From positions 2,852,001-2,916,000 of the forward strand of contig NZ_CP071462.1 of assembly GCF_017352155.2 (NCBI RefSeq): a stretch of DNA of 64,000 nucleotides, read 5' to 3'. This document shows positions 1-64,000 of the stretch, piece after piece (positions within the stretch are counted from its first letter, which is position 1; the number at the start of each line of letters is the position of its first letter). The notes beneath the pieces are model-generated. The model did not search any database and was not told the origin of the DNA. It saw only the letters and a list, made by a program, of their open reading frames with translations. Origin of the DNA: Haloterrigena alkaliphila (lineage in GTDB: Archaea > Halobacteriota > Halobacteria > Halobacteriales > Natrialbaceae). The translations under genes were made by a program, and so were the position numbers.

Positions 1-287
1 AAGTAAAGGAAGAGGCAGGTATCGAACAGTTCCGACTACTCGACGGCTTCCGCAAGGACTACGACTACGTCTTCGAGGCGAACGGCAAGACGATCCACAA
101 GACCGTTCACCTCTTCGTTGCGAAATCGTTCGAGGCGAGCGCGGAACTCTCAAACGAACATCGCGACCTCCAGTGGCGCGACTACGAACAGGCGATCAAC
201 ACCGTCACGCAGGACGGGCCGCGAGAGATCCTTGAGGACGCTCACGAGTTTCTCGACGAACGCAAGGAGGAAGACGACGAAGAGTAG
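1..287 (+). CDS. Nudix hydrolase, C-terminal part (5' end outside window)
   Basis: Reading from base 3 gives 94 codons to a TAG stop, with no start in the window. The first residues, VKEEAGIEQF, match the end of a Nudix box (consensus REUxEExGU), the Mg-binding helix of enzymes that cleave nucleoside diphosphates linked to other groups. The remainder (a hydrophobic strand ending HLFVAKSF, the segment LQWRDYEQA, and an acidic tail) is what follows the box in small Nudix enzymes of the Ap4A-hydrolase/MutT kind. The substrate cannot be told from this fragment. The DUF5787-type gene follows on the same strand after about 160 bases. Confidence 0.8.
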   Translation, partial: VKEEAGIEQFRLLDGFRKDYDYVFEANGKTIHKTVHLFVAKSFEASAELSNEHRDLQWRDYEQAINTVTQDGPREILEDAHEFLDERKEEDDEE

Positions 288-444
288 GGCCGACGGAATC
301 GATCCGATCGCTCCAGATCGACCCCGATAGCTGACCGCACGGCGTTCAGCTTCGGGTCTGGACGGCGCCCGGCAACCGATTGGACCGGCCGTCAACGGCG
401 ACCGATCGAGTAGCGCTTTTGCTGGCGCGGTCCCAAAGCCGGGC

Positions 445-1494
445 GTGGACCGGTACGCAAGCGAGTTCCCGTTCGAACTCCGAACCTGTCGCTGGGCGGA
501 ACGCGCCTGGCCGCCCGAGGCGGCCGCCAGTGACGACCGCGCGTTCCTCGTCGCCCGGCAACTCGGCACGAAACGCCGCCGCTGGGATACGATCGTCCTC
601 GAGTGCGATCCCGGGGCCCTCCGCGAGCGGGCGAAATTCGGCCTCGAACGACTCGATAGCGACCTCCTCCACGTCGTGCGGAACGCGCCCGCGGAGTGGT
701 CCTACTACCGCGATTGTCTTCCCCATCCCGGCTACCCGTGGCGGTACGTCCGCGAAGCGATCCATCGGGCCGACGACCGCGGGATCCTCGAGACGCGCCG
801 GGCGGGCAACCGCATCGAGATCCGCCGGAAGTGGCCCTATCCCGACTGGCTCGAGCGGATCGTCGCGATCGAGAACAAGCCCGACCTCGATAGGAGCGCC
901 GCCCGCGTGCTGGGCGCTCAACTCGAGTACGACGTCGCGATGGGGCTAGCCGACGAGGTCTGGGTCGCCACCCGAACAACTGGCGACCGCGTCGAGCCAG
1001 CGCTCTTCGAGGATCTGCCGGTCGAGGCGGGCATCCTCGCGCTGGATCCCGAAACGCTCGCGGCCGAGGTCGCGTGGTACCCTCGCTCGCTGGCCGTCGA
1101 CGAACCGGGCACGCGGATCCTCGAGCGCCCCGAGGGCGGCGAACGCGACGGTTCGGCGGCGCGGTTCGAGTACGTCGATCCCGACGAGAAGGCCGAGACG
1201 CGACTCGAGATCGCCGAGCGGGCCTACGAGCGCGGCTGGCGCTCGTTCGTGGACACGATGCGCCCCGACTGTCGCTACTTCGAGTTGCGCGCGCGGGAGG
1301 GAGCCCACCTCGAGCCCTACTGCGCGGCGAAGGAGCGGTGCCAGACGGCCGCCGAGTGCTCAGGGGGGTGCTCCGCGTTCGAACCCGAGCCGCCCGTCTG
1401 GCGGACGAACGGGTGGCCGATCGAGGGCGGACCCGGAAAGCGGACTCGGAAGTTGCTCGAGGCCCGGCGTCGGCGGCAGCGACCGGGATTGTAG
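445..1494 (+). CDS. DUF5787-like protein with PD-(D/E)xK-type motif and Cys cluster
   Basis: 349 aa, GTG start. I recognise this as the haloarchaeal DUF5787 type, a family with no known function. P133-D134 is followed eight residues later by E143-N-K145, a literal PD-x8-ExK arrangement. A helix and the hydrophobic strand DEVWVAT come next, as in the core of PD-(D/E)xK nucleases. The C-terminal part carries C293, C299, C305 and C309, spaced in a way that recalls the iron-sulfur cluster of Cas4/AddB-type nucleases. The tail is arginine-rich. Nuclease activity is my inference; only the motif and cysteines are seen. Codon use is typical of the neighbourhood and repeat copy 1 follows the stop. Confidence 0.75.
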   Translation: MDRYASEFPFELRTCRWAERAWPPEAAASDDRAFLVARQLGTKRRRWDTIVLECDPGALRERAKFGLERLDSDLLHVVRNAPAEWSYYRDCLPHPGYPWRYVREAIHRADDRGILETRRAGNRIEIRRKWPYPDWLERIVAIENKPDLDRSAARVLGAQLEYDVAMGLADEVWVATRTTGDRVEPALFEDLPVEAGILALDPETLAAEVAWYPRSLAVDEPGTRILERPEGGERDGSAARFEYVDPDEKAETRLEIAERAYERGWRSFVDTMRPDCRYFELRAREGAHLEPYCAAKERCQTAAECSGGCSAFEPEPPVWRTNGWPIEGGPGKRTRKLLEARRRRQRPGL

Positions 1495-1560
1495 CGTATC
1501 CCTCGTGAAACTCGCGAAGAGTACAGTTGATACCCGAGTACCCGGCCAAAATCCGGTGCG

Positions 1561-1754
1561 GTGGCGCGCGCTGGCGGCCGCCCTCACCGTCGTTCGGGCG
1601 GCCGTCGATCATGCGCGAGGGATGAGCGAACGAGCGGTGCGCGGCGCTTTGCGTCGCGGCAAGGCGGACGGCCGGAGGTCGTGAGCCAGCGAGAGAGCGA
1701 ATCGGCAGGGGAGGGCGTGGCGAATCCCAGGTGCCACGATAGCAGGACACTCCG
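1561..1754 (+). repeat. interspersed hairpin element, copy 1
   Basis: First of four copies of an intergenic element. It begins GTGGCGCGCGCTG, continues with a hairpin (arms GGCCGCCC at 1576-1583 and GGGCGGCC at 1596-1603, about 10 bp with flanking pairs), then GCGAGGGATGAGCGA, GAGCGAATCGGC, GGGGAGGGCGTGGCG and ends TGCCACGATAGCAGGAC. The final part forms a second small hairpin (GTGGC with GCCAC). This copy has about 50 extra bases between the GATGAGCGA block and the GAGCGAATCGGC block compared with the others. It lies between the convergent 3' ends of the DUF5787- and DUF5797-type genes, and the 395-base gap holds no convincing gene. Confidence 0.85.
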
Positions 1755-1889
1755 TTTCGTCCTGATCGCGTTCGCGGACAAATACAGGGGTATGGCCAAG
1801 AACCGGTTCTACCGGACGATTGCGTGGAACGGAATTACCGTAGCAACTGCTGGTTTCGAGACGGTGTGCGCGCGACGCGTGATCGACCC

Positions 1890-2393
1890 TCAATCGGAGA
1901 CGGCAACCTCGAGTTCGTCGCGGTCGACGGTCAACCGGAAGGTGGGAACGGTGCGGTACTCGACCTCGACGACGCCCTTGCGGCGCAGGCTCTGCAGGCC
2001 CGATCGGACGTCCTCGGCTTCGGGGTCGACGTCGTACTCGTCGCGGAGTTTGTGCACCACGGAGACCACGCTCTCGGACTCCTCGTCGGGCCCGGCCAGC
2101 ACCGCGACGATCTGCGACTGGAGTTCCGGTACCCGGATCCGGGAGGGGACGCCGTCGTCCTCGGGGTCGCTCTCGATGCCGGGTTCGACGTCGACGAGAT
2201 CGTTCGCCTCGGCGGTCGCGCGGATCAGGCTGTTGTCGTCCCGGAAGTAGTAGTCGCTCAGTTCGTTCTCGAGGTACTGGTGGACCTCGCTGCCGCTCTC
2301 CATGTCCCAGCGCTCCTGGAGCTCCGAGTTCTTCGTCGGCTGTAGTTCCACCACGTCCGCCAACCGTTCCGTTGCCTCCTCCGAGAGCGTCAT
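1890..2393 (-). CDS. DUF5797-like conserved haloarchaeal protein
   Basis: 167 aa from ATG at 2393; upstream codons in the same frame look non-coding. The N-terminal half (residues about 5-65) reads as a winged helix, with acidic helices around LQERWDMESGSEVHQYLENEL. The C-terminal half repeats a similar helical pattern, with an LRDEYDVDPEAEDV helix and a basic SLRRKG wing. I take it to be the haloarchaeal DUF5797 family, probably a DNA-binding or small regulatory protein. No catalytic motif is visible. Confidence 0.75.
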   Translation of the reverse strand: MTLSEEATERLADVVELQPTKNSELQERWDMESGSEVHQYLENELSDYYFRDDNSLIRATAEANDLVDVEPGIESDPEDDGVPSRIRVPELQSQIVAVLAGPDEESESVVSVVHKLRDEYDVDPEAEDVRSGLQSLRRKGVVEVEYRTVPTFRLTVDRDELEVAVSD

Positions 2394-2442
2394 TGGCGGG
2401 TCGTACGCGGATCCGCTACTTTTGCGTTGCGTCCCGTCATCT

Positions 2443-3204
2443 TCAGTTCGGAACGTGGTCCACGACAGCTCGTAGTTCGTCCGGTTCCGACCACGGGAAG
2501 CATCGGCCGTGGAGTTCGAAGAGGCGGAACTCGTTGAGATGAACCCAACTATACGAAACCGCCGCTCGCTCGGCTTCTTCTCGCTCGGTAATTCGCTCAG
2601 TAAGTTCGTCGACCGAGATATCGACACCGTTGCCGCTGGCTCGCGTGACGAGGGCGTCAAGCTCGTTTTCGACGGCTTCCGAATCGAGGTCGCCGTTGAA
2701 GTAGATATTGACGGCAGCGGCGAAGACATCGGCTCGCGTCTCGAGTTTTCGATCGGTCATCCACGTGTAGTCCCGCGGTAACACGACTGACTTCTCGAAA
2801 TACGGTGTCGAGCGGATTTTCCCGAGTTCAGTCACCTCACCGCCGGCGTCCTGTTCGTACACGGCGACGATGTAGTCCGCATACGCCGCGAGAAGATGAA
2901 ACCGGAGACGAAAGGTAGGAAGGCGATCGATATCTGTCTCGCGGAGGTCCCCCATAAGAAACGGATACGACCCGAGTCGTTTGTCTAACTCGTTTTCGAC
3001 GATCCGTAGCCGGCGGATAAACGGGTCGCGGTAACTTCCGAGAACGAAGTACGATGTCTCGGGCGTTTGAAGGTGTGGAATCTCCTGATTTGCGAATCCG
3101 AGAATCTCCGACGACTCGTGGGGCTCGAGTTCGAGCCCCTGTAATGCCTCGTCGACGCGTTCCATGATTTCCGCGGCGTTCTCGGGCGGACCGGGCGCTG
3201 TCAT
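2443..3204 (-). CDS. unknown protein with Rossmann/TIR-like or deoxyribosyltransferase-like core
   Basis: 253 aa. Not recognised as a named family. Residues 50-130 show a strand (YFVLGSY, 52-58), a helix, a second strand (YPFLMGDL, 80-87), then YADYIVAVYE (108-117) and the turn GGEVTELGK with E126. This layout, with a Gly-Ser/Tyr loop after the first strand and a Glu-Leu-Gly after a hydrophobic strand, is that of nucleoside 2-deoxyribosyltransferase and TIR-like folds and of the haloarchaeal DUF7509 type. The fold is inferred. The gene is divergent from a winged-helix regulator 125 bases away and is visibly less GC-rich than its neighbours. A TATA-like ATTTATTGG (minus strand) about 27 bases before the ATG suggests a leaderless transcript. 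Confidence 0.7.
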   Translation of the reverse strand: MTAPGPPENAAEIMERVDEALQGLELEPHESSEILGFANQEIPHLQTPETSYFVLGSYRDPFIRRLRIVENELDKRLGSYPFLMGDLRETDIDRLPTFRLRFHLLAAYADYIVAVYEQDAGGEVTELGKIRSTPYFEKSVVLPRDYTWMTDRKLETRADVFAAAVNIYFNGDLDSEAVENELDALVTRASGNGVDISVDELTERITEREEAERAAVSYSWVHLNEFRLFELHGRCFPWSEPDELRAVVDHVPN

Positions 3205-3261
3205 TTCGTTCGGATTACTGCGCTTCCAATAAATGCGTTCGCAATTAGTTTGGCTTCACCA

Positions 3262-3285
3262 GGGTTTGACCACATCGGTCAACCC
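3262..3285. promoter_or_regulatory. inverted repeat between divergent genes (operator candidate)
   Basis: GGGTTTGACC, a 5-base spacer, then GGTCAACCC: 9 pairs with one bulged T. It lies between the TATA-like element of the minus-strand gene (about 3226-3235) and an ATTATCT element (3289-3295) suited to the plus-strand regulator starting at 3330. The position fits an operator bound by the regulator to control both divergent genes. Binding is inferred. Confidence 0.5.
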
Positions 3286-3329
3286 GAACTATTATCTGAA
3301 TCGGAACACTTCGTTCATATAAGAGACAG

Positions 3330-4451
3330 ATGAGCGACGCTCCTGCCGCAGAGGATATCGGACCGTTCGAAGAGCAGCGGCAGATCTACGAGTTACTGTC
3401 CCAGGAGACGCGGCACCTGATTCTCCAGCATATTCTCGGCCATCCAGACCACCTTCCGTCGCTCGACGGACTGGCGTATCTGATGCCGAAGAACAAAGCG
3501 GCGATCCGAGACCAGTTACAGGTTCTCGACGAAGCGGGACTCCTCGATCGATACGACCACCCGTCGAACGAGAATTCTCGCGACCTTCCGTCACAGTTCT
3601 ACGGATTGACCGAACGCGGCGTCACGGTACTCGACGAGTATAATTACCTCCGTGGGTTGCCAGTCGCACGCGCAGTGTACGACAATACGCGGCTCTCGGA
3701 GAAGGCCCAACGGCATCGCGATGCGCCACGTCCGGAACTTCCAGCATCCGTCGCTCGAGCACTCACTATCGAATCGACGACGGACGCCGCAAATACCGAT
3801 CGAATCGAACGATACCTCCGTCAGAATCAGGAGAAATCACGGACCGTAGCGGATCAGGTCGAAATCGTCACTGCGCTCTACGAGAACGATATCGGTCCAG
3901 ATCACGACGGGCTCAAGCTATCCGAGTTGTCGGAGCAACTAGCGGATAGTCTCGAGTACCGTCCGACAACGCCCCTCAATCAGCTCGTCGATACCGATCT
4001 CGTCGACGAGTTCACGCCACCGGGTCCGAATATCTTCGCGATTAGCGAACGACTCGACGAAATCGTGAACGGGCAGATCGAGACGGAGGCCGAGACGAAT
4101 ATCGACGCACTCGTCGCACACATCGACGACGAACTCCAGCCGATCGAACTGGACTCCGAAGCGGCGGAATTGGACCAGCCTCGAGCGGCGACTGTCGAAC
4201 CCTCGGTCGCGATGGCAGACGGTGCTGGCCGAACGGTTCGCAGCATTCTCGCGGCCGAATTCGACATCGTACCCGAACGAGTTCCCCAGTACCTGCGTTC
4301 GGGAGATCCGGTCGATCGGCTGAACGCCGCAGTCGACGCGATAGAATCGTCTCGAGAGGTCACCAAATCCGAGGAATACGGTCGAATCGTATTCGTACAG
4401 CAACCGTATCGGTATCGGCTTACAGAGCGAGCGATAGAACTTCTCGAGTGA
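3330..4451 (+). CDS. winged-helix transcriptional regulator, two HTH regions
   Basis: 373 aa. Residues about 12-100 form an ArsR/MarR-like winged helix: EQRQIYELLSQETRHLILQH, a recognition helix around NKAAIRDQLQVLDEAGLL, and a wing ending FYGLTERG. After a linker, a second helical repeat (about 165-235) and a C-terminal HTH-like segment (about 295-373, ending in a strand-rich RYRLTERA) follow. This type occurs on haloarchaeal accessory elements. The gene is divergent from the 253-aa protein and of lower GC than the chromosome around it. It ends only 9 bases from the convergent MFS gene. The ligand is unknown. Confidence 0.75.
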   Translation: MSDAPAAEDIGPFEEQRQIYELLSQETRHLILQHILGHPDHLPSLDGLAYLMPKNKAAIRDQLQVLDEAGLLDRYDHPSNENSRDLPSQFYGLTERGVTVLDEYNYLRGLPVARAVYDNTRLSEKAQRHRDAPRPELPASVARALTIESTTDAANTDRIERYLRQNQEKSRTVADQVEIVTALYENDIGPDHDGLKLSELSEQLADSLEYRPTTPLNQLVDTDLVDEFTPPGPNIFAISERLDEIVNGQIETEAETNIDALVAHIDDELQPIELDSEAAELDQPRAATVEPSVAMADGAGRTVRSILAAEFDIVPERVPQYLRSGDPVDRLNAAVDAIESSREVTKSEEYGRIVFVQQPYRYRLTERAIELLE

Positions 4452-4460
4452 CGAGAGCCG

Positions 4461-5759
4461 TCAGTCGTCGCCCACGACCGGCACGGTCGCCGTCGACTCG
4501 AGCGTCTCTTCGATCTGCGTGTAGACGAGGATCGTCCCGAGCACGGCGAGGACGGTCCCGAAGACGAACGGCGCGTGGAAGCCGTAGGGGATCAGCGCGC
4601 CGGAGGAGAGCGGGCCGATCGCGATGCCGTAGCCGAAGGCCATCGTGAGGACCGACAGCTTCGACCCGGACTCGCCCTCGCCGGCGAGGTCACCCGCCAG
4701 CGCCAGCGACGGCGCGAACACCATCGCCGCGGCGATCCCCTGCGAGAGTCGCGCGAGGAACATCAACAGGGACGAGGTGAGAAAGCCCTGTACGAGCGTC
4801 GTCGGGATCAGCAACACCATCCCGGTGACGATGAACGGCCGCCGGCCGTACCGGTCGCAGGCCCGGCCGATCGGCGTCTGCAGGGCGACCTGCGCGATGA
4901 TGAACGCCGCGAACTGGAGGCCGAACCAGGTCGCCCCCTGCTCGAGGCGGGCGTTGACCTGGGGCTGAATCGTCGAGAACAGGGCGATGGCCGCCGCCAT
5001 GAACAGCGAGGCGACGCCGAGGGTGAAGATGGGATCGAGGAGGTTCGGTCCCGATCGATCGCGGATCGGAATCGAGAGATCCGCGCCCGCGTTCGCCTTC
5101 GTCCCGTCGGGATCGGTGATGAGGACGCTCACCAGCAGATAGCTGATCAGGGCCGTCACCGTCGCGAGGCCGAAGGCGGCGTCGAAGCCGCTGATCGAGG
5201 CGCCGTTGGGCAGCGCGTACGGGCCGAGGTTGACCACCGCGCCGGCCGCGATGGGGCCGGCGCCGAAGCCGATCAGCCGAAACGTGTTGTAGACGCCCAT
5301 GTTGCCGCCCCGATCCTGACTCGTCGCGAGTTCGTTGACCAGCGCGATCGACGCGGGGACGATGAAGGCCACGCTGACGCCCTGCAAGCCGCGGATCGCG
5401 AGCAGTGAGAGGTAGGAATCGGCGAACACGTAGGCGAGGTTCGTCGCCGCGAGGCCGCCGAGGCCGATCAGGATGAACGGCTTTCGCTTCCCCAGTCGAT
5501 CCGAGAGGCGGCCCGTAAACGGCTGCGCGCTGCTGTTGAGAAAGCCGAACAGCGAGAGGATGACCCCGATGATCATCGCCTCCTCGAGGCCGAACGTCGC
5601 GCCGCCGACGGCGTCGCTGGTGACGTACAGCGGGATGACGATGATCAGAAACGAGTTTCCGATCCCGTCGGCCATCCGGGCGAACGCCAGGGTGAGGACC
5701 CGCCGATCGACGTCGAACTGGGCGACGACTCGGCGAAGGAGATTCCCCATCGGGCACAT
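4461..5759 (-). CDS. MFS transporter (drug/proton antiporter type)
   Basis: 432 aa with twelve hydrophobic segments in two halves. The major-facilitator loop motif appears twice: GRLSDRLGKRKPF near residue 80 and GRACDRYGRRPF near residue 300. The long cytoplasmic loop after helix 6 is acidic, as usual in haloarchaea. A proton-coupled exporter of the Bcr/CflA or tetracycline/multidrug group is likely, but the substrate cannot be read. An alternative start three codons inside (MGNLLRR) is equally possible. Confidence 0.85.
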   Translation of the reverse strand: MCPMGNLLRRVVAQFDVDRRVLTLAFARMADGIGNSFLIIVIPLYVTSDAVGGATFGLEEAMIIGVILSLFGFLNSSAQPFTGRLSDRLGKRKPFILIGLGGLAATNLAYVFADSYLSLLAIRGLQGVSVAFIVPASIALVNELATSQDRGGNMGVYNTFRLIGFGAGPIAAGAVVNLGPYALPNGASISGFDAAFGLATVTALISYLLVSVLITDPDGTKANAGADLSIPIRDRSGPNLLDPIFTLGVASLFMAAAIALFSTIQPQVNARLEQGATWFGLQFAAFIIAQVALQTPIGRACDRYGRRPFIVTGMVLLIPTTLVQGFLTSSLLMFLARLSQGIAAAMVFAPSLALAGDLAGEGESGSKLSVLTMAFGYGIAIGPLSSGALIPYGFHAPFVFGTVLAVLGTILVYTQIEETLESTATVPVVGDD

Positions 5760-5887
5760 ATGGATCGTCCCGTCCGATTATAGTTTCGAACCGAAAAGGT
5801 ATCCACGACGTCCCGGTCCACGATCAGGTCAGCCGTCGAAACGGGAGGCAGAGGACGACCGACCGTCGCTGATCGGTCCCGGGGTCG

Positions 5888-6919
5888 TCAGTTGATCGTC
5901 GTGTGTTCGGACTCCTCGTTCAGCGCGAGGTTCGCGGCGATTTCGGCGTTGCGCATCGCGTACTGGGCGGTCTGCTGGAGGCTGACGAGCACCTCGCGGA
6001 CGCGCAGCAGGTCCTCGTTGGACATCTCCGGGAGTTCGTCGAGGATCTCCTGTTCCTGATTGGAGACGTCGTGGAACAGCGCCCGCACCTGGTTGGACTT
6101 GTCGTAATCACGCTCGACGGCCGCCTCGACCGCCAGCGAGGTGATCTCGTCGACCAGTTCGTTCAGTTCGCGGATGTCGCGCATGACGGAGCTGTCGACG
6201 TTCAGGGAGTGGCCTTCGGTCTCGATGACGATGTCGGCGATGTCCTCGGCGTTGTCCGCCGTGAGTTCGAGGTTCTTCGCGATCGAGCGGTAGCCGATCA
6301 GCGGGAAGCCGCTGTCGAGGCCGACCGCCCGCGCGAGGTTTGGATTCTGATAGGCCGTGAAGATCAGGCGCAACAGGAGGACGAAGATCTTGTTGGCCTG
6401 TCGCTCCCGGTTCAGGGCGCGCTGGGCCAGATCGGGGTTGCCGTGGGCCAGCGCCTTGATCCCCTCGCCGCGCATCGTCTGGCCGGTTCGCTCGAGGCGC
6501 TCGAGCAGGTTATCGAGCGTGAAATCCTCAGGGTCGACCGAACACCGGATCGAGATGCTTTCCGGCGTTTCCTCGATGACGCCCAGTCCCATCAGTTGCG
6601 TCTCGGCCTGGTAGACGGCGTTGATGTGATCGGACTCGAGGGCGCCGTCCTCGGTATCGATGCGGATGACGCGCCGTCCGAGGACGTACTGGGCGACGAT
6701 CGCTCGCTCGACGGCCTGTGCGTCCAGGTCGTCGGCGTGGATGATCGCTTCCGTCTCCTCCGAACTCGCCGATTCGGGCATGACGGTCAGGGTCCCCTTC
6801 CCGCTGGTTCGCAGGGAGACCTCGTCGCCCTTTTCGACGTCGTGTTCCGACGCCCACTCGGCGGGGAGGGTCATGGCAAGCGTCGACGGCCCGAGTCGTT
6901 GCACTTTCCGCGTTTCCAT
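5888..6919 (-). CDS. phoU: PhoU-domain phosphate uptake regulator with AbrB-like N-terminus
   Basis: 343 aa. Residues 1-50 (METRKVQRLGPSTLAMTLP, a swapped-hairpin AbrB/SpoVT pattern with SLRTSGKGTLTV) form a small DNA-binding domain. Two PhoU three-helix repeats follow (about 120-210 and 225-325), with acidic metal-cluster helices such as DNAEDIADIV. PhoU proteins damp phosphate transporter and Pho-regulon activity. No pst genes are adjacent, so this is a stand-alone regulator as is common in haloarchaea. The start is the ATG at 6919, and the AT-rich bases 6940-7010 upstream are likely promoter. Confidence 0.9.
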   Translation of the reverse strand: METRKVQRLGPSTLAMTLPAEWASEHDVEKGDEVSLRTSGKGTLTVMPESASSEETEAIIHADDLDAQAVERAIVAQYVLGRRVIRIDTEDGALESDHINAVYQAETQLMGLGVIEETPESISIRCSVDPEDFTLDNLLERLERTGQTMRGEGIKALAHGNPDLAQRALNRERQANKIFVLLLRLIFTAYQNPNLARAVGLDSGFPLIGYRSIAKNLELTADNAEDIADIVIETEGHSLNVDSSVMRDIRELNELVDEITSLAVEAAVERDYDKSNQVRALFHDVSNQEQEILDELPEMSNEDLLRVREVLVSLQQTAQYAMRNAEIAANLALNEESEHTTIN

Positions 6920-7023
6920 GTGGAGTTCTAAGGAAGGACGGGACCTTAATCTTGACTATATGGTCATTATACATGGCATCAATGATTATATCGTTGACCG
7001 AAGTGAGAGATGCCGTCGTAACC

Positions 7024-8220
7024 TTAAACAACCTTCACGAGGCGAGTCGTGAACCGACCGGTTCGGACCTGTTCCCAGCCCCGAAGCTCCTCGTCGAGGG
7101 TCTCGTCGTCCGTGTCGACGCGTAGCGCGTCGATGTCGTCGAGTTTCGCGTCCGAGGCGACGACCTCGATCGCGTCCGCGCGCCGGATGACCGCCGGCGA
7201 GAGCTGGTGGTTGCCCCGACCGAAGACGAACCCCTGGCCGCCGATCGGCGAGACGACGATCGTCGCCGGCTCCTCGAGGACGTCCAGAATATCGCTCTCG
7301 GCGGCGTCGCGGGCCAGCACCGTCCCGTCGCGCCAGACGTCGACGCCCAGCGGCGAGGGGTCGACCCCCAGTTCCTCCTCGATCGCACCGACGGTGCTGC
7401 CGGGGCCGAAGACGTAGGTCCGATCGGGGTCGATTTCGCGCGCGAATCCCGCGGCTAACGACTCGACGCTGCCGCTCGAGACCTGCTTGCCCGACTGGAC
7501 GTCGGGCGCGACGGGGACCGGGACGACGGCCCTGAGTTCCGCGCGGACCTCGCCCTCGCGGTAGGCGTTCTCGTCGATGTCGTTGACCTCGCGGGGTTCG
7601 ACGCGATCGAACTCGGCGGCGATCCGGCCGGCGTCGGCGGGCGTCACGGCGAACACCGACGAGTAGATCTTGACGCCGGCGGGTACGCCAAGCATCGGCG
7701 TCGTCCCGCTTTCTTGCTCGTTCGACTCCTCGATCACCGTCGCGACGTCGACGGCGGTTCCGTCGCCGCCGACGAACAGGACGAGATCGACGCCGCGCTC
7801 GAGAAAGGCACGAACGGCTGCGCGCGTGTCAGCCGCGGTCGTCTCGGCGGTCGCCGGATCGACCGGCCGCGCGGAGTCATTCGCGTCGGCGTCCGATTCG
7901 GGATCGGTGTCGGCGACGGGTTCGGTATTGGTATCGGATGCTGAATCGGCTTCGGGGCCGTCGGTCGCCGGATCGTAGACCACGATCGGCTCGTAGCCGG
8001 CGTCTCGGGCCGCGCGTTCGCCCAGCACGTGGGCGGCCGTGTAGACGGTCAGCTCCGGTGAGCGCCGATGCAGCGAGCGAAGGGCATCCCGCGCCCGGTC
8101 GGGCGCCCGCGGCTCGGCACCGCGTCGCCGGGCCGCCTCGACCTTGCCGTCGGTCCCCTTCAACCCGACCCGACCACCCATCCCCGCGATCGGGTTCACG
8201 ACGACACCGATTGCGTCCAT
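7024..8220 (-). CDS. ATP-NAD kinase family protein with acidic insert
   Basis: 398 aa from ATG at 8220 (MDAIGVVVNPIAGMGG). The GGDGT motif of NAD/diacylglycerol kinases occurs in LFVGGDGTAVDV, followed by GVPAGVKIYSS and the PIGGQGFVFGRGN loop, both typical of the archaeal ATP-NAD kinase-like family (COG3199). The predicted reaction is phosphorylation of NAD or a related cofactor; the true substrate of this branch is uncertain. Residues about 88-125 are an insert of Asp, Ser, Glu and Thr absent from the compact family core. A small membrane gene starts divergently about 145 bases upstream. Confidence 0.8.
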   Translation of the reverse strand: MDAIGVVVNPIAGMGGRVGLKGTDGKVEAARRRGAEPRAPDRARDALRSLHRRSPELTVYTAAHVLGERAARDAGYEPIVVYDPATDGPEADSASDTNTEPVADTDPESDADANDSARPVDPATAETTAADTRAAVRAFLERGVDLVLFVGGDGTAVDVATVIEESNEQESGTTPMLGVPAGVKIYSSVFAVTPADAGRIAAEFDRVEPREVNDIDENAYREGEVRAELRAVVPVPVAPDVQSGKQVSSGSVESLAAGFAREIDPDRTYVFGPGSTVGAIEEELGVDPSPLGVDVWRDGTVLARDAAESDILDVLEEPATIVVSPIGGQGFVFGRGNHQLSPAVIRRADAIEVVASDAKLDDIDALRVDTDDETLDEELRGWEQVRTGRFTTRLVKVV

Positions 8221-8366
8221 GGTGACGGTATGCCGCCGATTGCAAGTCAGTGTGGCGGTTCGACGGATCGCCGGCGCCGGCACCTGCTCGCCCGCAGCCG
8301 ATGCGCGCGGGGATCGACGCACAGCGTTTCTGAAAGATTAAGAGGGAGGCGGCCGGATCGCGAACC

Positions 8367-8492
8367 ATGGACGCACTCACGCACGCCGTTCTCGCGACGG
8401 AGACGCAGCTTCCGATGGACCTGGTCGGCTGGGGCGCGCTGATCCTGAGCCTGCTCGTCGCGATCATCTGGACGGCCTACGTCTACCGGTAG
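8367..8492 (+). CDS. 41-residue single-span membrane peptide
   Basis: ATG at 8367 to TAG at 8492. The peptide begins MDALTHAVLATETQLP and has one strong hydrophobic helix (LVGWGALILSLLVAIIW) ending TAYVYR. Codon third positions are strongly GC, as in true genes here. I recall similar small membrane proteins in other haloarchaea but know no function. It sits divergently from the NAD-kinase-like gene and convergently with the CinA-like gene. Confidence 0.65.
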   Translation: MDALTHAVLATETQLPMDLVGWGALILSLLVAIIWTAYVYR

Positions 8493-8516
8493 TCGAGACC
8501 CTCGAGTCGGGTGTCG

Positions 8517-9203
8517 TTACTCGGGACCGTCGACGCGCTCGCGGAGCCACGCGGCCGCCTCGGCGACGGTCGTCTCGTCGGTGCTCTCGAGTGAAATTCG
8601 AACCGAATTGCCCGGATAGCTGCCGACCGAGACGTCGAATCGGTCGCGCACCGCGGCGATGCGATCGAGCAACGCGCTCTCCGGTTCGTCGGCGACGACC
8701 TCCTCCCGATAGGTCGGCGTTCCCGAGAACTCGGATTCGATCGATTCGAACATCGCCTTCATCTCCCTGGGGACGCCGGGGAGGACGTAGACGCCCTCGA
8801 GGGCGGCGCCGGGCGCGACTCCCTCCTCGTTGTGCAGCGCTCGCGCGCCGGCCGGCAGGTCGGCCGTCCCCCCGGTCAGGTCGGCCCGCGAGTAGCCGTC
8901 CTCCGCCAGCCAGGCGAGCGCGCCCTCGTGTTCCTCGAGGTCCCGTCCCAGCGCGGCGGCGACGCCCTCCATGGTGAGGTCGTCGTGCGTGGGACCGAGG
9001 CCGCCGGTGACGACGACGGCGTCGTACTCGGCGCGATACTCGTTGACGACGCGGGCGATATCGCCGATCCGGTCGGGAAGCGTAGTGACGCGTTCGACCG
9101 AGACGCCGCGCTCGGCGAGTCGTTCACACAGCCACGTGGCGTTGGTGTTCGCCGTTCGTCCGGCGAGCAGTTCGTCTCCGACGGTGACGACCGCGACGTT
9201 CAT
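8517..9203 (-). CDS. CinA-like molybdopterin-binding-fold protein
   Basis: 228 aa. It starts MNVAVVTVGDELLAGRTANTNA and contains TGGLGPTHDDLT, the two signature loops of the MoCF-biosynthesis/CinA N-terminal (COG1058) domain. The C-terminal NMN-deamidase domain of bacterial CinA is absent; archaeal members usually carry only this part, which in related proteins has ADP-ribose pyrophosphatase or unknown activity. Full length for the archaeal family. Confidence 0.85.
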   Translation of the reverse strand: MNVAVVTVGDELLAGRTANTNATWLCERLAERGVSVERVTTLPDRIGDIARVVNEYRAEYDAVVVTGGLGPTHDDLTMEGVAAALGRDLEEHEGALAWLAEDGYSRADLTGGTADLPAGARALHNEEGVAPGAALEGVYVLPGVPREMKAMFESIESEFSGTPTYREEVVADEPESALLDRIAAVRDRFDVSVGSYPGNSVRISLESTDETTVAEAAAWLRERVDGPE

Positions 9204-9366
9204 GGCTTTCCGTTCGGGTCGCGGCCTAAAACGAGTATCGAGGTTCCGCCCACGACGCCGACCGCGGAGTCGTGACAGTCCGCCGAATCCGGTCGGTCGG
9301 CCGTCGACGGTTCGATCGGTCGGCGGTTGACAGCCCGGCCGATTAGCGGTCTGGCGGCCTGATTAG

Positions 9367-9408
9367 TATATAAAGGAGACGGTCACGTAACCACAAGATT
9401 CAATCTTG
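9367..9408 (+). promoter_or_regulatory. TATA box and overlapping palindromic operator
   Basis: TATATAAA at 9367-9374 is a good archaeal TATA box. The expected start of transcription about 25 bases on falls in the perfect palindrome CAAGATT-C-AATCTTG at 9394-9408. The next gene, a winged-helix regulator, starts at 9431, so a dimeric repressor bound here would block initiation. Autoregulation is inferred. Confidence 0.6.
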
Positions 9409-9430
9409 ATAATTCGTTAGAGGATGAACG

Positions 9431-9787
9431 ATGTCTCAGAGTCGGACGAATGGAAACGAATCGGAGTCAACTGCGGTTCTCGCGGCGCTCGGAAACAAGT
9501 ACAGCGCAGAGATTCTCTGTGCGGCGGGAACGCCAAAATCGGCGCAGACCTTGAGCGAGGATATCGAGATTCCGATCGCGACGTGCTATCGACGAATCGA
9601 GGAACTCGTCGACGCCGGACTGCTGACCTGCGAGGGGCGACAGCTCTCGACGGAGGGCCGTCGTACGAACATCTATCGGCGCACCCTCGACGAAATCGAG
9701 GTCAACTTCTCGAGCGAACAGCCGGCGTTATCGCGGAAAAACCGCACGGAAGCCAAGAACAGACTTCAGGATCAACTCCACGAGTAG
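9431..9787 (+). CDS. small winged-helix regulator (ArsR-like)
   Basis: 118 aa. Residues 15-90 form a winged helix: LAALGNKYSAEILCAAGTP, recognition helix ATCYRRIEELVDAGLL, and a wing GRRTNIYRRTLDEIEV. The family resembles the short haloarchaeal HTH proteins that respond to signals through partner proteins; no ligand domain is present. The palindrome over its own start site suggests autoregulation. The preQ0 genes begin about 350 bases downstream on the same strand, but a separate promoter region lies between. Confidence 0.8.
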   Translation: MSQSRTNGNESESTAVLAALGNKYSAEILCAAGTPKSAQTLSEDIEIPIATCYRRIEELVDAGLLTCEGRQLSTEGRRTNIYRRTLDEIEVNFSSEQPALSRKNRTEAKNRLQDQLHE

Positions 9788-9956
9788 GCTACTCACCCGT
9801 TCGCTCCCGACTCGCGTCGCTCCGTTCGGCCACGAGCGCTGCGTCCCGTCTCTCGAGGTTGGTCAGTGACGGTTGGGCGTTCACGCGGTCGTCCCTTTTG
9901 ATCGCTATTCGCGACGGAGACGAATCCGCCGTTCGTAATCGCTACTCGACGATTCT

Positions 9957-10026
9957 GGCGCGGGTGCTCGCTACACCGGCGCAGGTGCTCGCTACAACGG
10001 CGCAGGTGCTCGCTACACCGGCGCGG
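9957..10026. repeat. 21-bp tandem repeat, 3.3 copies
   Basis: Units at 9957-9977, 9978-9998 and 9999-10019 read GGCGCRGGTGCTCGCTACAMC, with a partial fourth unit to 10026. The copies differ at only two positions. The array is intergenic, about 110 bases before queD. Confidence 0.9.
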
Positions 10027-10104
10027 AGCAGGCTTATCGTCGACGCACTGGACGTCGGAGCCGACGGCTCGGACTCGAACCGAGAGCTCGAACTCGCTTC
10101 GATC

Positions 10105-10131
10105 ATACTTAAGTATTCTCGGAAGAATACT
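10105..10131. promoter_or_regulatory. overlapping palindromes before queD
   Basis: ATACTTAAGTAT (10105-10116) is a perfect palindrome. It overlaps a second one, AGTATTCT-CGGA-AGAATACT (10112-10131), so three AGTAT/ATACT half-sites sit in 27 bases, ending 5 bases before the queD ATG. The AT-rich first palindrome could serve as a TATA element. A regulator binding side by side is likely; a preQ1-type riboswitch is not evident. Confidence 0.5.
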
Positions 10132-10136
10132 GAGAT

Positions 10137-10613
10137 ATGACCGGATCGACCGACGGCGCCGAACGAGGTGCCGGAACCGACCGCGACGCGGTCGTCGGCA
10201 CCGAACGCGTCCTCCGCGTGGGCCACGACAGGCCGATCAGGATCAGCGCCGGCCATCGAATCCAACACCACGACGGCAAGTGCGCGCGACCCCACGGCCA
10301 CAACTACGAGGTGGCCGTCACCGTCGCCGGCACGCTGACCGAGGAGGGGTGGATCGCCGACAAGGGCGATATTACCGCAGCAATCTCCGAGTGGGACCAC
10401 ATGTTCCTCCTCGAGGCCGGCGACCCCCTGATCGAGGCCTTCGAGGCCGCCGGCGACGACGACGCCGTCGTCGTCCTCGAGCACCCGCCGACGGCCGAGG
10501 TGATGAGCGTCGTCCTGGAGCGAAAGCTCGCGGCCGCGTTGCCCGATACCGTCACGGACGTCGCGGTGCAGGTCAACGAGACGAGCGAACTCTGCGGGGG
10601 GAGCGAGCTCTGA
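10137..10613 (+). CDS. queD: 6-carboxy-tetrahydropterin synthase QueD
   Basis: 158 aa. Zinc-binding histidines and the catalytic region are seen in SAGHRIQHHDGKC and RPHGHNYEV, followed by WIADKGDI and WDHMFLLE, all typical of the 6-pyruvoyl-tetrahydropterin synthase/QueD family. It converts dihydroneopterin triphosphate to 6-carboxy-tetrahydropterin, the first committed step to preQ0, which in archaea becomes archaeosine at tRNA position 15. The family ends with a conserved Glu motif, here VNETSELCGG. It is first of three genes with queE one base downstream. Confidence 0.92.
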   Translation: MTGSTDGAERGAGTDRDAVVGTERVLRVGHDRPIRISAGHRIQHHDGKCARPHGHNYEVAVTVAGTLTEEGWIADKGDITAAISEWDHMFLLEAGDPLIEAFEAAGDDDAVVVLEHPPTAEVMSVVLERKLAAALPDTVTDVAVQVNETSELCGGSEL

Positions 10614-10614
10614 G

Positions 10615-11421
10615 ATGCCGGTTTCCGATTCCGTCGATTTCGACCCGGAAGTCGATGCCGACGGCGATACCACCAGCGAGGAGACGCCGGACGGCCTGCC
10701 GATCAACGAGTTGTTCTACTCGCTGCAGGGCGAGGGAACGCTCGCCGGCGTTCCGTCGGTGTTCGTCCGCACGAGCGGCTGTAACCTCCGATGCTGGTTC
10801 TGCGACTCCTATCACACCTCCTGGGAGCCGACCCACGCCTGGCTGGACCGCGAGCAGATCCTCGCGGAGATCGAGTCCCACGACGCCGACCACGTCGTTC
10901 TCACCGGCGGCGAACCCCTGCTCCACGAGGCGAGCGTCGACCTGCTCGAAGCCCTCGAGGACCGGGACTATCACACCACCGTCGAGACCAACGGGACGAT
11001 CCACCGTGACGCCCCGATCGACCTCGCCTCGATCAGCCCGAAACTCGAGAGCAGCACGCCGACGCCCGAACGAGCGCCCGAGGGTGAGGGCGCCCACGCG
11101 GACCGATGGGCGGAGCGCCACGAGAACGATCGCATCGACCTCGAGGCCCTGGCCGCGCTGGTCGAGGACTACGAGTTCCAACTGAAGTTCGTCGTCACCG
11201 ACGAAGACGACATGCCGGAGATACTCGACCTCCTCGAGGCACTCCGCGGCGTCACCGACGCGCCGATCGGCGACGACGACGTGCTCCTGATGCCCGAGGG
11301 CGCGACCCGGGAGCGCCTCGCGGAGACCCGCACCCGCGTCGCCGACCTCGCGATGGAGTACGGCTTCCGGTACACGCCGCGACTGCACGTCGACCTCTGG
11401 AACGACGCGCCCGAGACGTAA
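10615..11421 (+). CDS. queE: 7-carboxy-7-deazaguanine synthase QueE (radical SAM)
   Basis: 268 aa. The cluster motif is SGCNLRCWFCDS (CxxxCxxC), preceded by the substrate loop SLQGEGTLAGVPSVFVR. VVLTGGEPLL and the strand TVETNGTI follow, as in QueE. The enzyme contracts the pterin ring to 7-carboxy-7-deazaguanine with S-adenosylmethionine and a 4Fe-4S cluster. Residues about 1-25 are an acidic extension. An acidic insert (about 145-165) before the conserved KFVVTDEDDM strand is common in haloarchaeal forms. Confidence 0.93.
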   Translation: MPVSDSVDFDPEVDADGDTTSEETPDGLPINELFYSLQGEGTLAGVPSVFVRTSGCNLRCWFCDSYHTSWEPTHAWLDREQILAEIESHDADHVVLTGGEPLLHEASVDLLEALEDRDYHTTVETNGTIHRDAPIDLASISPKLESSTPTPERAPEGEGAHADRWAERHENDRIDLEALAALVEDYEFQLKFVVTDEDDMPEILDLLEALRGVTDAPIGDDDVLLMPEGATRERLAETRTRVADLAMEYGFRYTPRLHVDLWNDAPET

Positions 11422-11442
11422 TCACCCGACTCGATCACGACC

Positions 11443-12174
11443 ATGACTGACGCAACCGCCGATACCACGACCGACGAACCGTCTTCCGAGCGCGCCGTCG
11501 TCCTCCTCTCGGGTGGCATGGACAGCGCCACCGCCGCCTCCGAGGCTCGCAAACGAGGTTACGAAATTTACGCCCTCCACACCTCCTACGGCCAGCGAAC
11601 CGAGGACCGCGAACTCGAGTGTGCCCGCCGACTCGCCGACGAACTCGACGCCGCCGACTTCCTGCGGCTCGAGACCGGACACCTCTCGGCTATCGGCGCC
11701 TCGAGTCTCACCGACGACGAGCTGGCCGTCGAGGACGCCGATATGGCGAGCGACGAGATTCCCACCTCGTACGTCCCCTTCCGGAACGCGAACCTGCTCG
11801 CGATGGCCGTCTCCTACGCCGAGGCCAACGACTGCGAGGCCGTCTTCATCGGCGCCCACAGCGAGGACTTCTCGGGGTACCCCGACTGCCGGCCCGAATT
11901 CTTCGAGGCCTTCGAGCGAGTGGTCGACGTCGGGACGAAACCCGAGACCGAAATTTCGATCGAGGCACCGTTCGTCGAGCACTCGAAGACTGACATCGCC
12001 CGGCGCGGCGTCGAACTCGAGGTACCGTACGAACACACCTGGAGCTGTTACTGCGAGAACGAACCCGCCTGCGGCACCTGCGACGCCTGTGCGTACCGCC
12101 TGCAAGCGTTCCAGAACATCGACGTCCGCGACCCGATCGAGTACGCCGAGCGGCCGTCCTACGCCGACGACTGA
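11443..12174 (+). CDS. queC: 7-cyano-7-deazaguanine synthase QueC
   Basis: 243 aa. The PP-loop LLSGGMDSATA binds ATP. YVPFRNANLL and the C-terminal zinc knuckle (WSCYCENEPACGTCDACAYR, four Cys) are diagnostic of QueC. It converts the carboxyl group of CDG to the nitrile of preQ0 using ammonia and two ATP. It follows queE by 21 bases. ArcTGT and ArcS, the later archaeosine enzymes, are not in the window. Confidence 0.95.
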   Translation: MTDATADTTTDEPSSERAVVLLSGGMDSATAASEARKRGYEIYALHTSYGQRTEDRELECARRLADELDAADFLRLETGHLSAIGASSLTDDELAVEDADMASDEIPTSYVPFRNANLLAMAVSYAEANDCEAVFIGAHSEDFSGYPDCRPEFFEAFERVVDVGTKPETEISIEAPFVEHSKTDIARRGVELEVPYEHTWSCYCENEPACGTCDACAYRLQAFQNIDVRDPIEYAERPSYADD

Positions 12175-12252
12175 CGCGGGCCAATTACTGACGCGAGATG
12201 TCGATCTTCCACACCCGTTCGGAGCGGAATCACCACGCGCGTTGACGTGGGA

Positions 12253-13473
12253 TCACCACGCCCGCTCGAGGATCCCCTCGATCTCGGCGACCGTGGGATC
12301 CAATCCCGGCGGCGCGTTCGCCGTGAAGCGATCGGCGAGGATCGACTCCGCGACGGCGGTGAACTCGTCGCGCTCGGGCCCGTCGACGTCGCGCAGGCGG
12401 GTAGGGAGGTCGAGCGCGTCGCGGATGTCAGCCACCGCGTCGACGACCGCTCCCGCCGGATCGGCGGCGTCGGCGACGCCCAGCGCGTCGGCCAGCACGT
12501 CCAGTCGGGCGTCGACGTGCTCCGCTTCGAAGAGGTACTCCAGAACGTGGGGAACGACGACGGCGTGGGCGGCCCCCTGCTGGACGTCGTACGTGCGCGT
12601 CAGCCCGTGGCCGAAGGCGTGGACGATCGACAGCGTCGTCTCGCCGGGTCGTGAGATGCCGTACTGCACGAGGACGATCCCCTCGAGGGCCGTCTCGAAC
12701 GTTCCGGTGTCGCGGTCGCCGTCGCCGAAGGCGCGGAGTCCCGCCTCGAGTTTCGAGAGGCCGCGTGCGGCCGTCGCGTCGGTGATCGGCGTCGCGTTGC
12801 TCGCGTAGATCGTCTCGAGACCCTTGTCGAAGCCGTTCATGGTCGACCCCGTCAGCACCGATTCGGGCGTGGTCGCGACCAGTTCGGAATCGTAGACGGT
12901 CGCGGCGGGCATGAGGCCGGGATCGGAGATGCCGCCGCTGACCGCCGACTCGACCAGCCCCGACTCGGGGTCGGCGGTGACGCCCGCGACCATCGTGAGG
13001 TCCGCGCCCGCGAGGGTCGTCGGAATCGCCACGATCGGGACGAGACCCTCCTCCGGCACGGTGATCGTCCCCCGCTCGGCGAACTCGTCGGCGACGTCGT
13101 CGGCCGACCGGTCGCTCGCCGCGAGCGTGCTGATCACCTTCGCGACGTCGAGGCTGCTGCCCCCGCCGAGGCTCACGAGAACGTCCGCGTTCGTCTCGCG
13201 GAGCCGGTCGCGCCCCTCGAGGGCCGTCTCGAGGCGCTTCTTCGGGGTCGTCTCGTCGAAGACGCCGGCCAGTCGATCCCCCAGCCCCCGCCGAACCGGA
13301 TCGATCACCGCGGGCGTGGAGCCGACGGTGGTGCCGCAGACGATCAGAGCGCGCTCGAGGCCTTGCGCCTCGAGTTCGGCCGCGAGATCGTCGACGCACC
13401 CGGCGCCGAACCGGATCGTCGCCGGGTCGTAGTCGAAGCGAAACGACGGGTCGCGGTCGCTCGAGGGAGTCAT
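12253..13473 (-). CDS. iron-containing alcohol dehydrogenase family protein
   Basis: 406 aa from ATG at 13473. The NAD(P)-binding loop is LVSLGGGSSLDVAKV. The metal-binding pattern is HAFGHGLTRTYDVQQGAAHAVVVPHV, within the class III Fe-ADH consensus HxxxH..HG..A...P. NGFDKGLE provides a further conserved segment. The substrate is unknown; in haloarchaea such enzymes are often glycerol, lactaldehyde or butanol type. The next gene on the same strand lies more than 100 bases upstream, so it is probably transcribed alone. Confidence 0.85.
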   Translation of the reverse strand: MTPSSDRDPSFRFDYDPATIRFGAGCVDDLAAELEAQGLERALIVCGTTVGSTPAVIDPVRRGLGDRLAGVFDETTPKKRLETALEGRDRLRETNADVLVSLGGGSSLDVAKVISTLAASDRSADDVADEFAERGTITVPEEGLVPIVAIPTTLAGADLTMVAGVTADPESGLVESAVSGGISDPGLMPAATVYDSELVATTPESVLTGSTMNGFDKGLETIYASNATPITDATAARGLSKLEAGLRAFGDGDRDTGTFETALEGIVLVQYGISRPGETTLSIVHAFGHGLTRTYDVQQGAAHAVVVPHVLEYLFEAEHVDARLDVLADALGVADAADPAGAVVDAVADIRDALDLPTRLRDVDGPERDEFTAVAESILADRFTANAPPGLDPTVAEIEGILERAW

Positions 13474-13588
13474 GGCCGGTCGTACGTCCCGCGCGGTGTT
13501 AAACCCGCGAGTCGTGACACCGGACGCCGCTATACTCCGTCGGATCGGCGGCGTCGGCTGCGTCCGGTGGCGCGTGGGGACGGACCCG

Positions 13589-13891
13589 TCACGCACCCCC
13601 GAAATCGACGTTCTCGATACCCGGACCGTCCGACAGCCGGTCCCGCACCTCGCCGGCGACGCTCGCCTCCGCGCGGACCGTGACCGTCGCGGTCACGACC
13701 GTCGCGGACAGCCGCGGCTCGATTCCGCGGAGGCCGTCGACGACGACCTCCGTGACGCCGTCGACCGCTCCCAGCCGGCGCTCGACCTCGAGCGCCAGAC
13801 CGCCGTCCGCTCCGTTCGGGACCCGCACCGTCGCGACCGCGGCGTGTCCGGTCGATTCCACATCGTCGTCGGTGGTACTGAGCGCAGTCAT
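13589..13891 (-). CDS. small hypothetical protein, about 100 aa
   Basis: 100 aa. The ATG at 13891 is preceded by a strong Shine-Dalgarno GGAGGTGA six bases away, unusual in this window and the reason for choosing this start. The protein has an alternating pattern resembling two beta-alpha-beta units (AAVATVRVP, then a helix LALEVERRLGAVDGV, TEVVVDGL; later SATVVTATVTV with helix EVRDRLSDG), a ferredoxin-like or HMA/ACT-type fold, but lacks CxxC. I do not recognise it. The aberrant tRNA gene lies just upstream on the same strand. Confidence 0.6.
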   Translation of the reverse strand: MTALSTTDDDVESTGHAAVATVRVPNGADGGLALEVERRLGAVDGVTEVVVDGLRGIEPRLSATVVTATVTVRAEASVAGEVRDRLSDGPGIENVDFGGA

Positions 13892-13954
13892 CGTTTCACC
13901 TCCGCGTGGAGCGCTCGTCGCGGACGGCGGCCCGTCACGCGAGCGGTTCCGCAG

Positions 13955-14031
13955 TGCTCCCGGGGGGGAATCGAACCCCCGACCTCCAGCTCGAAGGGCT
14001 GGCGTCTCTCGCCACCGGAGACTCCGGGAGC
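13955..14031 (-). tRNA. tRNA-like gene, anticodon loop UUC (Glu?), non-canonical
   Basis: All four stems pair on the minus strand: acceptor GCTCCCGG/CCGGGAGC (8 bp as written), D-arm GTCTC/GAGAC with GG in the loop, anticodon CCAGC/GCTGG with loop CCTTCGA, T-arm GGGGG/CCCCC with loop TTCGATT, discriminator A. The loop centre reads UUC (glutamate). Departures from canonical tRNA are an 8-bp rather than 7-bp acceptor (13-bp acceptor/T helix), C instead of U33, and no U8. The G7 run at 13962-13968 could hide a one-base sequencing error that would restore a 7-bp stem but not U8 or U33. Confidence 0.6.
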
Positions 14032-15009
14032 CGGGTCGGCGGTCGGTTCGGTGCAGTACGTGACGGGACGGCCCGATTCCGGGGCCGGTCCGTCGCGGAG
14101 CGGCGTCCTCCGGCCGCCGAGGGCCGGGAATGGGCACCGGTTCGTGCAGGTCGTAGTCCCTTCCGGGACCCTCGCAGTCACCCGGTCGGGGACGGTCGTC
14201 CCGGTCGGGCGAGTCGGTGCCTGTCTCGATGCGCATCCCTCGCGGGCTTCGTCGTCGGGTCTCGATCTCGCGGTTCCGGCGGCGAGACCCGAACTGAACG
14301 GGGCCACGGCTACTCGCGTACCGCGTGGACGGCAGCCGGCGCGCCGACCGAGCCGGCGGCTCGATCGCTACCGGCTCGCGGTGTCGCCGTAACCGAAATC
14401 GAGATGCCGCGAGCGAGGTCGACAGCGAACGACGGCGATGACGCTGTGCCTCGCGAGCGGCGCGCCCGTCTTCTCCGGCCCCGGACGGGTACTCCGTGTG
14501 GGGGCCGGATTATGCGGGCAAGTGGATCAGACGATCCCGAGACGGGTCGCCAGTGTCTGAGTACTGGACCAGTTCGGATACCCGAGATCGTCCGGGGTTC
14601 CCACGGGTTCGCGGCGTTCGAGCCCGCCGAAACCGTGCGTCACGGCTCGAGTCGAAAGAAGCGAGCGGAGCCGTGGCGCGGAGCGAGCGGTCACGTGGGA
14701 TCACCTGAATTCGTTGTGCGCGTCTGAAGACTTCGTTTCGATGTCACTGGTGCGATCTCCTTAACTGTGCTTTGGGTATGATACACACACTCATATCGGT
14801 CGGCTCCGAACGGTACTCGTCGACCCGACTCGAGGGGACGAGCGGTCGAGCGTCCCGGTCGGACGACCGCGCGCCACGGGCGAACGGTGCGGCGACCCAC
14901 GGGCCGTCCCGCCCGCGGAATTACCTGCCGAGCGACCAGTCGCACTGACAGTAGTCGAACATGACACGTGCCGTATGGTTTGATTGGGATTGACACGCAA
15001 GGTTAGGGT
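14032..15009. other. 978-base stretch without a supported gene
   Basis: Open frames exist on both strands but none has haloarchaeal protein character; they are arginine/proline-rich readings of GC-rich DNA. A short plus-strand frame 14496-14708 (MWGPDYAGKWIRRS...) is the least unlikely. AT-rich bases 14755-14800 and 14960-15000 may carry the promoter of the secreted protein at 15010. No repeat shared with the rest of the window was found. Confidence 0.5.
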
Positions 15010-16110
15010 ATGAACCGACGACGCTTCATCGCGTTCACCGGTGGGGGAATCGGCACTGCGGGCGTCGGTCCGGCGACGACATCCGCACAGGACGATCCGG
15101 CGCTGTTCGAGGTCGCGACCGCGCGGACGAGTTCGCCGGTCAACGGCGGCGACCTGCTCGAGGTGACGGCGATCATCGAGAACGTCGGCGACGAGACGGG
15201 GACGACCGACGTCGAACTGATCGTCGGCCACACGCCCGAAGTCGAGGACAGTCGAACCCTGACGCTCGCGCCCGGCGAACGCCAGCGGCTCACGCTCGAG
15301 TTTCGGGCGGGGCAGCCGTCGGGCGGGCGCGAGGAGTTCCCGGTCCGGGTCGATACGGGTGCCCACGAGGCCTCCGAGAGCGTGGTCGTCACTGCGGACG
15401 GCGGCGATCCCGGTGAGGGGGTGACGTTCGACGCCTGTACGCAGGCGCGGCTCACCGGAACGTTCGAGGACGGCTATCCCTGCTACGCGAGCACGATCTT
15501 CTACACCGAGTCGGGGGTCGGCAACACGATCATCGAGGACGGGATCACCGTCGGCGAGGACGTCGACGCGCCGTTCACGGGGACGATCGTCGTCCGGATC
15601 TCGGACGACTCGCGCGTGATCGAGGACGGTGACCGAATTTACGTCGACGTTCCCAATTACGGCGAGTACGGCACCGTTCTGACGGGGCTGACGACCGACG
15701 AGGAGGACTATCGGGTCGCCGGCACCACCCACGGCAACCCCCACGCCGAGGGCTGTCTCGAGGAAATCAGGTCGCGGTGGGAGGACGCCGTCGGGCAGGG
15801 TGACTCGGATCCGGCGCTGTTCGAGGTCGCCTCGGTCTCGACGAACTCCCCGGTCGGCCCCAACGAACTGCTCGAGGTGTCGGCGACCATCGAGAACGTC
15901 GGGGACGAGGCGGGCACGACCGACGTCGAACTGGTCGTCGGCCACTCGCCCGAAGTCGAGGACAGCCAAACACTCACGCTCGATCCGGGCGAGTCGGCGG
16001 CTATCACTCTCGAGTTCCGCGCCGGGACCCCCTCCGGCGGCCGCGAGGAGTTCCCCGTCAGGGTCGATACCGGCGCCCACACGGTCACCGAGATGGTGGT
16101 GGTCACCTGA
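15010..16110 (+). CDS. Tat-exported protein with two CARDB-like domains
   Basis: 366 aa. MNRRRFIAFTGGGIGTAG is a Tat signal (RRRF), probably cut near the SAQ at residue 27. Residues about 28-130 and 266-366 are near-identical immunoglobulin-like CARDB domains (both contain LLEV, ENVGDE, GTTDVEL, FRAG, SGGREEFPVRVDTGAH), joined by a different 135-residue domain with four spread cysteines (DACTQ, YPCYA, EGCLEE). The duplication is also clear at DNA level. CARDB domains act in cell-surface adhesion. No lipobox or C-terminal anchor is seen, so it may be released or surface-associated. Confidence 0.8.
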   Translation: MNRRRFIAFTGGGIGTAGVGPATTSAQDDPALFEVATARTSSPVNGGDLLEVTAIIENVGDETGTTDVELIVGHTPEVEDSRTLTLAPGERQRLTLEFRAGQPSGGREEFPVRVDTGAHEASESVVVTADGGDPGEGVTFDACTQARLTGTFEDGYPCYASTIFYTESGVGNTIIEDGITVGEDVDAPFTGTIVVRISDDSRVIEDGDRIYVDVPNYGEYGTVLTGLTTDEEDYRVAGTTHGNPHAEGCLEEIRSRWEDAVGQGDSDPALFEVASVSTNSPVGPNELLEVSATIENVGDEAGTTDVELVVGHSPEVEDSQTLTLDPGESAAITLEFRAGTPSGGREEFPVRVDTGAHTVTEMVVVT

Positions 16111-16133
16111 TTTCCGAGATGGCGGTCACCTGA
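16090..16133. repeat. short tandem duplication of the CARDB gene's end
   Basis: GAGATGGTGGTGGTCACCTGA, containing the stop at 16108-16110, is followed by GAGATGGCGGTCACCTGA at 16116-16133. Further CGGTCACTC words recur to about 16200. It looks like slippage or a local duplication just behind the coding end; bases to 16376 hold no gene. Confidence 0.65.
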
Positions 16134-16376
16134 GAGGGGTTCTCGCGCGCCGATCACTCGGACAGGTCGGCGGTCACTCGGTGGGGATCCAGCGGTCACT
16201 CCGCGTCGAATTCGGCCGTCGGCCAGGGCGGTCGTGCGTCGGCTACGGGCAGTTGTGTGTCGGCTATGGGCGATCGACCGTCGGGTCCACGCTGTCGGGG
16301 TCCGAACGCGGCGGCCGCTCGGCGCTGCCATCGGCGAGAAAAATCGATCGTCGGTCGTCGGCGTCGAGTACCGGGC

Positions 16377-17021
16377 TCAGTCGTCGCCCGTGGCGACGTC
16401 TTCCTCGTCGACGTCGACCGCGGTCGCTTCCTCTTCGGCGACTTCCTCGGGGTGGGCCTCGAGCGTCGCCTTCTGGATCTCGACGCGTCGAAGCGGGTAG
16501 ATCGTCTTCGCTTCGCCGTAGATCGCCGAGGAGAGCCGGCCCTCGACGACGCTGTCGATGAGTTCCTCGAAGGAGCGCTCGGCGGCGGCCTCCTCGATCA
16601 TCTGGACCATCTGCTCGCGGATGGCCTTCTCCTGGCTCGCGTCGGCCTTCTTGGTCGTGAAGGCGACGGGCTGGATCTGGACGCGGTAGTCGTCCGTCGT
16701 GAGGACGGTGACGTAGGCCTCGATCTTCGAGGCGCCGCGGCGGACCAGCGAGCGCAGGTAGTCGCGGGTCAGCGAGTGCTCGACGAACTCCGTGTACGCC
16801 GAGTCGCTGCCGACGTCGGTGACCTTGAAGGTCAGCTTCGTGTTGTTCTCGCTGGCGTTGTTGTTGAGGTCGCCGAGCGTCGTTTCGATGGTCCGGTCGT
16901 AGACTTTCTCCGGTTCGTCAGCGGGGGTTTCACCGAGTTCCTTCCGGTCGAACTGCTCCGGTGCCAGGATGGTGTACCACCGCTTCTCCTGTTTCGCGCG
17001 TGAAACTGATCGTTCACTCAT
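16377..17021 (-). CDS. rps3ae: 30S ribosomal protein eS1 (S3ae)
   Basis: 214 aa. The N-terminus SRAKQEKRWYTILAPEQFDRKELGETPADEPEKVYDR and the central RDYLRSLVRRG...VTVLTTDDYRVQI are characteristic of the archaeal/eukaryotic small-subunit protein eS1. It has the usual acidic haloarchaeal C-terminal tail. It is the last gene of a four-gene minus-strand operon, overlapping pcc1 by four bases (ATGA). Confidence 0.97.
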   Translation of the reverse strand: MSERSVSRAKQEKRWYTILAPEQFDRKELGETPADEPEKVYDRTIETTLGDLNNNASENNTKLTFKVTDVGSDSAYTEFVEHSLTRDYLRSLVRRGASKIEAYVTVLTTDDYRVQIQPVAFTTKKADASQEKAIREQMVQMIEEAAAERSFEELIDSVVEGRLSSAIYGEAKTIYPLRRVEIQKATLEAHPEEVAEEEATAVDVDEEDVATGDD

Positions 17022-17356
17022 TGTGTGTTGGGTGTATCTGTGTCCGCATTCGCATCGAACGCGAGCCCCGCGTCCGCTGGTTGCTCGTGCTGTTCGTCGG
17101 CTCCGCCTGCGTTCCGTGCAGCGGCCGCAACGTCCATCGCGACCTCGAGGTTGACGACGTAGTCGTCGACGTTCGAGTGGAGGCCGCCGGTCGTCTCGCG
17201 TTCGATCCGCGTGACGACGGCGCCTGCCGTCTCGGTATCGCCGCCGTCGTCGCCGTCGACGGCGGTCTCCATCTCGTCGGTGTTGTCGGGGGCCAGCGCT
17301 CGGGCGACGAGCGCGGGGTCGTCGTGGGTCGTCCGAATCGTCGCGCGTCGACTCAT
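17018..17356 (-). CDS. pcc1: KEOPS complex subunit Pcc1
   Basis: 112 aa. The pattern SRRATIRTTHDDPALVARALAPDN, then TRIERETTGGLHSNVDDYVVNLEVA, matches Pcc1, the small dimerising subunit of KEOPS, which with Kae1, Bud32 and Cgi121 makes the t6A modification at position 37 of ANN-decoding tRNAs. An acidic Asp/Gly stretch (about 34-42) and the tail are haloarchaeal additions. It overlaps both neighbours by four bases, so translation is probably coupled. Confidence 0.9.
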   Translation of the reverse strand: MSRRATIRTTHDDPALVARALAPDNTDEMETAVDGDDGGDTETAGAVVTRIERETTGGLHSNVDDYVVNLEVAMDVAAAARNAGGADEQHEQPADAGLAFDANADTDTPNTQ

Positions 17357-18552
17357 CGTCGCTCCCTCACGATCTGGATGATCGTCGACTCGTCCACGTC
17401 GGGGTCGTACCGCAGGTAGCCGCGCCGACGGGTACTATCGTAGCCGACGCCGTCGATGCCGGCCGTCTCGAGTTCGCGGGCGACCGCCTCGAGGACCGGC
17501 CCCAGCGGGTCGGTCCCGGCGTCGCGGGTCGCGAGGCCGGCCTCGCCCGCCCCGATGGTGAGGACGAGGGGCTCCGGCGACCGGAACGCCGCGGCGACGT
17601 CGGCGACCGCCTCGACGGGGCCGTCGTCGATACCGACGACGAACAGCCCGTCGTAGCGGCCGGTCGAGGCGCCCTCGAGCGCGGCGTGCGTTTGGCGGCC
17701 GTACTCGCGCCAGACGTCCAGCGCCGGTCGGCGGGCGTCGTGGCCCATCGCCAGCGCGGCGCCCGTTCCGGGCTCGTCCCGGGCGGTCGCCTCGAGGACG
17801 TCGGCGTAGCCCCCGATGGTCGCGAACGGCGCCTCGGGGGTCGCGTACGGTCGCAGTACCTGCTGGATCGTCTCCGCGGCGGCCGGGGCCGCGTCGTCGT
17901 CGCCGACCGCGTCCAGCGCCACGGCGGAGGCCACCGTCCGGTGGTCGTCCGCGTCGAACGCGTCGGGCGCCGCGAGGTCGACGCCGAGGCCCTCGAGGGC
18001 TGTGCGCGTCGCCGCCGTCTCACCCGACCACGGCGCGCGGACGCGCGTGGTGTGGGCGAGTCCGTCGACCGGGTCGGCTGTCGGCACCGCGACGCCCGGT
18101 CGCCGCTCGACGAGGCCGCGTTCGGTGGCGGCCTCGAGGAGCCACTCGCTCTCGCCGGCGCCCGGTTCGACGCCGGCGGCCACGAGTCCCGCGAGCGCGA
18201 GGTCGTGTGCCGGGGTCGCGCCGAGGTCTCGGACGACCTCGAGCGCGGCGAGCGTGGCGGGACGGTCGGTCTCGTCCAGTCGCGTCACGTCCGCGTCGAT
18301 CGCGCCGATACCGATCGCGACGTCGTCCGGTGCCGGCTGACGGTCGCGAACGCGGTCGGTTCGATCCGCGACCGTTCGCCCGACGCTCACCTGGTAGGGC
18401 GTCCCGCGGTCGGCCAGCGCCCTCGCGAGGAGTCCGCCCGCCGCGAGCGCGTCGCCGTCGGCTCGCGTGACGACGTGGACGAAGCCGGCGCTCTCGACTG
18501 CCTCGGCGGCAGCGGCGGGCGACGACTCGGCGGACCGACCCTCGGAAGCCAT
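17353..18552 (-). CDS. RecJ-like DHH-family protein, probably catalytically degenerate
   Basis: 399 aa. The N-terminal VHVVTRADGDALAAGGLLARAL corresponds to the first DHH-superfamily motif (usually HxDxDG), but the His and one Asp are replaced. No DHH triad and no GGHxxAAG motif of DHHA1 are visible. Its place between rps15 and pcc1 is the conserved position of the archaeal RecJ-like (Cdc45/GINS-associated) protein. From the lost residues I infer a structural replication factor or inactive nuclease. It starts 6 bases after rps15 and overlaps pcc1. Confidence 0.75.
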   Translation of the reverse strand: MASEGRSAESSPAAAAEAVESAGFVHVVTRADGDALAAGGLLARALADRGTPYQVSVGRTVADRTDRVRDRQPAPDDVAIGIGAIDADVTRLDETDRPATLAALEVVRDLGATPAHDLALAGLVAAGVEPGAGESEWLLEAATERGLVERRPGVAVPTADPVDGLAHTTRVRAPWSGETAATRTALEGLGVDLAAPDAFDADDHRTVASAVALDAVGDDDAAPAAAETIQQVLRPYATPEAPFATIGGYADVLEATARDEPGTGAALAMGHDARRPALDVWREYGRQTHAALEGASTGRYDGLFVVGIDDGPVEAVADVAAAFRSPEPLVLTIGAGEAGLATRDAGTDPLGPVLEAVARELETAGIDGVGYDSTRRRGYLRYDPDVDESTIIQIVRERR

Positions 18553-18558
18553 CTCGCG

Positions 18559-19026
18559 TTAGTCCTCGAGGAGGGTCTTCGCGACGTCGTAGGAGTACTG
18601 GAAGTCCGGCTCGAGCTCGTCGCCGCGGTAGTACTTGACGAGGCGTCGGACCTTCGACTCCGTGTTCTGCAGGGCGCGCTTGTTCTGGTAGTCCTGGGGG
18701 TTCTCCCGGACGTGCTCGCGCAGCCGGACGGCCCGGTCCATCAGGTTGTAGAGGTCCTCGGGAATGTCAGACGTGGCGTCGTTCTCCTCGAGGATCTCGG
18801 TGAGCTTCTTTCCGGTCGCCAGCTTGACGTCCGGGATGGGCGTGCCCGTGACGCCCTCGTCACGTAGCTTCATCCCGATCTGGCTGGGCTCGTAGCCCTG
18901 CTCTGCCAGTTCGACGACGCGAGACTCGATGTCCTCCGCGTCGACGTCGCTCCACTCCGGGGGTTCGTCTGCCGCCGGCTTGTCCGAACCGGACGAGCCG
19001 CGACGGCGGGTGTGCATTCGTGCCAT
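18559..19026 (-). CDS. rps15: 30S ribosomal protein uS15
   Basis: 155 aa from ATG at 19026 (MARMHTRRRGSSGS), the conserved archaeal S15 N-terminus; an upstream in-frame extension has no such character. Typical segments are VELAEQGYEPSQIGMKLRDEGVTGTPIP and the 16S-binding region RLREHVRENPQDYQNKRALQ...RRLVKYYR. It is first gene of the rps15 - recJ-like - pcc1 - rps3ae operon, an arrangement known across archaea. Confidence 0.97.
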   Translation of the reverse strand: MARMHTRRRGSSGSDKPAADEPPEWSDVDAEDIESRVVELAEQGYEPSQIGMKLRDEGVTGTPIPDVKLATGKKLTEILEENDATSDIPEDLYNLMDRAVRLREHVRENPQDYQNKRALQNTESKVRRLVKYYRGDELEPDFQYSYDVAKTLLED

Positions 19027-19759
19027 TGGTGAGGATAGGAACCGCACTGACCGCTCCGATAGTGTGACAGTCGCGGCTGCGACTGCCCGTGCACTTCCGC
19101 AATCCCAAGCCACTCTGAACAGCGAATGGCGCAGTCAGATTTGCGGCCGTGCGCTTCCCATGCGTTTCTTCGTTCGGACGGACTAAAGGATTTCTACACT
19201 GGTTTCCTCGAATTCTCGAATCGGCCGAACGGTGCTCGAGAGTCGATTACTGTCCCGCAAACACCACGAAAGCCCCTGCCGCTATCGAGTCGGGCGCCTC
19301 GCTGCGCGTGGTTCGAGAGAGCTTCGCTCTCTCGTCATCACGAAAGACGCGAAGCGTCTTTCGAACGCCTTCGCTCACTTCGTTCGCTCCAGTGCTTGCT
19401 TCGTCGACCTTCCTCGATAGCGGCAGCCCCTTTCATTCCCGCCCGTGTCGGCTGGCCGGTCATGCCACCGTAGGGTGGGAATGAAAGGGGCTGACGCGTG
19501 CGTGGCGGCTTCGCCGCCACGTTATTGGCGGTCGGCTCCGCCGACCGCCCACTCGATCCCTCCCGGGCGACGGTGAGCCGAACGAAGTGAGGCGAACGTC
19601 GGAAGACGAGTGAAGCGAGTCTTCCGGAATAAGCACGCGACCGTAGGGAGCGCGCGCAGCGAGCCCCGGAGGGTCGAGCGCGTCAGGGGCTTTCGTGGTG
19701 TTCTCGAGAGATCCAGTACTGAAAGAATGGAGTGCGATCGCGGTCAATCGAGTGACCGA
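19027..19759. other. 733-base intergenic region, mostly palindromic repeat
   Basis: Bases 19027-19240 should hold the promoter of the ribosomal operon (reading leftward) and show no gene. Bases 19260-19702 are the palindromic mosaic described separately. The last part precedes the 3' end of the acyl-CoA synthetase gene. Short frames here are readings of the repeat, not genes. Confidence 0.6.
19260..19702. repeat. 443-bp palindromic repeat mosaic with terminal inverted repeats
   Basis: The ends are a 19-bp perfect inverted repeat (AACACCACGAAAGCCCCTG at 19260-19278 and its complement at 19684-19702). Inside, CTCGATAGCGGCAG (about 19414-19427) complements the GCCGCTATCGAG by the left end. CAGCCCCTTTCATTCCC complements GGGAATGAAAGGGGCTG about 50 bases later. 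Smaller hairpins include GTGGCGGC/GCCGCCAC and GGCGGTCGG/CCGACCGCC. No transposase is present. The GAAAGGGGCT word recalls intergenic repeats I know from other haloarchaea; function unknown. Confidence 0.8.
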
Positions 19760-21358
19760 TTATTGCTGTCCCACACGCGTCTCTTCTTCGTCCCAGTACT
19801 CCTCGCGGAGTTCGTACTTCTGGACCTTGCCGGTCGCGGTCTCCGGTAGATCGTCGACGAAGTCGACGCTCGTGGGTTTCTTGTAGCCCGCGAGGTGGTC
19901 GCCGACGAACTCGAGGATCTCGTCTTCGGCCGGCGCCGCACCCTGACGCGGGACGATCAGCGCCTTCGGGGTCTCGCCCCACTGCTCGCTGGGGACTGGG
20001 ATAACGGCGGCCTTCAGGACGTCGGGGTGGTCGTAGAGCACGTCCTCGACCTCGATGCTCGAGATGTTCTCGCCGCCGGAGATGATGATGTCCTTCTTGC
20101 GGTCCTGGATCGCGATCATGCCGTCTTCGTCGATAGTGGCGAGGTCGCCGGTGTGGAAGTAGCCCTCGAGGCGCGCGTTGAAGGCCTCCTCGGTGGCGTC
20201 GGGCTTGTTGAGATACCGGTCCATCACCTGGTTGCCGCGGACGACGATCTCGCCGATGGTCTCGCCGTCCCGGGGGACCTCGGTCCCGTCCTCGTCGACG
20301 ACCCGCACGTCGGTACAGAGGGTCTGGCTGCCCTGCTTGACCTTGAGGTCGCGGCCGCGCTCGGCGAGTCGGCGCGGCGAGTTGCTCGTCGTGATGATCG
20401 GCGCGGTCTCGGTCAGCCCGTAGATGTGGATGATCCGCCAGCCGAACTCGTCCTCGACGGTTTCGATGGTGGCCGTGGCGGGTGCCGAGCCGGCCGTCGC
20501 GATGCGAACGTCGCGGTCGCCCGTGGTCTCGAGGCCGGGATTTTCTTCGTAGTACTGGATGAGGTTGTTCAGGACCGTCGGCGCGCCGCACATGAACGAG
20601 ACGTCGTACTCGCGCACGCGCTCGAAGACGCCTTCGGCGTCGAAGGTGCGCTGGCAGACGTGCGTGCCGCCGGTGCCCGTGATCGCGTAGGTGTGGCCCC
20701 AGCCGTTGCAGTGGAACATCGGCAGCGTCCAGAGGTAGGTGTCGTCGTCCCGGATCTCCATGTGCTGGTTGAGCACGAGGGCGTGCCAGTGTTCCGTGCG
20801 GTGGGTGCGGACGACCCCCTTCGGATCGCCCGTCGTCCCCGAGGTGTAGTTGATGCTGGCGTCGTCGTCCTCGCTGATCTCGGGTCGGTCGGGTTCCTCG
20901 GTGGGGTGGCCCTCGAGGAACTCCTCGTAGTCGGTCCACTCCCCGTCTATCTCGTCGGCCCGATACCCGACGAACGTCTCCGCCGGAATCTCGTCGCGGA
21001 TTTCCTCGACCTTTGCCGCGTAGTCGTAGTCCGCGATCAGCGTGTTCGCCGCGCAGTCCTCGAGGATGTACCGGTACTCGCCGGCGGTCAGCCGGTAGTT
21101 CAGCGGGACGAACACCGCGCCCAGCTTGTTCGTCGCGTACAGCGTCTCGATGAAGTAGTGCGTGTTCGGCGCCAGCAGGGCGACGCGGTCCCCCCGTTCG
21201 ACGCCGCGTTCCTCGAGGGCGTGTGCGAGCTGGTTGACCCGGTCGTTTACCTCCTCGTAGGTGTACGCCGTCCCGTCGTGGGCGACGACGCCGGTGACGT
21301 CGCCGTAGATATCGACCGCGCGCTCGAGGAAGTCCGTGGTGAGCATCTCCTGTTTCAT
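19760..21358 (-). CDS. long/medium-chain acyl-CoA synthetase (AMP-binding)
   Basis: 532 aa from ATG at 21358 (MKQEMLTTDFLERAV); an earlier in-frame ATG is possible. The AMP-binding motif is NYTSGTTGDPKGVVRTH. YGLTETAP, GYFHTGDLATID, DRKKDIIISGGENISS and the C-terminal lysine in TATGKVQKYELRE complete the ANL-family signature. It activates a carboxylic acid to its CoA thioester via acyl-AMP. Closest in style to the fatty-acid/2-methylbutyrate-type ligases; substrate not assignable. It is flanked by the palindromic repeat and a tRNA gene. Confidence 0.92.
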   Translation of the reverse strand: MKQEMLTTDFLERAVDIYGDVTGVVAHDGTAYTYEEVNDRVNQLAHALEERGVERGDRVALLAPNTHYFIETLYATNKLGAVFVPLNYRLTAGEYRYILEDCAANTLIADYDYAAKVEEIRDEIPAETFVGYRADEIDGEWTDYEEFLEGHPTEEPDRPEISEDDDASINYTSGTTGDPKGVVRTHRTEHWHALVLNQHMEIRDDDTYLWTLPMFHCNGWGHTYAITGTGGTHVCQRTFDAEGVFERVREYDVSFMCGAPTVLNNLIQYYEENPGLETTGDRDVRIATAGSAPATATIETVEDEFGWRIIHIYGLTETAPIITTSNSPRRLAERGRDLKVKQGSQTLCTDVRVVDEDGTEVPRDGETIGEIVVRGNQVMDRYLNKPDATEEAFNARLEGYFHTGDLATIDEDGMIAIQDRKKDIIISGGENISSIEVEDVLYDHPDVLKAAVIPVPSEQWGETPKALIVPRQGAAPAEDEILEFVGDHLAGYKKPTSVDFVDDLPETATGKVQKYELREEYWDEEETRVGQQ

Positions 21359-21523
21359 TCTGTGGCACCCGTTACCACCGACCACGTTCTCGGTCAAATG
21401 TTTACTCCCGGGTTCCAGCGGTTGCAGGGTGGATCGTGGCTCGAGGGTGTGCTAAAGCGTGGGGGTGCTCGAGAATTTCGAGGGGTTTATCTATTCCCGA
21501 CGGAAAAGAGTGGATGCGTACGA

Positions 21524-21595
21524 GGGCTCGTAGATCAGAGGTAGATCACTCCCTTGGCATGGGAGAGGCCCCGGGTTCAAATCCCGGCGAGTCCA
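21524..21595 (+). tRNA. tRNA-Ala (anticodon GGC)
   Basis: 72 nt. Acceptor GGGCTCG pairs with CGAGTCC, including the G3:U70 wobble that identifies alanine tRNAs. Anticodon stem CTCCC/GGGAG has loop TTGGCAT. T-arm is CCGGG/CCCGG with loop TTCAAAT, discriminator A, and no encoded CCA. The D-arm is GATC-type. It reads GCC (and GCU) codons. Confidence 0.96.
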
Positions 21596-21666
21596 TTTCC
21601 TTTCGCTCACTACGTTCGCTCCAGTCAATGAACTCGCCGTAGTCACACTCGCTTCGCTCGCGTGAC

Positions 21667-21680
21667 TCCCGGCGAGTCCA
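21667..21680 (+). repeat. copy of tRNA-Ala 3' end (attachment-site-like)
   Basis: TCCCGGCGAGTCCA at 21667-21680 repeats exactly the last 14 bases of the tRNA at 21582-21595. The 71 bases between are CGCT/TCGC-rich. The copy lies in the right arm of a hairpin (ACTCGCCG...AGTCAC against GTGACT...CGGCGAGT). It may be the remains of an integration event using the tRNA as target. Confidence 0.7.
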
Positions 21681-21788
21681 CTATTCTTGCGCCGCGAGCA
21701 TATTTGCGAGCGGCGCGAATTGTCGTCGGAGGCGGGAGTTGAAACCCTGAAAGTCACAGCGCGAGCGGAGCGAGCGACCGCCTTCCTT

Positions 21789-21803
21789 CGGGTTCAAATC
21801 CCG
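21789..21803 (+). repeat. second tRNA T-arm fragment
   Basis: CGGGTTCAAATCCCG matches 15 bases of the tRNA-Ala T-arm (within 21571-21587). It stands alone, with no acceptor or anticodon arm around it, just before the stop codon of the convergent permease gene. Confidence 0.6.
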
Positions 21804-21807
21804 ATGG

Positions 21808-24012
21808 TTAGAACACGTATCGTTCGACGAGACGGCCGAGGGGACCAGGGCGCTTCGATTCGTGCGTGTGGACGCCGAGTACGGGGATCTCCACGGCGTC
21901 GATTACCTGGTCACTCACGCTGTCCCGGAGTTCGTGACTGAGGCGGTAGTTCCTGCTCAACACCAGGAACTCGGTGGACGCTGCAATCGTGATAAGATCG
22001 TCAACCGAGCCGTCGGTTTCGACGATTTCCGTCGTGACCGGTGCCGAACAGAGGTCCACCAGCTCGCTGTGGTAGTCGTCGAGCGTCCGCTTGAAGTCGG
22101 TCGTCGCTGACTCGTCGATGGCGTACACCAGTCTGACCGTCGCCCCCAGTTCGCCGGCGAGTGCGTCGGCGATGCGGACCTTCGAAGGGTCGTAGGGGCT
22201 CTGGTCGGTGAGGACCGTGATCTCCGAGACGTCGTCGAACGCGCGGTCCTCGACGAGGAGGACGTCACACGGCGCGTGTCGGAGGATCCACTCGATCGGA
22301 CTGCCGATGAACTGGTGACTGAGTCGCCCGGGATGGCGTTCCATCAGGATCGCATTCGCACCCTCGTGCTCGGCGAAGTTTACGATAGCGTGTTTCGTGT
22401 CGTGACTGACGATCTCGCCGTACTGGATCGGGACGTCGAACTCCTCGGAGAGGTGGTCCGTCTGTGCTTCGAACTGGAGGTCGGCCGAGGACTGCGTCTC
22501 CGAGGCGTACTGCAGCGGCACCTGATCGGGAACCTCGTCGAACTGAATGACCGTCACGCCACCGTCGTGCTGTCGGGCCATGTCGGCCGCGATGTGGACG
22601 AGTCGCTGTTCGCGCTCCTCGGTCGTCCCCTCGGTCAGGGCGACCAGCACGTCGTACGCCTGCGATTCGAGCGACGCCTCGGTCCGATCGACGGCCTCTC
22701 GTCCGGTTTTCCGTCGGATCGTATCGACAGCGACTCCTTCGCGATCGATTCGGGAACGGGCGTAGAACCAGTACCAGGCGACGCTCCCGACCGTGATGAT
22801 AACCGCGCCGACGAGCGCGACGCCCCCCATCTGGGTGAGGAGGACGACCCCGCTGAGGATGCCGAACACCTGAATTGCGGGATAGAGGGGTGATTCGAAG
22901 CTGGGATCGTACTCGTCCATGTCCGCGTTCCGAAAGGCGATGATGGCGACGTTGATCAGGATGAACACGAGGATCTGGAACGCGCTAGCCAGTTTTGCGA
23001 TTTCGAGGATGGGGACGAACGCGATCAACACGAGCATCACGCTTCCGGTGAGTGTGATCGCGGTCGTCGGCGTCCCGAATCGGTCGCTGACCGCCGCGAA
23101 CCGGTCGGGTGCGAGGTTGTCCCGACTCATCGCGAACGGATAGCGCGACGACGAGAGGATGCCGGCGTTTGCGGTGCTGACGAGCGCGAGAATCGCTGCG
23201 AGGACGACGGCGACGACCCCCGCCTGTGCGAGCGTCGCCTCGGCGGCGATTGCCATCGGCGTCTCCGTATCCGCCAGTTCCTCGAGCGGAGAAACCCCGA
23301 CCATCACGGCGACGATGAGCACGTACAGCACCGTCGTGAAGGCGAGCGAGCCGAGGATCCCCAGCGGAATGTTTCGATCCGGTCGCTCGACCTCTTCCGC
23401 GACGCTCGCGACTTTCGTGACGCCCGCGTAGGAGACGAAGACGAGACCGGTCGCCGCGAGGAGGCCGCCCGCGCCGTCGGCGAAGAACCCGTCGTAGTTG
23501 GCCGTCTCGGTGGCGGGCATTCCGCCGTAGATGAACCACAGCAAGGCGGCGAGCATGACGACGACGATGGCGACCTGGAGCCGGCCGGTCTGTTTCACGC
23601 CGAGCAGGTTGACGGCGATGAGGACGACCGCCAACACGAGTGCCACGGGTTTAACCGGAAGGTCGAAGAGCAACACGAGGTACGGGACGCCACCGACGAG
23701 CGCCAGCGCACCCTTGAACGCCAGCGAAAACCACGTTCCGACGCCGGCGATAGTCCCCAACAGCGGGCCCATTCCGCGTTCGATGTAGATGTACGTCCCG
23801 CCGGCTTCGGGCATCGCGGTCGCCATTTCGGATTTACTCAGCGCGGCCGGGACGACGAGCAGCCCGGCGATCAGATACGCGAGGATCACGCCCGGGCCCG
23901 CGATATTGATCGCCAGCGCGGGGAGGATGAAGATCCCGCTGCCGATCATCGCGCCGATGCTAATGGCCAATACGGCTGGAAGTCCGAGGTCTCGTTCGAG
24001 GTCCTTTGTCAT
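21808..24012 (-). CDS. APC amino-acid permease fused to universal stress protein domains
   Basis: 734 aa from ATG at 24012. Residues 1-435 carry twelve membrane helices of the amino acid-polyamine-cation superfamily, with the first-helix signature SIGAMIGSGIF and the AGGTYIYIERGMGP segment. Residues about 455-735 hold two UspA-like domains; the first has ILMERHPGRLSHQFIGSPIEWILRHAPCDVLLV, resembling the UspA nucleotide-binding tail. In related haloarchaeal proteins the cytoplasmic domains probably tune transport to nucleotide state. Substrate is unknown, possibly cationic amino acids. Confidence 0.88.
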   Translation of the reverse strand: MTKDLERDLGLPAVLAISIGAMIGSGIFILPALAINIAGPGVILAYLIAGLLVVPAALSKSEMATAMPEAGGTYIYIERGMGPLLGTIAGVGTWFSLAFKGALALVGGVPYLVLLFDLPVKPVALVLAVVLIAVNLLGVKQTGRLQVAIVVVMLAALLWFIYGGMPATETANYDGFFADGAGGLLAATGLVFVSYAGVTKVASVAEEVERPDRNIPLGILGSLAFTTVLYVLIVAVMVGVSPLEELADTETPMAIAAEATLAQAGVVAVVLAAILALVSTANAGILSSSRYPFAMSRDNLAPDRFAAVSDRFGTPTTAITLTGSVMLVLIAFVPILEIAKLASAFQILVFILINVAIIAFRNADMDEYDPSFESPLYPAIQVFGILSGVVLLTQMGGVALVGAVIITVGSVAWYWFYARSRIDREGVAVDTIRRKTGREAVDRTEASLESQAYDVLVALTEGTTEEREQRLVHIAADMARQHDGGVTVIQFDEVPDQVPLQYASETQSSADLQFEAQTDHLSEEFDVPIQYGEIVSHDTKHAIVNFAEHEGANAILMERHPGRLSHQFIGSPIEWILRHAPCDVLLVEDRAFDDVSEITVLTDQSPYDPSKVRIADALAGELGATVRLVYAIDESATTDFKRTLDDYHSELVDLCSAPVTTEIVETDGSVDDLITIAASTEFLVLSRNYRLSHELRDSVSDQVIDAVEIPVLGVHTHESKRPGPLGRLVERYVF

Positions 24013-24221
24013 GGGGGTGTGTGAGTACTGGCTGTCAATTTCGGCGGGTCGTACCACTCATCTGGTGGGAAAGACGAGTCGGGTAAAAACACCGCAACGG
24101 AGAGTCTCCCCGCTCTCGTTCGAACAACGAGATACCTCCGGTATAAACATCCCGAATTTAGTTGCGTGCCACACGTACTCTGCTGAATATTCGTTCTCCA
24201 TCGCCTAGACGGATGCACTCA

Positions 24222-25550
24222 TCACCACTCGGTGAGCGCGTCAGGGCCGTGAAACCACACCAGAATCACGAGAAACGATCCAACACCGGTCAGTGCGAAC
24301 GCACCACCGACGTAGAACACCGACGCCATACTGATCTCGTACATCAGCCAGCCGCCGAGCAGCGGCGCAACGACGCTTCCCGGCCGCCAGATCAGTTCGC
24401 GGATCCCGAAACTCGAGGCGACGCCGCCGTCGTCGGTCCCCTCGTCGGCGAACAGGGCCATGCTCGCCGGTTCGCGGAAGCTGTCCGCGACGCCGAGAAA
24501 TCCGGAGAGCGCAACGAGCGGGAGAAACGCCGGCGAAACGTCGCCGAACAGGGGTACGCGAGCCGGCAGTTCGAGCGCGGTTCCGATCGCCGGCGAAAAC
24601 GGGACGGCCAGCGCGACCAAGCCGTATGCACCGCCGCCGGCGAAGACGAACATCGCCCGACCGTAGCCGTCCGAGAGCCGGCCCGTAAACGGCTGACAGC
24701 ACATGTTGGTGAACTTCTCGGCGACGACGGTGAGCGACACGGCGAGTCCGCCGTAGGCCAACCCACCGTCGGCCGCGGAGACGCCGGCGAAGATCGGGAC
24801 CCACGTTCGGACGAGCGTCACCGAAAACGCGTACTGAAAGCGGAAACTCGAGAGCGTGAGAATCCGGCGGTTGAGTGCGAGATCGGTAAACGGGAATCCG
24901 TGGACGCGCGTCTCGTCCGGATCGAGATACAACACGGTTCCGACCCACGCGACGAGGACGATCCCGACGATGATCGCGAAGATCGGGCCGAACCCGAACG
25001 CTTCGTAGAGCGTCCCCGCGCTGAGGCTCCCGACGATCGACGCGGCGAAACTGGCAGCGTTGGCTTTGCCGATGTAGTTGGCTCGCGTCCCGACGTCGGC
25101 GAGTTGCCCGACGAGCGAGAGCGTCATCAGTCCGGTTCCGGTGACGACGATCCCCTGTAGCCCTCGAATGACGATGAACGACGCGCTCGAGTCGACGATC
25201 GGAAACAGCGCGTAGGCGACGACACCGATTCCGAGTACGACGAGCAACACGGTCCGCTTGTCGAATCGATCGCCGGCCCACGCGATCGGAACGACGGCGA
25301 GGGTCTGGGCGAACGTGAAGCCCGTCGTGTAGAGGCCGACGATGAGTCCGGCGCTGATTGTTACTCCCAGAACTGTCGTATCAGTTGGACCGAGCGTGTT
25401 GATGTAGTACGGCAGGAGCGTGATCAGGGTGACGAAGCCGAACCCTTCCGCGAACCGGGCGAGATAGAGCGACCAGAACTGGAGGCGATCTTCGTCCACG
25501 GCGCCTCTTTCGAATGTGGCGAAAAAGAGATTTCGAAACGGCGGACGCAT
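24222..25550 (-). CDS. MFS transporter
   Basis: 442 aa from ATG at 25550 (MRPPFRNLFFATF); codons upstream in frame look non-coding. Twelve hydrophobic segments are seen. Loop motifs are weak (AWAGDRFDKRTVLLV after helix 2; GRLSDGYGRAMFVF after helix 8). The RPPFRNLFFATFERGAVDEDRLQFWSLY N-terminus is shared, as I recall it, by a haloarchaeal MFS subgroup of unknown substrate. Confidence 0.85.
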   Translation of the reverse strand: MRPPFRNLFFATFERGAVDEDRLQFWSLYLARFAEGFGFVTLITLLPYYINTLGPTDTTVLGVTISAGLIVGLYTTGFTFAQTLAVVPIAWAGDRFDKRTVLLVVLGIGVVAYALFPIVDSSASFIVIRGLQGIVVTGTGLMTLSLVGQLADVGTRANYIGKANAASFAASIVGSLSAGTLYEAFGFGPIFAIIVGIVLVAWVGTVLYLDPDETRVHGFPFTDLALNRRILTLSSFRFQYAFSVTLVRTWVPIFAGVSAADGGLAYGGLAVSLTVVAEKFTNMCCQPFTGRLSDGYGRAMFVFAGGGAYGLVALAVPFSPAIGTALELPARVPLFGDVSPAFLPLVALSGFLGVADSFREPASMALFADEGTDDGGVASSFGIRELIWRPGSVVAPLLGGWLMYEISMASVFYVGGAFALTGVGSFLVILVWFHGPDALTEW

Positions 25551-25713
25551 GATCCTCGGTACTGGTGCCGCGGGGTTCGACTTCGACGAGGGGGTGCGAT
25601 ACGTCTGCGAGGAGGTCCGGGAGTACGAATCGTCGGTGGCCGACACTCGAGCGATCACCTACTCGCAGCGGGAGTACGCCGACCTCGAATCGATAGCCGA
25701 GGAGAGACGATGA
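25549..25713 (+). CDS. possible small acidic protein (54 aa)
   Basis: ATG at 25549 overlaps the start codon of the divergent MFS gene by two bases. The reading MILGTGAAGFDFDEGVRYVC... is acidic and has high third-position GC, as real haloarchaeal genes do, but it matches nothing I know and has no clear promoter of its own. It may be a chance frame. Confidence 0.3.
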   Translation: MILGTGAAGFDFDEGVRYVCEEVREYESSVADTRAITYSQREYADLESIAEERR

Positions 25714-26259
25714 ACAGCGGTATCTATCGCACACGGATGGAACACCGGATCAAAGAACCCCATAGCAAAGTCCGATGAGAAATAGCGAGAGGCAGATTTG
25801 AACGACTGCTCTGGGGGTATGCGCTCGCCGGAATCCCTGGCTATCCAATCCCGTTCGGCGTCTCTCACCGCTGTATTCGACATAATTCGGGACAAGCGCT
25901 CAGTAGAGAGGGCCACAAAGCATATTCCACCGACCACTGATTCACCGAGTAAGACGGTGGACAGCGGGTAGGGGTACTCGGCGTTTCCGTCCACCGATTT
26001 ATTACCGACGGAGTGTCGACTGTAGCCGCTGTTCGAGATCCGTTACTCAACCACTCGAGCGCAGTCGGTGTTCGCTACGCATCAGTAGTCACCGACACGG
26101 CTGAGTTAGTGACGAGACGGACTGTGAACACCAGCACTACCGACTGCTACCGTTGCGTAGGGAGCGACCTCCTCACTCACCGTTCCGTGAACCAACCAGA
26201 AACCCAACCGTGGGAACCAGATGGTGAGTATATGACAATTGGAGTCGTACTAGCGGCTG
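25714..26259. other. 546-base stretch with tRNA relic, no supported gene
   Basis: Lower GC than neighbours. It holds the initiator-tRNA-like sequence at 25783-25855. The rest contains many short direct words but no frame of protein character. The end (26220-26258, TATGACAATTGG) is likely promoter for the amphi-Trp gene. Confidence 0.5.
25783..25855 (-). pseudogene. decayed initiator tRNA-Met-like sequence
   Basis: Read on the minus strand, 73 bases follow the archaeal initiator tRNA-Met from end to end: acceptor AACGGGA/TCTCGCT (6 of 7 pairs), TTGGATAGCC and ATTCCGGCG of the D-arm, CAT at the anticodon place, TTCAAATCTGCC of the T-arm and discriminator A. The anticodon stem keeps only 2 of 5 pairs, U33 is lost and the T-stem is broken, so it is probably not functional. 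Confidence 0.55.
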
Positions 26260-26502
26260 ATGCCCGAAGAAGAACTCTTCAAAACGGAGGAACCACAATC
26301 ACGATCGGCGATCGCCGAGGCGCTCATCGATGCCGCCGAACAGATCGAGGCCGGCACCGTTCACCTGGAGAGTACAGACCAAGAGCAGCAGGTCACCGTC
26401 CCCGAAGAGCCGACCTTCGAAGTCGAACTCGAGCGACTCACGGATTCGGAAACCGGGGACCAGCGGTACGAACTCGAGTACGAAATCAGGTGGACACGGT
26501 AG
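26260..26502 (+). CDS. amphi-Trp domain protein
   Basis: 80 aa. The pattern LFKTEEPQSRSAIAEALIDAAEQIEAGTVHLES, then VTVPEEPTFEVELERL and the closing EYEIRWTR with its single Trp, fits the small amphi-Trp family (TIGR04354), which occurs near nucleic-acid and stress genes but has no proven role. It ends 32 bases from the convergent 3' end of FttA. Confidence 0.75.
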   Translation: MPEEELFKTEEPQSRSAIAEALIDAAEQIEAGTVHLESTDQEQQVTVPEEPTFEVELERLTDSETGDQRYELEYEIRWTR

Positions 26503-26534
26503 GATATCGTGCCGAGCAACTGGGCCGATCGCTC

Positions 26535-28445
26535 TCAGGGGAATCGGAACGTCTCCAGATTCTTCGGCTGATGCGTCCTGATATCGTACTGCTGGTAGAG
26601 GGCCGACGAGAGCTGATCCGTCGCCTGATCGTCACCGTGAACGCAGAGAATCCGCTCCGGCCGCGGGTTCATCTCCTCGACGTACTGCTCGAGACCCGCT
26701 CGGTCCGCGTGCCCCGAGAATCCGCTCACGGACTCGATTCGACAGTAAAGCGTCAATCGCTCCGCGCGTCCGGAACCGCCCTCGAGCGACACCTCCGTGC
26801 GACCGCTTTCGATTCTGCGGCCGAGCGTCCCTTCCGCCTGGTACCCGACGAACAGGAGCGTGTTGTCCGCGTCCGGACCGAGTAACTCGAGCCAGGACAT
26901 GATCGGGCCGCCGGTCACCATCCCGGACGTCGAGAGGATGATACAGGGCTCGCCGCTGGCGATCTCTTCGCGCATCGCCCCGCCGCCGTCGACCTGGTGG
27001 AACTGCTCGGCCATGAAGGGGTTCTCGTCCTCGTGCAGGATGCGTCGCCGAAGCCCGTCGCGGAGATACTCCGGATACGCCGTGTGGATCGCGGTCGCTT
27101 CCCGAATCATCCCGTCGAGATAGATCGGCATCGTCGGAATCTCGTCCTCGCGCATCGCTTCCTCGAGGACTAACATCAGCTCCTGTGAGCGGCCGACGGC
27201 GAAGGCGGGGATGACGACCGTTCCATCTCGATCGTACGTTTCTCTGATGATCTGACGGACCCGCGCTTCGCTCTCTTCGGTCTCCGTCTGATAATCGTTC
27301 CGTCGGCCGTACGTCGACTCCATGATCATCGTTTCCGCTCGCGGGAAGTCGTTGACCGCACCGTTGAACAGTCGCGTCGGTTCGTAGTGGACGTCGCCGG
27401 AGAAGACGACGTTGTGAAAGCCGTTCCCGACGTGGAAGTGCGCCGTTGCGCTCCCCAGGATGTGCCCCGCGTTGTGCATCGTCAACTTGACGTCCGGCGC
27501 GATATCGGTGACGTCACCGTATCCGATCGGAATCGTGTGTTTGATCGCCTGCCGGACCTGCTCACTGGAATATGGCGGCGTCCGGCCTTCCTTCGAGGCG
27601 ACGTCGAGATAGTCCAGTTGGAGGAGCCCCATGAGATCCCGCGTCGGTTCCGTCGTATAGATCGGTCCATCGTAGCCGTATTTGAACAACAAGGGGAGCA
27701 ACGCGCTGTGATCCAGATGTGCGTGCGTCAGCACGACGGCATCGAGTTCCGGCAGTGGCATCGCTTCCGGAACGTGAAGATACGGCACCTCACCTTCGGC
27801 ACCGGGTTTGTCGCCGCAATCGACGAGTATCTTCGTATTCGGCGTGTGGAGAACGAAGCTCGCACGGCCGACCTCACGACAGCAGCCCAGCGTCGTCACT
27901 CGAACCCAGTCAACGTCGTTCTCGGGCGTGCCGTGAATTTGTTCGCCGACGTCGACGAGAAAGTCACGCCGTTCGGCTCGTTCTTGCGTAAGGTAATTCC
28001 TGACGTTGTCCACCGTCGACGACTCCATCGGCGGCGTCCGGACGACTTCCGGATTCCATCCCACTTCCTGCGAAATCTCGCGGATCGTACTTCCTCGTTG
28101 TCCGATTACTAACCCCGGTTTCTCGGCTTTGATCAGTACCTCTCCGATCGACGAGTGGAACTCGAGATCCTGGATCTTCGCGTCGTCGGGAACGACATCG
28201 TGGATCACCGCCTCGGCTTCGTCCGGGCTCGACTGCGTTCCCGGAACCGGACGGATCGTTATTCGTTTGCGAAGTGCGTGTGCGAGCGTCCCGAGAATAT
28301 CACTATCGCGTGCGAACTCTCGAGCCGTCTCAGTATAGATAACGAGATCGGGACCCTCGTACTGAACGTCGGTGACGTCCAGTTCTGAGGGCACCTCATT
28401 TCTAACTCGGTCGTACAGGTCGGAAGCGTTCGTATCGTCACTCAT
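26535..28445 (-). CDS. fttA: transcription termination factor FttA (aCPSF1, KH/beta-CASP nuclease)
   Basis: 636 aa from ATG at 28445. Residues about 5-145 contain two KH domains (VLIKAEKPGLVIGQRGSTIREI). A metallo-beta-lactamase core follows with LTHAHLDHSALLP, then the beta-CASP insert (STYGRRNDYQT, PAFAVGRSQELM, STSGMVTGGP, GFSGHADR) and closing His in CVHGDD. Length and order match archaeal aCPSF1, the U-tract-dependent 3'-end cleavage factor that terminates RNA polymerase. Its GC content appears a little lower than the ribosomal region. Confidence 0.93.
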   Translation of the reverse strand: MSDDTNASDLYDRVRNEVPSELDVTDVQYEGPDLVIYTETAREFARDSDILGTLAHALRKRITIRPVPGTQSSPDEAEAVIHDVVPDDAKIQDLEFHSSIGEVLIKAEKPGLVIGQRGSTIREISQEVGWNPEVVRTPPMESSTVDNVRNYLTQERAERRDFLVDVGEQIHGTPENDVDWVRVTTLGCCREVGRASFVLHTPNTKILVDCGDKPGAEGEVPYLHVPEAMPLPELDAVVLTHAHLDHSALLPLLFKYGYDGPIYTTEPTRDLMGLLQLDYLDVASKEGRTPPYSSEQVRQAIKHTIPIGYGDVTDIAPDVKLTMHNAGHILGSATAHFHVGNGFHNVVFSGDVHYEPTRLFNGAVNDFPRAETMIMESTYGRRNDYQTETEESEARVRQIIRETYDRDGTVVIPAFAVGRSQELMLVLEEAMREDEIPTMPIYLDGMIREATAIHTAYPEYLRDGLRRRILHEDENPFMAEQFHQVDGGGAMREEIASGEPCIILSTSGMVTGGPIMSWLELLGPDADNTLLFVGYQAEGTLGRRIESGRTEVSLEGGSGRAERLTLYCRIESVSGFSGHADRAGLEQYVEEMNPRPERILCVHGDDQATDQLSSALYQQYDIRTHQPKNLETFRFP

Positions 28446-28806
28446 AGATCGGATCGCTGTCGTTGTCTGGTGATCACATACACCTCCTCGAGGGACCCGT
28501 GTACTAGAAACTGGCATCGAACTCGCCAATCGAAGGGACGGAGAGGGGGTGATGAACCGGTAGTTTCGTCTTAGTGAGGAGGACCAAAAAACTTCGTATC
28601 ACGAATAGCGTGGGACGGCATCGAACCATGCGGTGACAACCTCCCCGCCGTGGTGGGATGGTGGCCAGCGAGTCAAACGAACCGCGATACCGTCCGAGCG
28701 AACTAGATGAGTGGCGGGTTCGTGGCCAGATTGCAGCCGTTCTGGTGAGTTACGGCGAGAGTGCGACGGCCGAAGGCGCGGAAAATACCGTCCTCCGGTG
28801 TCGAAA
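28446..28806. other. 361-base gap between FttA start and nuclease end
   Basis: It contains the leader of the FttA gene (TCACATACACCTCC near 28470 shows a minus-strand GGAGG about 40 bases upstream of the start, too far to serve it). A plus-strand frame from 28658 (MVASESNEPRYRPSELDEW...) runs into the nuclease gene and is not convincing. A CCAAAAAAC run at 28583 may mark termination. Confidence 0.4.
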
Positions 28807-30261
28807 TCAGGGGAGCGACTCGCAGGCGATTCCGTCGCTATCGGCATCGAGGCGGTGCGGGTCGCTCGGATCTCTCTCGAGCACCGTTTGTGCTTGGTCC
28901 TGCGTGTCGAAATGGCCGCAATCGTAATCTCCATCCGCGGGAAGCTGGGGGAGATCCTCGGTGCTCTCATCTGCTGGCGGTTCCGGATCCGATTGCTCTG
29001 TGGACTCGTCGCTCCCACCGGACGACTGGGAGGACCCTGCGTACTCCCAGACGCCGACATCGTTGGCTCGAGCCGCCTCCTCGGCGGATCGGAACGCCGA
29101 TCGCTGTGTGAACTGGGTATCGTACAGCCGCGCGTATCCGTTCTCGAGGAGGCGGAGATTGAACGACGTGTCCGACGACGCCGACTGGGACGCGTACACG
29201 AGTAGGCGGTCGTACGTGCCGCGCCGGTCGGATTCGGGGTCCAGTTCGATATGGATTTCTTCCCCGGCCAGGCGCTCTTCGGCGTACTCACTGGCGTGAT
29301 CACCCCACTGGGCTAACCAACTCCTTCCGGCCGCATCATCGGGAATGCCTTCCCACTCCGCAGGGTCCGTCCGGCCAGTGCTCGTCTCCGGCGTATCGAC
29401 GCCGAGTAATCGGATCGTCTCCGTGCTGCCGTCGGGCATTCGCACGTCCATCGTATCCCCGTCGGTGACGGAGACGACCGTAACCGTCCACGACGTCTGT
29501 TGCCCACGTGCTATCGAATCGGCGTGTGAATCAGCATTCGAATCCGCCGATGCGGAGTCGGACGGAGATGCCGTGCTCCCGTCCGATGTCGGTCTCGACT
29601 CAGAATCAGCGACTGAATCCGCTGTCCCACTTGACGAGGAGTCGGACGTGGCTGCCGTGCTATCGTCCGGCTGAGAGGTGGATTCGGAATCGGTTGGTGA
29701 GGCTGTCGTGGCATTCGACGACGAGTCAGCGGCTGCTGCCGTGCTATCGTCGGGCGACTGGTCCGAATCAGCATTCGAGGACGAATCCGCCGTGTCGGTT
29801 CCCGAGGAGTCAGACGCCGAATCCGAACTCTCTGCTGTGGATGACCCGGAATCGGTGTCTCCCGTCTCCTCTGCGTCGTCCCCTGACGAGTCGTCCGATG
29901 ACGAGTCGGACGGCGGGTCCGTCGACTCGGACTGAGACGCGGGCGAATTTGCGTCATCCGTCGCTGGAGACTCCGCAGTCGGAACGAGAGCCGCCCCTGC
30001 GACCGTTCCGACGAGGATTACGACGACGAACGTCCCGCGTCCGAGCGTACTGAGGTCGGGGCCGCCGACCGATTCGACTGCACCGATAACGAGAGGACGG
30101 GTTTTCGGGAGGAGAAGCAGCCCGGTCACCAGTAGAATCGATCCGCCGAGCAGTCCTACACCTCCCTCCGCCAGCCCGCCGAGACCAGCCAGAAGTAGGC
30201 ATATCCCCGACCCGTAAACGACGACCTGTTTTACCCGTCCGATAGTAACGCCTGCAGGCAT
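28807..30261 (-). CDS. membrane-anchored thermonuclease-like protein with Ser/Asp-rich linker
   Basis: 484 aa from ATG at 30261 (an ATG five codons earlier is also open). Two membrane helices (about 10-50) and a third (about 75-95) precede a linker of about 170 residues made almost only of Ser, Asp, Thr, Ala and Glu. Next comes a staphylococcal-nuclease domain ([48 protein letters not shown]). At the C-terminus is an excalibur-type calcium motif (DYDCGHF...[11 protein letters not shown]). It probably degrades nucleic acids outside the cell while tethered by the flexible acidic linker. Confidence 0.85.
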
Positions 30262-30466
30262 ACGACACACGCCCACACACGCCGTAATCAGCGCTGTTGA
30301 TGATTCGATGAATCAGCGTCATTGAGATAATACAAACTCGATGCGAGAATCCATCGAACCCCACTCCAGTAGAGCGTTACAGATTCCCAGCAGAGCACTG
30401 AACCCAAATTCGAGATTCCGGGGTTCCAGCCTCGAGCCTGCGAGTTCCGATCGCAATCGAACCTGA

Positions 30467-31210
30467 TCAGTCGCCGGCGGCGCCCGCCGTCTCGCCGGCG
30501 TTCTCGCCGAGATAGGCCTCGATGACCCGGCGATCGTTCTGGATCTCGTCGGGAGTCCCGGACGCGATGAGAGAGCCGTTGTCGAGGACGAACACGCGCT
30601 CGCTGACGGACATCAGCGCGCGCATCACGTGATCGATGAGGAAGACCGTCTTCCCCTGATCTCCGATGTCTCCGATGAGATCGACGATCGCCTCGGTTTC
30701 CTCGGTGTCGAGGCCGCCCGCGACCTCGTCGAACAGCAGGACCTCGGGATCGGTCGCGAGCGCGCGAGCGATCTCGAGGCGCTTCAGCGCGCCGACGCTG
30801 AGCTCGTCGGGCGTGGTGTGGGCCATCTCGTCGAGCCCGACGAACTCGAGGACTTCGTGGGCGCGCTCTTCGGGGTCGTCGACGTCGCGGCCGCCGAACT
30901 CCGCGCCGACGGCGGCGTTCTCCACGAGCGTGAGGGTTTCGAACGGGCGGACGATCTGGTGGGTGCGAACGAGCCCCCGGTGACAGATTTCGTGGGGGGA
31001 GAGGCCGGTGATGTCGTTCCCGTCGAGGTACACGGTCCCTTCGTTGGGTTCCTGAACGCCGGAGATGAGTCGGAACAGCGTCGACTTGCCGGCGCCGTTC
31101 GGCCCGATGAGACCCACGGTCTCTCCCCGATCGATAGCGAACGAGACGTCGTCGACGGCGACGATGCCGCCGAACCGTTTCGTGAGTTGCTCGCCTTCGA
31201 GTACGGTCAT
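30467..31210 (-). CDS. livG: branched-chain amino-acid-type ABC transporter ATPase (LivG)
   Basis: 247 aa. Walker A is GPNGAGKST (about 36-44), Q-loop VRTHQIVRPF, signature DELSVGALKRLEIARALA (LSVG in place of LSGG), Walker B VLLFDEVAGGLD, switch HVMRALM. The RTHQIVRPFETLTLVENAAVGA stretch is typical of LivG rather than LivF. It is divergent from the binding protein and permeases that it should serve, with a 513-base promoter region between. Confidence 0.88.
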   Translation of the reverse strand: MTVLEGEQLTKRFGGIVAVDDVSFAIDRGETVGLIGPNGAGKSTLFRLISGVQEPNEGTVYLDGNDITGLSPHEICHRGLVRTHQIVRPFETLTLVENAAVGAEFGGRDVDDPEERAHEVLEFVGLDEMAHTTPDELSVGALKRLEIARALATDPEVLLFDEVAGGLDTEETEAIVDLIGDIGDQGKTVFLIDHVMRALMSVSERVFVLDNGSLIASGTPDEIQNDRRVIEAYLGENAGETAGAAGD

Positions 31211-31723
31211 CTTGGTAGCCGTTACCCATCCACTCGCATAAATGTGGTCTTCTGCGTCGGCCCTGTCCCACGCGCGTGAAATTTACGCCCGGGCGAAGTG
31301 AGTTTTATACGGATCCGAACGGATCGGGCCCGATCGGCGGCGTCCCTCCGCGCTCTGGGCCTCGAGCCGCGCCGCCGATGCGGTCGCGGCGGACGCGTCG
31401 ATTTCCGATGCCGCTGGTAGAAACGAGCGACTCCGACGCGAAATTCTCGTCGGAGCAGGCCGCCCCGATACACCCCGGGGGCGAGTCCCGCGATGGGATC
31501 GTCAGGCCCACCCAAGCATTATTTACCATTATTAATACACAAAGACCACACCGACGACCTATCTTCCAATTTTCCCATCGGTAACTTCATCAGCTAATAT
31601 CCTCTCAAACCCCGTCACGGAGACCTCGATCGTTGAAATCAGCAGTGAAACGTGGCAAATGTAATAGTTGGTGGACCATAACCATACCTTTTATAATGTA
31701 AGTGATATAGATGGAGATATAGC
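31211..31723. other. 513-base divergent promoter region of the liv-type transporter
   Basis: No gene. It holds an AT-rich block near 31300 (GAGTTTTATACGG) with the palindrome GATCCGAACGGATC, an AT-rich block near 31515-31550, and the livJ TATA box at 31688-31696. Control of the minus-strand ATPase presumably starts in the left part. Confidence 0.5.
31688..31696 (+). promoter_or_regulatory. TATA box of the binding-protein operon
   Basis: CTTTTATAA lies about 30-36 bases before the ATG at 31724, so transcription should begin within about ten bases of the start codon, giving a very short or absent leader as is usual in haloarchaea. Confidence 0.55.
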
Positions 31724-32974
31724 ATGGTGGGACGTAACAAGCAGCAGGGAAGGCGTACGTATCTCAAAACACTCGGGGCGGCCGGTGCCGCCGGCATGTC
31801 CGGACTCGCCGGCTGTACCCTCATCGGGGACGAAGACGACGGGGAAGGGATTACGATAGCCGCGACGGTACCGCGGTCGGGGCAGTTCTCCTCGCTCGGG
31901 ACGGCGGTCGAGGAGGGGTACGAACTCGGCGTCGCGAGGATGAACGAGGAACTCGACGAGGAGGTCGAGATCATCATGCACGACGACGAAAGCGACCCCG
32001 AAGTCGTCTCGCAGAGCCTCACGCAGATCACGAGCAACAACCAGGTCGACATGATCTGGGGGAGCTTCTCGAGCGTCCTCGTGACCGCAGGGAGCGCGTT
32101 CGCGGAGAACCAGGGACTGCCGTTCCTCGGCGCGTTCTTCGCTTTCGAGGGGCCACACCGCAACGAGGGGTACGAGTGGACGTACTCCCCGTTCCCGAAG
32201 TCCCGGGACGTCGCGCGGTCCACGCAAGGCCTGCTCGAACTCATCCCGGAAGGTGAACGCCCCTCGAACATCGGTATCTGGGAGGCCAACAGCGGATGGG
32301 GCGAGGAGCAGGCCGACTACTGGGAGGAGACGCTCTCGGGGGCCGGCTACGACGTCGTGCTCCGGGAGACCTACCAACTCGGCTCCGAGGACTTCTCGTC
32401 GCTCATCTCCCAGTCGGCCAGCGCCGACGTCGAAGTGTTGCTGTCGACCCCGACGCCGCCGGGCGGCATCACGGCCGTCACCCAGATGCAGGAGAACGGC
32501 TGGGCACCACAGGTGCTGAAGTTCGTCCGCGCCGCGGACCCGACCGCGTGGTGGTCGGGTCTCGGCGAAGCGGGCGCCTACGCCTGCATGTGTCCCGGCT
32601 GGGTGCCGGGGCTGACCGGCGGCGGCAACGAACAGCTCTGGAGCGCCTACGAGGACGAGTACGGGCTCGACGATGGCGAACTCATTCGAACCCCGGTTGG
32701 CGGCGGATACAACCTCGCACAGACGGCGCTGCAGGCGGTTCAGGCCGCCGACTCCACGGATCCCGGTGCCATTCAGGACGCGCTCCGGTCGGAGTCCTTC
32801 GAGACCGTCATCGGTTCGTTCAGCTTCGAGGACAACGGGCTGCCGGCGGAAGGCGAACTGACCGCACCGACCGGCCAGTGGTGGGAGGGGAACCAGCACA
32901 CCGTCTACCCCAACGCCGACGGGCGCGGTGCGTCCGACTTCCGCTACCCGATTCCGTCGTGGAGCGAACGGTAA
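31724..32974 (+). CDS. branched-chain amino-acid-type ABC substrate-binding lipoprotein
   Basis: 416 aa. Tat signal with RRTYLK and lipobox LAGC (C31) followed by an acidic linker. The mature part is a periplasmic-binding type 1 fold of the LivJ/Leu-Ile-Val family: ITIAATVPRSGQFSSLGTAVEEGYELGVARMNEE at its start, then DDESDPEVVSQSLTQ and a GGGYNLAQTALQAVQ helix near the end. The ligand could be amino acids, urea, amides or aromatic acids; sequence alone does not tell. First gene of the plus-strand operon, 33 bases before the LivH-type permease. Confidence 0.9.
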   Translation: MVGRNKQQGRRTYLKTLGAAGAAGMSGLAGCTLIGDEDDGEGITIAATVPRSGQFSSLGTAVEEGYELGVARMNEELDEEVEIIMHDDESDPEVVSQSLTQITSNNQVDMIWGSFSSVLVTAGSAFAENQGLPFLGAFFAFEGPHRNEGYEWTYSPFPKSRDVARSTQGLLELIPEGERPSNIGIWEANSGWGEEQADYWEETLSGAGYDVVLRETYQLGSEDFSSLISQSASADVEVLLSTPTPPGGITAVTQMQENGWAPQVLKFVRAADPTAWWSGLGEAGAYACMCPGWVPGLTGGGNEQLWSAYEDEYGLDDGELIRTPVGGGYNLAQTALQAVQAADSTDPGAIQDALRSESFETVIGSFSFEDNGLPAEGELTAPTGQWWEGNQHTVYPNADGRGASDFRYPIPSWSER

Positions 32975-33007
32975 TCCCTCGCCGTCCAACGTTATTGATA
33001 CACACAC

Positions 33008-33889
33008 ATGGTAGCTACCGACCTAGTCGTTCAGTCGCTGCTCAACGGCCTTCTCCTCGGGGGGATCTACGCCGTCGCCGCGCTCGGCCTCTCGCTCGTG
33101 TTCGGGATCATGGACATCGTGAATCTCGCCCACGGCCACATGTTGATGGTCGGCGCGTACGTCGCGATCACCCTGTTCACCGCGTTCGGACTCACGCCGA
33201 TCGTCGGCATGGTCGTCGCGTTCGTCGTGCTCTTCGTGCTCGGGATGGCGCTCCAGCGCGTCGTTCTCAAGCGCGTCGTCGGAGAGGGGATGGAACAACC
33301 CATCATCGTCCTGTTCGGGCTCGCGCTGATGCTCCAGAGCATCGGCCGGATCGTCGTCGGAAGCGACGCGCAGGCCACCGATATCGGGATTCCCGGGAAT
33401 CCGGTTTCCATCGGAGAGATAACGCTCTCGTTCCCCCGGCTCGTGACGTTCGTCCTCTCCCTCGCGCTCATCCTCGGCACGTGGGCGTTCCTGAAGTACA
33501 CGACGACCGGGCTCGCCATCCGCGCGACCGCACAGAACAACGCCGCCGCGCAGTACATGGGTATCGACACGGCCAACATCTACGTGCTCACGCTCGGCAT
33601 CGGGACGGGGCTCGCAGGCGCGGCCGGCGCGCTGCTCTCGATGCTGTTCCCGATCACGCCGTTCGTCGGCTGGTCGTACCTCCTGAAGGCGTTCGCCGTG
33701 GTCGTCCTCGGCGGCGTCGGGAGCGTCCCCGGCACGCTCATCGGCGGCCTCATCCTCGGGGTCTCCGAGAACGTCGGCGTTCTCTACCTCGGGGGCGGGT
33801 TCCGAGACATCATCAGCTTCACCATCTTCGTGTTGGTGTTGCTCGTGCGGCCACACGGCCTGTTCGGCAACTCCGGGGGTGGTGAGTGA
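33008..33889 (+). CDS. livH: ABC transporter permease, LivH type
   Basis: 293 aa with eight or so membrane helices. Signature segments are LLNGLLLGGIYAVAALGLSLVFGIMDIVNLAHGHMLMVGAY at the start and AVVVLGGVGSVPGTLIGGLILG near residue 240, the LivH hallmark. It forms the membrane channel with the following LivM-type gene, which it overlaps by four bases (ATGA). Confidence 0.93.
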   Translation: MVATDLVVQSLLNGLLLGGIYAVAALGLSLVFGIMDIVNLAHGHMLMVGAYVAITLFTAFGLTPIVGMVVAFVVLFVLGMALQRVVLKRVVGEGMEQPIIVLFGLALMLQSIGRIVVGSDAQATDIGIPGNPVSIGEITLSFPRLVTFVLSLALILGTWAFLKYTTTGLAIRATAQNNAAAQYMGIDTANIYVLTLGIGTGLAGAAGALLSMLFPITPFVGWSYLLKAFAVVVLGGVGSVPGTLIGGLILGVSENVGVLYLGGGFRDIISFTIFVLVLLVRPHGLFGNSGGGE

Positions 33890-34911
33890 TGGTGTCGCTC
33901 ACGGGACCCTTCGAGGGGCTGTTCGGTGATCGGCGCCGCGTCGGGCTGTTCGTCGTCGCGGTGCTCGCGCTCGCGGTCGTTCCCTACACGACGACGAGGT
34001 TCGTCACGAACATCTTCTTCAACGGGCTCGTCTTCGTCTTGCTCGGCGTTTCGTGGAACCTCATCGCAGGGTACACGGGTCAGATCTCGCTCGGTCACCA
34101 CGCCTTCTTCGGGCTCGGCGCGTTCGTCTCCGCGTGGCTCACGACGCCGATGCGGGCCGGCTTACCGGAGTCCATCCAATCGCCCGTACTGGTCGCAGTC
34201 GCGGCCGCTGCGATCGTCGCGGGACTGCTCGCGCTCGTGCTCGGTCCGATCCTGTTCCGGCTGACCGGCCACTACTTCGCGATCGGCACGCTTGCAGTGG
34301 CTGCGATCATCCAGCTCGTCTTGCTCGACCAGCGGCAGTTCTCCGGGGGTGCGACCGGCTACTACGTCAGCAACGAGCTCGAGCCGGACGTGGTATTCCT
34401 GCTGATGCTGGTCGCGACCGTCGCGTGTATCCTCGTCACGTACGCCATCGTGAACAGCCGCGCCGGGCTCGGAATGCGGGCCATCCACGACGACGAGGAC
34501 GCCGCCAGCAGCCTCGGCATCAACCCGCTGCGGTACAAGATGTTCGCGTTCATCGTCGCCTCGATGATGGCCGGCATCGCGGGCGGGTTCTACGCCCAGT
34601 TCTGGCTGTACGTCAACCCCGACTCGACGCTCGCCGTCTCGTGGATGGTCGATACGCTCGTCGTCGTCGTCCTCGGCGGGATGGGGTCGATGGCCGGGCC
34701 GCTGCTCGGGGGCGCCCTGTTCGTGGCGCTCGACGAGGGCCTGCGCCAGATCGCCGGCGAGTTCGCACCCGTCATCGAGGGAGCGCTCATCATCACGTTC
34801 ATCATCTACGCGCCGGGCGGCCTCTACAAACTCCTCGCGGACCGCTTCGGCGACGCCGAATCGCCGGCCGTCGATGAGGACGCCACTACCGACCAGTCAG
34901 GTGCGGAGTAA
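33886..34911 (+). CDS. livM: ABC transporter permease, LivM type
   Basis: 341 aa. The LivM pattern is seen in SWNLIAGYTGQISLGHHAFFGLGAF, LTGHYFAIGTLAVA and VVVLGGMGSMAGPLLGG. The C-terminus is a short acidic cytoplasmic tail. It is the last gene of the plus-strand set; the LivF-type ATPase lies convergently 88 bases downstream on the other strand. Confidence 0.93.
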   Translation: MMVSLTGPFEGLFGDRRRVGLFVVAVLALAVVPYTTTRFVTNIFFNGLVFVLLGVSWNLIAGYTGQISLGHHAFFGLGAFVSAWLTTPMRAGLPESIQSPVLVAVAAAAIVAGLLALVLGPILFRLTGHYFAIGTLAVAAIIQLVLLDQRQFSGGATGYYVSNELEPDVVFLLMLVATVACILVTYAIVNSRAGLGMRAIHDDEDAASSLGINPLRYKMFAFIVASMMAGIAGGFYAQFWLYVNPDSTLAVSWMVDTLVVVVLGGMGSMAGPLLGGALFVALDEGLRQIAGEFAPVIEGALIITFIIYAPGGLYKLLADRFGDAESPAVDEDATTDQSGAE

Positions 34912-34999
34912 CTGCTGACCGCGTCTCCGTTGCCACTCCTTTTCTCGCCGGCCGCTCCTCGCTGTCCCTCGACTCGAGAACCGCCTCTCGCGCCGACGA

Positions 35000-35704
35000 C
35001 TATCCGCCGAGGTACGACGCCGCGACGCGCTCGTCGTCCGCGAGTTCTGCCGCGTCGCCGGACAGCGTGATCCGGCCCGACTCGAGGACGTACCCGCGGT
35101 CGGCGATGCGAAGCGCGTTGTTGACGTCCTGTTCGACGAGTAGCACGGTCGTTCCCTCCTCGTTGATGCGCTCGATGGCGTCGAACACGTCCTCGACGAG
35201 CACGGGAGCGAGCCCCAGACTGGCCTCGTCGAGCAGGATCAGGTCTGGGTCGCTCATTAGTCCGCGTCCGATGGCCAGCATCTGCTGTTCGCCGCCGGAG
35301 AGCGTACCCGCCTTTTGGCCCTGTCGCTCCTCTAATCGCGGGAACACGTCGTAGACGCGGGTGAGTTGTTCGTCCATCCCCTCGCGGTTCGTGTACGCGC
35401 CGAGCCGGAGGTTCTCTCGAACGGTGCTGTCCGAGAAAATCTCGCGACCCTCCGGAATGTGGGTGATCCCCTTCGGGACGATCTCGTCCTGATGGAGGTG
35501 CCCGATGGACTCCCCATCGAACGTGACCTCCCCCGCCATCGGCGTGAGCGGGCCACAGATGGTTTTCAACACGGTCGTCTTGCCGGCACCGTTGGCGCCC
35601 AGTAACGCGACTGTCTCGCCTTCAGTCACGGAGAAGCTGACGTCCCAGACGACCTGGATGTCCCCATACGCGACGTCGATGCTATCCACTTCGAGCAGTG
35701 TCAT
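35000..35704 (-). CDS. livF: branched-chain amino-acid-type ABC transporter ATPase (LivF)
   Basis: 234 aa from ATG at 35704 (MTLLEVDSIDVAYGD). Walker A is GANGAGKTT, signature GTLSGGEQQMLAIGRGLM, Walker B LILLDEASLGLAP, switch VEQDV. The GREIFSDSTVRENLRLGAY segment is typical of LivF. It is separated from LivG by the plus-strand operon, so the two ATPases are transcribed apart from each other and opposite to the permeases. Confidence 0.9.
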   Translation of the reverse strand: MTLLEVDSIDVAYGDIQVVWDVSFSVTEGETVALLGANGAGKTTVLKTICGPLTPMAGEVTFDGESIGHLHQDEIVPKGITHIPEGREIFSDSTVRENLRLGAYTNREGMDEQLTRVYDVFPRLEERQGQKAGTLSGGEQQMLAIGRGLMSDPDLILLDEASLGLAPVLVEDVFDAIERINEEGTTVLLVEQDVNNALRIADRGYVLESGRITLSGDAAELADDERVAASYLGG

Positions 35705-35852
35705 TGGGCCACTATACACACACCGCCATTAAAATAGTACCTCAGTTCGCCGAGTCTCGCCCCGTGATACTGGTATCTGGCAGCGGAAGAACGGGAACGA
35801 CAGTCTCCCACGATATAGCGGCCGTCCGCGATCCCGATCGGAGCGCGGGAGA

Positions 35853-36539
35853 TCAGTCCGATCGACGGCCGAGCACGGCGATGGCGACGAGCGCGCCGAC
35901 GGCGGCGGCTCCGGCACCGAAGCCGGGGAGGCTCTCGGCCGATCCAGTTTCCCCGCTACTGCCCGTCTCGGCCGTGGCGCTGAGCGAGTCCACCGGCTCC
36001 TCGTGGAGGTGCCACGTGGCGACGCTCCCGTCGACCTCGTGGGCGTTCGAGTCCGTGATTTCGCCGGGCATCTCGAGGACGTACGTTACTTCGTCGAACG
36101 TCGCGTCCTCGGCGGGGTCCTCGACGCTCGTGGACTCGTAGGCGACCGTTCCGTCTTCGACCGTCAGTTCGAGTCCCTCGAGTTCGCTGCGATCGAACTG
36201 GGTGAACGCGACCTCGATACGGTAGCCGTCCTCGAGTTCGGTGTCCGCGGCGTCGCCGTACGCCTCGAACCCGTTTTCGGCGGGGAGCATCCGTTCTTCG
36301 GCGAACCACGCGGCGACCGTCTCGTAACCCCCTTTGTCCGCGGCCGCCCGCAGCGACTCGTAGGTCGCCGCGTCCGTCTTCCAGTTCATCTCTAGGGTGT
36401 CGATGTCCCCGTCCTCGGTGACCGTCGTCGTCGTTTCCATCGAATCTCCCCCTTCCTGTGCCGCGGCGACGGATGGGTCGCCGATTCCGATGGAGAGGAC
36501 GACGAAGACGGCGACGAGGACCCCGCTCCGAGTGACCAT
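35853..36539 (-). CDS. secreted surface protein with PGF-CTERM anchor
   Basis: 228 aa from ATG at 36539. A Sec signal peptide (MVTRSGVLVAVFVVLSIGIG, cut near AAAQ) leads to an acidic domain rich in beta strands. The C-terminus LPGFGAGAAAVGALVAIAVLGRRSD is a PGF-CTERM signal: PGF, hydrophobic helix, two arginines, recognised by archaeosortase A for cleavage and lipid attachment to the S-layer side. The ectodomain resembles short haloarchaeal surface proteins with no known function. Confidence 0.82.
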   Translation of the reverse strand: MVTRSGVLVAVFVVLSIGIGDPSVAAAQEGGDSMETTTTVTEDGDIDTLEMNWKTDAATYESLRAAADKGGYETVAAWFAEERMLPAENGFEAYGDAADTELEDGYRIEVAFTQFDRSELEGLELTVEDGTVAYESTSVEDPAEDATFDEVTYVLEMPGEITDSNAHEVDGSVATWHLHEEPVDSLSATAETGSSGETGSAESLPGFGAGAAAVGALVAIAVLGRRSD

Positions 36540-36698
36540 TGATATCGCCCTTTTCGGTTTACGGTTATAGATATTACTATCGAGACAGATTTTCGTATCG
36601 ACTGACTTCCCGAGCGGTACGGTATCGCGACCCGCGTTCGGATCGTCCGAAACTGGGGGACGAACGCCGATCGCCCGGGACAACAGTAGAAGAACCGC

Positions 36699-37088
36699 TC
36701 ACTCCTCGCGTTGCGCCGCCGCTCGCTCCCGGGCCGTCTCGATCTTCGTCTCGAGTTTCTTCAGGACGCTGTACGCGAACTCGTCGGGCATCTGCCCGTA
36801 CTGGACATCGACGGTCACCATCGCGTCGCAGTCGTCGACGATTTCGGGGGCCCACTTCCCGCGGGCGAGTTTCGACTCCTCGGTGACGACGGCCTCGCCG
36901 TCTTCGACGTCGACGAACGCCGTGACGGTGTTCCAGATGTCGGGGTTGCTCGTGGTCGCCTCGTCGAACAGTCCCTCGAGTCGCGATTCCTTGATCGGTT
37001 TCTCGGCGACCTCGTCGCGCAACTCCTCGAGGGCGTCGGCGAGGGCCGCGTACTCCGCGGCGGGTCGCTCCGTGTCGTCGAGGATCAT
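36699..37088 (-). CDS. conserved haloarchaeal hypothetical protein (DUF-type, 129 aa)
   Basis: 129 aa from ATG at 37088 (MILDDTERPAAEYAALADALEELRDE). A helical N-terminus is followed by alternating strands (IWNTVTAFVDVEDGEAVVTEESK) and a final helix rich in Lys/Glu/Arg. It resembles conserved small haloarchaeal proteins, but I cannot name the family or a motif. It has its own spacing from neighbours, about 180 bases after the zinc-ribbon gene on the same strand. Confidence 0.65.
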   Translation of the reverse strand: MILDDTERPAAEYAALADALEELRDEVAEKPIKESRLEGLFDEATTSNPDIWNTVTAFVDVEDGEAVVTEESKLARGKWAPEIVDDCDAMVTVDVQYGQMPDEFAYSVLKKLETKIETARERAAAQREE

Positions 37089-37267
37089 CGTGGCCACCTC
37101 GCGTGGTCGGGGCGCATCTGTAGGCGAGGGTTGTGACTGGAGAACTAAGACTTCCACGTTACGCAAATCACCAGGGGCCCCGAGAACGGACGGTCTCGAT
37201 CGGGCAACGGGCGGTGATACCGACGGCTCGCGATATCGGATACTGACTCGAGCCACCGGAGAGAGCG

Positions 37268-37459
37268 CTACTCCGCGCCGGCGTCGGCCGGCGGATCTGT
37301 CTCGGGATCGGTGACGACTTCGAACGTCCCTTCGCCGCACGAACACCCCTCCTGGCCGATGATCCGCACGGTCCCGTCGGGCCACTGTCGCGCAGCGTAG
37401 ATGGATCCGCACGCGTCGCACGCGGCCAGCACTCGCGTCACTTCGTCTTTGTGAGCCAT
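37268..37459 (-). CDS. small zinc-ribbon-like protein, 63 aa
   Basis: 63 aa from ATG at 37459. C14-xx-C17 and C39-x-C41 provide four possible zinc ligands around a short beta hairpin (ARQWPDGTVRIIG). The tail is acidic. Short CxxC proteins are abundant in haloarchaea, and some control motility or stress; this one has no assigned role. Confidence 0.65.
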   Translation of the reverse strand: MAHKDEVTRVLAACDACGSIYAARQWPDGTVRIIGQEGCSCGEGTFEVVTDPETDPPADAGAE

Positions 37460-38259
37460 CCCCACTCCGTCGAGACGCGGATCGGGAGAATGAATTTTAC
37501 TACTCGAGAATTTCATCGAGAGTGGAACGAACAGGCGCAAAATGTGCCATATCGGCGTGAAGTGGGGCTAATTGGCACGGTGAGCACCGTTCGTGACGAG
37601 ATCCGTCCTAACCGATCCGAACGGATCGGCCGTCGTCGGTTTTGCAATTGAAGCGTATCTGGGGTCTGGCCGGGCGCTTCGCCCCGTCCACCGCGTTCTC
37701 CGGTTCGGTCCCGTCCGGTGGACGTCCGAGGGGATAGCGACCGTTTTCGCACCAGCCCCAGTGACCGTATCCACACCATATACTGCGAGGAGCCGATCGT
37801 ACGGCACCGGCACCTAATCAGGTATGACATACGCGATCGAAAGAGAGCTTCCTGTTCGATTTAGTGACAACCTATTTAATATTGATCCGATGGAGTGGGA
37901 GTACGTGACGATGATCGATCAGTCATGGGGATTCAAGCGGGTGGCGTCCCGGAAAACGGGCGTCCGAGCGGCGCAGTTCGGCCCGCGACCGGGTGGTTCA
38001 CCGCGTCGTCCCGCGGTCGGATCGCGCCACACCGGGACGTCCGTCTCCTCGCACACCCACGGGTGGGTGGCGGGGGGGTCGGATCGCCGCTTCCGATCGT
38101 CGATGCGTGGCCGACTGCGATCGACCCCGCTCGCAATTCCCCACTCGAGCCGCCAGCGAGGTACCGACGCGCAAACGTGGAAACGGACCGCCGAATCAGG
38201 TAAACAGACCGTCGAATCGGTTCGCCCGTTGCAGTCCCGTTCAGACCGAGGTTCCAGCG
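37460..38259. other. 800-base stretch before the HalOD1 gene
   Basis: No well-supported gene. A frame at 37824 begins MTYAIERELPVRFSDNLFNIDPMEWEYV but continues in arginine/glycine-rich sequence. The AT-rich CTATTTAATATTG at about 37870-37882 is a good promoter candidate facing right, which would leave a leader of some 350 bases for the HalOD1 gene. The palindrome CCGATCCGAACGGATCGG is at 37612-37629. Confidence 0.45.
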
Positions 38260-38580
38260 ATGGATAACTTTCAGTCCCAATCGAATCAGCAGTCGTCAGC
38301 CGACGGGGGTCGAGACGAAATCATCGTCGAGATAGTCCAGGCGCTGGCCGAAGCCGATCGGCTCAACCTCGACGAAGTCGAGTACACCCTCTACGAGTAC
38401 ATCAACCCGGCCGTCCTGACGGAGCTGGCCGACTACGATGGCGGCACCTGGGAGTTTACGTTCGAGATCGCCGACCACGAGGTGACGATCACCAGCGACG
38501 GTCGGCTCTTCGTCGACGGCGTGCTCTGTCAGAACGATCTGTCCCTCCAGCAGTCGTCGTCGGCGCCCGTGTACCGGTGA
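38260..38580 (+). CDS. HalOD1 output-domain protein
   Basis: 106 aa from ATG at 38260 (MDNFQSQSNQQSS). The domain from residue about 20 (IIVEIVQALAEADRLNLDEVEYTLYEYINPAVL, then WEFTFEIADHEVTITSDGRLFVDG) is the haloarchaeal HalOD1 output domain, found alone or behind receiver and sensor domains. Stand-alone copies are probably partners of bacteriorhodopsin/Bat-type or two-component signalling. Function unknown. Confidence 0.8.
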   Translation: MDNFQSQSNQQSSADGGRDEIIVEIVQALAEADRLNLDEVEYTLYEYINPAVLTELADYDGGTWEFTFEIADHEVTITSDGRLFVDGVLCQNDLSLQQSSSAPVYR

Positions 38581-38611
38581 GGTCGTTCCCCTAAAAATGG
38601 GGTCCCGGCCG

Positions 38612-38758
38612 TCACAGCAGCAAGGACACGATGGCCAACACGACGAACAACAACACGAGCCACTTTCCGGCAGCCATGCTCAGTCCGGCGACGCCGTTCG
38701 CGCCGAGCGCACCGGCGATGATCGCGATCACGAAGAACAGCAGTGCGAGTTCTAACAT
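38612..38758 (-). CDS. DUF1328-like small membrane protein
   Basis: 48 aa from ATG at 38758: [19 protein letters not shown], then [19 protein letters not shown]. Two membrane helices with the AGxLG...GIAG pattern make this a DUF1328 (YtjA) family member. Such peptides occur in stress-induced sets in bacteria and archaea; the role is unknown. Convergent with the HalOD1 gene, 31 bases apart. Confidence 0.8.
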
Positions 38759-38943
38759 GTCTATACAAACGGCTGTTCGACGGAAGTGAATTCGGCCTGA
38801 ATACGCCGCCTCCACCGACCACCGCCCGCCGTCTCTACCGACCATCGGCAGGGTCGGTCTCTCGAGTATCACTATCCGTGAGTCTACAGTGTAGCCCCGC
38901 AAAACCCACTCCGTCCCACTTCGGTTCGACTCGATTCGATCCG

Positions 38944-39330
38944 CTACTCGTTGAGATGCGACCGATAGCCCTTGGGTTCGAACCCGCGCCGGCAGATCAC
39001 CCGCTTTCGACCGACGGTGATCGCACTGATCTGGCCGTCGTCTTCCATGTCGCTGATGACGTCACGAAGGCGCTCCTCCGACCAGCCGGTTTGCTGCTGG
39101 ACGGTCGATCGATCGACGCGGCCGCCGCGTTTCACGAGTAGTCTGAGAATTTTGTCGTCGTCGGGTAGTTCCTGCTCGTCGACGCCGTACTCGATCTCTT
39201 CGGCGTAGCTGAGCGTTTCGTCCTCGCTGCCGTCGGCGTCTTCGTCCGCCGATTCGGCGGTATCCGCGTTTTCCGCCGTACTGTCCGACCAGAGTGAAGT
39301 GAGCCGACCCCAGAGTGTGCTGATTACCAT
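38944..39330 (-). CDS. winged-helix protein with acidic linker
   Basis: 128 aa from ATG at 39330 ([10 protein letters not shown]). A short amphipathic start is followed by a very acidic linker (residues about 18-50) and a C-terminal winged helix: [44 protein letters not shown], wing [13 protein letters not shown]. This resembles the HTH (DUF7343/MarR-like) domain that ends many haloarchaeal membrane proteins. No membrane helix is clear here. Confidence 0.72.
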
Positions 39331-39539
39331 TCTTCGATCACCGTCTGTGGTACTCGTCAGTGGCGTCCGTTGGGACCCCACCGACGTTGGTTTTATGTTT
39401 CATGGGTTATGTATCTCTGTAGTTGCTAATTACGGTATAACTATCGTAACGCTGCCATTGGCGAATAGCGCGGGCCTTGCGACCCGCAAGTCGATTATCA
39501 CCTCATCGAGTAGACACTCGAGACCGAGACGATCGACCG

Positions 39540-39761
39540 TCACGGCAGATCCCGGACGAAGCAGCCGGTTTCGCGTACGGAAGTCGTCTCGCTATCGACG
39601 AGGCGCGCGTCGACCGTTCGGCCGTCGGAACCACCGTTCCCGGGCGGACTCGGCCCCGTCTCCAGGCGCGGGCCGCCCGCCGAGGAGGCTCCGAACCGGA
39701 CGAATACGCCCCGCTCGAGGCCCTCGCGCGGTTCACAGATCTCGGTTTCGACCGCTGCCAT
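39540..39761 (-). CDS. possible hypothetical protein, 73 aa
   Basis: From ATG at 39761 (MAAVETEICEPREGLERG); an ATG nine codons earlier is open too. It is acidic with many high-GC third positions, ending ETGCFVRDLP. A longer open frame lies on the other strand but has arginine-rich, non-protein character. No homologue is recalled. The rest of the 39331-39875 gap is featureless apart from AT-rich bases near 39400-39445. Confidence 0.4.
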   Translation of the reverse strand: MAAVETEICEPREGLERGVFVRFGASSAGGPRLETGPSPPGNGGSDGRTVDARLVDSETTSVRETGCFVRDLP

Positions 39762-39875
39762 GGCTATCCGTTCACCATCCCGATACAAATCAGTTCGGTA
39801 GCAGGCGCATTCTCGCCGACGTGTTCGGGGCGGCCCCGACGTGACGGATCCGGCGTCATCGCGTCGTCACCACGA

Positions 39876-40682
39876 CTAGTCGTTCGTCGACCGCGCACTG
39901 TCGGGATAGGCCTCCACGAGCGTCGTCAGCGCCTCGTGATGGGGCGTCGAGTGGGGCGCAGTCAGCGGGGAGACGCTGATGCGGCCCTCGACGACCGCCC
40001 GTCGGTCGGTTCCCTCGGGGTCCGGGAGGCTCTCGGGATCCATCCGTTCCCAGACGCGATCCTTGAGGTGGACCCGGTTCCCGTCCCGTTCGGCGTCCAT
40101 CTCGTAGCGTTTCGAGGGCCGGGTGATCTCGACGGGTGCGGGATCGCCGTCCGCGACGGGCACGTTGACGTTGAGGTACGCGGCGTGGTCGAACACGCCG
40201 GCCTCGAGGGCGTGTTCGACCAGATAGGAGGTCACTCGGGTCGCCTCGGCGTAGTCGTCGGTCGCGAGGTCGATCTGACTCAGCGGCGCGTCCTCGACGG
40301 GGACGTACATCGACGTGGCGATGGCCGGGACGTCGAAGAAGGCGGCCTCGACGGCGGCGCTGATCGTTCCCGAGCGACCCAGCACGTACTCGCCGAGGTT
40401 GGCGCCCTTGTTACAGCCCGCGACGACGATGTCGGGGTCGGGGCCGAGTTCGGCCAGGCCGGCGACGACGCAGTCCGAGGGCGTCCCGTGGAGGGCGTAG
40501 CCCAACTCGTGCGTCTCGACGTCGACCTCGTGGGACATCGAGCGCCCGCAGGCGCTCTGGTCGGTCGCGGGAGCGACGACGGTCACGTTGCCGCGTTCGG
40601 AGAGGGCGTCGTACAGCGCCCGGAGCCCGGTGCTGTGGATCCCGTCGTCGTTGGTCAGCAGGATCTCGAGGCGATCGCTCAT
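39876..40682 (-). CDS. surE: 5'/3'-nucleotidase SurE
   Basis: 268 aa. The metal site LLTNDDGIHSTGL (adjacent Asp pair), DQSACGRSMS, and the Asn-containing GCNKGANLG loop are the SurE signature. The enzyme removes phosphate from nucleoside monophosphates with a divalent metal. YLNVNVP and the helix-rich acidic C-terminal half are as in other haloarchaea. It stands alone on the minus strand. Confidence 0.93.
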   Translation of the reverse strand: MSDRLEILLTNDDGIHSTGLRALYDALSERGNVTVVAPATDQSACGRSMSHEVDVETHELGYALHGTPSDCVVAGLAELGPDPDIVVAGCNKGANLGEYVLGRSGTISAAVEAAFFDVPAIATSMYVPVEDAPLSQIDLATDDYAEATRVTSYLVEHALEAGVFDHAAYLNVNVPVADGDPAPVEITRPSKRYEMDAERDGNRVHLKDRVWERMDPESLPDPEGTDRRAVVEGRISVSPLTAPHSTPHHEALTTLVEAYPDSARSTND

Positions 40683-41168
40683 ATCCGTCGGGTCGGAAGC
40701 CGACGCGAAAAGCCCACCGCTTTAGCAGGTCGTTCGGTGGATCGGTTTCCGGGTGCTCGCCGATCTTTGACGGGTCGGGTCCCCACTGATCGCTCGAGCG
40801 GTTACGACGGTCGCACCCGCTTCAAGCGGCCTCATCGTAGTTGGTAGTACCGTCTCTCTGTTCGGAAGTGTCCGTGAAACCGCGGTCAATAATGGCTGAG
40901 GAACCGGCGTGTAGTGGCGCGCGCTGTCAGCCGTCCGAGTGAGCGCGAGGGCGGCTGACGATTTCGTGCGAGGGATGAGCGAGTGAGCCTGCGAACGAGC
41001 GAATCGGCTGGGGAGGACGTGGCGATTCCCTGTTGCCACGATAGCAGGACGCTTCGTTTCACCCGTCGCTCCAATCGAAGCGTCGTTCCATTCGCACGTA
41101 TCGGCACCGCATAGAGCGTTTTCGTACTATATCGAGTCCGAATAGGAAATCGCCAGACCGACCATCGC
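40683..41168. other. 486-base gap with repeat copy 2
   Basis: No gene. The first 200 bases include the promoter side of surE; 40897-41056 is repeat copy 2; the remainder up to the methyltransferase stop is AT-enriched (CTATATCGAGTCC near 41130). Confidence 0.55.
40897..41056 (+). repeat. interspersed hairpin element, copy 2
   Basis: TGAGGAACCGGCGTGTAG leads into GTGGCGCGCGCTG, a hairpin with arms GTCAGCCG (40926-40933) and CGGCTGAC (40952-40959) extendable to 11 bp, then GTGCGAGGGATGAGCGAGTGA, GAGCGAATCGGCTGGGGAGG, and GTGGCGATTCCC ending TTGCCACGATAGCAGGACG. It lies between two minus-strand genes (downstream of the methyltransferase, upstream of surE). Confidence 0.9.
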
Positions 41169-42779
41169 TCAGCCGATCCGGTCGACGATCGTCTCCTCGT
41201 CGACGACGAGGTTGTACGCCCCCTCGTCGTCGTTCCAGAGCGCAAGGATCCGTTCGAACGACAGCACGTCGCCGTAGTCGGCCTCGAGCAGCGGACGGTT
41301 GAGCGTCGTCTCCGTCGTCAGGACCGCGTAGTGGTCGACGGCCTCGCTGCCGTCGCTGATCTTGAACAGCGGGTTCGAGCGGCCGCCGCCACCACCGCCT
41401 CGGCCGTCGTCCCCGCGGTCGCTCAGCGACCGGCTGAGTTTCGCGGCGACGAGGTCGATCCGGTTCGTGACGTGGCGCTCCATCTCGGCCATCTTCGCCC
41501 AGTCGCTGGTGGTCAGCGAGAGGTCGATCCGCCGCCGGCCGTCGAGTCGCAACAGCGAGGAGGAGAACTGCACGTCGACGTTGACGAACTCGCCGGGGGC
41601 GTGCTCCTCGTCGTCGGGCGGGGCCGCCTCGTCGAGTTTCCGCTGGAAGGAGGGGACCTCGAGGTCGGGTCTGGCGTCGAACGACCAGCCCCGATCCGCG
41701 GGGCGCTCGCCCGGCCAGAGTCGGACGGTGGGACCGTAGACCGTCACTCGGCCGTACTCGTCGGCTTTGCCGTTATCCGCACTGTCCCTTTCCTCGCCGT
41801 CGTCCCCATCCTCCGCTTCCTCGCCGTCCTCGCCCATGCCCATCTCTTCGGGCGTCCACAGGCGCTCGTCCTCGAGTTCGCGTTCGACCTCGCGCAACCC
41901 GACGCTGGTGTTCTTGTCCGCGGGCGCCATCGCCAGCAGCGTCCCGTCGGGCGCGAGCGTCTCGAGCGCAGAGCGCAGGACGGCGGCCGGATCAGCGAGT
42001 TCGTTCAGCACGTTCGCGGCGAGCACGAGATCGAAGCCGTCGTCGGGCGCGGTCGGATCGAACGCGCCGTCGCCGTCGCCGGCGGCGACGTCGCCGGGGT
42101 CGAATTCCTCCGCGGTCGTCCGGTGGATCGTCGGGTGGACGTTCCGGCCCGTCTCGGCGAGCAGTTCCTCGAGGACGTCGGCCGCCGCGCTGGGTTCGAC
42201 CGCGTGGTAGTCGAGCAGGGCGTCCTCCGGAAGATAGTCGCACAGTCCGAGGGCGGGACCCCCGACGCCGGCGCCGATGTCCAGGACCCGCAGTGACCGC
42301 CCGAGCAGGCCGCGCTCGGCGAGGTCGTCCAGCGCGTACTGGACGGCGGCGTAGTAGCCCGGCAGGTGGTAGATCGCGTACCCCGACGCGACGTCCTCGT
42401 CGTACTCCACCGGGCGGCGCTCGAGGTAGCGGCGCTTGAACCGCCGAATCGTCGACCGCAGGAGTTCCCCCGTGGCGTCCTCGTGCCAGTTCGCGCCGTA
42501 GCGGTCGACCAGCAAGTCCTCGAGGCGGCGTTCGTATCTGGTGGGGAAGCGCTCTACGGGGCCGGGGTTCGCCGCGACGGGGTCGTCGTCGACGGGGACG
42601 AACGTCCCGTCGTCGCGCTCGAGCAGGCCGAGTTCGGGCGCCAGTTCGCGAAGGTGCTGGCGAACGACCGCCGGATGCGGGTTCCCCTCGACGTACTCGC
42701 AGATCTCGTCCGGATCGATCGGCCGGACGTGCTGCAGGTACTTCGCGTTCGAGCGAACGGCGTCGCGCTGGTCGCTCAC
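41169..42779 (-). CDS. Rsm22-like SAM-dependent methyltransferase
   Basis: 536 aa. The SAM-binding motif is VLDIGAGVGGPALGLCDYL (about 165-185), preceded by SGYAIYHLPGYYAAVQYALDDL, the conserved leader of Rsm22-type ribosomal small-subunit methyltransferases. FDLVLAANVLNELAD and a TLLAMAPAD strand follow. Residues about 300-345 are an acidic Glu/Asp insert and near 470 a Gly-rich loop. The C-terminal half is otherwise strand-rich. It follows tyrA with a four-base overlap, so the two are co-translated. The rRNA role is inferred from family. Confidence 0.75.
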   Translation of the reverse strand: MSDQRDAVRSNAKYLQHVRPIDPDEICEYVEGNPHPAVVRQHLRELAPELGLLERDDGTFVPVDDDPVAANPGPVERFPTRYERRLEDLLVDRYGANWHEDATGELLRSTIRRFKRRYLERRPVEYDEDVASGYAIYHLPGYYAAVQYALDDLAERGLLGRSLRVLDIGAGVGGPALGLCDYLPEDALLDYHAVEPSAAADVLEELLAETGRNVHPTIHRTTAEEFDPGDVAAGDGDGAFDPTAPDDGFDLVLAANVLNELADPAAVLRSALETLAPDGTLLAMAPADKNTSVGLREVERELEDERLWTPEEMGMGEDGEEAEDGDDGEERDSADNGKADEYGRVTVYGPTVRLWPGERPADRGWSFDARPDLEVPSFQRKLDEAAPPDDEEHAPGEFVNVDVQFSSSLLRLDGRRRIDLSLTTSDWAKMAEMERHVTNRIDLVAAKLSRSLSDRGDDGRGGGGGGRSNPLFKISDGSEAVDHYAVLTTETTLNRPLLEADYGDVLSFERILALWNDDEGAYNLVVDEETIVDRIG

Positions 42780-43588
42780 TCGAGATCACCGCCGTCTGCG
42801 TCCTGCATCGGTCCGTCCCCGGTACTCTCGTCCCCCCGCAATTCCCGTTCGGGCTGCCACCGTTCGGCCGCGTCGCGGTACAGCGACTCGAGTTCCGCGG
42901 CGTCGGCGTCGGCGATCGTCGCGGCGGCGTCGGCGACGCGCTCGGCGCCCGCGAACGTGCCCTGAATGTCGGCGTAGACCCGCGGCGTCCCCTCGGTCAT
43001 CTGCTCGACCAGCGTGCGAAGCCCGTCGTAGATCGGCGTCTCGAACCCGTCCGGCGCCGGCTCGGCGGCGAGGGCGAAGGCGAGGACGGCGGCGTGAGTC
43101 GCCGCCTGCACCGACTCCATGGCCTCGTCGTGTTCGGTCGCCGTCGTCTCGATGGGGTCGTTGCCCCGTTCCAGGAGAGCCGCGAGGAGCGCGTCGGTCA
43201 CCGGCCCCGTCGCCTCGCGGACGACCGCGATCGACCCGGGCGCCCGGTCGGGCGCGAACAGCGGGTGGAGGCTCGTCCGCTCGAGGTCCGGCGCGTGGGT
43301 CGCCATCGCCTCGAGCGGCGGTTCCATCACCCCCGAGACGTCGAGGATGGCCCGCTCGGCCCGCTCGGCGTGGTCGGCGACCGCCTCGACGACGTGGGTC
43401 ATCGGCACCGCCAGACAGACGGCGTCGTAGCTGTCGTCGCCCTCGAGGGCGGTGGTCTCGGCGTCGCCGACCGCGTCGGCCGCGGCCGCGGCGGCGTCGG
43501 GGTCCACGTCGGCGAACGTGACCGCGGCGTCGACGGCGCGGCCGAACCAGGTCCCCATCGCGCCCGCGCCGACGATCAGTACGTCCAT
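42776..43588 (-). CDS. tyrA: prephenate (arogenate) dehydrogenase
   Basis: 270 aa. Rossmann NAD(P) loop VGAGAMGTWFGRA at the start, then LDVSGVMEPPLEAM, SLHPLFAPDR (conserved His of TyrA) and the helical dimer domain with EHDEAMESVQAATHAAV. It oxidises prephenate (or arogenate) on the way to tyrosine. The C-terminal tail is acidic and variable. First gene of a pair with the Rsm22-like methyltransferase. Confidence 0.87.
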   Translation of the reverse strand: MDVLIVGAGAMGTWFGRAVDAAVTFADVDPDAAAAAADAVGDAETTALEGDDSYDAVCLAVPMTHVVEAVADHAERAERAILDVSGVMEPPLEAMATHAPDLERTSLHPLFAPDRAPGSIAVVREATGPVTDALLAALLERGNDPIETTATEHDEAMESVQAATHAAVLAFALAAEPAPDGFETPIYDGLRTLVEQMTEGTPRVYADIQGTFAGAERVADAAATIADADAAELESLYRDAAERWQPERELRGDESTGDGPMQDADGGDLE

Positions 43589-43814
43589 CGCCCTCTGCTA
43601 CCGCCCGGCGTCGCAAAAGCCGTTCGATCGATCGCCTCGCGTGACCGTCCGCTGGAGTGATCCGACGAACCGCGACCCCCTGTCGTCCGTCGGTGACACC
43701 GCCGCGTCGTCGGTCGGGAACGCCAGTCGGCCCCGAAGACGTGCTCGGAACGGTCAGTTGTGGCTGACGGTACCAAGGGCCAAACTCTAAGCCGCCGGTT
43801 TCCGTACGGACCCT

Positions 43815-44546
43815 ATGGGAGCGATCGAGCGCCCGACGTTCGCGTCCGACGCCAGCAAACGCATCTACGAGTACGTCGAACGGAACGGGACGGTCAAACG
43901 ACACAAGTTACTGGACGCCGTCGCGCTCTCGGCCGACGAGTTCGGAACGCACCTCGAGCGACTGAAAAACGACGGCTACCTGGAAGAGCGCGGCGGGACC
44001 CTCCAGATCGCCCTCGAGTTCGGCGCGGTGGCGAAGTACGAGACCGACGAGCTGGCGTTCGTCATCCGGCCCGGTCGACAGGACGACTTCGACGGCCTCG
44101 TCGACGCGGTCCGGGACGTCACCGCCGAGGAGACGTACGTCGTCGCGGAGACCATCGCGGAGGAACTGCTCTACGAGGACGCGGTGACCAGACACAACAG
44201 CGTCCGGTCGCGGATGTTCTTCGTCGCGACGGTCGACGGCGACCTCGTCGGCTGGACCCACCTCGAGCTACCCCAGACCGAACACCTGCAGGGCACCGCC
44301 CAGCAGACGGTCGGCGTCCGCGAGGCCTACCGGGGTCACGGCATCGGGAGCAGACTGCTCCAGCGGGGGCTCGAGTGGGCGGAGGCCAACGGCTTCCGGA
44401 AGGTGTACAACAGCGTCCCGATCACCAACGATCACGCCCTCGAGTTCCTCACCGAGCACGGCTGGGACACCGAGGCGATCCGGCGCGATCACTACGAGAT
44501 CGACGGCGAGTGCATCGACGAGGTGATGATGGCCCGCGAACTGTAG
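43815..44546 (+). CDS. winged-helix / GNAT acetyltransferase fusion
   Basis: 243 aa. Residues about 12-72 form a winged helix (ASKRIYEYVERNGTVKRHKLLDAVAL, FGTHLERLKNDGYLEERGGTL). Residues 80-243 are a GNAT fold with the acetyl-CoA loop VREAYRGHGIGSRLLQ and the strand KVYNSVPITNDHALEFLTEHGW. The family is common in haloarchaea; the acceptor is unknown. A regulator that acetylates, or an acetyltransferase that binds DNA, are both possible. Starts AT-poor; the gene is divergent from tyrA. Confidence 0.82.
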   Translation: MGAIERPTFASDASKRIYEYVERNGTVKRHKLLDAVALSADEFGTHLERLKNDGYLEERGGTLQIALEFGAVAKYETDELAFVIRPGRQDDFDGLVDAVRDVTAEETYVVAETIAEELLYEDAVTRHNSVRSRMFFVATVDGDLVGWTHLELPQTEHLQGTAQQTVGVREAYRGHGIGSRLLQRGLEWAEANGFRKVYNSVPITNDHALEFLTEHGWDTEAIRRDHYEIDGECIDEVMMAREL

Positions 44547-44652
44547 CGACGGCGGCGGGAGGTTCCCGCGTCTCGTTGCATCAGTGCCGAGGTGCCTGCA
44601 TCCCGTCGCGTTGGGGCCGGACTACTTGACGGACGGCGCCGAACGGGCCACC

Positions 44653-45708
44653 GTGACCCGAATCGGAATCGTCGGCGCGGGCGCGGCCGGCGCGGCCGCC
44701 GCGTACGCCCTCGAGACCGCGGGACCCGACTCGCGGGTGACCGTCCTCGAGAAGTCCGGCGGCCTCTGCGGCCGCGCGGCCACCCGGCGGCGCGGCGACG
44801 TCACCTACGACTACGGCGCGAACTACGTCAAGGCCGACGACGAGCGGGTGGTCGACCTGCTCACGGAGACCCTCGCGACTGACGGGCTCGTGGATGTGGC
44901 GGAGCCGATCTGGACGTTCGACGGCGATGGCGCAGTCTCGGAGGGCCGGGACGCCGACGAGCACAAGTGGACCTACCGCGAGGGACTGACCCAGATCGCC
45001 AAGCGACTCCTCGAGCGAACCGACGCGACCGTCCACCGGAAGACGTGCGTCGAGACGATTCGCCAGGATTCCGGCACCGGAACGTGGCAACTCGAGGACG
45101 CCAGCGGCGACCAGTGGGGTCCCTTCGACGCCGTCCTCCTGAATCCGCCGGCGCCCCAGACCGCCGACCTGCTGCGGGACGCCGACTGGGAGTCCGACGG
45201 CGGCCTTCGAGAGCGGATCGTCGACGCAATCTCGAGCGTTCCCTACCGGACGATCTGGACCGGCGTCTTCCACTACCCGTTCGAACTCGAGCAACCCTAC
45301 TACGCGCTGGTGAACACCGACAAGGCCCACGAGATCGGCTGGATCGCCCGCGAGGAGTGCAAGCCGGGCCACGTTCCCGACGGCGAGACGCTGCTGATCG
45401 TCCAGGCCAACCACGAGTGGTCGCTCGAGCGCTTCGACGACGACCCCGACGAGGCCCTCGAGGACCTCGCCGAGCTCACCGCCGACGTGATGGACGACGA
45501 GCGGTTGCTCGAGCCCGACTGGACGGCCCACCAGGGCTGGCGCTACGCGCAACCCGAGGACGGCGTCGACCGCGAGCCGATTCGAGAGGCCGAAGCGGAG
45601 GGGTTGTACTGTCTCGGCGACTGGGTCGCCGGCGAAGGGCGACTGCACGCCGCGTTACGGAACGGTCTCGAGACCGGCGAGCGCGTCACGAATACTAACT
45701 CCAGATGA
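44653..45708 (+). CDS. FAD-dependent amine-oxidase/renalase-like oxidoreductase
   Basis: 351 aa from GTG at 44653 (VTRIGIVGAGAAGAAAAYAL); upstream in-frame codons lack protein character. Dinucleotide loop GxGxxG followed by VTVLEKSGGLCGRAATRR (FAD ribose and second motif), DYGANYVKADD, and a C-terminal FAD segment LYCLGDWVAGEGRLHAALRNGL. The set matches the renalase/NAD(P)-FAD oxidoreductase group. Substrate unknown. Its stop codon is the first TGA of repeat copy 3. Confidence 0.82.
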   Translation: MTRIGIVGAGAAGAAAAYALETAGPDSRVTVLEKSGGLCGRAATRRRGDVTYDYGANYVKADDERVVDLLTETLATDGLVDVAEPIWTFDGDGAVSEGRDADEHKWTYREGLTQIAKRLLERTDATVHRKTCVETIRQDSGTGTWQLEDASGDQWGPFDAVLLNPPAPQTADLLRDADWESDGGLRERIVDAISSVPYRTIWTGVFHYPFELEQPYYALVNTDKAHEIGWIAREECKPGHVPDGETLLIVQANHEWSLERFDDDPDEALEDLAELTADVMDDERLLEPDWTAHQGWRYAQPEDGVDREPIREAEAEGLYCLGDWVAGEGRLHAALRNGLETGERVTNTNSR

Positions 45709-45859
45709 GGAACCGGTGTGTGGTGGCGCGCGCTGTAGCGCGGTGAACCACCGGTGAACCGCGCTACAAATGCGTGCGAGGGATGAGCGAGTGACCGGAG
45801 GGAACGAGCGAATCGGCTGGGGAGGGCGTGGAAGTCACTGTTGCCACGATAGCAGAACG
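45706..45859 (+). repeat. interspersed hairpin element, copy 3
   Basis: TGAGGAACCGGTGTGTGGTG starts inside the preceding gene's stop codon, then GGCGCGCGCTG, a hairpin with arms TGTAGCGCGG (45734-45743) and CCGCGCTACA (45759-45768), GTGCGAGGGATGAGCGAGTGA, GAGCGAATCGGCTGGGGAGG and the end TTGCCACGATAGCAGAACG. The second small stem has lost two pairs here (GTGGAA against GCCAC). It faces copy 4, with 21 bases between. Confidence 0.9.
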
Positions 45860-45880
45860 AGGGAAAAAGCATCCTGCATA

Positions 45881-46008
45881 CGTGGCGGCAGGGGATCGCC
45901 ACTCCCTCCCCAGCCGATTCGCTCAGTCGCTGCGCTCCCTCGCTCATCCCTCGCGCAATATCATCGTCCGTTCTCACTACCGTTCGAACGGACGACAGCG
46001 CGCGCCAC
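45881..46008 (-). repeat. interspersed hairpin element, copy 4 (inverted)
   Basis: On the minus strand it reads GTGGCGCGCGCTG, a hairpin with arms CGTCCGTTC and GAACGGACG (plus-strand positions 45965-45973 and 45986-45994), GCGAGGGATGAGCGAGGGA, GAGCGAATCGGCTGGGGAGG, GTGGCGATCCCC and GCCGCCACG. Together with copy 3 it forms a 300-base imperfect palindrome in the 45709-46061 gap, between convergent gene ends. Confidence 0.9.
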
Positions 46009-46061
46009 GGCAAGGAGAAGGATTCGGAACCGATACCCGTCCAAGGAGATCTCGAGTCCGG

Positions 46062-47252
46062 TTACTCCGCCGTCGGCTCGAGTCCCACCCGATAGTCGGT
46101 CAGGTTCTCGTAGCCGTTCTCGGTGACGACGATCAGGTCCTCGATGCGGACCCCGCCGACGGCGGGGTCGTAGATACCGGGTTCGATCGAGATCACGTGG
46201 CCAGCCGCGAGGTCGCCGCCGGAGGGGGAGACGCTGGGCTCCTCGTGGATGTCGAGGCCGACGCCGTGGCCGGTGCTGTGGATGAAGCCGGTCTCGGTAT
46301 TAGGATCGCTCCGAAGGGTCTCGTAGCCCGCGTCCTCGATGACGTCGCAGGCCGCGTCGTGGACGGCCGCGCCGGTGACGCCGGCTGCGACGGTCTCGAG
46401 GGCGGCCTCGTACGCCCGTTCGGTCACCTCGTACCGCCGCCGGGCCTCCTCGCCCGGGTCGCCGCGGGCGAACGTCCGGGTCATGTCCGCGAAGTAGCCC
46501 GTCTCCTTGTCCCGCGGGAAGATGTCGATCACGATCAGTTCGTCGGCCTCGAGCGGGCCGCTGCCCCGGTCGTGAGGATCGGCGCCGTCCGCGCCGCAGG
46601 CGACGATGGTGTCGTCGAGGCCGCAGCCGTGGCGGAGCAGCGTCACCTCGATCTCTTCCGTGACGCGCTCGCTGGTGAGCGCCTCGCCGTCGCTGACGAG
46701 GACGCCGTCGCCGTCCACGTCCGCGGTCGCGATCAGTTCCTCCGCGCGGGCCATCGCGGCCTCGTTGGCCCGCTGGGTCGCGCGGATCTGCTCGAGTTCC
46801 CACTCGGTCTTCGTCGCCCGGACGTCCTCGACGATCCCCTCGGGTTCGACGGTGACCTCGAGGCCGCGCTCGCGCAGGCCGTCGGCGGTCCCGGTCGGGA
46901 AGTTCCGCGGGACGGCGACCGAGTCGACGCCGTGGTCCTCGAGGAACGCCGCGAGGACGCGGCTCTTGCCCTCGTAGGCGCCGTGTTCGGCGACGAGCGT
47001 CTGGTAGTCGTAGGCGGCCAGCCGCGACACCGAGTCCGCGCTAGATTCCTTGCTCGCGCGACCGTACTCGAGTCCCGAGACGAGCAGGTGGACGCCGTCC
47101 TGGGTCACCAGCGTCTGGTAGGGGTCCGGCGCCGTGAAGCCGGAGACGTACCGCTGGTCGGCGTCCGAGGCGTCGTCGTCGATCAGATAGCCGTCCAGCC
47201 CCTCGGTCTCGAGGTGGTCGCGCAGGGGCGAGAGGTCGACGTCTACGTCCAT
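46062..47252 (-). CDS. M24 family aminopeptidase (Xaa-Pro type)
   Basis: 396 aa from ATG at 47252 (MDVDVDLSPLRDHLETEGLDGYLIDDD). The N-terminal creatinase-like domain is followed by a pita-bread metallopeptidase with the five metal ligands visible: DIFPRDKETGYFADMTRTF (two Asp), HSTGHGVGLDIHEEP (His), ISIEPGIYD (Glu) and GVRIEDL (Glu). It removes N-terminal residues before proline. Converges on the FAD oxidoreductase through repeats 3 and 4. Confidence 0.9.
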   Translation of the reverse strand: MDVDVDLSPLRDHLETEGLDGYLIDDDASDADQRYVSGFTAPDPYQTLVTQDGVHLLVSGLEYGRASKESSADSVSRLAAYDYQTLVAEHGAYEGKSRVLAAFLEDHGVDSVAVPRNFPTGTADGLRERGLEVTVEPEGIVEDVRATKTEWELEQIRATQRANEAAMARAEELIATADVDGDGVLVSDGEALTSERVTEEIEVTLLRHGCGLDDTIVACGADGADPHDRGSGPLEADELIVIDIFPRDKETGYFADMTRTFARGDPGEEARRRYEVTERAYEAALETVAAGVTGAAVHDAACDVIEDAGYETLRSDPNTETGFIHSTGHGVGLDIHEEPSVSPSGGDLAAGHVISIEPGIYDPAVGGVRIEDLIVVTENGYENLTDYRVGLEPTAE

Positions 47253-47345
47253 ACGTCGGTGTGTGGCGGGCAGCCACATAACCCCGGCTATCGCGGATCG
47301 ATTCGGACCCACAAACTTATCAATTAAGAAGATACTCTGTCGCGT

Positions 47346-48488
47346 ATGAATCGGCGACGGATCCTGGCGGCCGGCGCGGTGGTCGCGCTCGGCGGGTGCG
47401 TGCGACAGACCGCCGACGAGCCGCCGTCGGCCGACGCGCTCGTCCGGGAGGCCGTCGAGACGCGCCGGGGGATGACCGACCTCGCGGCCCGTCGCGTCGT
47501 GACGGCCGAACTCCCGGACGAGACCCGCGAGCGAACGGAACGGTTCGCCAGTCGGCCGCCGGCCGCACAACGGCGGGAGATCCTCGAGTCGACCGATCCA
47601 ACGTTCCCGGAGGGCTCGGTCGACGTGACCAACCGGGAGGTGACCTGGGAGTACGATCCGACGACCGACCGCGTGGAGAAGCAGTACCACCCGAACAAGG
47701 TCGACTCCGACCGGCCCCAGCGCGTCCTCGAGATGCTCCTCGAGGAGTACCGGCTGGGCTACGAGGGACGCGAGACCGTCGACGGGCGCGAGGCCCACGT
47801 CGTCGAGACGAAGCCCCCGGAAGACGACCGCGGCCCGACGATCGACCTGGTCGTGGGGGACACGACGTACGTCGTGCCGCTGGGATCGACGGGCAGCCTC
47901 GAGGAACTGGACGTGACCCGGACCGTCTGGATCGACGACGAGTACCGGTATCCGATCCGGGAACGAACCGTGCTGAACGACGGTGGCGAGACCGTCCACA
48001 GCCTGTCGGTCACGTACGCGGACCTCGCGATCGACGAGGGGCTGGCGCCGGGGACGTTCACGTACGACCCCCCTGCGGACGCCGAGGTCGTCACCGAGGG
48101 CACCGAACCGGACGGGGCCTTCGCCTCTCGGGACGCCGCCGAAGCCGCGGTGCCGTACGACCTGCCGGCGCCGGACGTCCCGGACGCGTTCGAACTCGAT
48201 CGGATCACGGTCGTCGACCGGAAGGACCAGTACGGCGGGGTGACCGCGACGCTGTGGTACGACGATCCGGACGTGGTCGCGCGCGAACTATACGTGACCG
48301 TTCGGGAATTCCAGCGGTTCAGACCGAGCGCGCTCGAGGAGATCGAGATCGACGGTCGAACGGCCTACCTGCGCGACGGGCGGCGGAAGTGCGTCTTCTG
48401 GGTCTGCGACGGGCTCAACTACGAGGTCTCGAGCGTGACCGGCGACGAACCCTTGCGCGAAATCGCGGCCTCGATCGGCTGTCCGTGA
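47346..48488 (+). CDS. lipoprotein with LolA/RseB-like fold
   Basis: 380 aa. Tat-type start MNRRRILAAGAVVALGGC with lipobox Cys18. The mature part shows strand-rich LolA/outer-membrane carrier-like repeats (VTAELPDETRERTERFAS, VTWEYDPTTDRVEKQYHP, GREAHVVETKPP, TVWIDDEYRYPIRERTVL), then YDPPADAEV and a second small domain (about 270-380) with two Cys (RKCVFWVCD). Clearly related to the lipoprotein at 59437. Probably a surface lipoprotein; ligand not known. Confidence 0.75.
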   Translation: MNRRRILAAGAVVALGGCVRQTADEPPSADALVREAVETRRGMTDLAARRVVTAELPDETRERTERFASRPPAAQRREILESTDPTFPEGSVDVTNREVTWEYDPTTDRVEKQYHPNKVDSDRPQRVLEMLLEEYRLGYEGRETVDGREAHVVETKPPEDDRGPTIDLVVGDTTYVVPLGSTGSLEELDVTRTVWIDDEYRYPIRERTVLNDGGETVHSLSVTYADLAIDEGLAPGTFTYDPPADAEVVTEGTEPDGAFASRDAAEAAVPYDLPAPDVPDAFELDRITVVDRKDQYGGVTATLWYDDPDVVARELYVTVREFQRFRPSALEEIEIDGRTAYLRDGRRKCVFWVCDGLNYEVSSVTGDEPLREIAASIGCP

Positions 48489-48597
48489 TCCCGCGCGGAT
48501 CGGCCGAACAATACCGGCGTTCACCCAGTTAATCAAAACCCCTAATTCTCGTGAAAATGGCGGTCTGTATACGTCTCGAGGAACTATCTCAGGGAAG

Positions 48598-48894
48598 ATG
48601 GTTCAACAGACTGAAGAGATGTTCGACGCACTGGCGGATCAAAAACGACGAACCCTGTTGTTCGCCCTCCTCGAGACGACCCCGCAGACCGACTCGCCGA
48701 TAACCCACGACTCGCCACCGGACACGGGTCGCGCCGAATACCAGCACTGCGACCTCCCCAAGTTAGACGATTACGGGTTCATCGAATGGACGCCCGCCGT
48801 AAACACGGTCGAGCGAGGCCCTCGATTCGACGAAATCGCACCGCTGCTGGAACTGCTGGACGCGCACCACGAACACGTTTTTCGAGTGAAGTAG
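48598..48894 (+). CDS. DUF7344-like winged-helix protein
   Basis: 98 aa. [24 protein letters not shown] is the recognisable N-terminal helix pair of the haloarchaeal DUF7344 HTH family, followed by [34 protein letters not shown]. It is close in fold to HTH_ArsR. Preceded by AT-rich bases (AATCAAAACCCCTAATTCTCG) that suit a promoter. Target unknown. Confidence 0.75.
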
Positions 48895-48971
48895 CCCGTC
48901 GGGCCTGTCGGCCGTCCTCGCGAACCGTTCGGATCGGTATCGGTAAGGGGAGGCCACGCGACAGGGCGACC

Positions 48972-50270
48972 ATGAACGTCACGATCACGCCCTCGAGCGT
49001 CGCGGGGGCGGCGCGGGCACCGCCCTCGAAGAGTTACACCCACCGGGCGATCCTCGCCGCCGGCTACGCCGACGGCGCGACGGTCCGCGACGCGCTCTTG
49101 AGCGCGGACACGCGGGCGACCGCCCGCGCGGTCGACCTGTTCGGCGGCGACGTCGAGCGCCGCGAGGACGGCACCCTCGAGGTCGACGGCTTCGACGGCC
49201 GGCCCGACGTGCCGGCGGACGTGATCGACTGCGCCAACAGCGGCACGACGATGCGACTCGTTACAGCCGCGGCGGCGCTCGCCGACGGCACGACCGTCCT
49301 CACCGGCGACGAATCGCTGCGCTCGCGGCCCCAGGGCCCGCTGCTCGAGGCGCTCACCGATCTCGGCGCCGAGGCCGACAGCACGCGCGGCAACGGGCAG
49401 GCGCCCCTGGTCGTCACCGGCCCCCTCTCGGGCGGCGCGGTCTCGATCCCGGGCGACGTCTCCTCGCAGTACATCACGGCCCTGCTGCTGGCCGGCGCCG
49501 TCACCGACGAGGGGATCGAGATCGACCTCGAGACCGAACTGAAGTCCGCGCCCTACGTCGATATCACGCTCGAGGTGCTCGCAGACTTCGGCGTCGACGC
49601 CCGCCAGACGGACGGCGGCTTCGCGGTCGAGGGCGGCCAGTCCTACGACCCGGCAGGGGGCGAGTACGCGGTCCCCGGCGACTTCTCCTCGATCTCCTAC
49701 CCCCTCGCGGCGGGTGCCATCGCCGGCGACGAGGACGACGGCGTCCGTATCGAAGGCGCCAACCCCAGCGCGCAGGGCGACACCGCCATCGTCGAGATCG
49801 TCGATCGAATGGGCGCCGACGTCGACTGGGACCGCGAGGCGGGCGTCATCGACGTCTCGAGCGCGCCGCTGTCGGGGATCGAGGTCGACGTCGAGGACAC
49901 CCCGGATCTGCTGCCGACGATCGCGACGCTGGGCGCCGTCGCCGACGGCGATACCCATATCACGAACGCCGAGCACGTCCGGTACAAGGAGACCGACCGC
50001 GTGAGCGCGATGGCCGAGGAACTGGGCAAACTGGGCGTCGAGACGACCGAGGAGCGGGACTCGCTGACGGTCCACGGCGGCGACTCCCGACTCGAGGGGG
50101 CGACCGTCTCCGGCCGCGATGACCACCGGATCATCATGGCGCTCGCGCTGGCGGGACTGGTCGCCGACGGCGAGACGACCGTCGAAGGCGCCGACCACGT
50201 GGACGTCTCGTTTCCCGGCTTCTTCGGGATGCTCGAGGATCTGGGTGTCGCCCTCGAGCGACGCGAGTAG
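48972..50270 (+). CDS. aroA: 3-phosphoshikimate 1-carboxyvinyltransferase (EPSP synthase)
   Basis: 432 aa from ATG at 48972. [20 protein letters not shown] is the shikimate-phosphate-binding motif. NSGTTMRLV, the [14 protein letters not shown] segment and the [18 protein letters not shown] loop (PEP-binding Lys/Arg/Asp) are diagnostic. It joins phosphoenolpyruvate to shikimate-3-phosphate in the aromatic amino-acid pathway; the next enzyme, aroC, is 5 kb away. Confidence 0.96.
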
Positions 50271-50276
50271 CATCGC

Positions 50277-50346
50277 CGGCTACGACCCCGGCCGTCTGCC
50301 ACGATCTCGGACGTCTGCCACGATCTCGGCCGTCGGCTACGACCCC
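50277..50346. repeat. nested short repeats behind aroA
   Basis: CGTCTGCCACGATCTCGG occurs at 50293-50310 and 50312-50329 (period 19), flanked on both sides by CGGCTACGACCCC (50277-50289 and 50334-50346). Six bases after the aroA stop. No gene is in this gap. Confidence 0.8.
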
Positions 50347-50441
50347 AGTCGCGATGTTCCATCTTCCAGTCGCCCGGTGTTCGTCCCGGTGGGTTTCCGG
50401 AGGAGTTAGCTATTTACGATCACGAATAATTGTGCTATACA

Positions 50442-51584
50442 ATGGCAGATACCACACCGGTAATCGTTAGCGCTGTTAGAACGGCACAGGGGAGAGAAGA
50501 CGGTGCGCTCGCGGACATTCGAAGCGAGGACCTCTCGATCCCGCTGGTAAACGAGATGCTCGCGGAGACGGGGCTGTCGGGCGAGGACGTCGACGACCTG
50601 ATGTGGGGCTGTGCGCAGCAGCGCGCGGAACAGCGAACGAACATCGCCCGACAGATCGCGCTCTTCTCGGATCTCGGCGAGGAGGTCCCGGCGACCACCG
50701 TCGACCGTCAGTGTGCCTCCTCGGCGCAGGCGGTCATCAGCGCCGCGGACTCGATCGCCGCGGGTCGCCACCAGGCGGTCGTCGCCGGGGGCGTCGAGAG
50801 CATGAGTCGCGTGAAGATGGGCGCCGCCGAGAGCGGCGAGATGCACCCGAAACTCGACGAGGTCTACGGTATGGAGAACCTCTCGATGGGGATGACCGCC
50901 GAAAAGGTCGCCGAGAAGTTCGACATCAGTCGCGAGGAACAGGACGAGTACGGCGCCCGCAGCCAGCAACGCGCCGTCGAGGCCACCGAGGAGGGGAAGT
51001 TCGACGACGAAATCGTCCCCATCGAGACCGAGGACGGCGTCCACGACGAGGACGAGGGGCTCCGGCCCGGCACGACCCCCGAGAAACTCGCGGAACTGCC
51101 GACCGTCTTCAAGGAGGACGGCACCGTCACGCCGGGGACCGCCTCCCAGATCGCCGACGGCGCGGCCGGCCTCCTGCTGACCAGCCGCGAGTTCGCCGAT
51201 GAGCAGGACCTCGAGGTCCTCGCGGAGGTCGGCACCAGCTACGTCGCCGGCGTCGATCCCACGATCATGGGCGTCGGCCCCGTCCCCGCGACGGAGGGCC
51301 TGCTCGAGCGCGCCGGGCGCGACATCGACGACTACGGCCTCGTGGAGATCAACGAGGCCTTCGCCAGCCAGACGCTGTACTCCCAGCGGGAACTGGGCAT
51401 TCCGGACGATCGGCTCAACGTCAACGGCGGCGCCATCGCCATCGGCCATCCGCTGGGCGCCTCGGGGGCACGCCTGCCGGTCACGCTGGTCCACGAGATG
51501 AACCGCCAAGGCGTCGACCGGGGCATCGCGACCGAGTGCGTCGGCTTCGGCCAGGGAGCGGCGATCGAGTTCGAACTCCCCTGA
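50442..51584 (+). CDS. thiolase (acetyl-CoA C-acyltransferase)
   Basis: 380 aa from ATG at 50442 ([17 protein letters not shown]). The nucleophile is in [11 protein letters not shown]; later come NEAFASQ and [16 protein letters not shown] (catalytic His), and [15 protein letters not shown] (second Cys). It is complete for the class II thiolase fold. It either cleaves 3-ketoacyl-CoA or condenses acetyl-CoA. The neighbourhood lacks other beta-oxidation genes, so direction is open. Confidence 0.93.
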
Positions 51585-51737
51585 GACGGTTGCTCTAGGC
51601 TTTTTGGTCCAGATTTTGCGAGGGAGGAGCGCCGGTTCGGAGCGAACGGAGTGAGCGAGAACCGCGCGTGACGACCGAGACAAAAGGTGGTCGCGTCAGG
51701 GTGCGGCGATCGAGTTCGAACTCCCCTGAGACGATTG
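51558..51737. repeat. 35-bp direct duplication of the thiolase gene end
   Basis: The thiolase 3' end with its stop (51558-51592, GCGGCGATCGAGTTCGAACT...) recurs at 51703-51737 with one mismatch (ACGGTTG against ACGATTG). The 110 bases between contain a T5 run (GGCTTTTTGGT, terminator-like) and GAGCGAACGGAGTGAGCG words. Direct repeats flanking an insert suggest a slippage or integration scar. Confidence 0.8.
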
Positions 51738-51772
51738 ATCCGTTTTTTCGTCGCTCGAGGGGAGCGCCAGCG

Positions 51773-52945
51773 TCAGTAGCCGAGGTCGAACGCCCAGTTT
51801 ACGGCGAGTGCACCGAACGTGATCGCGAACAGTCCGGCGAGGACGAGAAACGCGGTCCCCCAGCCGAACAGGTCGGCGAGCAGGCCGACGCCGACCGAGC
51901 CGGCGGAGCCGACGACGGTGTAGACCGTCCGGACGAGCCCGAAGCCGGCGCCGCGCTCGGCGTCGCCGAACTGATCGAGGAACCGCGGGTCGATCGCCGA
52001 GAAGAAACTCGAGCCGAATCCGGCCAGCAGGACGGCCACGCCGATCGTCGCGTCCGTCCGGCCAATCACCAGTCCGAAGAGTCCCAGGGCGCCCGCGAAC
52101 ATCGATCCGCCGATCGCGAGGTCGCGCCCGTACCGATCGGAGAACTCGCCGAGGACGAACTGTCCGACGGTGCGGACGACGAAGAACGCGGAGAAGGCGG
52201 TCCCGGCGAGCGTCGCCGAGTAGCCGAGGTGGTCGACGAAGAACGTCGGGAGGAAGGTAAGCAGTCCCTGCACGACGAACGTCCCGAGCATGGCGATCCC
52301 GAGCGTGAAGGCGACGGCGGGTCGGCCGACGAGTTCGAACAGCACTGCGAGATCGAACCGCTCCCGCATCGGCTGGGCGGGTCTTCGGGGTTCCGTGGGT
52401 CGGATCCGCCACGCGAACAGGGCGAACACCGGTAACCCGACGGCGAGTGCGAGCGCGAGCGCCGGCCGCCAGCCGTACCGTACGCCGACCCAGGCCGACG
52501 CGACGGGCGCGATTAGCCCGGCGAGGGGACCGCCGATCGAGTGGATCCCCACGGCGCGGCCGAGTTCGTCGTACGTCCGCGACAGCAGGGTCGTCGCGAC
52601 GGCGTAGTGCAGTCCCGCGACCAACCCGAGGACGATGGCGAGTGCGGCGAAGACGGGGAAGGCCGGCGCGAACGCGAGCAGGAGGCTCGCGATCGACGTC
52701 CCGCCGACGGCGACGAGGATGACCGGCTTCTCCCCGTACCGGTCGCTGAGGACGCCGCTGGGGAACTGCGAGAGGCCGTAGGCCAGCCACATTCCCGTCA
52801 GGGCGAACCCGATCGCCGTGTTCGAGACGTCGAACTCCGCGACGATGAAGGGGATGACCGGACTGATCGCCATCCGCGCGAAGTAGGTGACGAAAAAGGC
52901 GAGCAGACAGAGCGCGAGCACCGTCGTGCGATACTGCCAGCGCAT
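51773..52945 (-). CDS. MFS transporter
   Basis: 390 aa. Twelve membrane helices; loop-2 motif GVLSDRYGEKPVILVA near residue 65 and a second one GEFSDRYGRDLAIGG near residue 260. Family level only: sugar-phosphate/nitrate-type or drug efflux could fit. The protein starts MRWQYRTTVLALCLLAFFVTYFARMAISPV, so the first helix begins at once. It converges on the thiolase gene across the duplicated 35-bp segment. Confidence 0.85.
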   Translation of the reverse strand: MRWQYRTTVLALCLLAFFVTYFARMAISPVIPFIVAEFDVSNTAIGFALTGMWLAYGLSQFPSGVLSDRYGEKPVILVAVGGTSIASLLLAFAPAFPVFAALAIVLGLVAGLHYAVATTLLSRTYDELGRAVGIHSIGGPLAGLIAPVASAWVGVRYGWRPALALALAVGLPVFALFAWRIRPTEPRRPAQPMRERFDLAVLFELVGRPAVAFTLGIAMLGTFVVQGLLTFLPTFFVDHLGYSATLAGTAFSAFFVVRTVGQFVLGEFSDRYGRDLAIGGSMFAGALGLFGLVIGRTDATIGVAVLLAGFGSSFFSAIDPRFLDQFGDAERGAGFGLVRTVYTVVGSAGSVGVGLLADLFGWGTAFLVLAGLFAITFGALAVNWAFDLGY

Positions 52946-53074
52946 CTGAGTCTACACGCCGGTTTCTGCGAGACCCGTATAAGCCTCGTGACATCGGGAC
53001 GCGAATCGCTCGAGCGCGTCGCGACGGGTCGAACACCCGTGACGGTTTTCTCGGTCGCGTTCGTGAGTCGACGC

Positions 53075-54355
53075 ATGCGCACCGACCTCGAGTCCCGACT
53101 CCGCGAGCGCCAGACCGAGGACGGCTACCTGTTCCCCGACTACGCGGGCTACTGCTTCGCCGGCGTGCCGGACACGGTCGCCTCAGTGCTCGGCGTCGGC
53201 GGCGTCGCCGGTACTCGACGCCCGCTCCCCGACGACGTCCTCGCGAGCGTCGGCGACGACTACGACCGGGTGCTCGTCGTGCTGGTCGACGGCTTCGGCC
53301 TCGCGTTCTGGAAGCGCCACGGCCACCCGCTGCTCGAGCGACTCGAGGCCGCGGGAACCGTTTCGCCGCTGACGACGACCTCCCCCTCCGAGACGGCGGC
53401 GGCGCTGACCACCCTCCACACCGGTCGACTCCCGACGAGCCACGGCGTGCTGGGCTGGGACGTCTACGACCCGGTCGACGACGCCTCCTACGAGGCCTTC
53501 ACCGTCGAGGTTACGGAGGGCACCGAACCGGTCGACCGCGACCTGCAGGACGTCTTCGAGGGGGAGCCGATCTATCCCGCCCTCGAGGCGGCCGGTGTCG
53601 ACTGCCGACACATCGTGCCGTTCCCCGAAACGTACGACGGCGCGACCGCCCACACCTACGGCGGGGGCGACGACGGTCCAGAGTACTCGCTCGAGGGGTT
53701 CGAGTCGTCGCTCCGCGAGGCGTTTTCCACCGCGGACGATCCGGCGTACCTCTACGCCTACCTCCCGCAGATCGACACCGCCGCGCATTCCGCCGGCACC
53801 GAGAGCGACGAGTACCGGTCGACCGTCGCGGACACCCTGCAAACGGTCGAACGTGCGCTCGCCGGCCTCGCAACGGACGACCCCGCGGCCGCCGCGGAAA
53901 CGCTGGTCGTCGTAACCGTCGATCACGGCCACGTCGACACCGACGCGGACCGAACCGTCGACCTCGAGTCCTGGCCGACGGTGATGGACAACCTCGAGCG
54001 CTACGCGAACGGGGAGCCGGTCCGCTACGCCGGGAGTCCGCGGAACGCCCACCTCCACCTGCGGGACGGCGCGGGCGTCCGCGAGCGGATCCGGTCGGAA
54101 CTCGCCGACGCGCTCGACGCCCGCATCTTCACCGCCGACGAGGTCCGCGCTCGCAACCTGTTCGGCGACGGCGAGGAGAGCGAGACCTTCCGTCGCCGAC
54201 TCGGCGACCTCGTCGTCAGCCACCGCGACCAGGCGGTCTGGTACGGCAGCGATACGGAGAAACTCGAGTTGATCGGGATGCACGGGGGGCTCCACCCCGA
54301 CGAGATGCTGGTGCCGTTCGCCGCGAGTGATCTGTCATCGCTGGGACCGTCGTAG
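53075..54355 (+). CDS. alkaline-phosphatase-fold phosphodiesterase/nucleotide pyrophosphatase
   Basis: 426 aa from ATG at 53075. RVLVVLVDGFGLAFWKRHGHP carries the first metal-binding Asp; TTTSPSETAAALTTLHTG gives the nucleophile Ser/Thr loop; YLPQIDTAAHSAG and VVVTVDHGHVDTD provide the remaining His and Asp ligands. This set is typical of the type I phosphodiesterase/nucleotide pyrophosphatase family. The substrate is unknown; no signal peptide is seen, so a cytoplasmic role is likely. Confidence 0.87.
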   Translation: MRTDLESRLRERQTEDGYLFPDYAGYCFAGVPDTVASVLGVGGVAGTRRPLPDDVLASVGDDYDRVLVVLVDGFGLAFWKRHGHPLLERLEAAGTVSPLTTTSPSETAAALTTLHTGRLPTSHGVLGWDVYDPVDDASYEAFTVEVTEGTEPVDRDLQDVFEGEPIYPALEAAGVDCRHIVPFPETYDGATAHTYGGGDDGPEYSLEGFESSLREAFSTADDPAYLYAYLPQIDTAAHSAGTESDEYRSTVADTLQTVERALAGLATDDPAAAAETLVVVTVDHGHVDTDADRTVDLESWPTVMDNLERYANGEPVRYAGSPRNAHLHLRDGAGVRERIRSELADALDARIFTADEVRARNLFGDGEESETFRRRLGDLVVSHRDQAVWYGSDTEKLELIGMHGGLHPDEMLVPFAASDLSSLGPS

Positions 54356-54421
54356 CCGGCGTGCCACCGAAAAGCGGCGACCGATCGTCGGACCGTCCAG
54401 CGGTGGCGGTCGATCGAACCG

Positions 54422-54910
54422 TCAGTCGGTACAGTGATCGGCGTTCGATTTTGTCGTCGCGTCGAACGCGCCGTCCTCGAGGACGAACAGTTCTGTCGCC
54501 GGGCATGGGTCGTCGAACGACGAGGCCTCGAGTTCGACCGATCTCGCCTCGTCGTCGTCGACGGTTACGGTCGCCTCGTACTCGTCTCGGCCCCGCAGCA
54601 GGACGACCACGTGAGCGTCGGGATCGAGGTCGTAGCTCCCGTCGAACGAGAGCGTCTCCGAGGCCGATTCGATCTCGAGATCGACCCTGTGTCGTTGATC
54701 GGCGAGGTTCCAGAGCCGGACGCGGGAGGCCGGGTCGTCCGACCGCGTACCGATGGCCGACCGCGCGATCGGATCGTCCGGGTCCTCGGGGGGTTCGGGC
54801 GGCGTCTCGTCCGGACCGTTCTCCGCGGGCGCCGACTCGGCGGCCGAGAAACAGCCCGCGAGGGCGGCGCTCGAGGCGGCGGCGCCGGCGAGCAACGATC
54901 GACGGTTCAT
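54422..54910 (-). CDS. small Tat lipoprotein
   Basis: 162 aa. MNRRSLLAGAAASSAALAGC is a Tat lipoprotein signal with Cys20. An acidic proline-rich linker (PPEPPEDPDDP) leads to a beta-sandwich-like domain (VRLWNLADQRHRVDLEIESASETLSF...HVVVLLRGRDEYEATVTV) with two late cysteines. Resembles haloarchaeal surface lipoproteins of unknown role. Divergent from aroC. Confidence 0.78.
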   Translation of the reverse strand: MNRRSLLAGAAASSAALAGCFSAAESAPAENGPDETPPEPPEDPDDPIARSAIGTRSDDPASRVRLWNLADQRHRVDLEIESASETLSFDGSYDLDPDAHVVVLLRGRDEYEATVTVDDDEARSVELEASSFDDPCPATELFVLEDGAFDATTKSNADHCTD

Positions 54911-55026
54911 AGTGTGAACGGTTTTACACCACTCGGGGCAAAGACGCTTGGGGTATCACTGCAGCGCCGTCGGTGTCGGCACGGAATCACGTACCGCTAA
55001 GTGTCCCCGTCCCCGAGAGAGCCGTA

Positions 55027-56178
55027 ATGAACGGCAACCGCTTCGGTCGCCTCTTTCAGGTGACCACGTTCGGCGAGAGCCACGGCGAGGCGATGGGCTG
55101 TACCGTCTCGGGCTGCCCCGCCGGCCTCGAGCTCTCGGCGGAGGACATTCAGGAGGACCTGGATCGGCGCAAGCCGGGCCAGTCGATGATCACGACCAGC
55201 CGCGGCGAACCCGACGACGTCTCGATCGAGTCGGGGATTCAGGACGGCTACACGACGGGCACCCCGATCGGGATGGTCATCCAGAACAAGGACGCCCGCT
55301 CGGGCAAGTACGAGCCCTTCATCACCGCGCCGCGGCCGAGCCACGGCGACTTCACCTACTCGGCGAAGTTCGGCACGCGCAACTGGGGCGGCGGCGGCCG
55401 CTCGTCGGCCCGCGAGACGGTCAACTGGGTCGCGGCGGGCGCCATCGCGAAGAAACTCCTCGCGCGCGAGGGAATCGAACTCAAGGCCCACGTCAACCAG
55501 ATCGGCGACGTCGAAGCACCCGACGTGAGCTTCGACGAGATCCTCGAGCACTCCGAGGAGAACGACGTCCGGTGTGCCCACCCCGAGACCGCCGAAGAGA
55601 TGCAGGACCTGATCGCGGAGTACCAGGAGGAGGGCGACTCCATCGGCGGCAGCATTTACTTCGAGGCGCAGGGTGTCCCCGTCGGCCTCGGTGCACCGCG
55701 GTTCGACTCCCTCTCCGCACGACTCGGCCAGGCGATGATGGCCGTCCCGGCGACGACGGCCTTCGAGTTCGGACTGGGAACCGACGCCGCCGAGTGGACC
55801 GGCAAGGAGCGCAACGACGATTGGGAGTTCGATGACGAGGGCAACCCGACGCCGGTCGAGAACGACCACGGCGGCGTTCAGGGCGGCATCTCGAGCGGCG
55901 AGCCGATCTACGGCGAGGTCACGCTGCACGCGCCGACGTCGATTCCCAAGAGCCAGCAGACCGCCGACTGGGAGACGGGCGAACTCAAGGAAGAGCAGGT
56001 CATCGGCCGTCACGACCCCGTCCTGCCGCCCCGCGGTGTGCCCGTCGTCGAGGCGATGCTCGCCCTGACGCTGGTCGACTTCATGCTGCTGTCGGGCCGG
56101 ATCAACCCCGACCGCGTCGACGACCAGCCCGGGGAGTACGACACGGACTACCACCCGAGCAACCCGCGAAACGAGTAG
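55027..56178 (+). CDS. aroC: chorismate synthase
   Basis: 383 aa from ATG at 55027. FQVTTFGESHGEAMGCTVSGCPAG, RPSHGDFTYSAKFGTRNWGGGGRSSARET and HDPVLPPRGVPVVEAM are the three signature segments. It makes chorismate from EPSP with reduced FMN. With aroA and tyrA it gives the window three aromatic-pathway steps on separate transcription units. Confidence 0.97.
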   Translation: MNGNRFGRLFQVTTFGESHGEAMGCTVSGCPAGLELSAEDIQEDLDRRKPGQSMITTSRGEPDDVSIESGIQDGYTTGTPIGMVIQNKDARSGKYEPFITAPRPSHGDFTYSAKFGTRNWGGGGRSSARETVNWVAAGAIAKKLLAREGIELKAHVNQIGDVEAPDVSFDEILEHSEENDVRCAHPETAEEMQDLIAEYQEEGDSIGGSIYFEAQGVPVGLGAPRFDSLSARLGQAMMAVPATTAFEFGLGTDAAEWTGKERNDDWEFDDEGNPTPVENDHGGVQGGISSGEPIYGEVTLHAPTSIPKSQQTADWETGELKEEQVIGRHDPVLPPRGVPVVEAMLALTLVDFMLLSGRINPDRVDDQPGEYDTDYHPSNPRNE

Positions 56179-56537
56179 TCGGCGGTTTTCACGGTTTCGC
56201 AATTTCTTCGCGGTCGGCCGAACGGGATCGGTTCGGACTCGACCCGGCTATTCCGTCGTCGCAGGGGAGACGGATCGGCCGACGGCGGGCGGGCGAACCG
56301 ACTATATAATGGTTTATTCTCGTGCAATTCTGTCTTTCCGGTCGGTGTCGGACGCTGGCCGACCATTCATAAATAGAATCGATACCCTCGAATTTCTCGA
56401 ACTCTAACGGTCTTTCATGCCATATATTGTGTGGTTGTTCATTCTTCACGATAGATCTATGGTAATCTATAGCAAAGGCTTTAGTTCACGTAGAGCAAAA
56501 TCCCGGTACGGTCGGCCCACCGGCCACTGGTTTCACC
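56179..56537. other. 359-base AT-rich region before porA
   Basis: No gene. It is the most AT-rich long stretch in the right half. TATA-like GACTATATAATGG lies at about 56299-56311, GCCATATATTGTG near 56419, and ATCTATAGC near 56467. It probably holds a regulated promoter for porAB. Confidence 0.55.
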
Positions 56538-58442
56538 ATGAGCGACGACGAACTCATCTGGCGAATCGCAGGCGGTTCCGGAGACGGAATCGACTCGACG
56601 AGTCAGAACTTCGCCAAGGCGCTGATGCGCTCGGGGCTCGACGTGTTCACCCATCGGCACTATCCGTCGCGAATCCGCGGCGGCCACACCTACGTCGAGA
56701 TCCGGGCCGCAGACCGCGAGGTACAGTCACGGGGAGACGGCTACAACTTCCTGCTCTCGCTGGGCGACTCGTTCGCCCGGAACCCACAGGAGGAGGCCTA
56801 CTACGGGAACGAGGAGATCAAACCCCTCTCCGAGAACCTGGACGAGCTCCGCGAGGGCGGGATCATCGTCTACGACGAGGGGCTGATCGACGAGGAGGAC
56901 GTCGAGGCGATCAACCTCGAGGAGCGCGCCGAGGAGAACGACTGGCACGTCTTCCCCATGGACCTGCGCGGCCTCGCCAAAGAGCACGGGCGCGAGGTCA
57001 TGCGCAACACCGCCGGCGTCGGCGTCACAGCGGCGCTGCTGGACATGGAACTCGAGCACATCGAGGACCTCATGTCCGACGCCATGGGTGGGGAGATCCT
57101 CGAGGCGAACCTCGAGATCCTCCACGAGGCCTACGACACCGTCAACGAGGAGTACGACTTCGAGCACGATCTGCGTGCGCCGGAGGGCTCCCACGACACC
57201 GAGCAGGCGCTGCTGTCGGGCTCGAACGCGATCGCCTACGCCGCGATCGACGCCGGCTGTCGGTTCATCGCCGGCTACCCGATGACGCCGTGGACGGACG
57301 TGTTCACCATCCTCAGCCAGAACTTCCCCGACATGGGCGGCGTCTCCGAGCAGGTCGAGGACGAGATCGCCGCGGCCGCCCTCGCGGTCGGCGCGAGCCA
57401 CGCCGGCGTGAAGGCCATGTCCGGCTCTTCCGGCGGCGGCTTCGCCCTGATGTCCGAACCGCTCGGCCTCGCCGAGATGACCGAGACGCCGGTCGTGCTC
57501 GTCGAATCGATGCGCGCCGGCCCCTCGACGGGGATGCCGACGAAGCCCGAACAGGCCGACCTCGAGCACGTCCTCTACACGAGTCAGGGCGACTCCCAGC
57601 GCGTCGTCTTCGCGCCCGGGAACATCGAGGAGGCTTACGAGCAGACCCGACTGGCGTTCGACATCGCCTGGGACTACCAGATCCCGGCGATCGTCATCTA
57701 CGACCAGAAGCTCTCGGGCGAGAACGAGAACGTCGACGTCGAGTTCTTCGACCGCGAGCCCTCGCCGGACCTCGGCTCCACGTTGACGGAGGACGAACTG
57801 GCGGAGGCGGCCCACGACAACTCCGGGAAGTTCAAGCGGTTCAACTACGACGACGCCGAAAACGGCGTCGCACCCCGCTCGATCCCCGGCCAGAAGGGCG
57901 GCCGCTACCTCGCGACCGGGAACGAGCACAGCCCCGTCGGCCACATCAGCGAAGATCCCGACAACCGCGTCGCGCAGATGGAACGGCGCATCGAGAAACT
58001 CGAGTCGATCCGCGCGGAGCTTGACGAGGAACGGGACTCGACCCAGACCTACTTCGGTCCGGAAGACGCCGACTACGGCATCGTCACGTGGGGCTCCTCG
58101 CAGGGCGCCGTCGCGGAGGCCATCGAGCGCCTGAACGAGAACGGGCACTCGGTAAAGGGGATCAGCGTCTCCGACATGATGCCCTTCGCCGAACGGGAGG
58201 TGACGGAGTTCCTCGAGAGCGTCGACGAGGCGATGGTCGTCGAGATGAACGCGACCGCGCAGTTCCGCGGCCTGATCCAGAAGGAACTGGGTCGCTTCGG
58301 CGACAAGATGACCAGCCTGCTGAAGTTCAACGGCAACCCCTTCGAACCCGCCGAGATCGTCGAGGGGTACGAGGTCAATCTCGCCGACGAGGACCGTCAG
58401 CCGACCGCACAGGTGCGAATCGAACCCGCTGCAGGTGACTAA
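56538..58442 (+). CDS. porA: 2-oxoacid:ferredoxin oxidoreductase alpha subunit, pyruvate type (gamma-alpha fusion)
   Basis: 634 aa. The start SDDELIWRIAGGSGDGIDSTSQNFAKALMRSG and THRHYPSRIRGGHTYVEIR is the gamma domain (about 1-200). The alpha/pyrimidine domain follows (SNAIAYAAIDAGCRFIAGYPMTPWTDVFTIL, AVGASHAGVKAMSGSSGGGFALMSEPLGLAEMTETPVV) and domain II (VVWGSSQG-like IVTWGSSQGAVAEAI). The length and the WRIAGGSGDG start fit the pyruvate (Por) rather than the 2-oxoglutarate (Kor) type as I remember them. It oxidises pyruvate to acetyl-CoA with CoA and ferredoxin. Confidence 0.83.
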   Translation: MSDDELIWRIAGGSGDGIDSTSQNFAKALMRSGLDVFTHRHYPSRIRGGHTYVEIRAADREVQSRGDGYNFLLSLGDSFARNPQEEAYYGNEEIKPLSENLDELREGGIIVYDEGLIDEEDVEAINLEERAEENDWHVFPMDLRGLAKEHGREVMRNTAGVGVTAALLDMELEHIEDLMSDAMGGEILEANLEILHEAYDTVNEEYDFEHDLRAPEGSHDTEQALLSGSNAIAYAAIDAGCRFIAGYPMTPWTDVFTILSQNFPDMGGVSEQVEDEIAAAALAVGASHAGVKAMSGSSGGGFALMSEPLGLAEMTETPVVLVESMRAGPSTGMPTKPEQADLEHVLYTSQGDSQRVVFAPGNIEEAYEQTRLAFDIAWDYQIPAIVIYDQKLSGENENVDVEFFDREPSPDLGSTLTEDELAEAAHDNSGKFKRFNYDDAENGVAPRSIPGQKGGRYLATGNEHSPVGHISEDPDNRVAQMERRIEKLESIRAELDEERDSTQTYFGPEDADYGIVTWGSSQGAVAEAIERLNENGHSVKGISVSDMMPFAEREVTEFLESVDEAMVVEMNATAQFRGLIQKELGRFGDKMTSLLKFNGNPFEPAEIVEGYEVNLADEDRQPTAQVRIEPAAGD

Positions 58443-58444
58443 CA

Positions 58445-59380
58445 ATGAGTGCATTCAACGCGATCGGTGAGGAACGGGAGATCGACCGGGACGAGTACAC
58501 CCCCGGTGTCGAACCGCAGCCGACCTGGTGTCCGGGCTGTGGGGACTTCGGCGTCCTGAAGTCGCTGAAACAGGCCCTGCCCGAAGTCGGGAAGACGCCC
58601 GAGGAGGTGCTGACCGTCACCGGAATCGGCTGTTCCGGCAAACTGAACAGCTACCTGGACACGTACGGCTTCCACACGATTCACGGCCGCTCGCTGCCCG
58701 TCGCCCGGGCCGCGAAGCTCGCGAATCCGGAACTCGAGGTCATCGCCGCCGGCGGCGACGGCGACGGCTACGGGATCGGCGGCAACCACTTCATCCACAC
58801 GGCCCGGGAGAACCACGACATCACGTACATCGTGTTCAACAACGAGATATTCGGCCTGACGAAGGGCCAGACCTCGCCCACGAGCCCGAAGGGCCACAAG
58901 TCCAAGACCCAGCCCTCGGGCAGCGCGAAGACGCCGCTGCGGCCGCTTTCGACGTCGCTGAACGCCGGCGCGAGCTACGTCGCTCGCACCGCCGCGGTCA
59001 ACCCGAACCAGGCCAAGGAGATCATCAAGGAGGCCATCGAGCACGACGGCTTCGCGCACATCGACTTCCTGACCCAGTGTCCGACCTGGAACAAGGACGC
59101 CCGCCAGTACGTCCCCTATATCGACGTCCAGGAGTCCGACGACTACGACTTCGACGTCCACGACCGCGCGGAAGCCGCCGAGATGATGCGCGAGACCGAG
59201 GACGTCCTCAACGAGGGGACCGTCCTGACGGGCCGCTACTACGTCGAGGACGACCGTCCCTCCTACTCGCAGGAGAAACACGCCGTCGGCGAGATGCCCG
59301 ACCAGCCGCTGGCCGAGCGCTACTTCGACGACGACGCCGAGTGGGAGCGCAGCTACGACCTGCTCGAGCGGCACACGTAA
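58445..59380 (+). CDS. porB: 2-oxoacid:ferredoxin oxidoreductase beta subunit, pyruvate type
   Basis: 311 aa, two bases after porA. Cluster cysteines in WCPGCGDFG and GIGCSGK with CPTW further on. The thiamine-diphosphate and Mg site is in GGDGDGYGIGGNHFIHTARENHDITYIVFNNEIFGLTKGQTSP. It binds TPP and a 4Fe-4S cluster and completes the enzyme with porA. The acidic C-terminal part from residue 235 is usual in haloarchaeal forms. Confidence 0.88.
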   Translation: MSAFNAIGEEREIDRDEYTPGVEPQPTWCPGCGDFGVLKSLKQALPEVGKTPEEVLTVTGIGCSGKLNSYLDTYGFHTIHGRSLPVARAAKLANPELEVIAAGGDGDGYGIGGNHFIHTARENHDITYIVFNNEIFGLTKGQTSPTSPKGHKSKTQPSGSAKTPLRPLSTSLNAGASYVARTAAVNPNQAKEIIKEAIEHDGFAHIDFLTQCPTWNKDARQYVPYIDVQESDDYDFDVHDRAEAAEMMRETEDVLNEGTVLTGRYYVEDDRPSYSQEKHAVGEMPDQPLAERYFDDDAEWERSYDLLERHT

Positions 59381-59436
59381 CCGGTCGGCGGGGCGGTCCG
59401 CGATCGCTGACCGAACGATGTTGCCGCGTTTCGCCG

Positions 59437-60600
59437 CTAGTCGCAGTCGACCTCGACGGATTCTGCCACCGACAGCGCCGTCTCGCGATCGACCGTCGCA
59501 GTCGCGAAGACGTAGTACGTCCGCTCCTCGCAGGCCCACTCGACGATCGTGCCGAGGTCGCTCTCGACGATCGTGCCGGAGACGCCGTCGACGGTGACCG
59601 TCTCGCCCTCGAGCGCGAACGGACGGGGACCGTTGCAGGCGCCGATCCGGATCGACTCGCCGACGGACGCGTCGCCGGCGTACCTGCCCGAGACCTCCCG
59701 GAGATCGTTCGCGTACGGGTAATCGACGACGGCGGCCCCGGCGCGCTCGAAGCGTTCGGGGACGTGCGTCGGCTCCGCCATCTCGACGCCCGCCGCGGCT
59801 TCGGCGTCGGCGGGCGACTCGTACCGCTCGAGGTACGGGAAGACGTGCTCCTCGACGAGCGCGTCGGCGGGCGGCTCGTACGCGAACAGCTCGTCGTCGA
59901 CCGGTTCGTTCAGCGAGAGCGACGTGGAGACCGCGTCGAAGTCGGCCTCGTCCGTCTCGACGACCTGTTTGACCGGGAACAGCGTCTCCCGGTCGAACCA
60001 GACGTCGATCCGCTCGACGGACTGCTGTAACTCGCTGTCCTCGCGCTCCTCGGTCTCGAGCGGGATCACGAACTCGGTGTTCCCGACGAGGACGCCGATC
60101 GAGCGTTCGACGGTCTCGGACGGCGGGGGATCGAACCGGACGCGGTAGACCGACCGCCCGTCGAGGGTCGCCTCCCCGCCGACCCGCGCCTCGAGCTGGT
60201 CGAAGTACGTCGTCGTCTCGCCGTAGAGGTACTCGATGTGGCTCTCGCCGCTCATCTCGGAGTCCATCACCGCCACCCGGTTTCGCTCGAGGTCGTGAAA
60301 CCAGGCCCGCTCCCCGTCGTCGACGTTCCGAAACGTCCTGTCGTCGTTGCGGCCCTCGACGTATGTCTCGCCGGTGAGCCGCGCCGTGATCTCGTCCGTC
60401 GTGGTGGTCGTCGTTCCGTCCCGTTCGACCGTCGTCTCGACCGTCGCGATCATCGTCTCCGGTCGGTCGAGGTCGGCCAGCCTCGCCTCGAGGTCCGCGT
60501 CCGTCGTCCCCTCGCCGTCGTCGCCGACGGATAGACAGCCCGCCACCGCCGTCGCCGCCCCGCATCCGAGCCCGACGAATTTTCGACGTGTCGGTTCCAT
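59437..60600 (-). CDS. Tat lipoprotein with LolA-like fold
   Basis: 387 aa. MEPTRRKFVGLGCGAATAVAGC has the twin arginine and lipobox Cys22. Strand-rich middle part (TMIATVETTVERDGTTTTTTDEITARL, VYRVRFDPPPSE, IDVWFDRETLFPVKQVVETDEADF) then FAYEPPADALVEE, the same ordering as the lipoprotein at 47346. The C-terminal domain carries two cysteines (IGACNGPRPF, VEWACEERTYYVFATA). Surface lipoprotein of unknown ligand. Confidence 0.77.
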   Translation of the reverse strand: MEPTRRKFVGLGCGAATAVAGCLSVGDDGEGTTDADLEARLADLDRPETMIATVETTVERDGTTTTTTDEITARLTGETYVEGRNDDRTFRNVDDGERAWFHDLERNRVAVMDSEMSGESHIEYLYGETTTYFDQLEARVGGEATLDGRSVYRVRFDPPPSETVERSIGVLVGNTEFVIPLETEEREDSELQQSVERIDVWFDRETLFPVKQVVETDEADFDAVSTSLSLNEPVDDELFAYEPPADALVEEHVFPYLERYESPADAEAAAGVEMAEPTHVPERFERAGAAVVDYPYANDLREVSGRYAGDASVGESIRIGACNGPRPFALEGETVTVDGVSGTIVESDLGTIVEWACEERTYYVFATATVDRETALSVAESVEVDCD

Positions 60601-60698
60601 ACGTCAACACCGTCACCCATTCGACAAATCAATTGTTATTCGTCCGATACTCTCTCACGGAACGCGGCGGCCGGCCGGTTCGGCGGCGGCGATCGTGA

Positions 60699-61019
60699 TC
60701 AGTCGCGGTTCCCCGTCCCGAATCCGCCGGCGAACAGCTTCGAGACGTAGCTCAACGCGAGCAACGCGACGATCAGGCCGCCGAGCGCGTACGGGTGGAA
60801 CCCGAACCGGATCTCGCGAACGCCGTAGGCGACGACGAGCACCCCCATGAGGAGGGCGGTGCCGCCGGCCCACCGGGCGACGTAGGCCGGATCGACCGAC
60901 TCGTCGTAGTTCGCGTGGAGGTCGACCCGGCCGCGGAACGCGATGAGGGATCCCAGTCCGAGAATGAGCAGCCCACAGAACACCCAGACGGCGCCGCTGA
61001 TCACGTGCGGATCGACCAT
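60699..61019 (-). CDS. small integral membrane protein, 106 aa
   Basis: Three to four hydrophobic segments: AVWVFCGLLILGLGSLIAF, WAGGTALLMGVLVVAYGV, ALGGLIVALLALSYVSKLF. A loop VDLHANYDESVDPAYVARW lies between the first two. Similar haloarchaeal membrane proteins exist, with no known function. Upstream bases 61020-61230 hold the promoter side shared with the Lrp-type regulator, which is divergent. Confidence 0.7.
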   Translation of the reverse strand: MVDPHVISGAVWVFCGLLILGLGSLIAFRGRVDLHANYDESVDPAYVARWAGGTALLMGVLVVAYGVREIRFGFHPYALGGLIVALLALSYVSKLFAGGFGTGNRD

Positions 61020-61183
61020 GTCGTTCGCCGGAACTGCGTCGGGCGGGCGAATAAGTCCGACGATCCCACCGCTAACTGACGGCGATCACGATTTATCGGG
61101 GGTTATATCTATGTATTGATACGTATTCGGGCGCTGGCGCCCGATTCACGCCAGCAGCGGATCGTTCGCCGGCGTACCGGTCG

Positions 61184-61207
61184 TTTTCGTATACAAAAGA
61201 TATTTTT
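61184..61207 (+). promoter_or_regulatory. AT-rich promoter with GTATAC palindrome before the Lrp gene
   Basis: TTTTCGTATACAAAAG centres on GTATAC, and GATATTTTT follows at about 61199-61207, roughly 27 bases before the ATG at 61231. The latter suits a TATA element for a leaderless mRNA; the former is a likely binding site for the Lrp-type protein itself. Confidence 0.5.
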
Positions 61208-61230
61208 CCGTCCGAGCAAAAGAGAGTAGC

Positions 61231-61659
61231 ATGAGTACACAGGCGACGGAAGATCGCATCCTCGAGGTCCTCGAGGAGGACGCGCAGGCGTCCTACGCCG
61301 AGATCGCGGAGCAGGCGAACGTCTCGAAACCGACCGTTCGGAAGTACATCAACCAGCTCGAGGAAGAGGGCGTCATCGTCGGCTACTCGGCCGACGTCGA
61401 CCCGAAGAAGCTCTCGAGCAAGACCATCGCGATGGTGGGGATCGACGTCGCGAGCGAACGCTACGTCGAGGCGACGAAGGCGCTGAAGGACCTCGATCAG
61501 ATCGAGGCGCTGTACAGTTCCAGCGGCGACCACATGCTGATGGCCGAGGTCCGCGCCGCGGACGGCGACGCGCTGGGCGAGATCATCTCCGAGAACATCC
61601 TCGAGATCGACGGCGTCACCGCGGCCCATCCCTCTTTCCTCCAGGAGCGACTGAAGTAG
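61231..61659 (+). CDS. Lrp/AsnC family transcriptional regulator
   Basis: 142 aa. The N-terminal HTH is EDRILEVLEEDAQASYAEIAEQANVSKPTVRKYINQLEEEGVI; the C-terminal RAM domain contains VGIDVASERYVEATKALKDLDQIEALYSSSGDHMLMAEVRA with the amino-acid-sensing strand order. It probably senses an amino acid (such as glutamine or leucine) and controls its own gene among others; the ligand is not readable. Confidence 0.93.
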   Translation: MSTQATEDRILEVLEEDAQASYAEIAEQANVSKPTVRKYINQLEEEGVIVGYSADVDPKKLSSKTIAMVGIDVASERYVEATKALKDLDQIEALYSSSGDHMLMAEVRAADGDALGEIISENILEIDGVTAAHPSFLQERLK

Positions 61660-61751
61660 ACGGCTACCGCGTCCGTTCGCCGCAAATTCGTCTCCCCGAG
61701 ACCGATCGGTTCGGCCCATCCGTTTTCACGCCGGCCGGCGTGGAGTGAGCT

Positions 61752-62240
61752 ATGCCGACGTACGAGCGCCGGACGACCGTCGACGCACCGCTCGAGGAGG
61801 TCTGGGAGTTCCACTCGCGAGTCGAGGGGCTTGAGGCCGTCACACCCGACTGGATGGGCCTCCGCGTCGAGGCCGTGCTCGGCCCCGACGGCCGGCCGGA
61901 TCCCGACGTGCTCGAGGTCGGAACGGAACTAGCGCTGTCGATCCGTCCGCTGGGTATCGGGCCGCGCCAGCACTGGACGTCGCTGATCACGGACCGCGAC
62001 CGCCGCGACGACGGCGCGTACTTTCGCGACGAGATGGTCTACGGCCCGTTCGAGCGCTGGGAACACACCCACGCCTTCTCCGCGGACGGCGAGCGGACGG
62101 TCCTCCGGGACCGCGTCGTCTACGAACTCCCGGTCCTCGGCCGCGGCCCGCTCGCCGAGGTCACGACGCCGTTCTCGCAGGCCGGCTTCGAGGCGATGTT
62201 TCGCGGCCGCCACCGGGCGACGAAGGCGCGCCTCGAGTGA
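61752..62240 (+). CDS. SRPBCC-fold (polyketide cyclase-like) protein
   Basis: 162 aa. PTYERRTTVDAPLEEVWEFHSRVEGLEAVTPDW is the typical first strand and helix of the START/SRPBCC hydrophobic-pocket fold. RQHWTSLITDRDR, FRDEMVYGPFERWEHTHAF and the long last helix FSQAGFEAMFRGRHRATKARL complete it. These proteins bind lipids or polyketides; the ligand here is unknown. Family resembles the haloarchaeal SRPBCC proteins near cell-surface genes. Confidence 0.8.
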   Translation: MPTYERRTTVDAPLEEVWEFHSRVEGLEAVTPDWMGLRVEAVLGPDGRPDPDVLEVGTELALSIRPLGIGPRQHWTSLITDRDRRDDGAYFRDEMVYGPFERWEHTHAFSADGERTVLRDRVVYELPVLGRGPLAEVTTPFSQAGFEAMFRGRHRATKARLE

Positions 62241-62322
62241 GGGATCCGGCGCGTCGATCCGTTTCGTCGCGTTAGACGATCGAACCACGTCCGTTTTGGC
62301 CGTCGAAGCGGTAGTGACCGCC

Positions 62323-62934
62323 ATGATTGGCCCCGCGGGTCGCTCGTTCGGTCGACGCCGACTGCTCGCTACCGTCGGCGCGGGAACCGCGGTGGCCGTC
62401 GCCGGCTGTCTGGGCGGCGAGGAGGACGCTGGTGACGAGGACGGAGATGGCGGTAACGAGGAACATCCGTACGCGACGGAGCTCTCCCATCCCGGCGACG
62501 AACCGATCGAGTTCGGCGACGAGGATCGATGCCCGGTCTGTAACATGATCGCCGCGGACTACCCCGACTGGCAGGCCCAGATCGCCCACGCCGACGGGGT
62601 CGGTGCAGTCTTCGACACGCCGGGCTGTCTGTTCGCGTACGCGGCCGCCCCGCCGACGGACGAGGCGGTCGTCGGCGCCTGGGTCACCGACTTCGAGACG
62701 GGACGGCTCGTCGAGGCGAGCGACGCCTTCTTCGTCCTCGTCACGGACGCGGACGCCGTCCCGACGGAGACGATGAAGATCAATCCCCGCCCGTTCGCGT
62801 CGTACGACGACGCGGTCGCCTACCTCGAGGAGTGGGGCGCGGAGGACCTCACGGAGGACGACATCGTCGAATTCGAGGCCGTCGACCGCGATATCGCGGC
62901 GATCTATCGCGGGAACCGCCTTCCGGACGAGTGA
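62323..62934 (+). CDS. nosL: NosL-like copper lipoprotein
   Basis: 203 aa from ATG at 62323. Tat signal RRRLLAT and lipobox AGC (C29), acidic Gly-rich linker, then DRCPVCNMIAADYPDWQAQI, the NosL copper-site motif (CxxCNM), and TMKINPRPFASYDDAVAYLEEW. NosL delivers copper to nitrous oxide reductase in denitrifiers, but haloarchaea also keep such proteins without nosZ. The reductase is not in the window. Confidence 0.87.
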   Translation: MIGPAGRSFGRRRLLATVGAGTAVAVAGCLGGEEDAGDEDGDGGNEEHPYATELSHPGDEPIEFGDEDRCPVCNMIAADYPDWQAQIAHADGVGAVFDTPGCLFAYAAAPPTDEAVVGAWVTDFETGRLVEASDAFFVLVTDADAVPTETMKINPRPFASYDDAVAYLEEWGAEDLTEDDIVEFEAVDRDIAAIYRGNRLPDE

Positions 62935-63052
62935 CTGCCTCCGGGGAGGCTGCCACCGTCCCGTCGCGACCGGCGAAATCCACGGTCCTGCCTCGAGTTG
63001 CTCACGCGGCGTTTCGGAACCGGTTTGGGCACCCGTTCGAATCCCCTACGAC

Positions 63053-63958
63053 GTGCGCAGGTCGGACCTCGAGGTGACGCCGATGGTCGCCCTCGCGTTC
63101 GCGGTGTTCGCCGCGAGCACCAGCGCCGTGCTGGTCCGCTGGAGCGCGGCGCCGAGTTCGGTCGCGGCATTCTACCGGGTGCTGTTCACCACGGCACTGG
63201 TCGCGCCCGTCGCGCTCGTGCGGAATCGGGCGGACTTTTCGCGACTCTCGAGGCGCGATCTGGCCGCGGCCGTCGTCGCCGGCGTCGCGCTCGCGATCCA
63301 CTTCGCGGCGTGGTTCGAGAGCCTGAACCACACGAGCGTCGCGGCGAGCGTCACCATCGTCCAGAGCCAGCCGATCGTCGTCGCGCTGGCGGCAGGACTC
63401 GTGCTCGGCGAGCGGATCACCCGCGAGACCGTCGCGGGGATCGCCGTCGCCGTCGTCGGCGCCGCCGCGATGTCGCTGGGCGACGCGGGCGAGGCGCCAC
63501 TCTCCGACGCGACGCTGTACGGAAACGCGCTCGCGTTGCTGGGCGCCGTCACCGTCGCGGGCTACGTGCTCGCGGGCCGGTCGATCCGCCAGCGGGTCTC
63601 CCTCTTTCCCTACGTCACCGTCGTCTACGCCGCCTGCGCGCTGACGCTGGGCGCTCTCGTCGCCGCGCAGGGCCACGACTACGTCGCCTATCCGGCCCGC
63701 GAGTGGCTGCTCTTCCTCGGGATGGCCGTCGGCCCCGGCGTCTTCGGGCACACCGTGGTCAACTGGACGCTGAAACACCTCGAGTCGGTCGTGGTGAGCG
63801 TCGCCTGGCTGGGCGAACCCGTCGGCGCGACGCTGCTGGCGGTCGTTCTGCTGGCCGAAGTCCCCGACGCGGTGACGGTGGCCGGCGGGGCGGTCGTCCT
63901 CGCGGGCATCGCCGTGACGACGCTCGAGCGCGAGCGACGGGACGGCTCGGGGACGTGA
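63053..63958 (+). CDS. DMT-superfamily (EamA) transporter
   Basis: 301 aa from GTG at 63053; ATG at 63083 (MVALAFAVFAAST) is an alternative that removes the short leader. Ten hydrophobic helices in two EamA repeats, the first ending VLGERITRETVAGIAVAVVGAAAMS and the second GEPVGATLLAVVLLAEVPDAVTVAGGAVVLAGI. Drug/metabolite exporter; substrate unknown. Ends four bases before the next gene's start. Confidence 0.87.
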   Translation: MRRSDLEVTPMVALAFAVFAASTSAVLVRWSAAPSSVAAFYRVLFTTALVAPVALVRNRADFSRLSRRDLAAAVVAGVALAIHFAAWFESLNHTSVAASVTIVQSQPIVVALAAGLVLGERITRETVAGIAVAVVGAAAMSLGDAGEAPLSDATLYGNALALLGAVTVAGYVLAGRSIRQRVSLFPYVTVVYAACALTLGALVAAQGHDYVAYPAREWLLFLGMAVGPGVFGHTVVNWTLKHLESVVVSVAWLGEPVGATLLAVVLLAEVPDAVTVAGGAVVLAGIAVTTLERERRDGSGT

Positions 63959-63961
63959 ACG

Positions 63962-64000
63962 ATGGCACGGAGTGACGGTTCCGGTCGACGCGGTTCGAGG
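63962..64000 (+). CDS. start of a following gene (truncated by window end)
   Basis: ATG at 63962, three bases after the transporter's stop, opens a frame MARSDGSGRRGSR that runs off the end. The tight spacing suggests a co-transcribed gene, but 13 codons are too few to identify it. Confidence 0.35.
   Translation, partial: MARSDGSGRRGSR

Follow-up and report, generated by a model that had tools for sequence, protein, structure and literature searches.

Clusters of tRNA genes carried on plasmids or in chromosomal islands of haloarchaea are the closest described systems to the locus reported here. In the available part of the survey by Morgado and Vicente (2019, PMC6333295), a TROVE gene was found in 20 of 29 such clusters, the tRNAs were termed pseudogenes in almost all clusters, and an array was defined by at least 10 tRNA genes at a density of at least two per kb. 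Salmonella has an operon, rsr-yrlBA-rtcBA, that combines Ro60 and RtcB with a tRNA-like Y RNA and is induced by tRNA fragments; tRNA cleavage there occurs mostly in the anticodon loop, and its authors raised the possibility that the tRNA-like RNA inhibits the nuclease by competition (Hughes et al. 2020, PMC7790460, accessible portion). Phage tRNAs with altered anticodon loops were proposed, in the text accessible from van den Berg et al. (2023, PMC10264068), to evade the anticodon nucleases of the host. It is an old question why mobile elements should carry dozens of redundant, often odd tRNAs. Burroughs and Aravind, in 2016, reportedly argued for the arrays as belonging to RNA-repair conflict systems.

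We consider it almost certain that a gene in the DNA analysed here (the window, a stretch of 64,000 nucleotides from Haloterrigena alkaliphila) is the tRNA-Glu(UUC) of a mobile haloarchaeal tRNA-array/RNA-repair island. Judged from its sequence, the locus is a collapsed, collinear array locus in which two structured RNAs (E1 and E2), one tRNA and a small gene with predicted ferredoxin-like fold are retained. The features concerned are as follows.

13511..16391, no strand: insert that the remaining five genomes of the genus lack or have in different form (synteny comparison)
14659..14787, minus strand: stretch weakly similar to, and collinear with, the sequence preceding E1 in one of the full arrays (local BLAST, E 0.001, 67.9% over 137 columns)
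14449..14528, minus strand: conserved structured RNA E1, heading the locus and built of three stacked helices (covariance model, pairing, covariation)
14127..14239, minus strand: conserved structured RNA E2, in full arrays placed between tRNA-Asp and tRNA-Pro/Ser (covariance model, covariation)
13955..14031, minus strand: array-type tRNA-Glu(UUC) gene (ARAGORN, Rfam RF00005, fold, array homologues up to 94% identical)
13896..13903, minus strand: Shine-Dalgarno-like motif GGAGGTGA before the small gene (spacer comparison by eye)
13589..13891, minus strand: small protein gene of 100 amino acids, intact open reading frame, homologue of the gene after TROVE in full arrays (tblastn to array and reduced loci)

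The insert is flanked by a glycerol-1-phosphate-dehydrogenase-like gene and by ribosomal S3Ae. Across the genus, these flanks lie between 136 bp and about 3 kb apart; the genome under study has the 2.8-kb insert in this gap, of which the array-derived part extends over approximately 13530-14790. The pieces matching arrays keep the array order and orientation: 14525-14457 (E1), 14239-14090 (E2), the tRNA and the gene at 13589-13891. A CARDB-domain protein (15010-16110 of the window) adjoins the array remnant, and a similar stretch (75%) is found elsewhere in the same genome (C1:3372438-3373067). As regards the clusters of PMC6333295, in the part of that paper available, the tRNA bodies and their order are shared, as is the setting in plasmid or chromosomal islands, whereas the window locus presents itself as a reduced chromosomal derivative with one tRNA, far from the array definition, and no TROVE. 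The homologous tRNA body and the order of the flanking elements (E1, E2, tRNA-Glu, small gene) place the locus with the haloarchaeal TROVE islands; the TROVE gene itself is absent from the whole genome. No member of the rsr-yrlBA-rtcBA set (Ro60, Y RNA, RtcB) is present at the window locus. The Salmonella operon, as the accessible portion of PMC7790460 describes it, ties Ro60, the tRNA-like Y RNA and RtcB to tRNA damage in the anticodon loop; full haloarchaeal loci differ from it in holding whole tRNA arrays, and the window locus in being devoid of a repair enzyme. With TROVE, RtcB and a Y-RNA-like element all missing, self-sufficient repair at the window locus is impossible, which counts against the spare-or-decoy account given below.

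The tRNA-like gene, noticed earlier from the sequence alone, is real. ARAGORN calls a tRNA-Glu(ttc) at 13954-14031, and the Rfam tRNA model (RF00005) gives 32.2 bits against a gathering score of 29, the lowest among the 46 tRNA matches of the genome (next lowest, 44). The minimum free energy (MFE) fold of -43.8 kcal/mol (z -3.05; equalled by none of 200 shuffles) stacks an 8-bp acceptor on a 5-bp T-stem and forms D and anticodon stems as well, bearing out the perfect pairing of all stems stated in the earlier note. The other particulars of that description can likewise be read in the sequence: a 5-bp anticodon stem closes the loop CCUUCGA, hence C33 and anticodon UUC; position 8 is G in place of U8; and the variable loop has 5 nt (AGGUC). 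The gene thus lacks both U8 and U33 of a canonical elongator tRNA-Glu. The T-loop is standard, the discriminator is A, and CCA is not encoded. No clear archaeal promoter was seen in the window before the gene. Homologous matches over 77 nt at 82-94% identity in many genomes exclude an origin by chance.

At E 1e-4 or better, homologues of the tRNA were found in 35 of 392 genomes of the order, its own included, with a best match of 94% over 77 nt; the stems show no decay in relatives. The homologues examined in detail lie inside dense arrays (10 to 14 tRNA genes within 3 kb, for instance), where the tRNA-Glu(UUC) homologue sits just upstream of a Ro60/TROVE gene, and plasmid records carrying a homologue include Natribaculum, Haloplanus, Halorussus, Halosimplex, Halobaculum and Natrinema. 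TROVE occurs in 37 of the 392 genomes and in 30 of the 35 that have a tRNA homologue. The other five genomes of the genus gave no relative of the window tRNA, the sole match (L002, 77% over 56 nt) falling within a thiolase-like coding region and being attributed to chance. Short matches of 26 nt in Vibrio plasmids were also judged to be chance. The tRNA-Glu of Halogranum tailed virus 1 (HGTV-1; KC292026) is related to the window gene (82% over 59 nt), a weaker match than those from arrays on plasmids and chromosomes (up to 94%). A viral source of the locus was rejected, the tRNA pattern and the E1 pattern each having 0 matches in viral_contigs.

Comparison within the array family separates the ordinary from the peculiar in the window gene. 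G8 occurs in 25 of the 27 array Glu-UUC genes scored, the other two (L148, L149) being unrelated, U8-bearing tRNA bodies that occupy the Glu(UUC) slot; the position-8 tally is unreliable where ARAGORN starts one base early or the choice of offset slips (a tRNA-Gln reading G8 was scored as A), and it is relied on for Glu-UUC only. Other array Glu-UUC copies also score low with the Rfam model (L147, 38.1; L273, 38.3; L255, 37.7; L153, 36.4; L259, 34.5), and the absent U8 and the low score appear as traits of the array Glu-UUC family. The earlier reading of an orphan tRNA with a special role, or of a tRNA gene lost to translation, comes near to the context now found, that of a stray member of a tRNA-array/RNA-repair island, but the missing U8 on which it partly drew is commonplace in the family. 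Of 30 distinct array Glu-UUC sequences, 28 have U at position 33, one has C and one has G; the set includes one tRNA-Lys body with UUC anticodon and leaves outside it the C33 copy L058. C33 is rare. U33 is absent from 27 of 360 array tRNAs scored, as against 0 of 42 host genes (U33 in all 42, U8 in nearly all), and its loss in array tRNAs would fit a non-standard use. One array (L268) has a tRNA-Lys body with UUC anticodon, and it was noticed that array slots seem to keep or gain the anticodon while the tRNA bodies change (L148, L149, L268).

The two RNA elements were modelled from 14 (E1) and 16 (E2) sequences, window copies excluded. The E1 model recovers the window copy in a search of its own genome at 81.6 bits (E 5.7e-18), the E2 model at 47.6 bits (E 3.4e-7); in the order they match 43 and 37 of the 392 genomes, respectively, and neither returned a locus from the five remaining genomes of the genus. 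Covariation is strong: pairs changed on both sides number 8 of 16 in E1 (slid controls at most 4) and 15 of 33 in E2 (slid controls at most 5), with 0 of 500 shuffles as high in either case, controls that are indicative, the alignments being fitted to the models and the sequences related. The window E1 forms 16 of 16 pairs. The window E2 forms 25 of 30. It is more diverged than any other copy: its nearest relative has 61.9% identity, whereas for all the others a neighbour exists at 72.4% or above; in full arrays (L144-L153 and others) the element is about 140 nt long. Rfam contains no match for E1 or E2. The exact E1 pattern was met in 32 stretches of genome_contigs, all in records titled haloarchaea. 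A pseudoknot considered for E1 was dropped, its covariation being explained by the nested three-helix fold, and E1 as a DNA operator is disfavoured: the frequent G-U pairs of helix 2 point to RNA.

For the small protein, 30 distinct sequences were gathered, and the window copy keeps the conserved motifs. AlphaFold2 (pLDDT 77) predicts a beta-alpha-beta-beta-alpha-beta arrangement, that is, a ferredoxin-like fold. Pfam gave no match above the cut-off, and the fold search against solved structures gave no PDB match at E 0.001 or below, with TM-scores of at most 0.50 among the matches listed, so the predicted assignment extends to the fold class. The motif GGAGGTGA recurs in the spacer between tRNA-Gly and the small gene of arrays.

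How the window locus relates to its full counterparts is seen from a census of E1. The order search returned 48 E1 places, 47 of them confirmed by a second method (G316 was not). TROVE is present in 33 of the 47 confirmed loci, all 33 of which have E2, with tRNA-Glu(UUC) called in 29; the usual full order is E1, Gln, Asp, E2, Pro/Ser and others, Glu(UUC), Arg, TROVE, Gly, small gene. Three further E1 loci are cut by contig ends (G306a, G363, G323). The remaining 11, the window among them, are reduced loci without TROVE, and the small gene was found in 9 of these; L230 and L234 are further reduced loci among the named records. One of them is G060, with E1, E2, one tRNA-Glu(UUC), the small gene and RtcB, the RtcB-like gene (L214 3861-5333, minus strand) following the small gene directly. 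Its tRNA has the body of the array Glu(CUC) gene (about 90-93% identity) in combination with the UUC anticodon. The locus of G124 comprises E2, tRNA-Ser, a broken tRNA, the small gene and, after it, an RtcB 44% identical to that of G060; G135 keeps four tRNAs and G381 two. Six reduced loci are without array tRNA (L217, L218, L220, L279, L280, L281) and have E1 placed 89-376 nt before the small gene, an arrangement that suggests E1 as the leader element of the small gene. Exactly one tRNA is retained in two reduced loci, the window and G060, and in both it is Glu(UUC). A preference for this isoacceptor resting on two loci is suggestive only, given that G124, G135 and G381 keep other tRNAs and six loci keep none.

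Pfam analysis of example proteins confirmed TROVE, which most loci carry, as well as the RlaP and RtcB lying close to some of them. Weak matches to YrlA (Y RNA) occur in two arrays just before tRNA-Arg and TROVE, at L147 4658-4771 (30.7 bits, E 0.0087) and L255 3274-3387 (28.6 bits, E 0.047), and a third array has another (26.5 bits, E 0.18). All stay far short of the gathering score of 69 and are a lead only to a possible archaeal Y RNA.

Based on the collective evidence, the window tRNA is best explained as a spare or decoy tRNA that has survived from an RNA-repair island, an account that, taken as a whole, we hold to be probable. The island would have shrunk on its own chromosome to E1, E2, tRNA-Glu and the small gene, with TROVE and all other tRNAs lost. 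E1 would stand first in a single transcript that also takes in E2 and the tRNA and reaches into the small gene, and the tRNA would be released as a spare or nuclease-insensitive tRNA-Glu that lets the cell or plasmid tolerate cleavage in the anticodon loop. C33 and G8 could then lower the ordinary decoding use of the tRNA, or its cleavage, while the fold stays intact. A role of array tRNAs as spares or decoys in RNA-damage tolerance is drawn by analogy with the Salmonella operon and the phage tRNAs. The latter, as set out in the available text of PMC10264068, share with the array tRNAs the extra gene copies and the anticodon-loop changes proposed to withstand a nuclease; they differ in belonging to bacterial phages, and position 33 is not discussed in that text. 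Retention of some RNA-level function by the window locus appears on balance somewhat likely, whereas the spare/decoy mechanism as such is put forward tentatively, as plausible though short of probable.

The main rival understands the locus as a decaying relic, a piece of an array island left after deletion, in which the tRNA is recent enough to look intact and is unexpressed or unused. The loss of TROVE and of all other tRNAs would agree with it, as would the strong divergence of the window E2 with 5 of 30 pairs broken, C33 and the one-base insertion in the tRNA, the lack of an obvious promoter before the tRNA, and the fact that the locus is missing from the other five genomes of the genus. 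Decay is, however, not what one sees in the tRNA stems, all of which pair, in E1 with its complete pairing, or in the small gene, whose reading frame is intact, with conserved motifs and the Shine-Dalgarno-like motif; moreover, a second single-Glu(UUC) locus exists elsewhere (G060). Identity to the nearest relative is 94% for the tRNA, 75% for E1 and 62% for E2, and divergence of the two elements so far beyond that of the tRNA is unpredicted by unselected decay. Since tRNA, E1 and E2 each have their nearest relative in a different locus, the tRNA may also have been exchanged between loci at a later time, and such an exchange would give the same pattern. The relic reading is taken seriously as a possibility that we nonetheless doubt. 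Use of the gene simply as a second tRNA-Glu(UUC) for decoding is quite improbable: the UUC anticodon, the intact T-arm and stems and the Glu-type first acceptor pairs shared with the host tRNA-Glu genes would suit it, yet ordinary tRNA-Glu genes, UUC and CUC, are present elsewhere in the genome, and C33 departs from all 42 host tRNAs scored and G8 from nearly all. Selenocysteine tRNAs and allo-tRNAs are characterised by a helix of 12-13 bp formed by acceptor and T-stem and by a long variable arm, with the anticodon UCA in the case of selenocysteine. The likeness to these proposed in the earlier note arose from the 8-bp acceptor, which together with the T-stem (8 + 5 bp) indeed reaches this helix length in the window copy. 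It forms only through one C more than in every aligned array relative, the run being CCCCCCC in the window copy and CCCCTC in the relatives, whose acceptor has 7 bp; within the alignment, no sequence but the window copy has the extra C. With the eighth pair in no relative, a short variable loop, the anticodon UUC, plain tRNA as the best Rfam model for 13955-14031 and no recognised partner gene adjoining, the likeness is abandoned, and a special tRNA with 13-bp helix, or the dedicated aminoacyl donor also envisaged earlier, for which specific support is lacking, is barely credible. The eighth pair could itself reflect a sequencing or assembly error in the seven-C run (G on the plus strand), considering that the sole indel relative to the relatives falls in a homopolymer. 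A T-to-C substitution at the same place speaks against such an error, which we deem unlikely and which, if real, leaves the remaining account unchanged.

The window tRNA is thus no new tRNA class; it is its context that deserves study. TROVE-bearing arrays are already published, and the reduced loci together with E1 and E2 are apparently undescribed parts of a known kind of system. Searches of the open-access literature, judged from listings, abstracts and selected passages, brought up no account of E1, E2, the small gene or the reduced loci, and the available part of PMC6333295 presents no description of E1, E2 or the small gene. The locus shows that unusual tRNA predictions on haloarchaeal chromosomes can go back to such islands and need not mean new tRNA classes. 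Two structured RNAs, one tRNA and one small gene offer a small, testable version of the question posed by the arrays, and the E1 and E2 RNAs provide experimental handles on the locus. A wider proposal, speculative and in our estimation rather improbable, would see a haloarchaeal RNA-damage-tolerance family built on E1, E2 and a small ferredoxin-fold RNA-binding protein, with the tRNA array as variable cargo and with minimal forms keeping a poorly decoding tRNA-Glu(UUC) as the isoacceptor targeted by a putative anticodon nuclease.

Near the locus, at 10137-12174 of the window, lie queD-, queE- and queC-like genes of 7-deazaguanine synthesis, queC recognised by Pfam and the other two by eye. An S15-Halobacteria ribosomal protein leader at 19091-19161 (minus strand, 72.3 bits) is ordinary.

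Follow-up and report, generated by a model that had tools for sequence, protein, structure and literature searches.

REPINs carry invariant blocks around a variable hairpin in which compensatory changes occur (PMC3116915). Haloarchaeal intergenic terminators consist of a run of T, in some cases preceded by a hairpin, and the intergenic termination sites of Haloferax volcanii are T stretches that end at C (PMC7237163). We compared with these systems an intergenic element present in four copies in the window, by which we mean the whole 64-kb stretch of DNA analyzed. A first-pass annotation of this DNA had proposed the four copies, and all of them were recovered where it had placed them. The four sites stood, but the starts of copies 2 and 3 had taken in 17 nt of weaker upstream similarity. 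As delimited by covariance model R1, which was built from 45 host copies, the copies and the gene setting of the first are as follows.

1561 to 1747, plus strand: copy 1, a long form (R1 match G000:C1:2853561-2853747)
445 to 1494, plus strand (DUF5787), and 1890 to 2393, minus strand (DUF5797): the convergent genes that form the setting of copy 1
40914 to 41049, plus strand: copy 2, a full element (R1 match 2892914-2893049, 145 bits)
45723 to 45857, plus strand: copy 3, half of a tail-to-tail pair (R1 match 2897723-2897857)
45872 to 46008, minus strand: copy 4, the other half of that pair (R1 match 2897872-2898008)

Copy 2 is antisense to both of its neighbors, SurE (39876-40682) and a methyltransferase (41169-42779), which lie on the opposite strand. 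Copy 3 starts 14 bp past the stop of an amine oxidoreductase gene (44611-45708, plus strand), and copy 4 lies beyond the stop of a peptidase M24 gene (46062-47999, minus strand). When the four copies were aligned, the blocks GTGGCGCGCGCTG, GCGAGGGATGAGCGA, GAGCGAATCGGCTGGGGAGG and GCCACGATAGCAG were seen in all of them, around a hairpin that differs from copy to copy, just as the annotation had described.

Searched with R1, the host genome yielded 147 matches. Every one of them lies on the 3.82-Mb chromosome; the two other host contigs (447 kb) gave none. With overlapping and partial matches excluded, this family of folding elements has about 142 copies on the chromosome. When at most one mismatch was allowed, the host genome had about 121 occurrences of the core 15-mer and 0 of the reversed control; with up to three mismatches in the 64-kb window alone, the frequency of the 15-mer was near chance, whereas that of the four exact copies was not. 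About 100 host copies were retrieved as sequence, mostly through the conserved core, and decayed copies are therefore hidden from this set.

RNAalifold, run on 45 copies, predicted an element of about 135 nt with four helices, P1, H1, P2 and a short P3, of which P3 is the weakest. P1 (CGCGCG with YRYGCG) encloses H1, and P2 and P3 come after. The single variable hairpin of the first-pass annotation corresponds to H1 and is thus only one helix of the four. H1 is a variable stem of 8 to 11 bp, with a GA/GA step and a 2-bp step beneath its loop in 223 of 226 parsed copies. P2 is a ladder of 2-bp steps with tandem G.A pairs between them, laid out as GAU-GA-GC-GA-[insert]-GA-GC-GA-AUC. Most inserts are 7 or 15 nt long, which corresponds to a single 2-bp step or to two of them separated by GA/GA, and P2 is capped by a GNA triloop in 154 of 226 copies. 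A tandem-G.A ladder with quantized 8-nt growth is an unusual nucleic-acid architecture. A conserved tail, CGATAGCAGGAC, is also present. The parts of copy 2 are placed as follows.

40918 to 40923, plus strand: 5' strand of P1, CGCGCG, pairing with 40965-40970
40965 to 40970, plus strand: 3' strand of P1, CGTGCG
40927 to 40958, plus strand: H1, with arms TCAGCCGTCC (40927-40936) and GGGCGGCTGA (40949-40958)
40937-40938 and 40947-40948, plus strand: GA/GA step of H1, with the apical loop between
40974 to 41005, plus strand: P2 ladder, GAT-GA-GC-GA-[GTGAGCCTGCGAAC]-GA-GC-GA-ATC
41006 to 41037, plus strand: P3, GGC (41006-41008) with GCC (41035-41037) and a conserved G-rich loop between
41038 to 41060, plus strand: conserved tail ACGATAGCAGGACGCTTCGTTTC, pyrimidine/T-rich

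Longer copies carry extra hairpin modules built on the same grammar, in H1, in P2 or at the joint between P1 and P2. Copy 1, for example, has a 65-nt insert in P2 and an H1 loop without the GA/GA step. At L002, L013, L031, L083 and L325:1215-1440, P2 contains a further module of two hairpins, GCGCGGRACC..GGTYCCGCGAACC..GCGAACGG..CCGTGAGC, inserted at either of two positions, and L325 has an additional hairpin between P1 and P2. Since the core helices are kept in module-bearing copies, modular growth is tolerated by the fold.

We then asked how well the fold is kept in 95 copies from other genera, which lie outside the R1 training set but whose alignment was fitted to R1. Pairing was found in 94.2% of cells, compared with 77.7% after shuffling and at most 48% when the pairing was slid. 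Two-sided change occurred at 25 of 29 pairs, and none of 500 shuffles reached the observed values. Because the alignment had been fitted to the model, mutual information was also computed without any structure. Its top three signals were the P2 pairs i4-i10, i1-i13 and i0-i14, and the top eight also included c12-m2 and i5-i9, with 89 to 99% of combinations pairable. One G position of P1 is an A in 21 copies, of which 20 have T with it. The H1 arms were 88% paired, a figure that fell to 69% when arms were swapped among copies. Unpaired arms or a lack of covariation were looked for in copies elsewhere, and neither was found.

From flanking sequence, we identified 62 orthologous element pairs within the genus. 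Among the 21 pairs with alignable H1 arms, 12 base pairs had changed on both sides and were still paired, versus 2.1 expected if substitutions fall independently on the arms. Fifteen base pairs had been lost or gained versus 36.6 expected losses, although the comparisons are not independent, several of them drawing on a common locus. Paired changes in place were seen at L025/L089 (C-G to T-A), L026/L093 (A-T to G-C) and L280/L315 (G-C to T-A), and the tail-to-tail pair at 45.7 kb was found in four sister species with differing arms. Because the arms change together at orthologous loci, the covarying fold must be selected in situ at individual chromosomal loci. Compensatory change, claimed from the window alone, is thus strongly supported both in copies outside model building and at orthologous loci, and selection on the structure is supported; paired changes seen in place make it unnecessary to suppose, as the annotation did in the alternative, that each insertion brings a newly made hairpin. 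Across all 62 orthologous pairs, the median H1 similarity was 0.69 versus 0.64 for unrelated copies, and at some loci the element may have been replaced by another copy (conversion).

Two-sided changes could also arise if palindromes were kept, with no selection at all, by template-switch (quasi-palindrome) correction during replication. Strands do exchange in these elements: between sister species, the interior of a pair is inverted relative to the flanking genes at L117/L119 (G295 versus G356) and L282/L301 (G181 versus G295), a pattern suggestive of recombination or template switching inside the palindrome. Correction of this kind should nevertheless erase mismatches, and GA/GA persists in 223 of 226 copies of H1 and 140 of 150 of P2. 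In addition, G.U is tolerated and A.C is rare in P1 and P2, and the unpaired blocks are invariant. We regard this reading, already disfavored, as the least probable of those weighed here.

G.U pairs outnumbered A.C pairs by 40 to 6 in P2 and by 95 to 45 in H1 and were far above them in P1, where one pair had 48 G.U against 36 G.C. The sense strand was predicted to be more stable than the antisense strand in all 150 copies under RNA parameters and in 147 of the 150 under DNA parameters, a difference due partly to base composition. The G.U excess and the greater stability of the sense strand show that the folding strand is the one reading GAGGGATGAGCGA, as RNA or single-stranded DNA, in line with an earlier guess of a structured element, here made strand specific. 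The excess of G.U over A.C in P2 and over G.C at one P1 pair suits an RNA reading. GNA triloops are very stable in DNA hairpins, and RNA usually prefers GNRA tetraloops.

The elements are intergenic, with only 1 of 97 copies overlapping a called gene; the calls were made with a simple codon model for which the window was the training sequence. For 175 copies from several genera, the spacer holding the element was convergent in 62 cases, divergent in 27, tandem with the element in sense in 43 and tandem with the element in antisense in 43. Element-free gaps of at least 100 bp were convergent in 50 cases, divergent in 122 and tandem in 179; elements are therefore enriched in convergent spacers and depleted in divergent ones. 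Close pairs in the host (n = 25) were tail-to-tail in 23 cases, head-to-head in 2 and direct in 0, with the same trend in other genomes. Element integrity, which is a comparison between contexts of copies retrieved through the conserved core and not an absolute conservation rate, was similar in all gene contexts and equal in tandem-sense and tandem-antisense spacers. T3+C was present 8 to 45 nt past the element in 29 to 32% of copies versus 8% for the reverse motif, and a strong T run was absent from most copies. We found no promoter-like (TATA-like) composition peak upstream of the copies and no replication-strand (replichore) bias among the host copies.

These data bear on several proposals. 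The earlier guess of a 3'-end processing element of the neighboring mRNA is not supported in its simple form, as copies are equally often antisense to tandem genes and equally conserved there. Nor is there support for an element in the 3' untranslated region of the upstream gene or for an intrinsic terminator of that gene, there being no sense preference in tandem spacers (43 versus 43). We also rejected a TnpB omega-RNA or IS1341 right end, since none of 11 PF07282 places in the host adjoins a copy, the smallest distance seen being about 2 kb. Trans-acting small RNA genes, each with its own promoter, would be structured, strand specific and independent of neighboring gene orientation, as the elements are. 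However, the upstream regions lack a promoter-like peak, and more than 100 copies per genome together with tail-to-tail pairing would be unusual for such genes, making this reading very unlikely.

The explanation that we rank first, while holding it only tentatively, is a strand-specific fold, probably RNA, that acts as a polar transcript boundary. RNA polymerase arriving from the 5' side would make the folded RNA, the nascent fold would be bound by a protein or would pause the polymerase, and the T-rich tail would be where transcription (or the RNA) ends. Two elements placed tail to tail would then halt both sense and antisense transcripts, whichever side they come from. It ranks first because it explains the folded strand, the tolerance of G.U, the tail-to-tail rule, the T-rich tail and the scarcity of copies in divergent spacers, and the orientations of close pairs are those expected of two facing polar stops. 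The equal sense and antisense counts and equal integrity imply that the element is not tied to the neighboring mRNA, so that our first-ranked reading needs antisense transcripts from some source. We count this equality against the boundary reading, along with the missing upstream promoter-like peak, the scarcity of strong T runs and the GNA triloops.

A close second, in our view possible, is a REPIN-like function at the DNA level, with a folded single DNA strand being recognized (in replication or recombination or as a cruciform). Recognition would once have spread the copies, each of which would now be a site kept by the host, perhaps one used by a topoisomerase, a nuclease or a chromosome organizer. 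This reading ranks high because gene orientation is irrelevant to the element and because REPINs, too, show invariant blocks around a variable compensating hairpin. It also accommodates the equal intactness of copies in every context, their REP-like placement away from promoters, the inverted doublets, the GNA triloops and the two loci at which pair interiors are inverted between sister species. It fits less well with the preference for G.U in P1, with the lack of replication-strand bias and of copies on the two other host contigs, and with a 135-nt element of several helices in place of a 20- to 40-nt palindrome. Moreover, PF01797 (the Y1/RAYT transposase) is absent from three genomes of the same genus, G192, G295 and G356, and from other carriers, e.g., G005, G028, G077 and G107. 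Identity with RAYT-REP systems was rejected: several carriers have no RAYT, and the element has other invariant blocks and no short palindrome with a GTAG- or CGTC-type tag.

Many dispersed copies might also point to a MITE, that is, a decaying or active nonautonomous transposon in which the structure is needed only for movement. Some subfamilies have up to about 250 bp in common at up to 94% identity, and copy number ranges from 64 to 147 within the genus, with 64 to 108 copies in each of five other genomes. Yet no two of the approximately 100 retrieved host copies exceeded 95% identity, no viral contig had the two-block pattern, only five plasmid records, all large, had matches, and orthologous copies remain intact in place while their arms covary. 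We therefore consider a MITE unlikely. The identity figure also speaks against a recent transposon in its simple form, and the earlier guess of a mobile unit, taken as currently active, is not supported, given the few plasmid matches, the lack of viral matches and of near-identical retrieved copies, and the absence of the Y1 transposase from several copy-rich genomes.

An IS200/IS605-type MITE would be marked by precise empty sites or by near-identical copies of recent origin; we saw no clean empty site at either of the two loci examined, the 45.7-kb pair and L015. G192, a candidate empty site at the former, instead retains a remnant of the pair (L121:1416-1510) with an internal deletion, in which the initial half of one element runs on at GCGC into the beginning of its partner. 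At L015, G197 has a long-form copy, and G181 and G356 have a different gene. This apparent small gene, standing where the host and G197 have the element (L323:2540-3035 and L324:2217-2590), has tandem repeats of about 63 bp that differ in number between G181 and G356.

We looked across the class for the exact core 15-mer and found it in 125 of 391 genomes and in 38 of 86 sampled haloarchaeal genera. At least 80 named loci have the element, all haloarchaeal among the matches listed, with carriers that include Natrinema, Natronococcus, Natronorubrum, Halosimplex, Halococcus and Halorussus. A scan of the window with Rfam at gathering thresholds gave no match at the elements. A relaxed scan of the tail-to-tail pair gave subthreshold matches only, mostly to plant or animal microRNA models on the long palindrome. 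The whole pair (45774-45956) matched the plant microRNA precursor models RF04159 (66 bits) and RF04119 (54 bits), well below their cutoffs, presumably as an effect of a long GC-rich palindrome. Elsewhere in the window, on the minus strand, are an S15-Halobacteria ribosomal protein leader (19091-19161; RF03143, 72 bits) and a weak tRNA match (13958-14028; RF00005, 32 bits, cutoff 29), which may be an unusual or decayed tRNA gene. The literature searched gave no earlier description of the element, and its sequence strings occurred in none of 5.39 million papers. A conserved fold this numerous is thus absent from both Rfam and the literature searched.

It is possible, though we hold this fuller statement more loosely, that the elements are a haloarchaea-wide, previously undescribed structured RNA family with a tandem-G.A ladder and more than 100 chromosomal copies per genome, serving as genome-wide, orientation-independent polar transcript boundaries. 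That a single archaeon maintains the fold at more than 140 chromosomal loci implies a general process, be it transcript boundaries, chromosome organization or a domesticated mobile system, and such a process can be tested directly in culturable haloarchaea, e.g., Natrinema and Haloterrigena.

The element resembles the STAXI motif, a candidate structured RNA, in having a covarying fold for which RNA and single-stranded DNA readings compete, but it differs in sequence, structure and context, as judged from the description of that motif (PMC2864571). With the intergenic terminators of H. volcanii (PMC7237163), it shares placement at gene ends and a fold followed by T/TC enrichment; unlike them, it has a large conserved multihelix fold, T3+C in only about 30% of copies and no sense bias. 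Like the REPINs and BIMEs of Pseudomonas and enterobacteria, it has more than 100 intergenic copies per genome, forms inverted doublets, lies away from promoters and persists by descent. It departs from them in being haloarchaeal, in its 135-nt multihelix fold with a tandem-G.A ladder, in several carriers without a Y1/RAYT gene and in a doublet that is made of whole elements.
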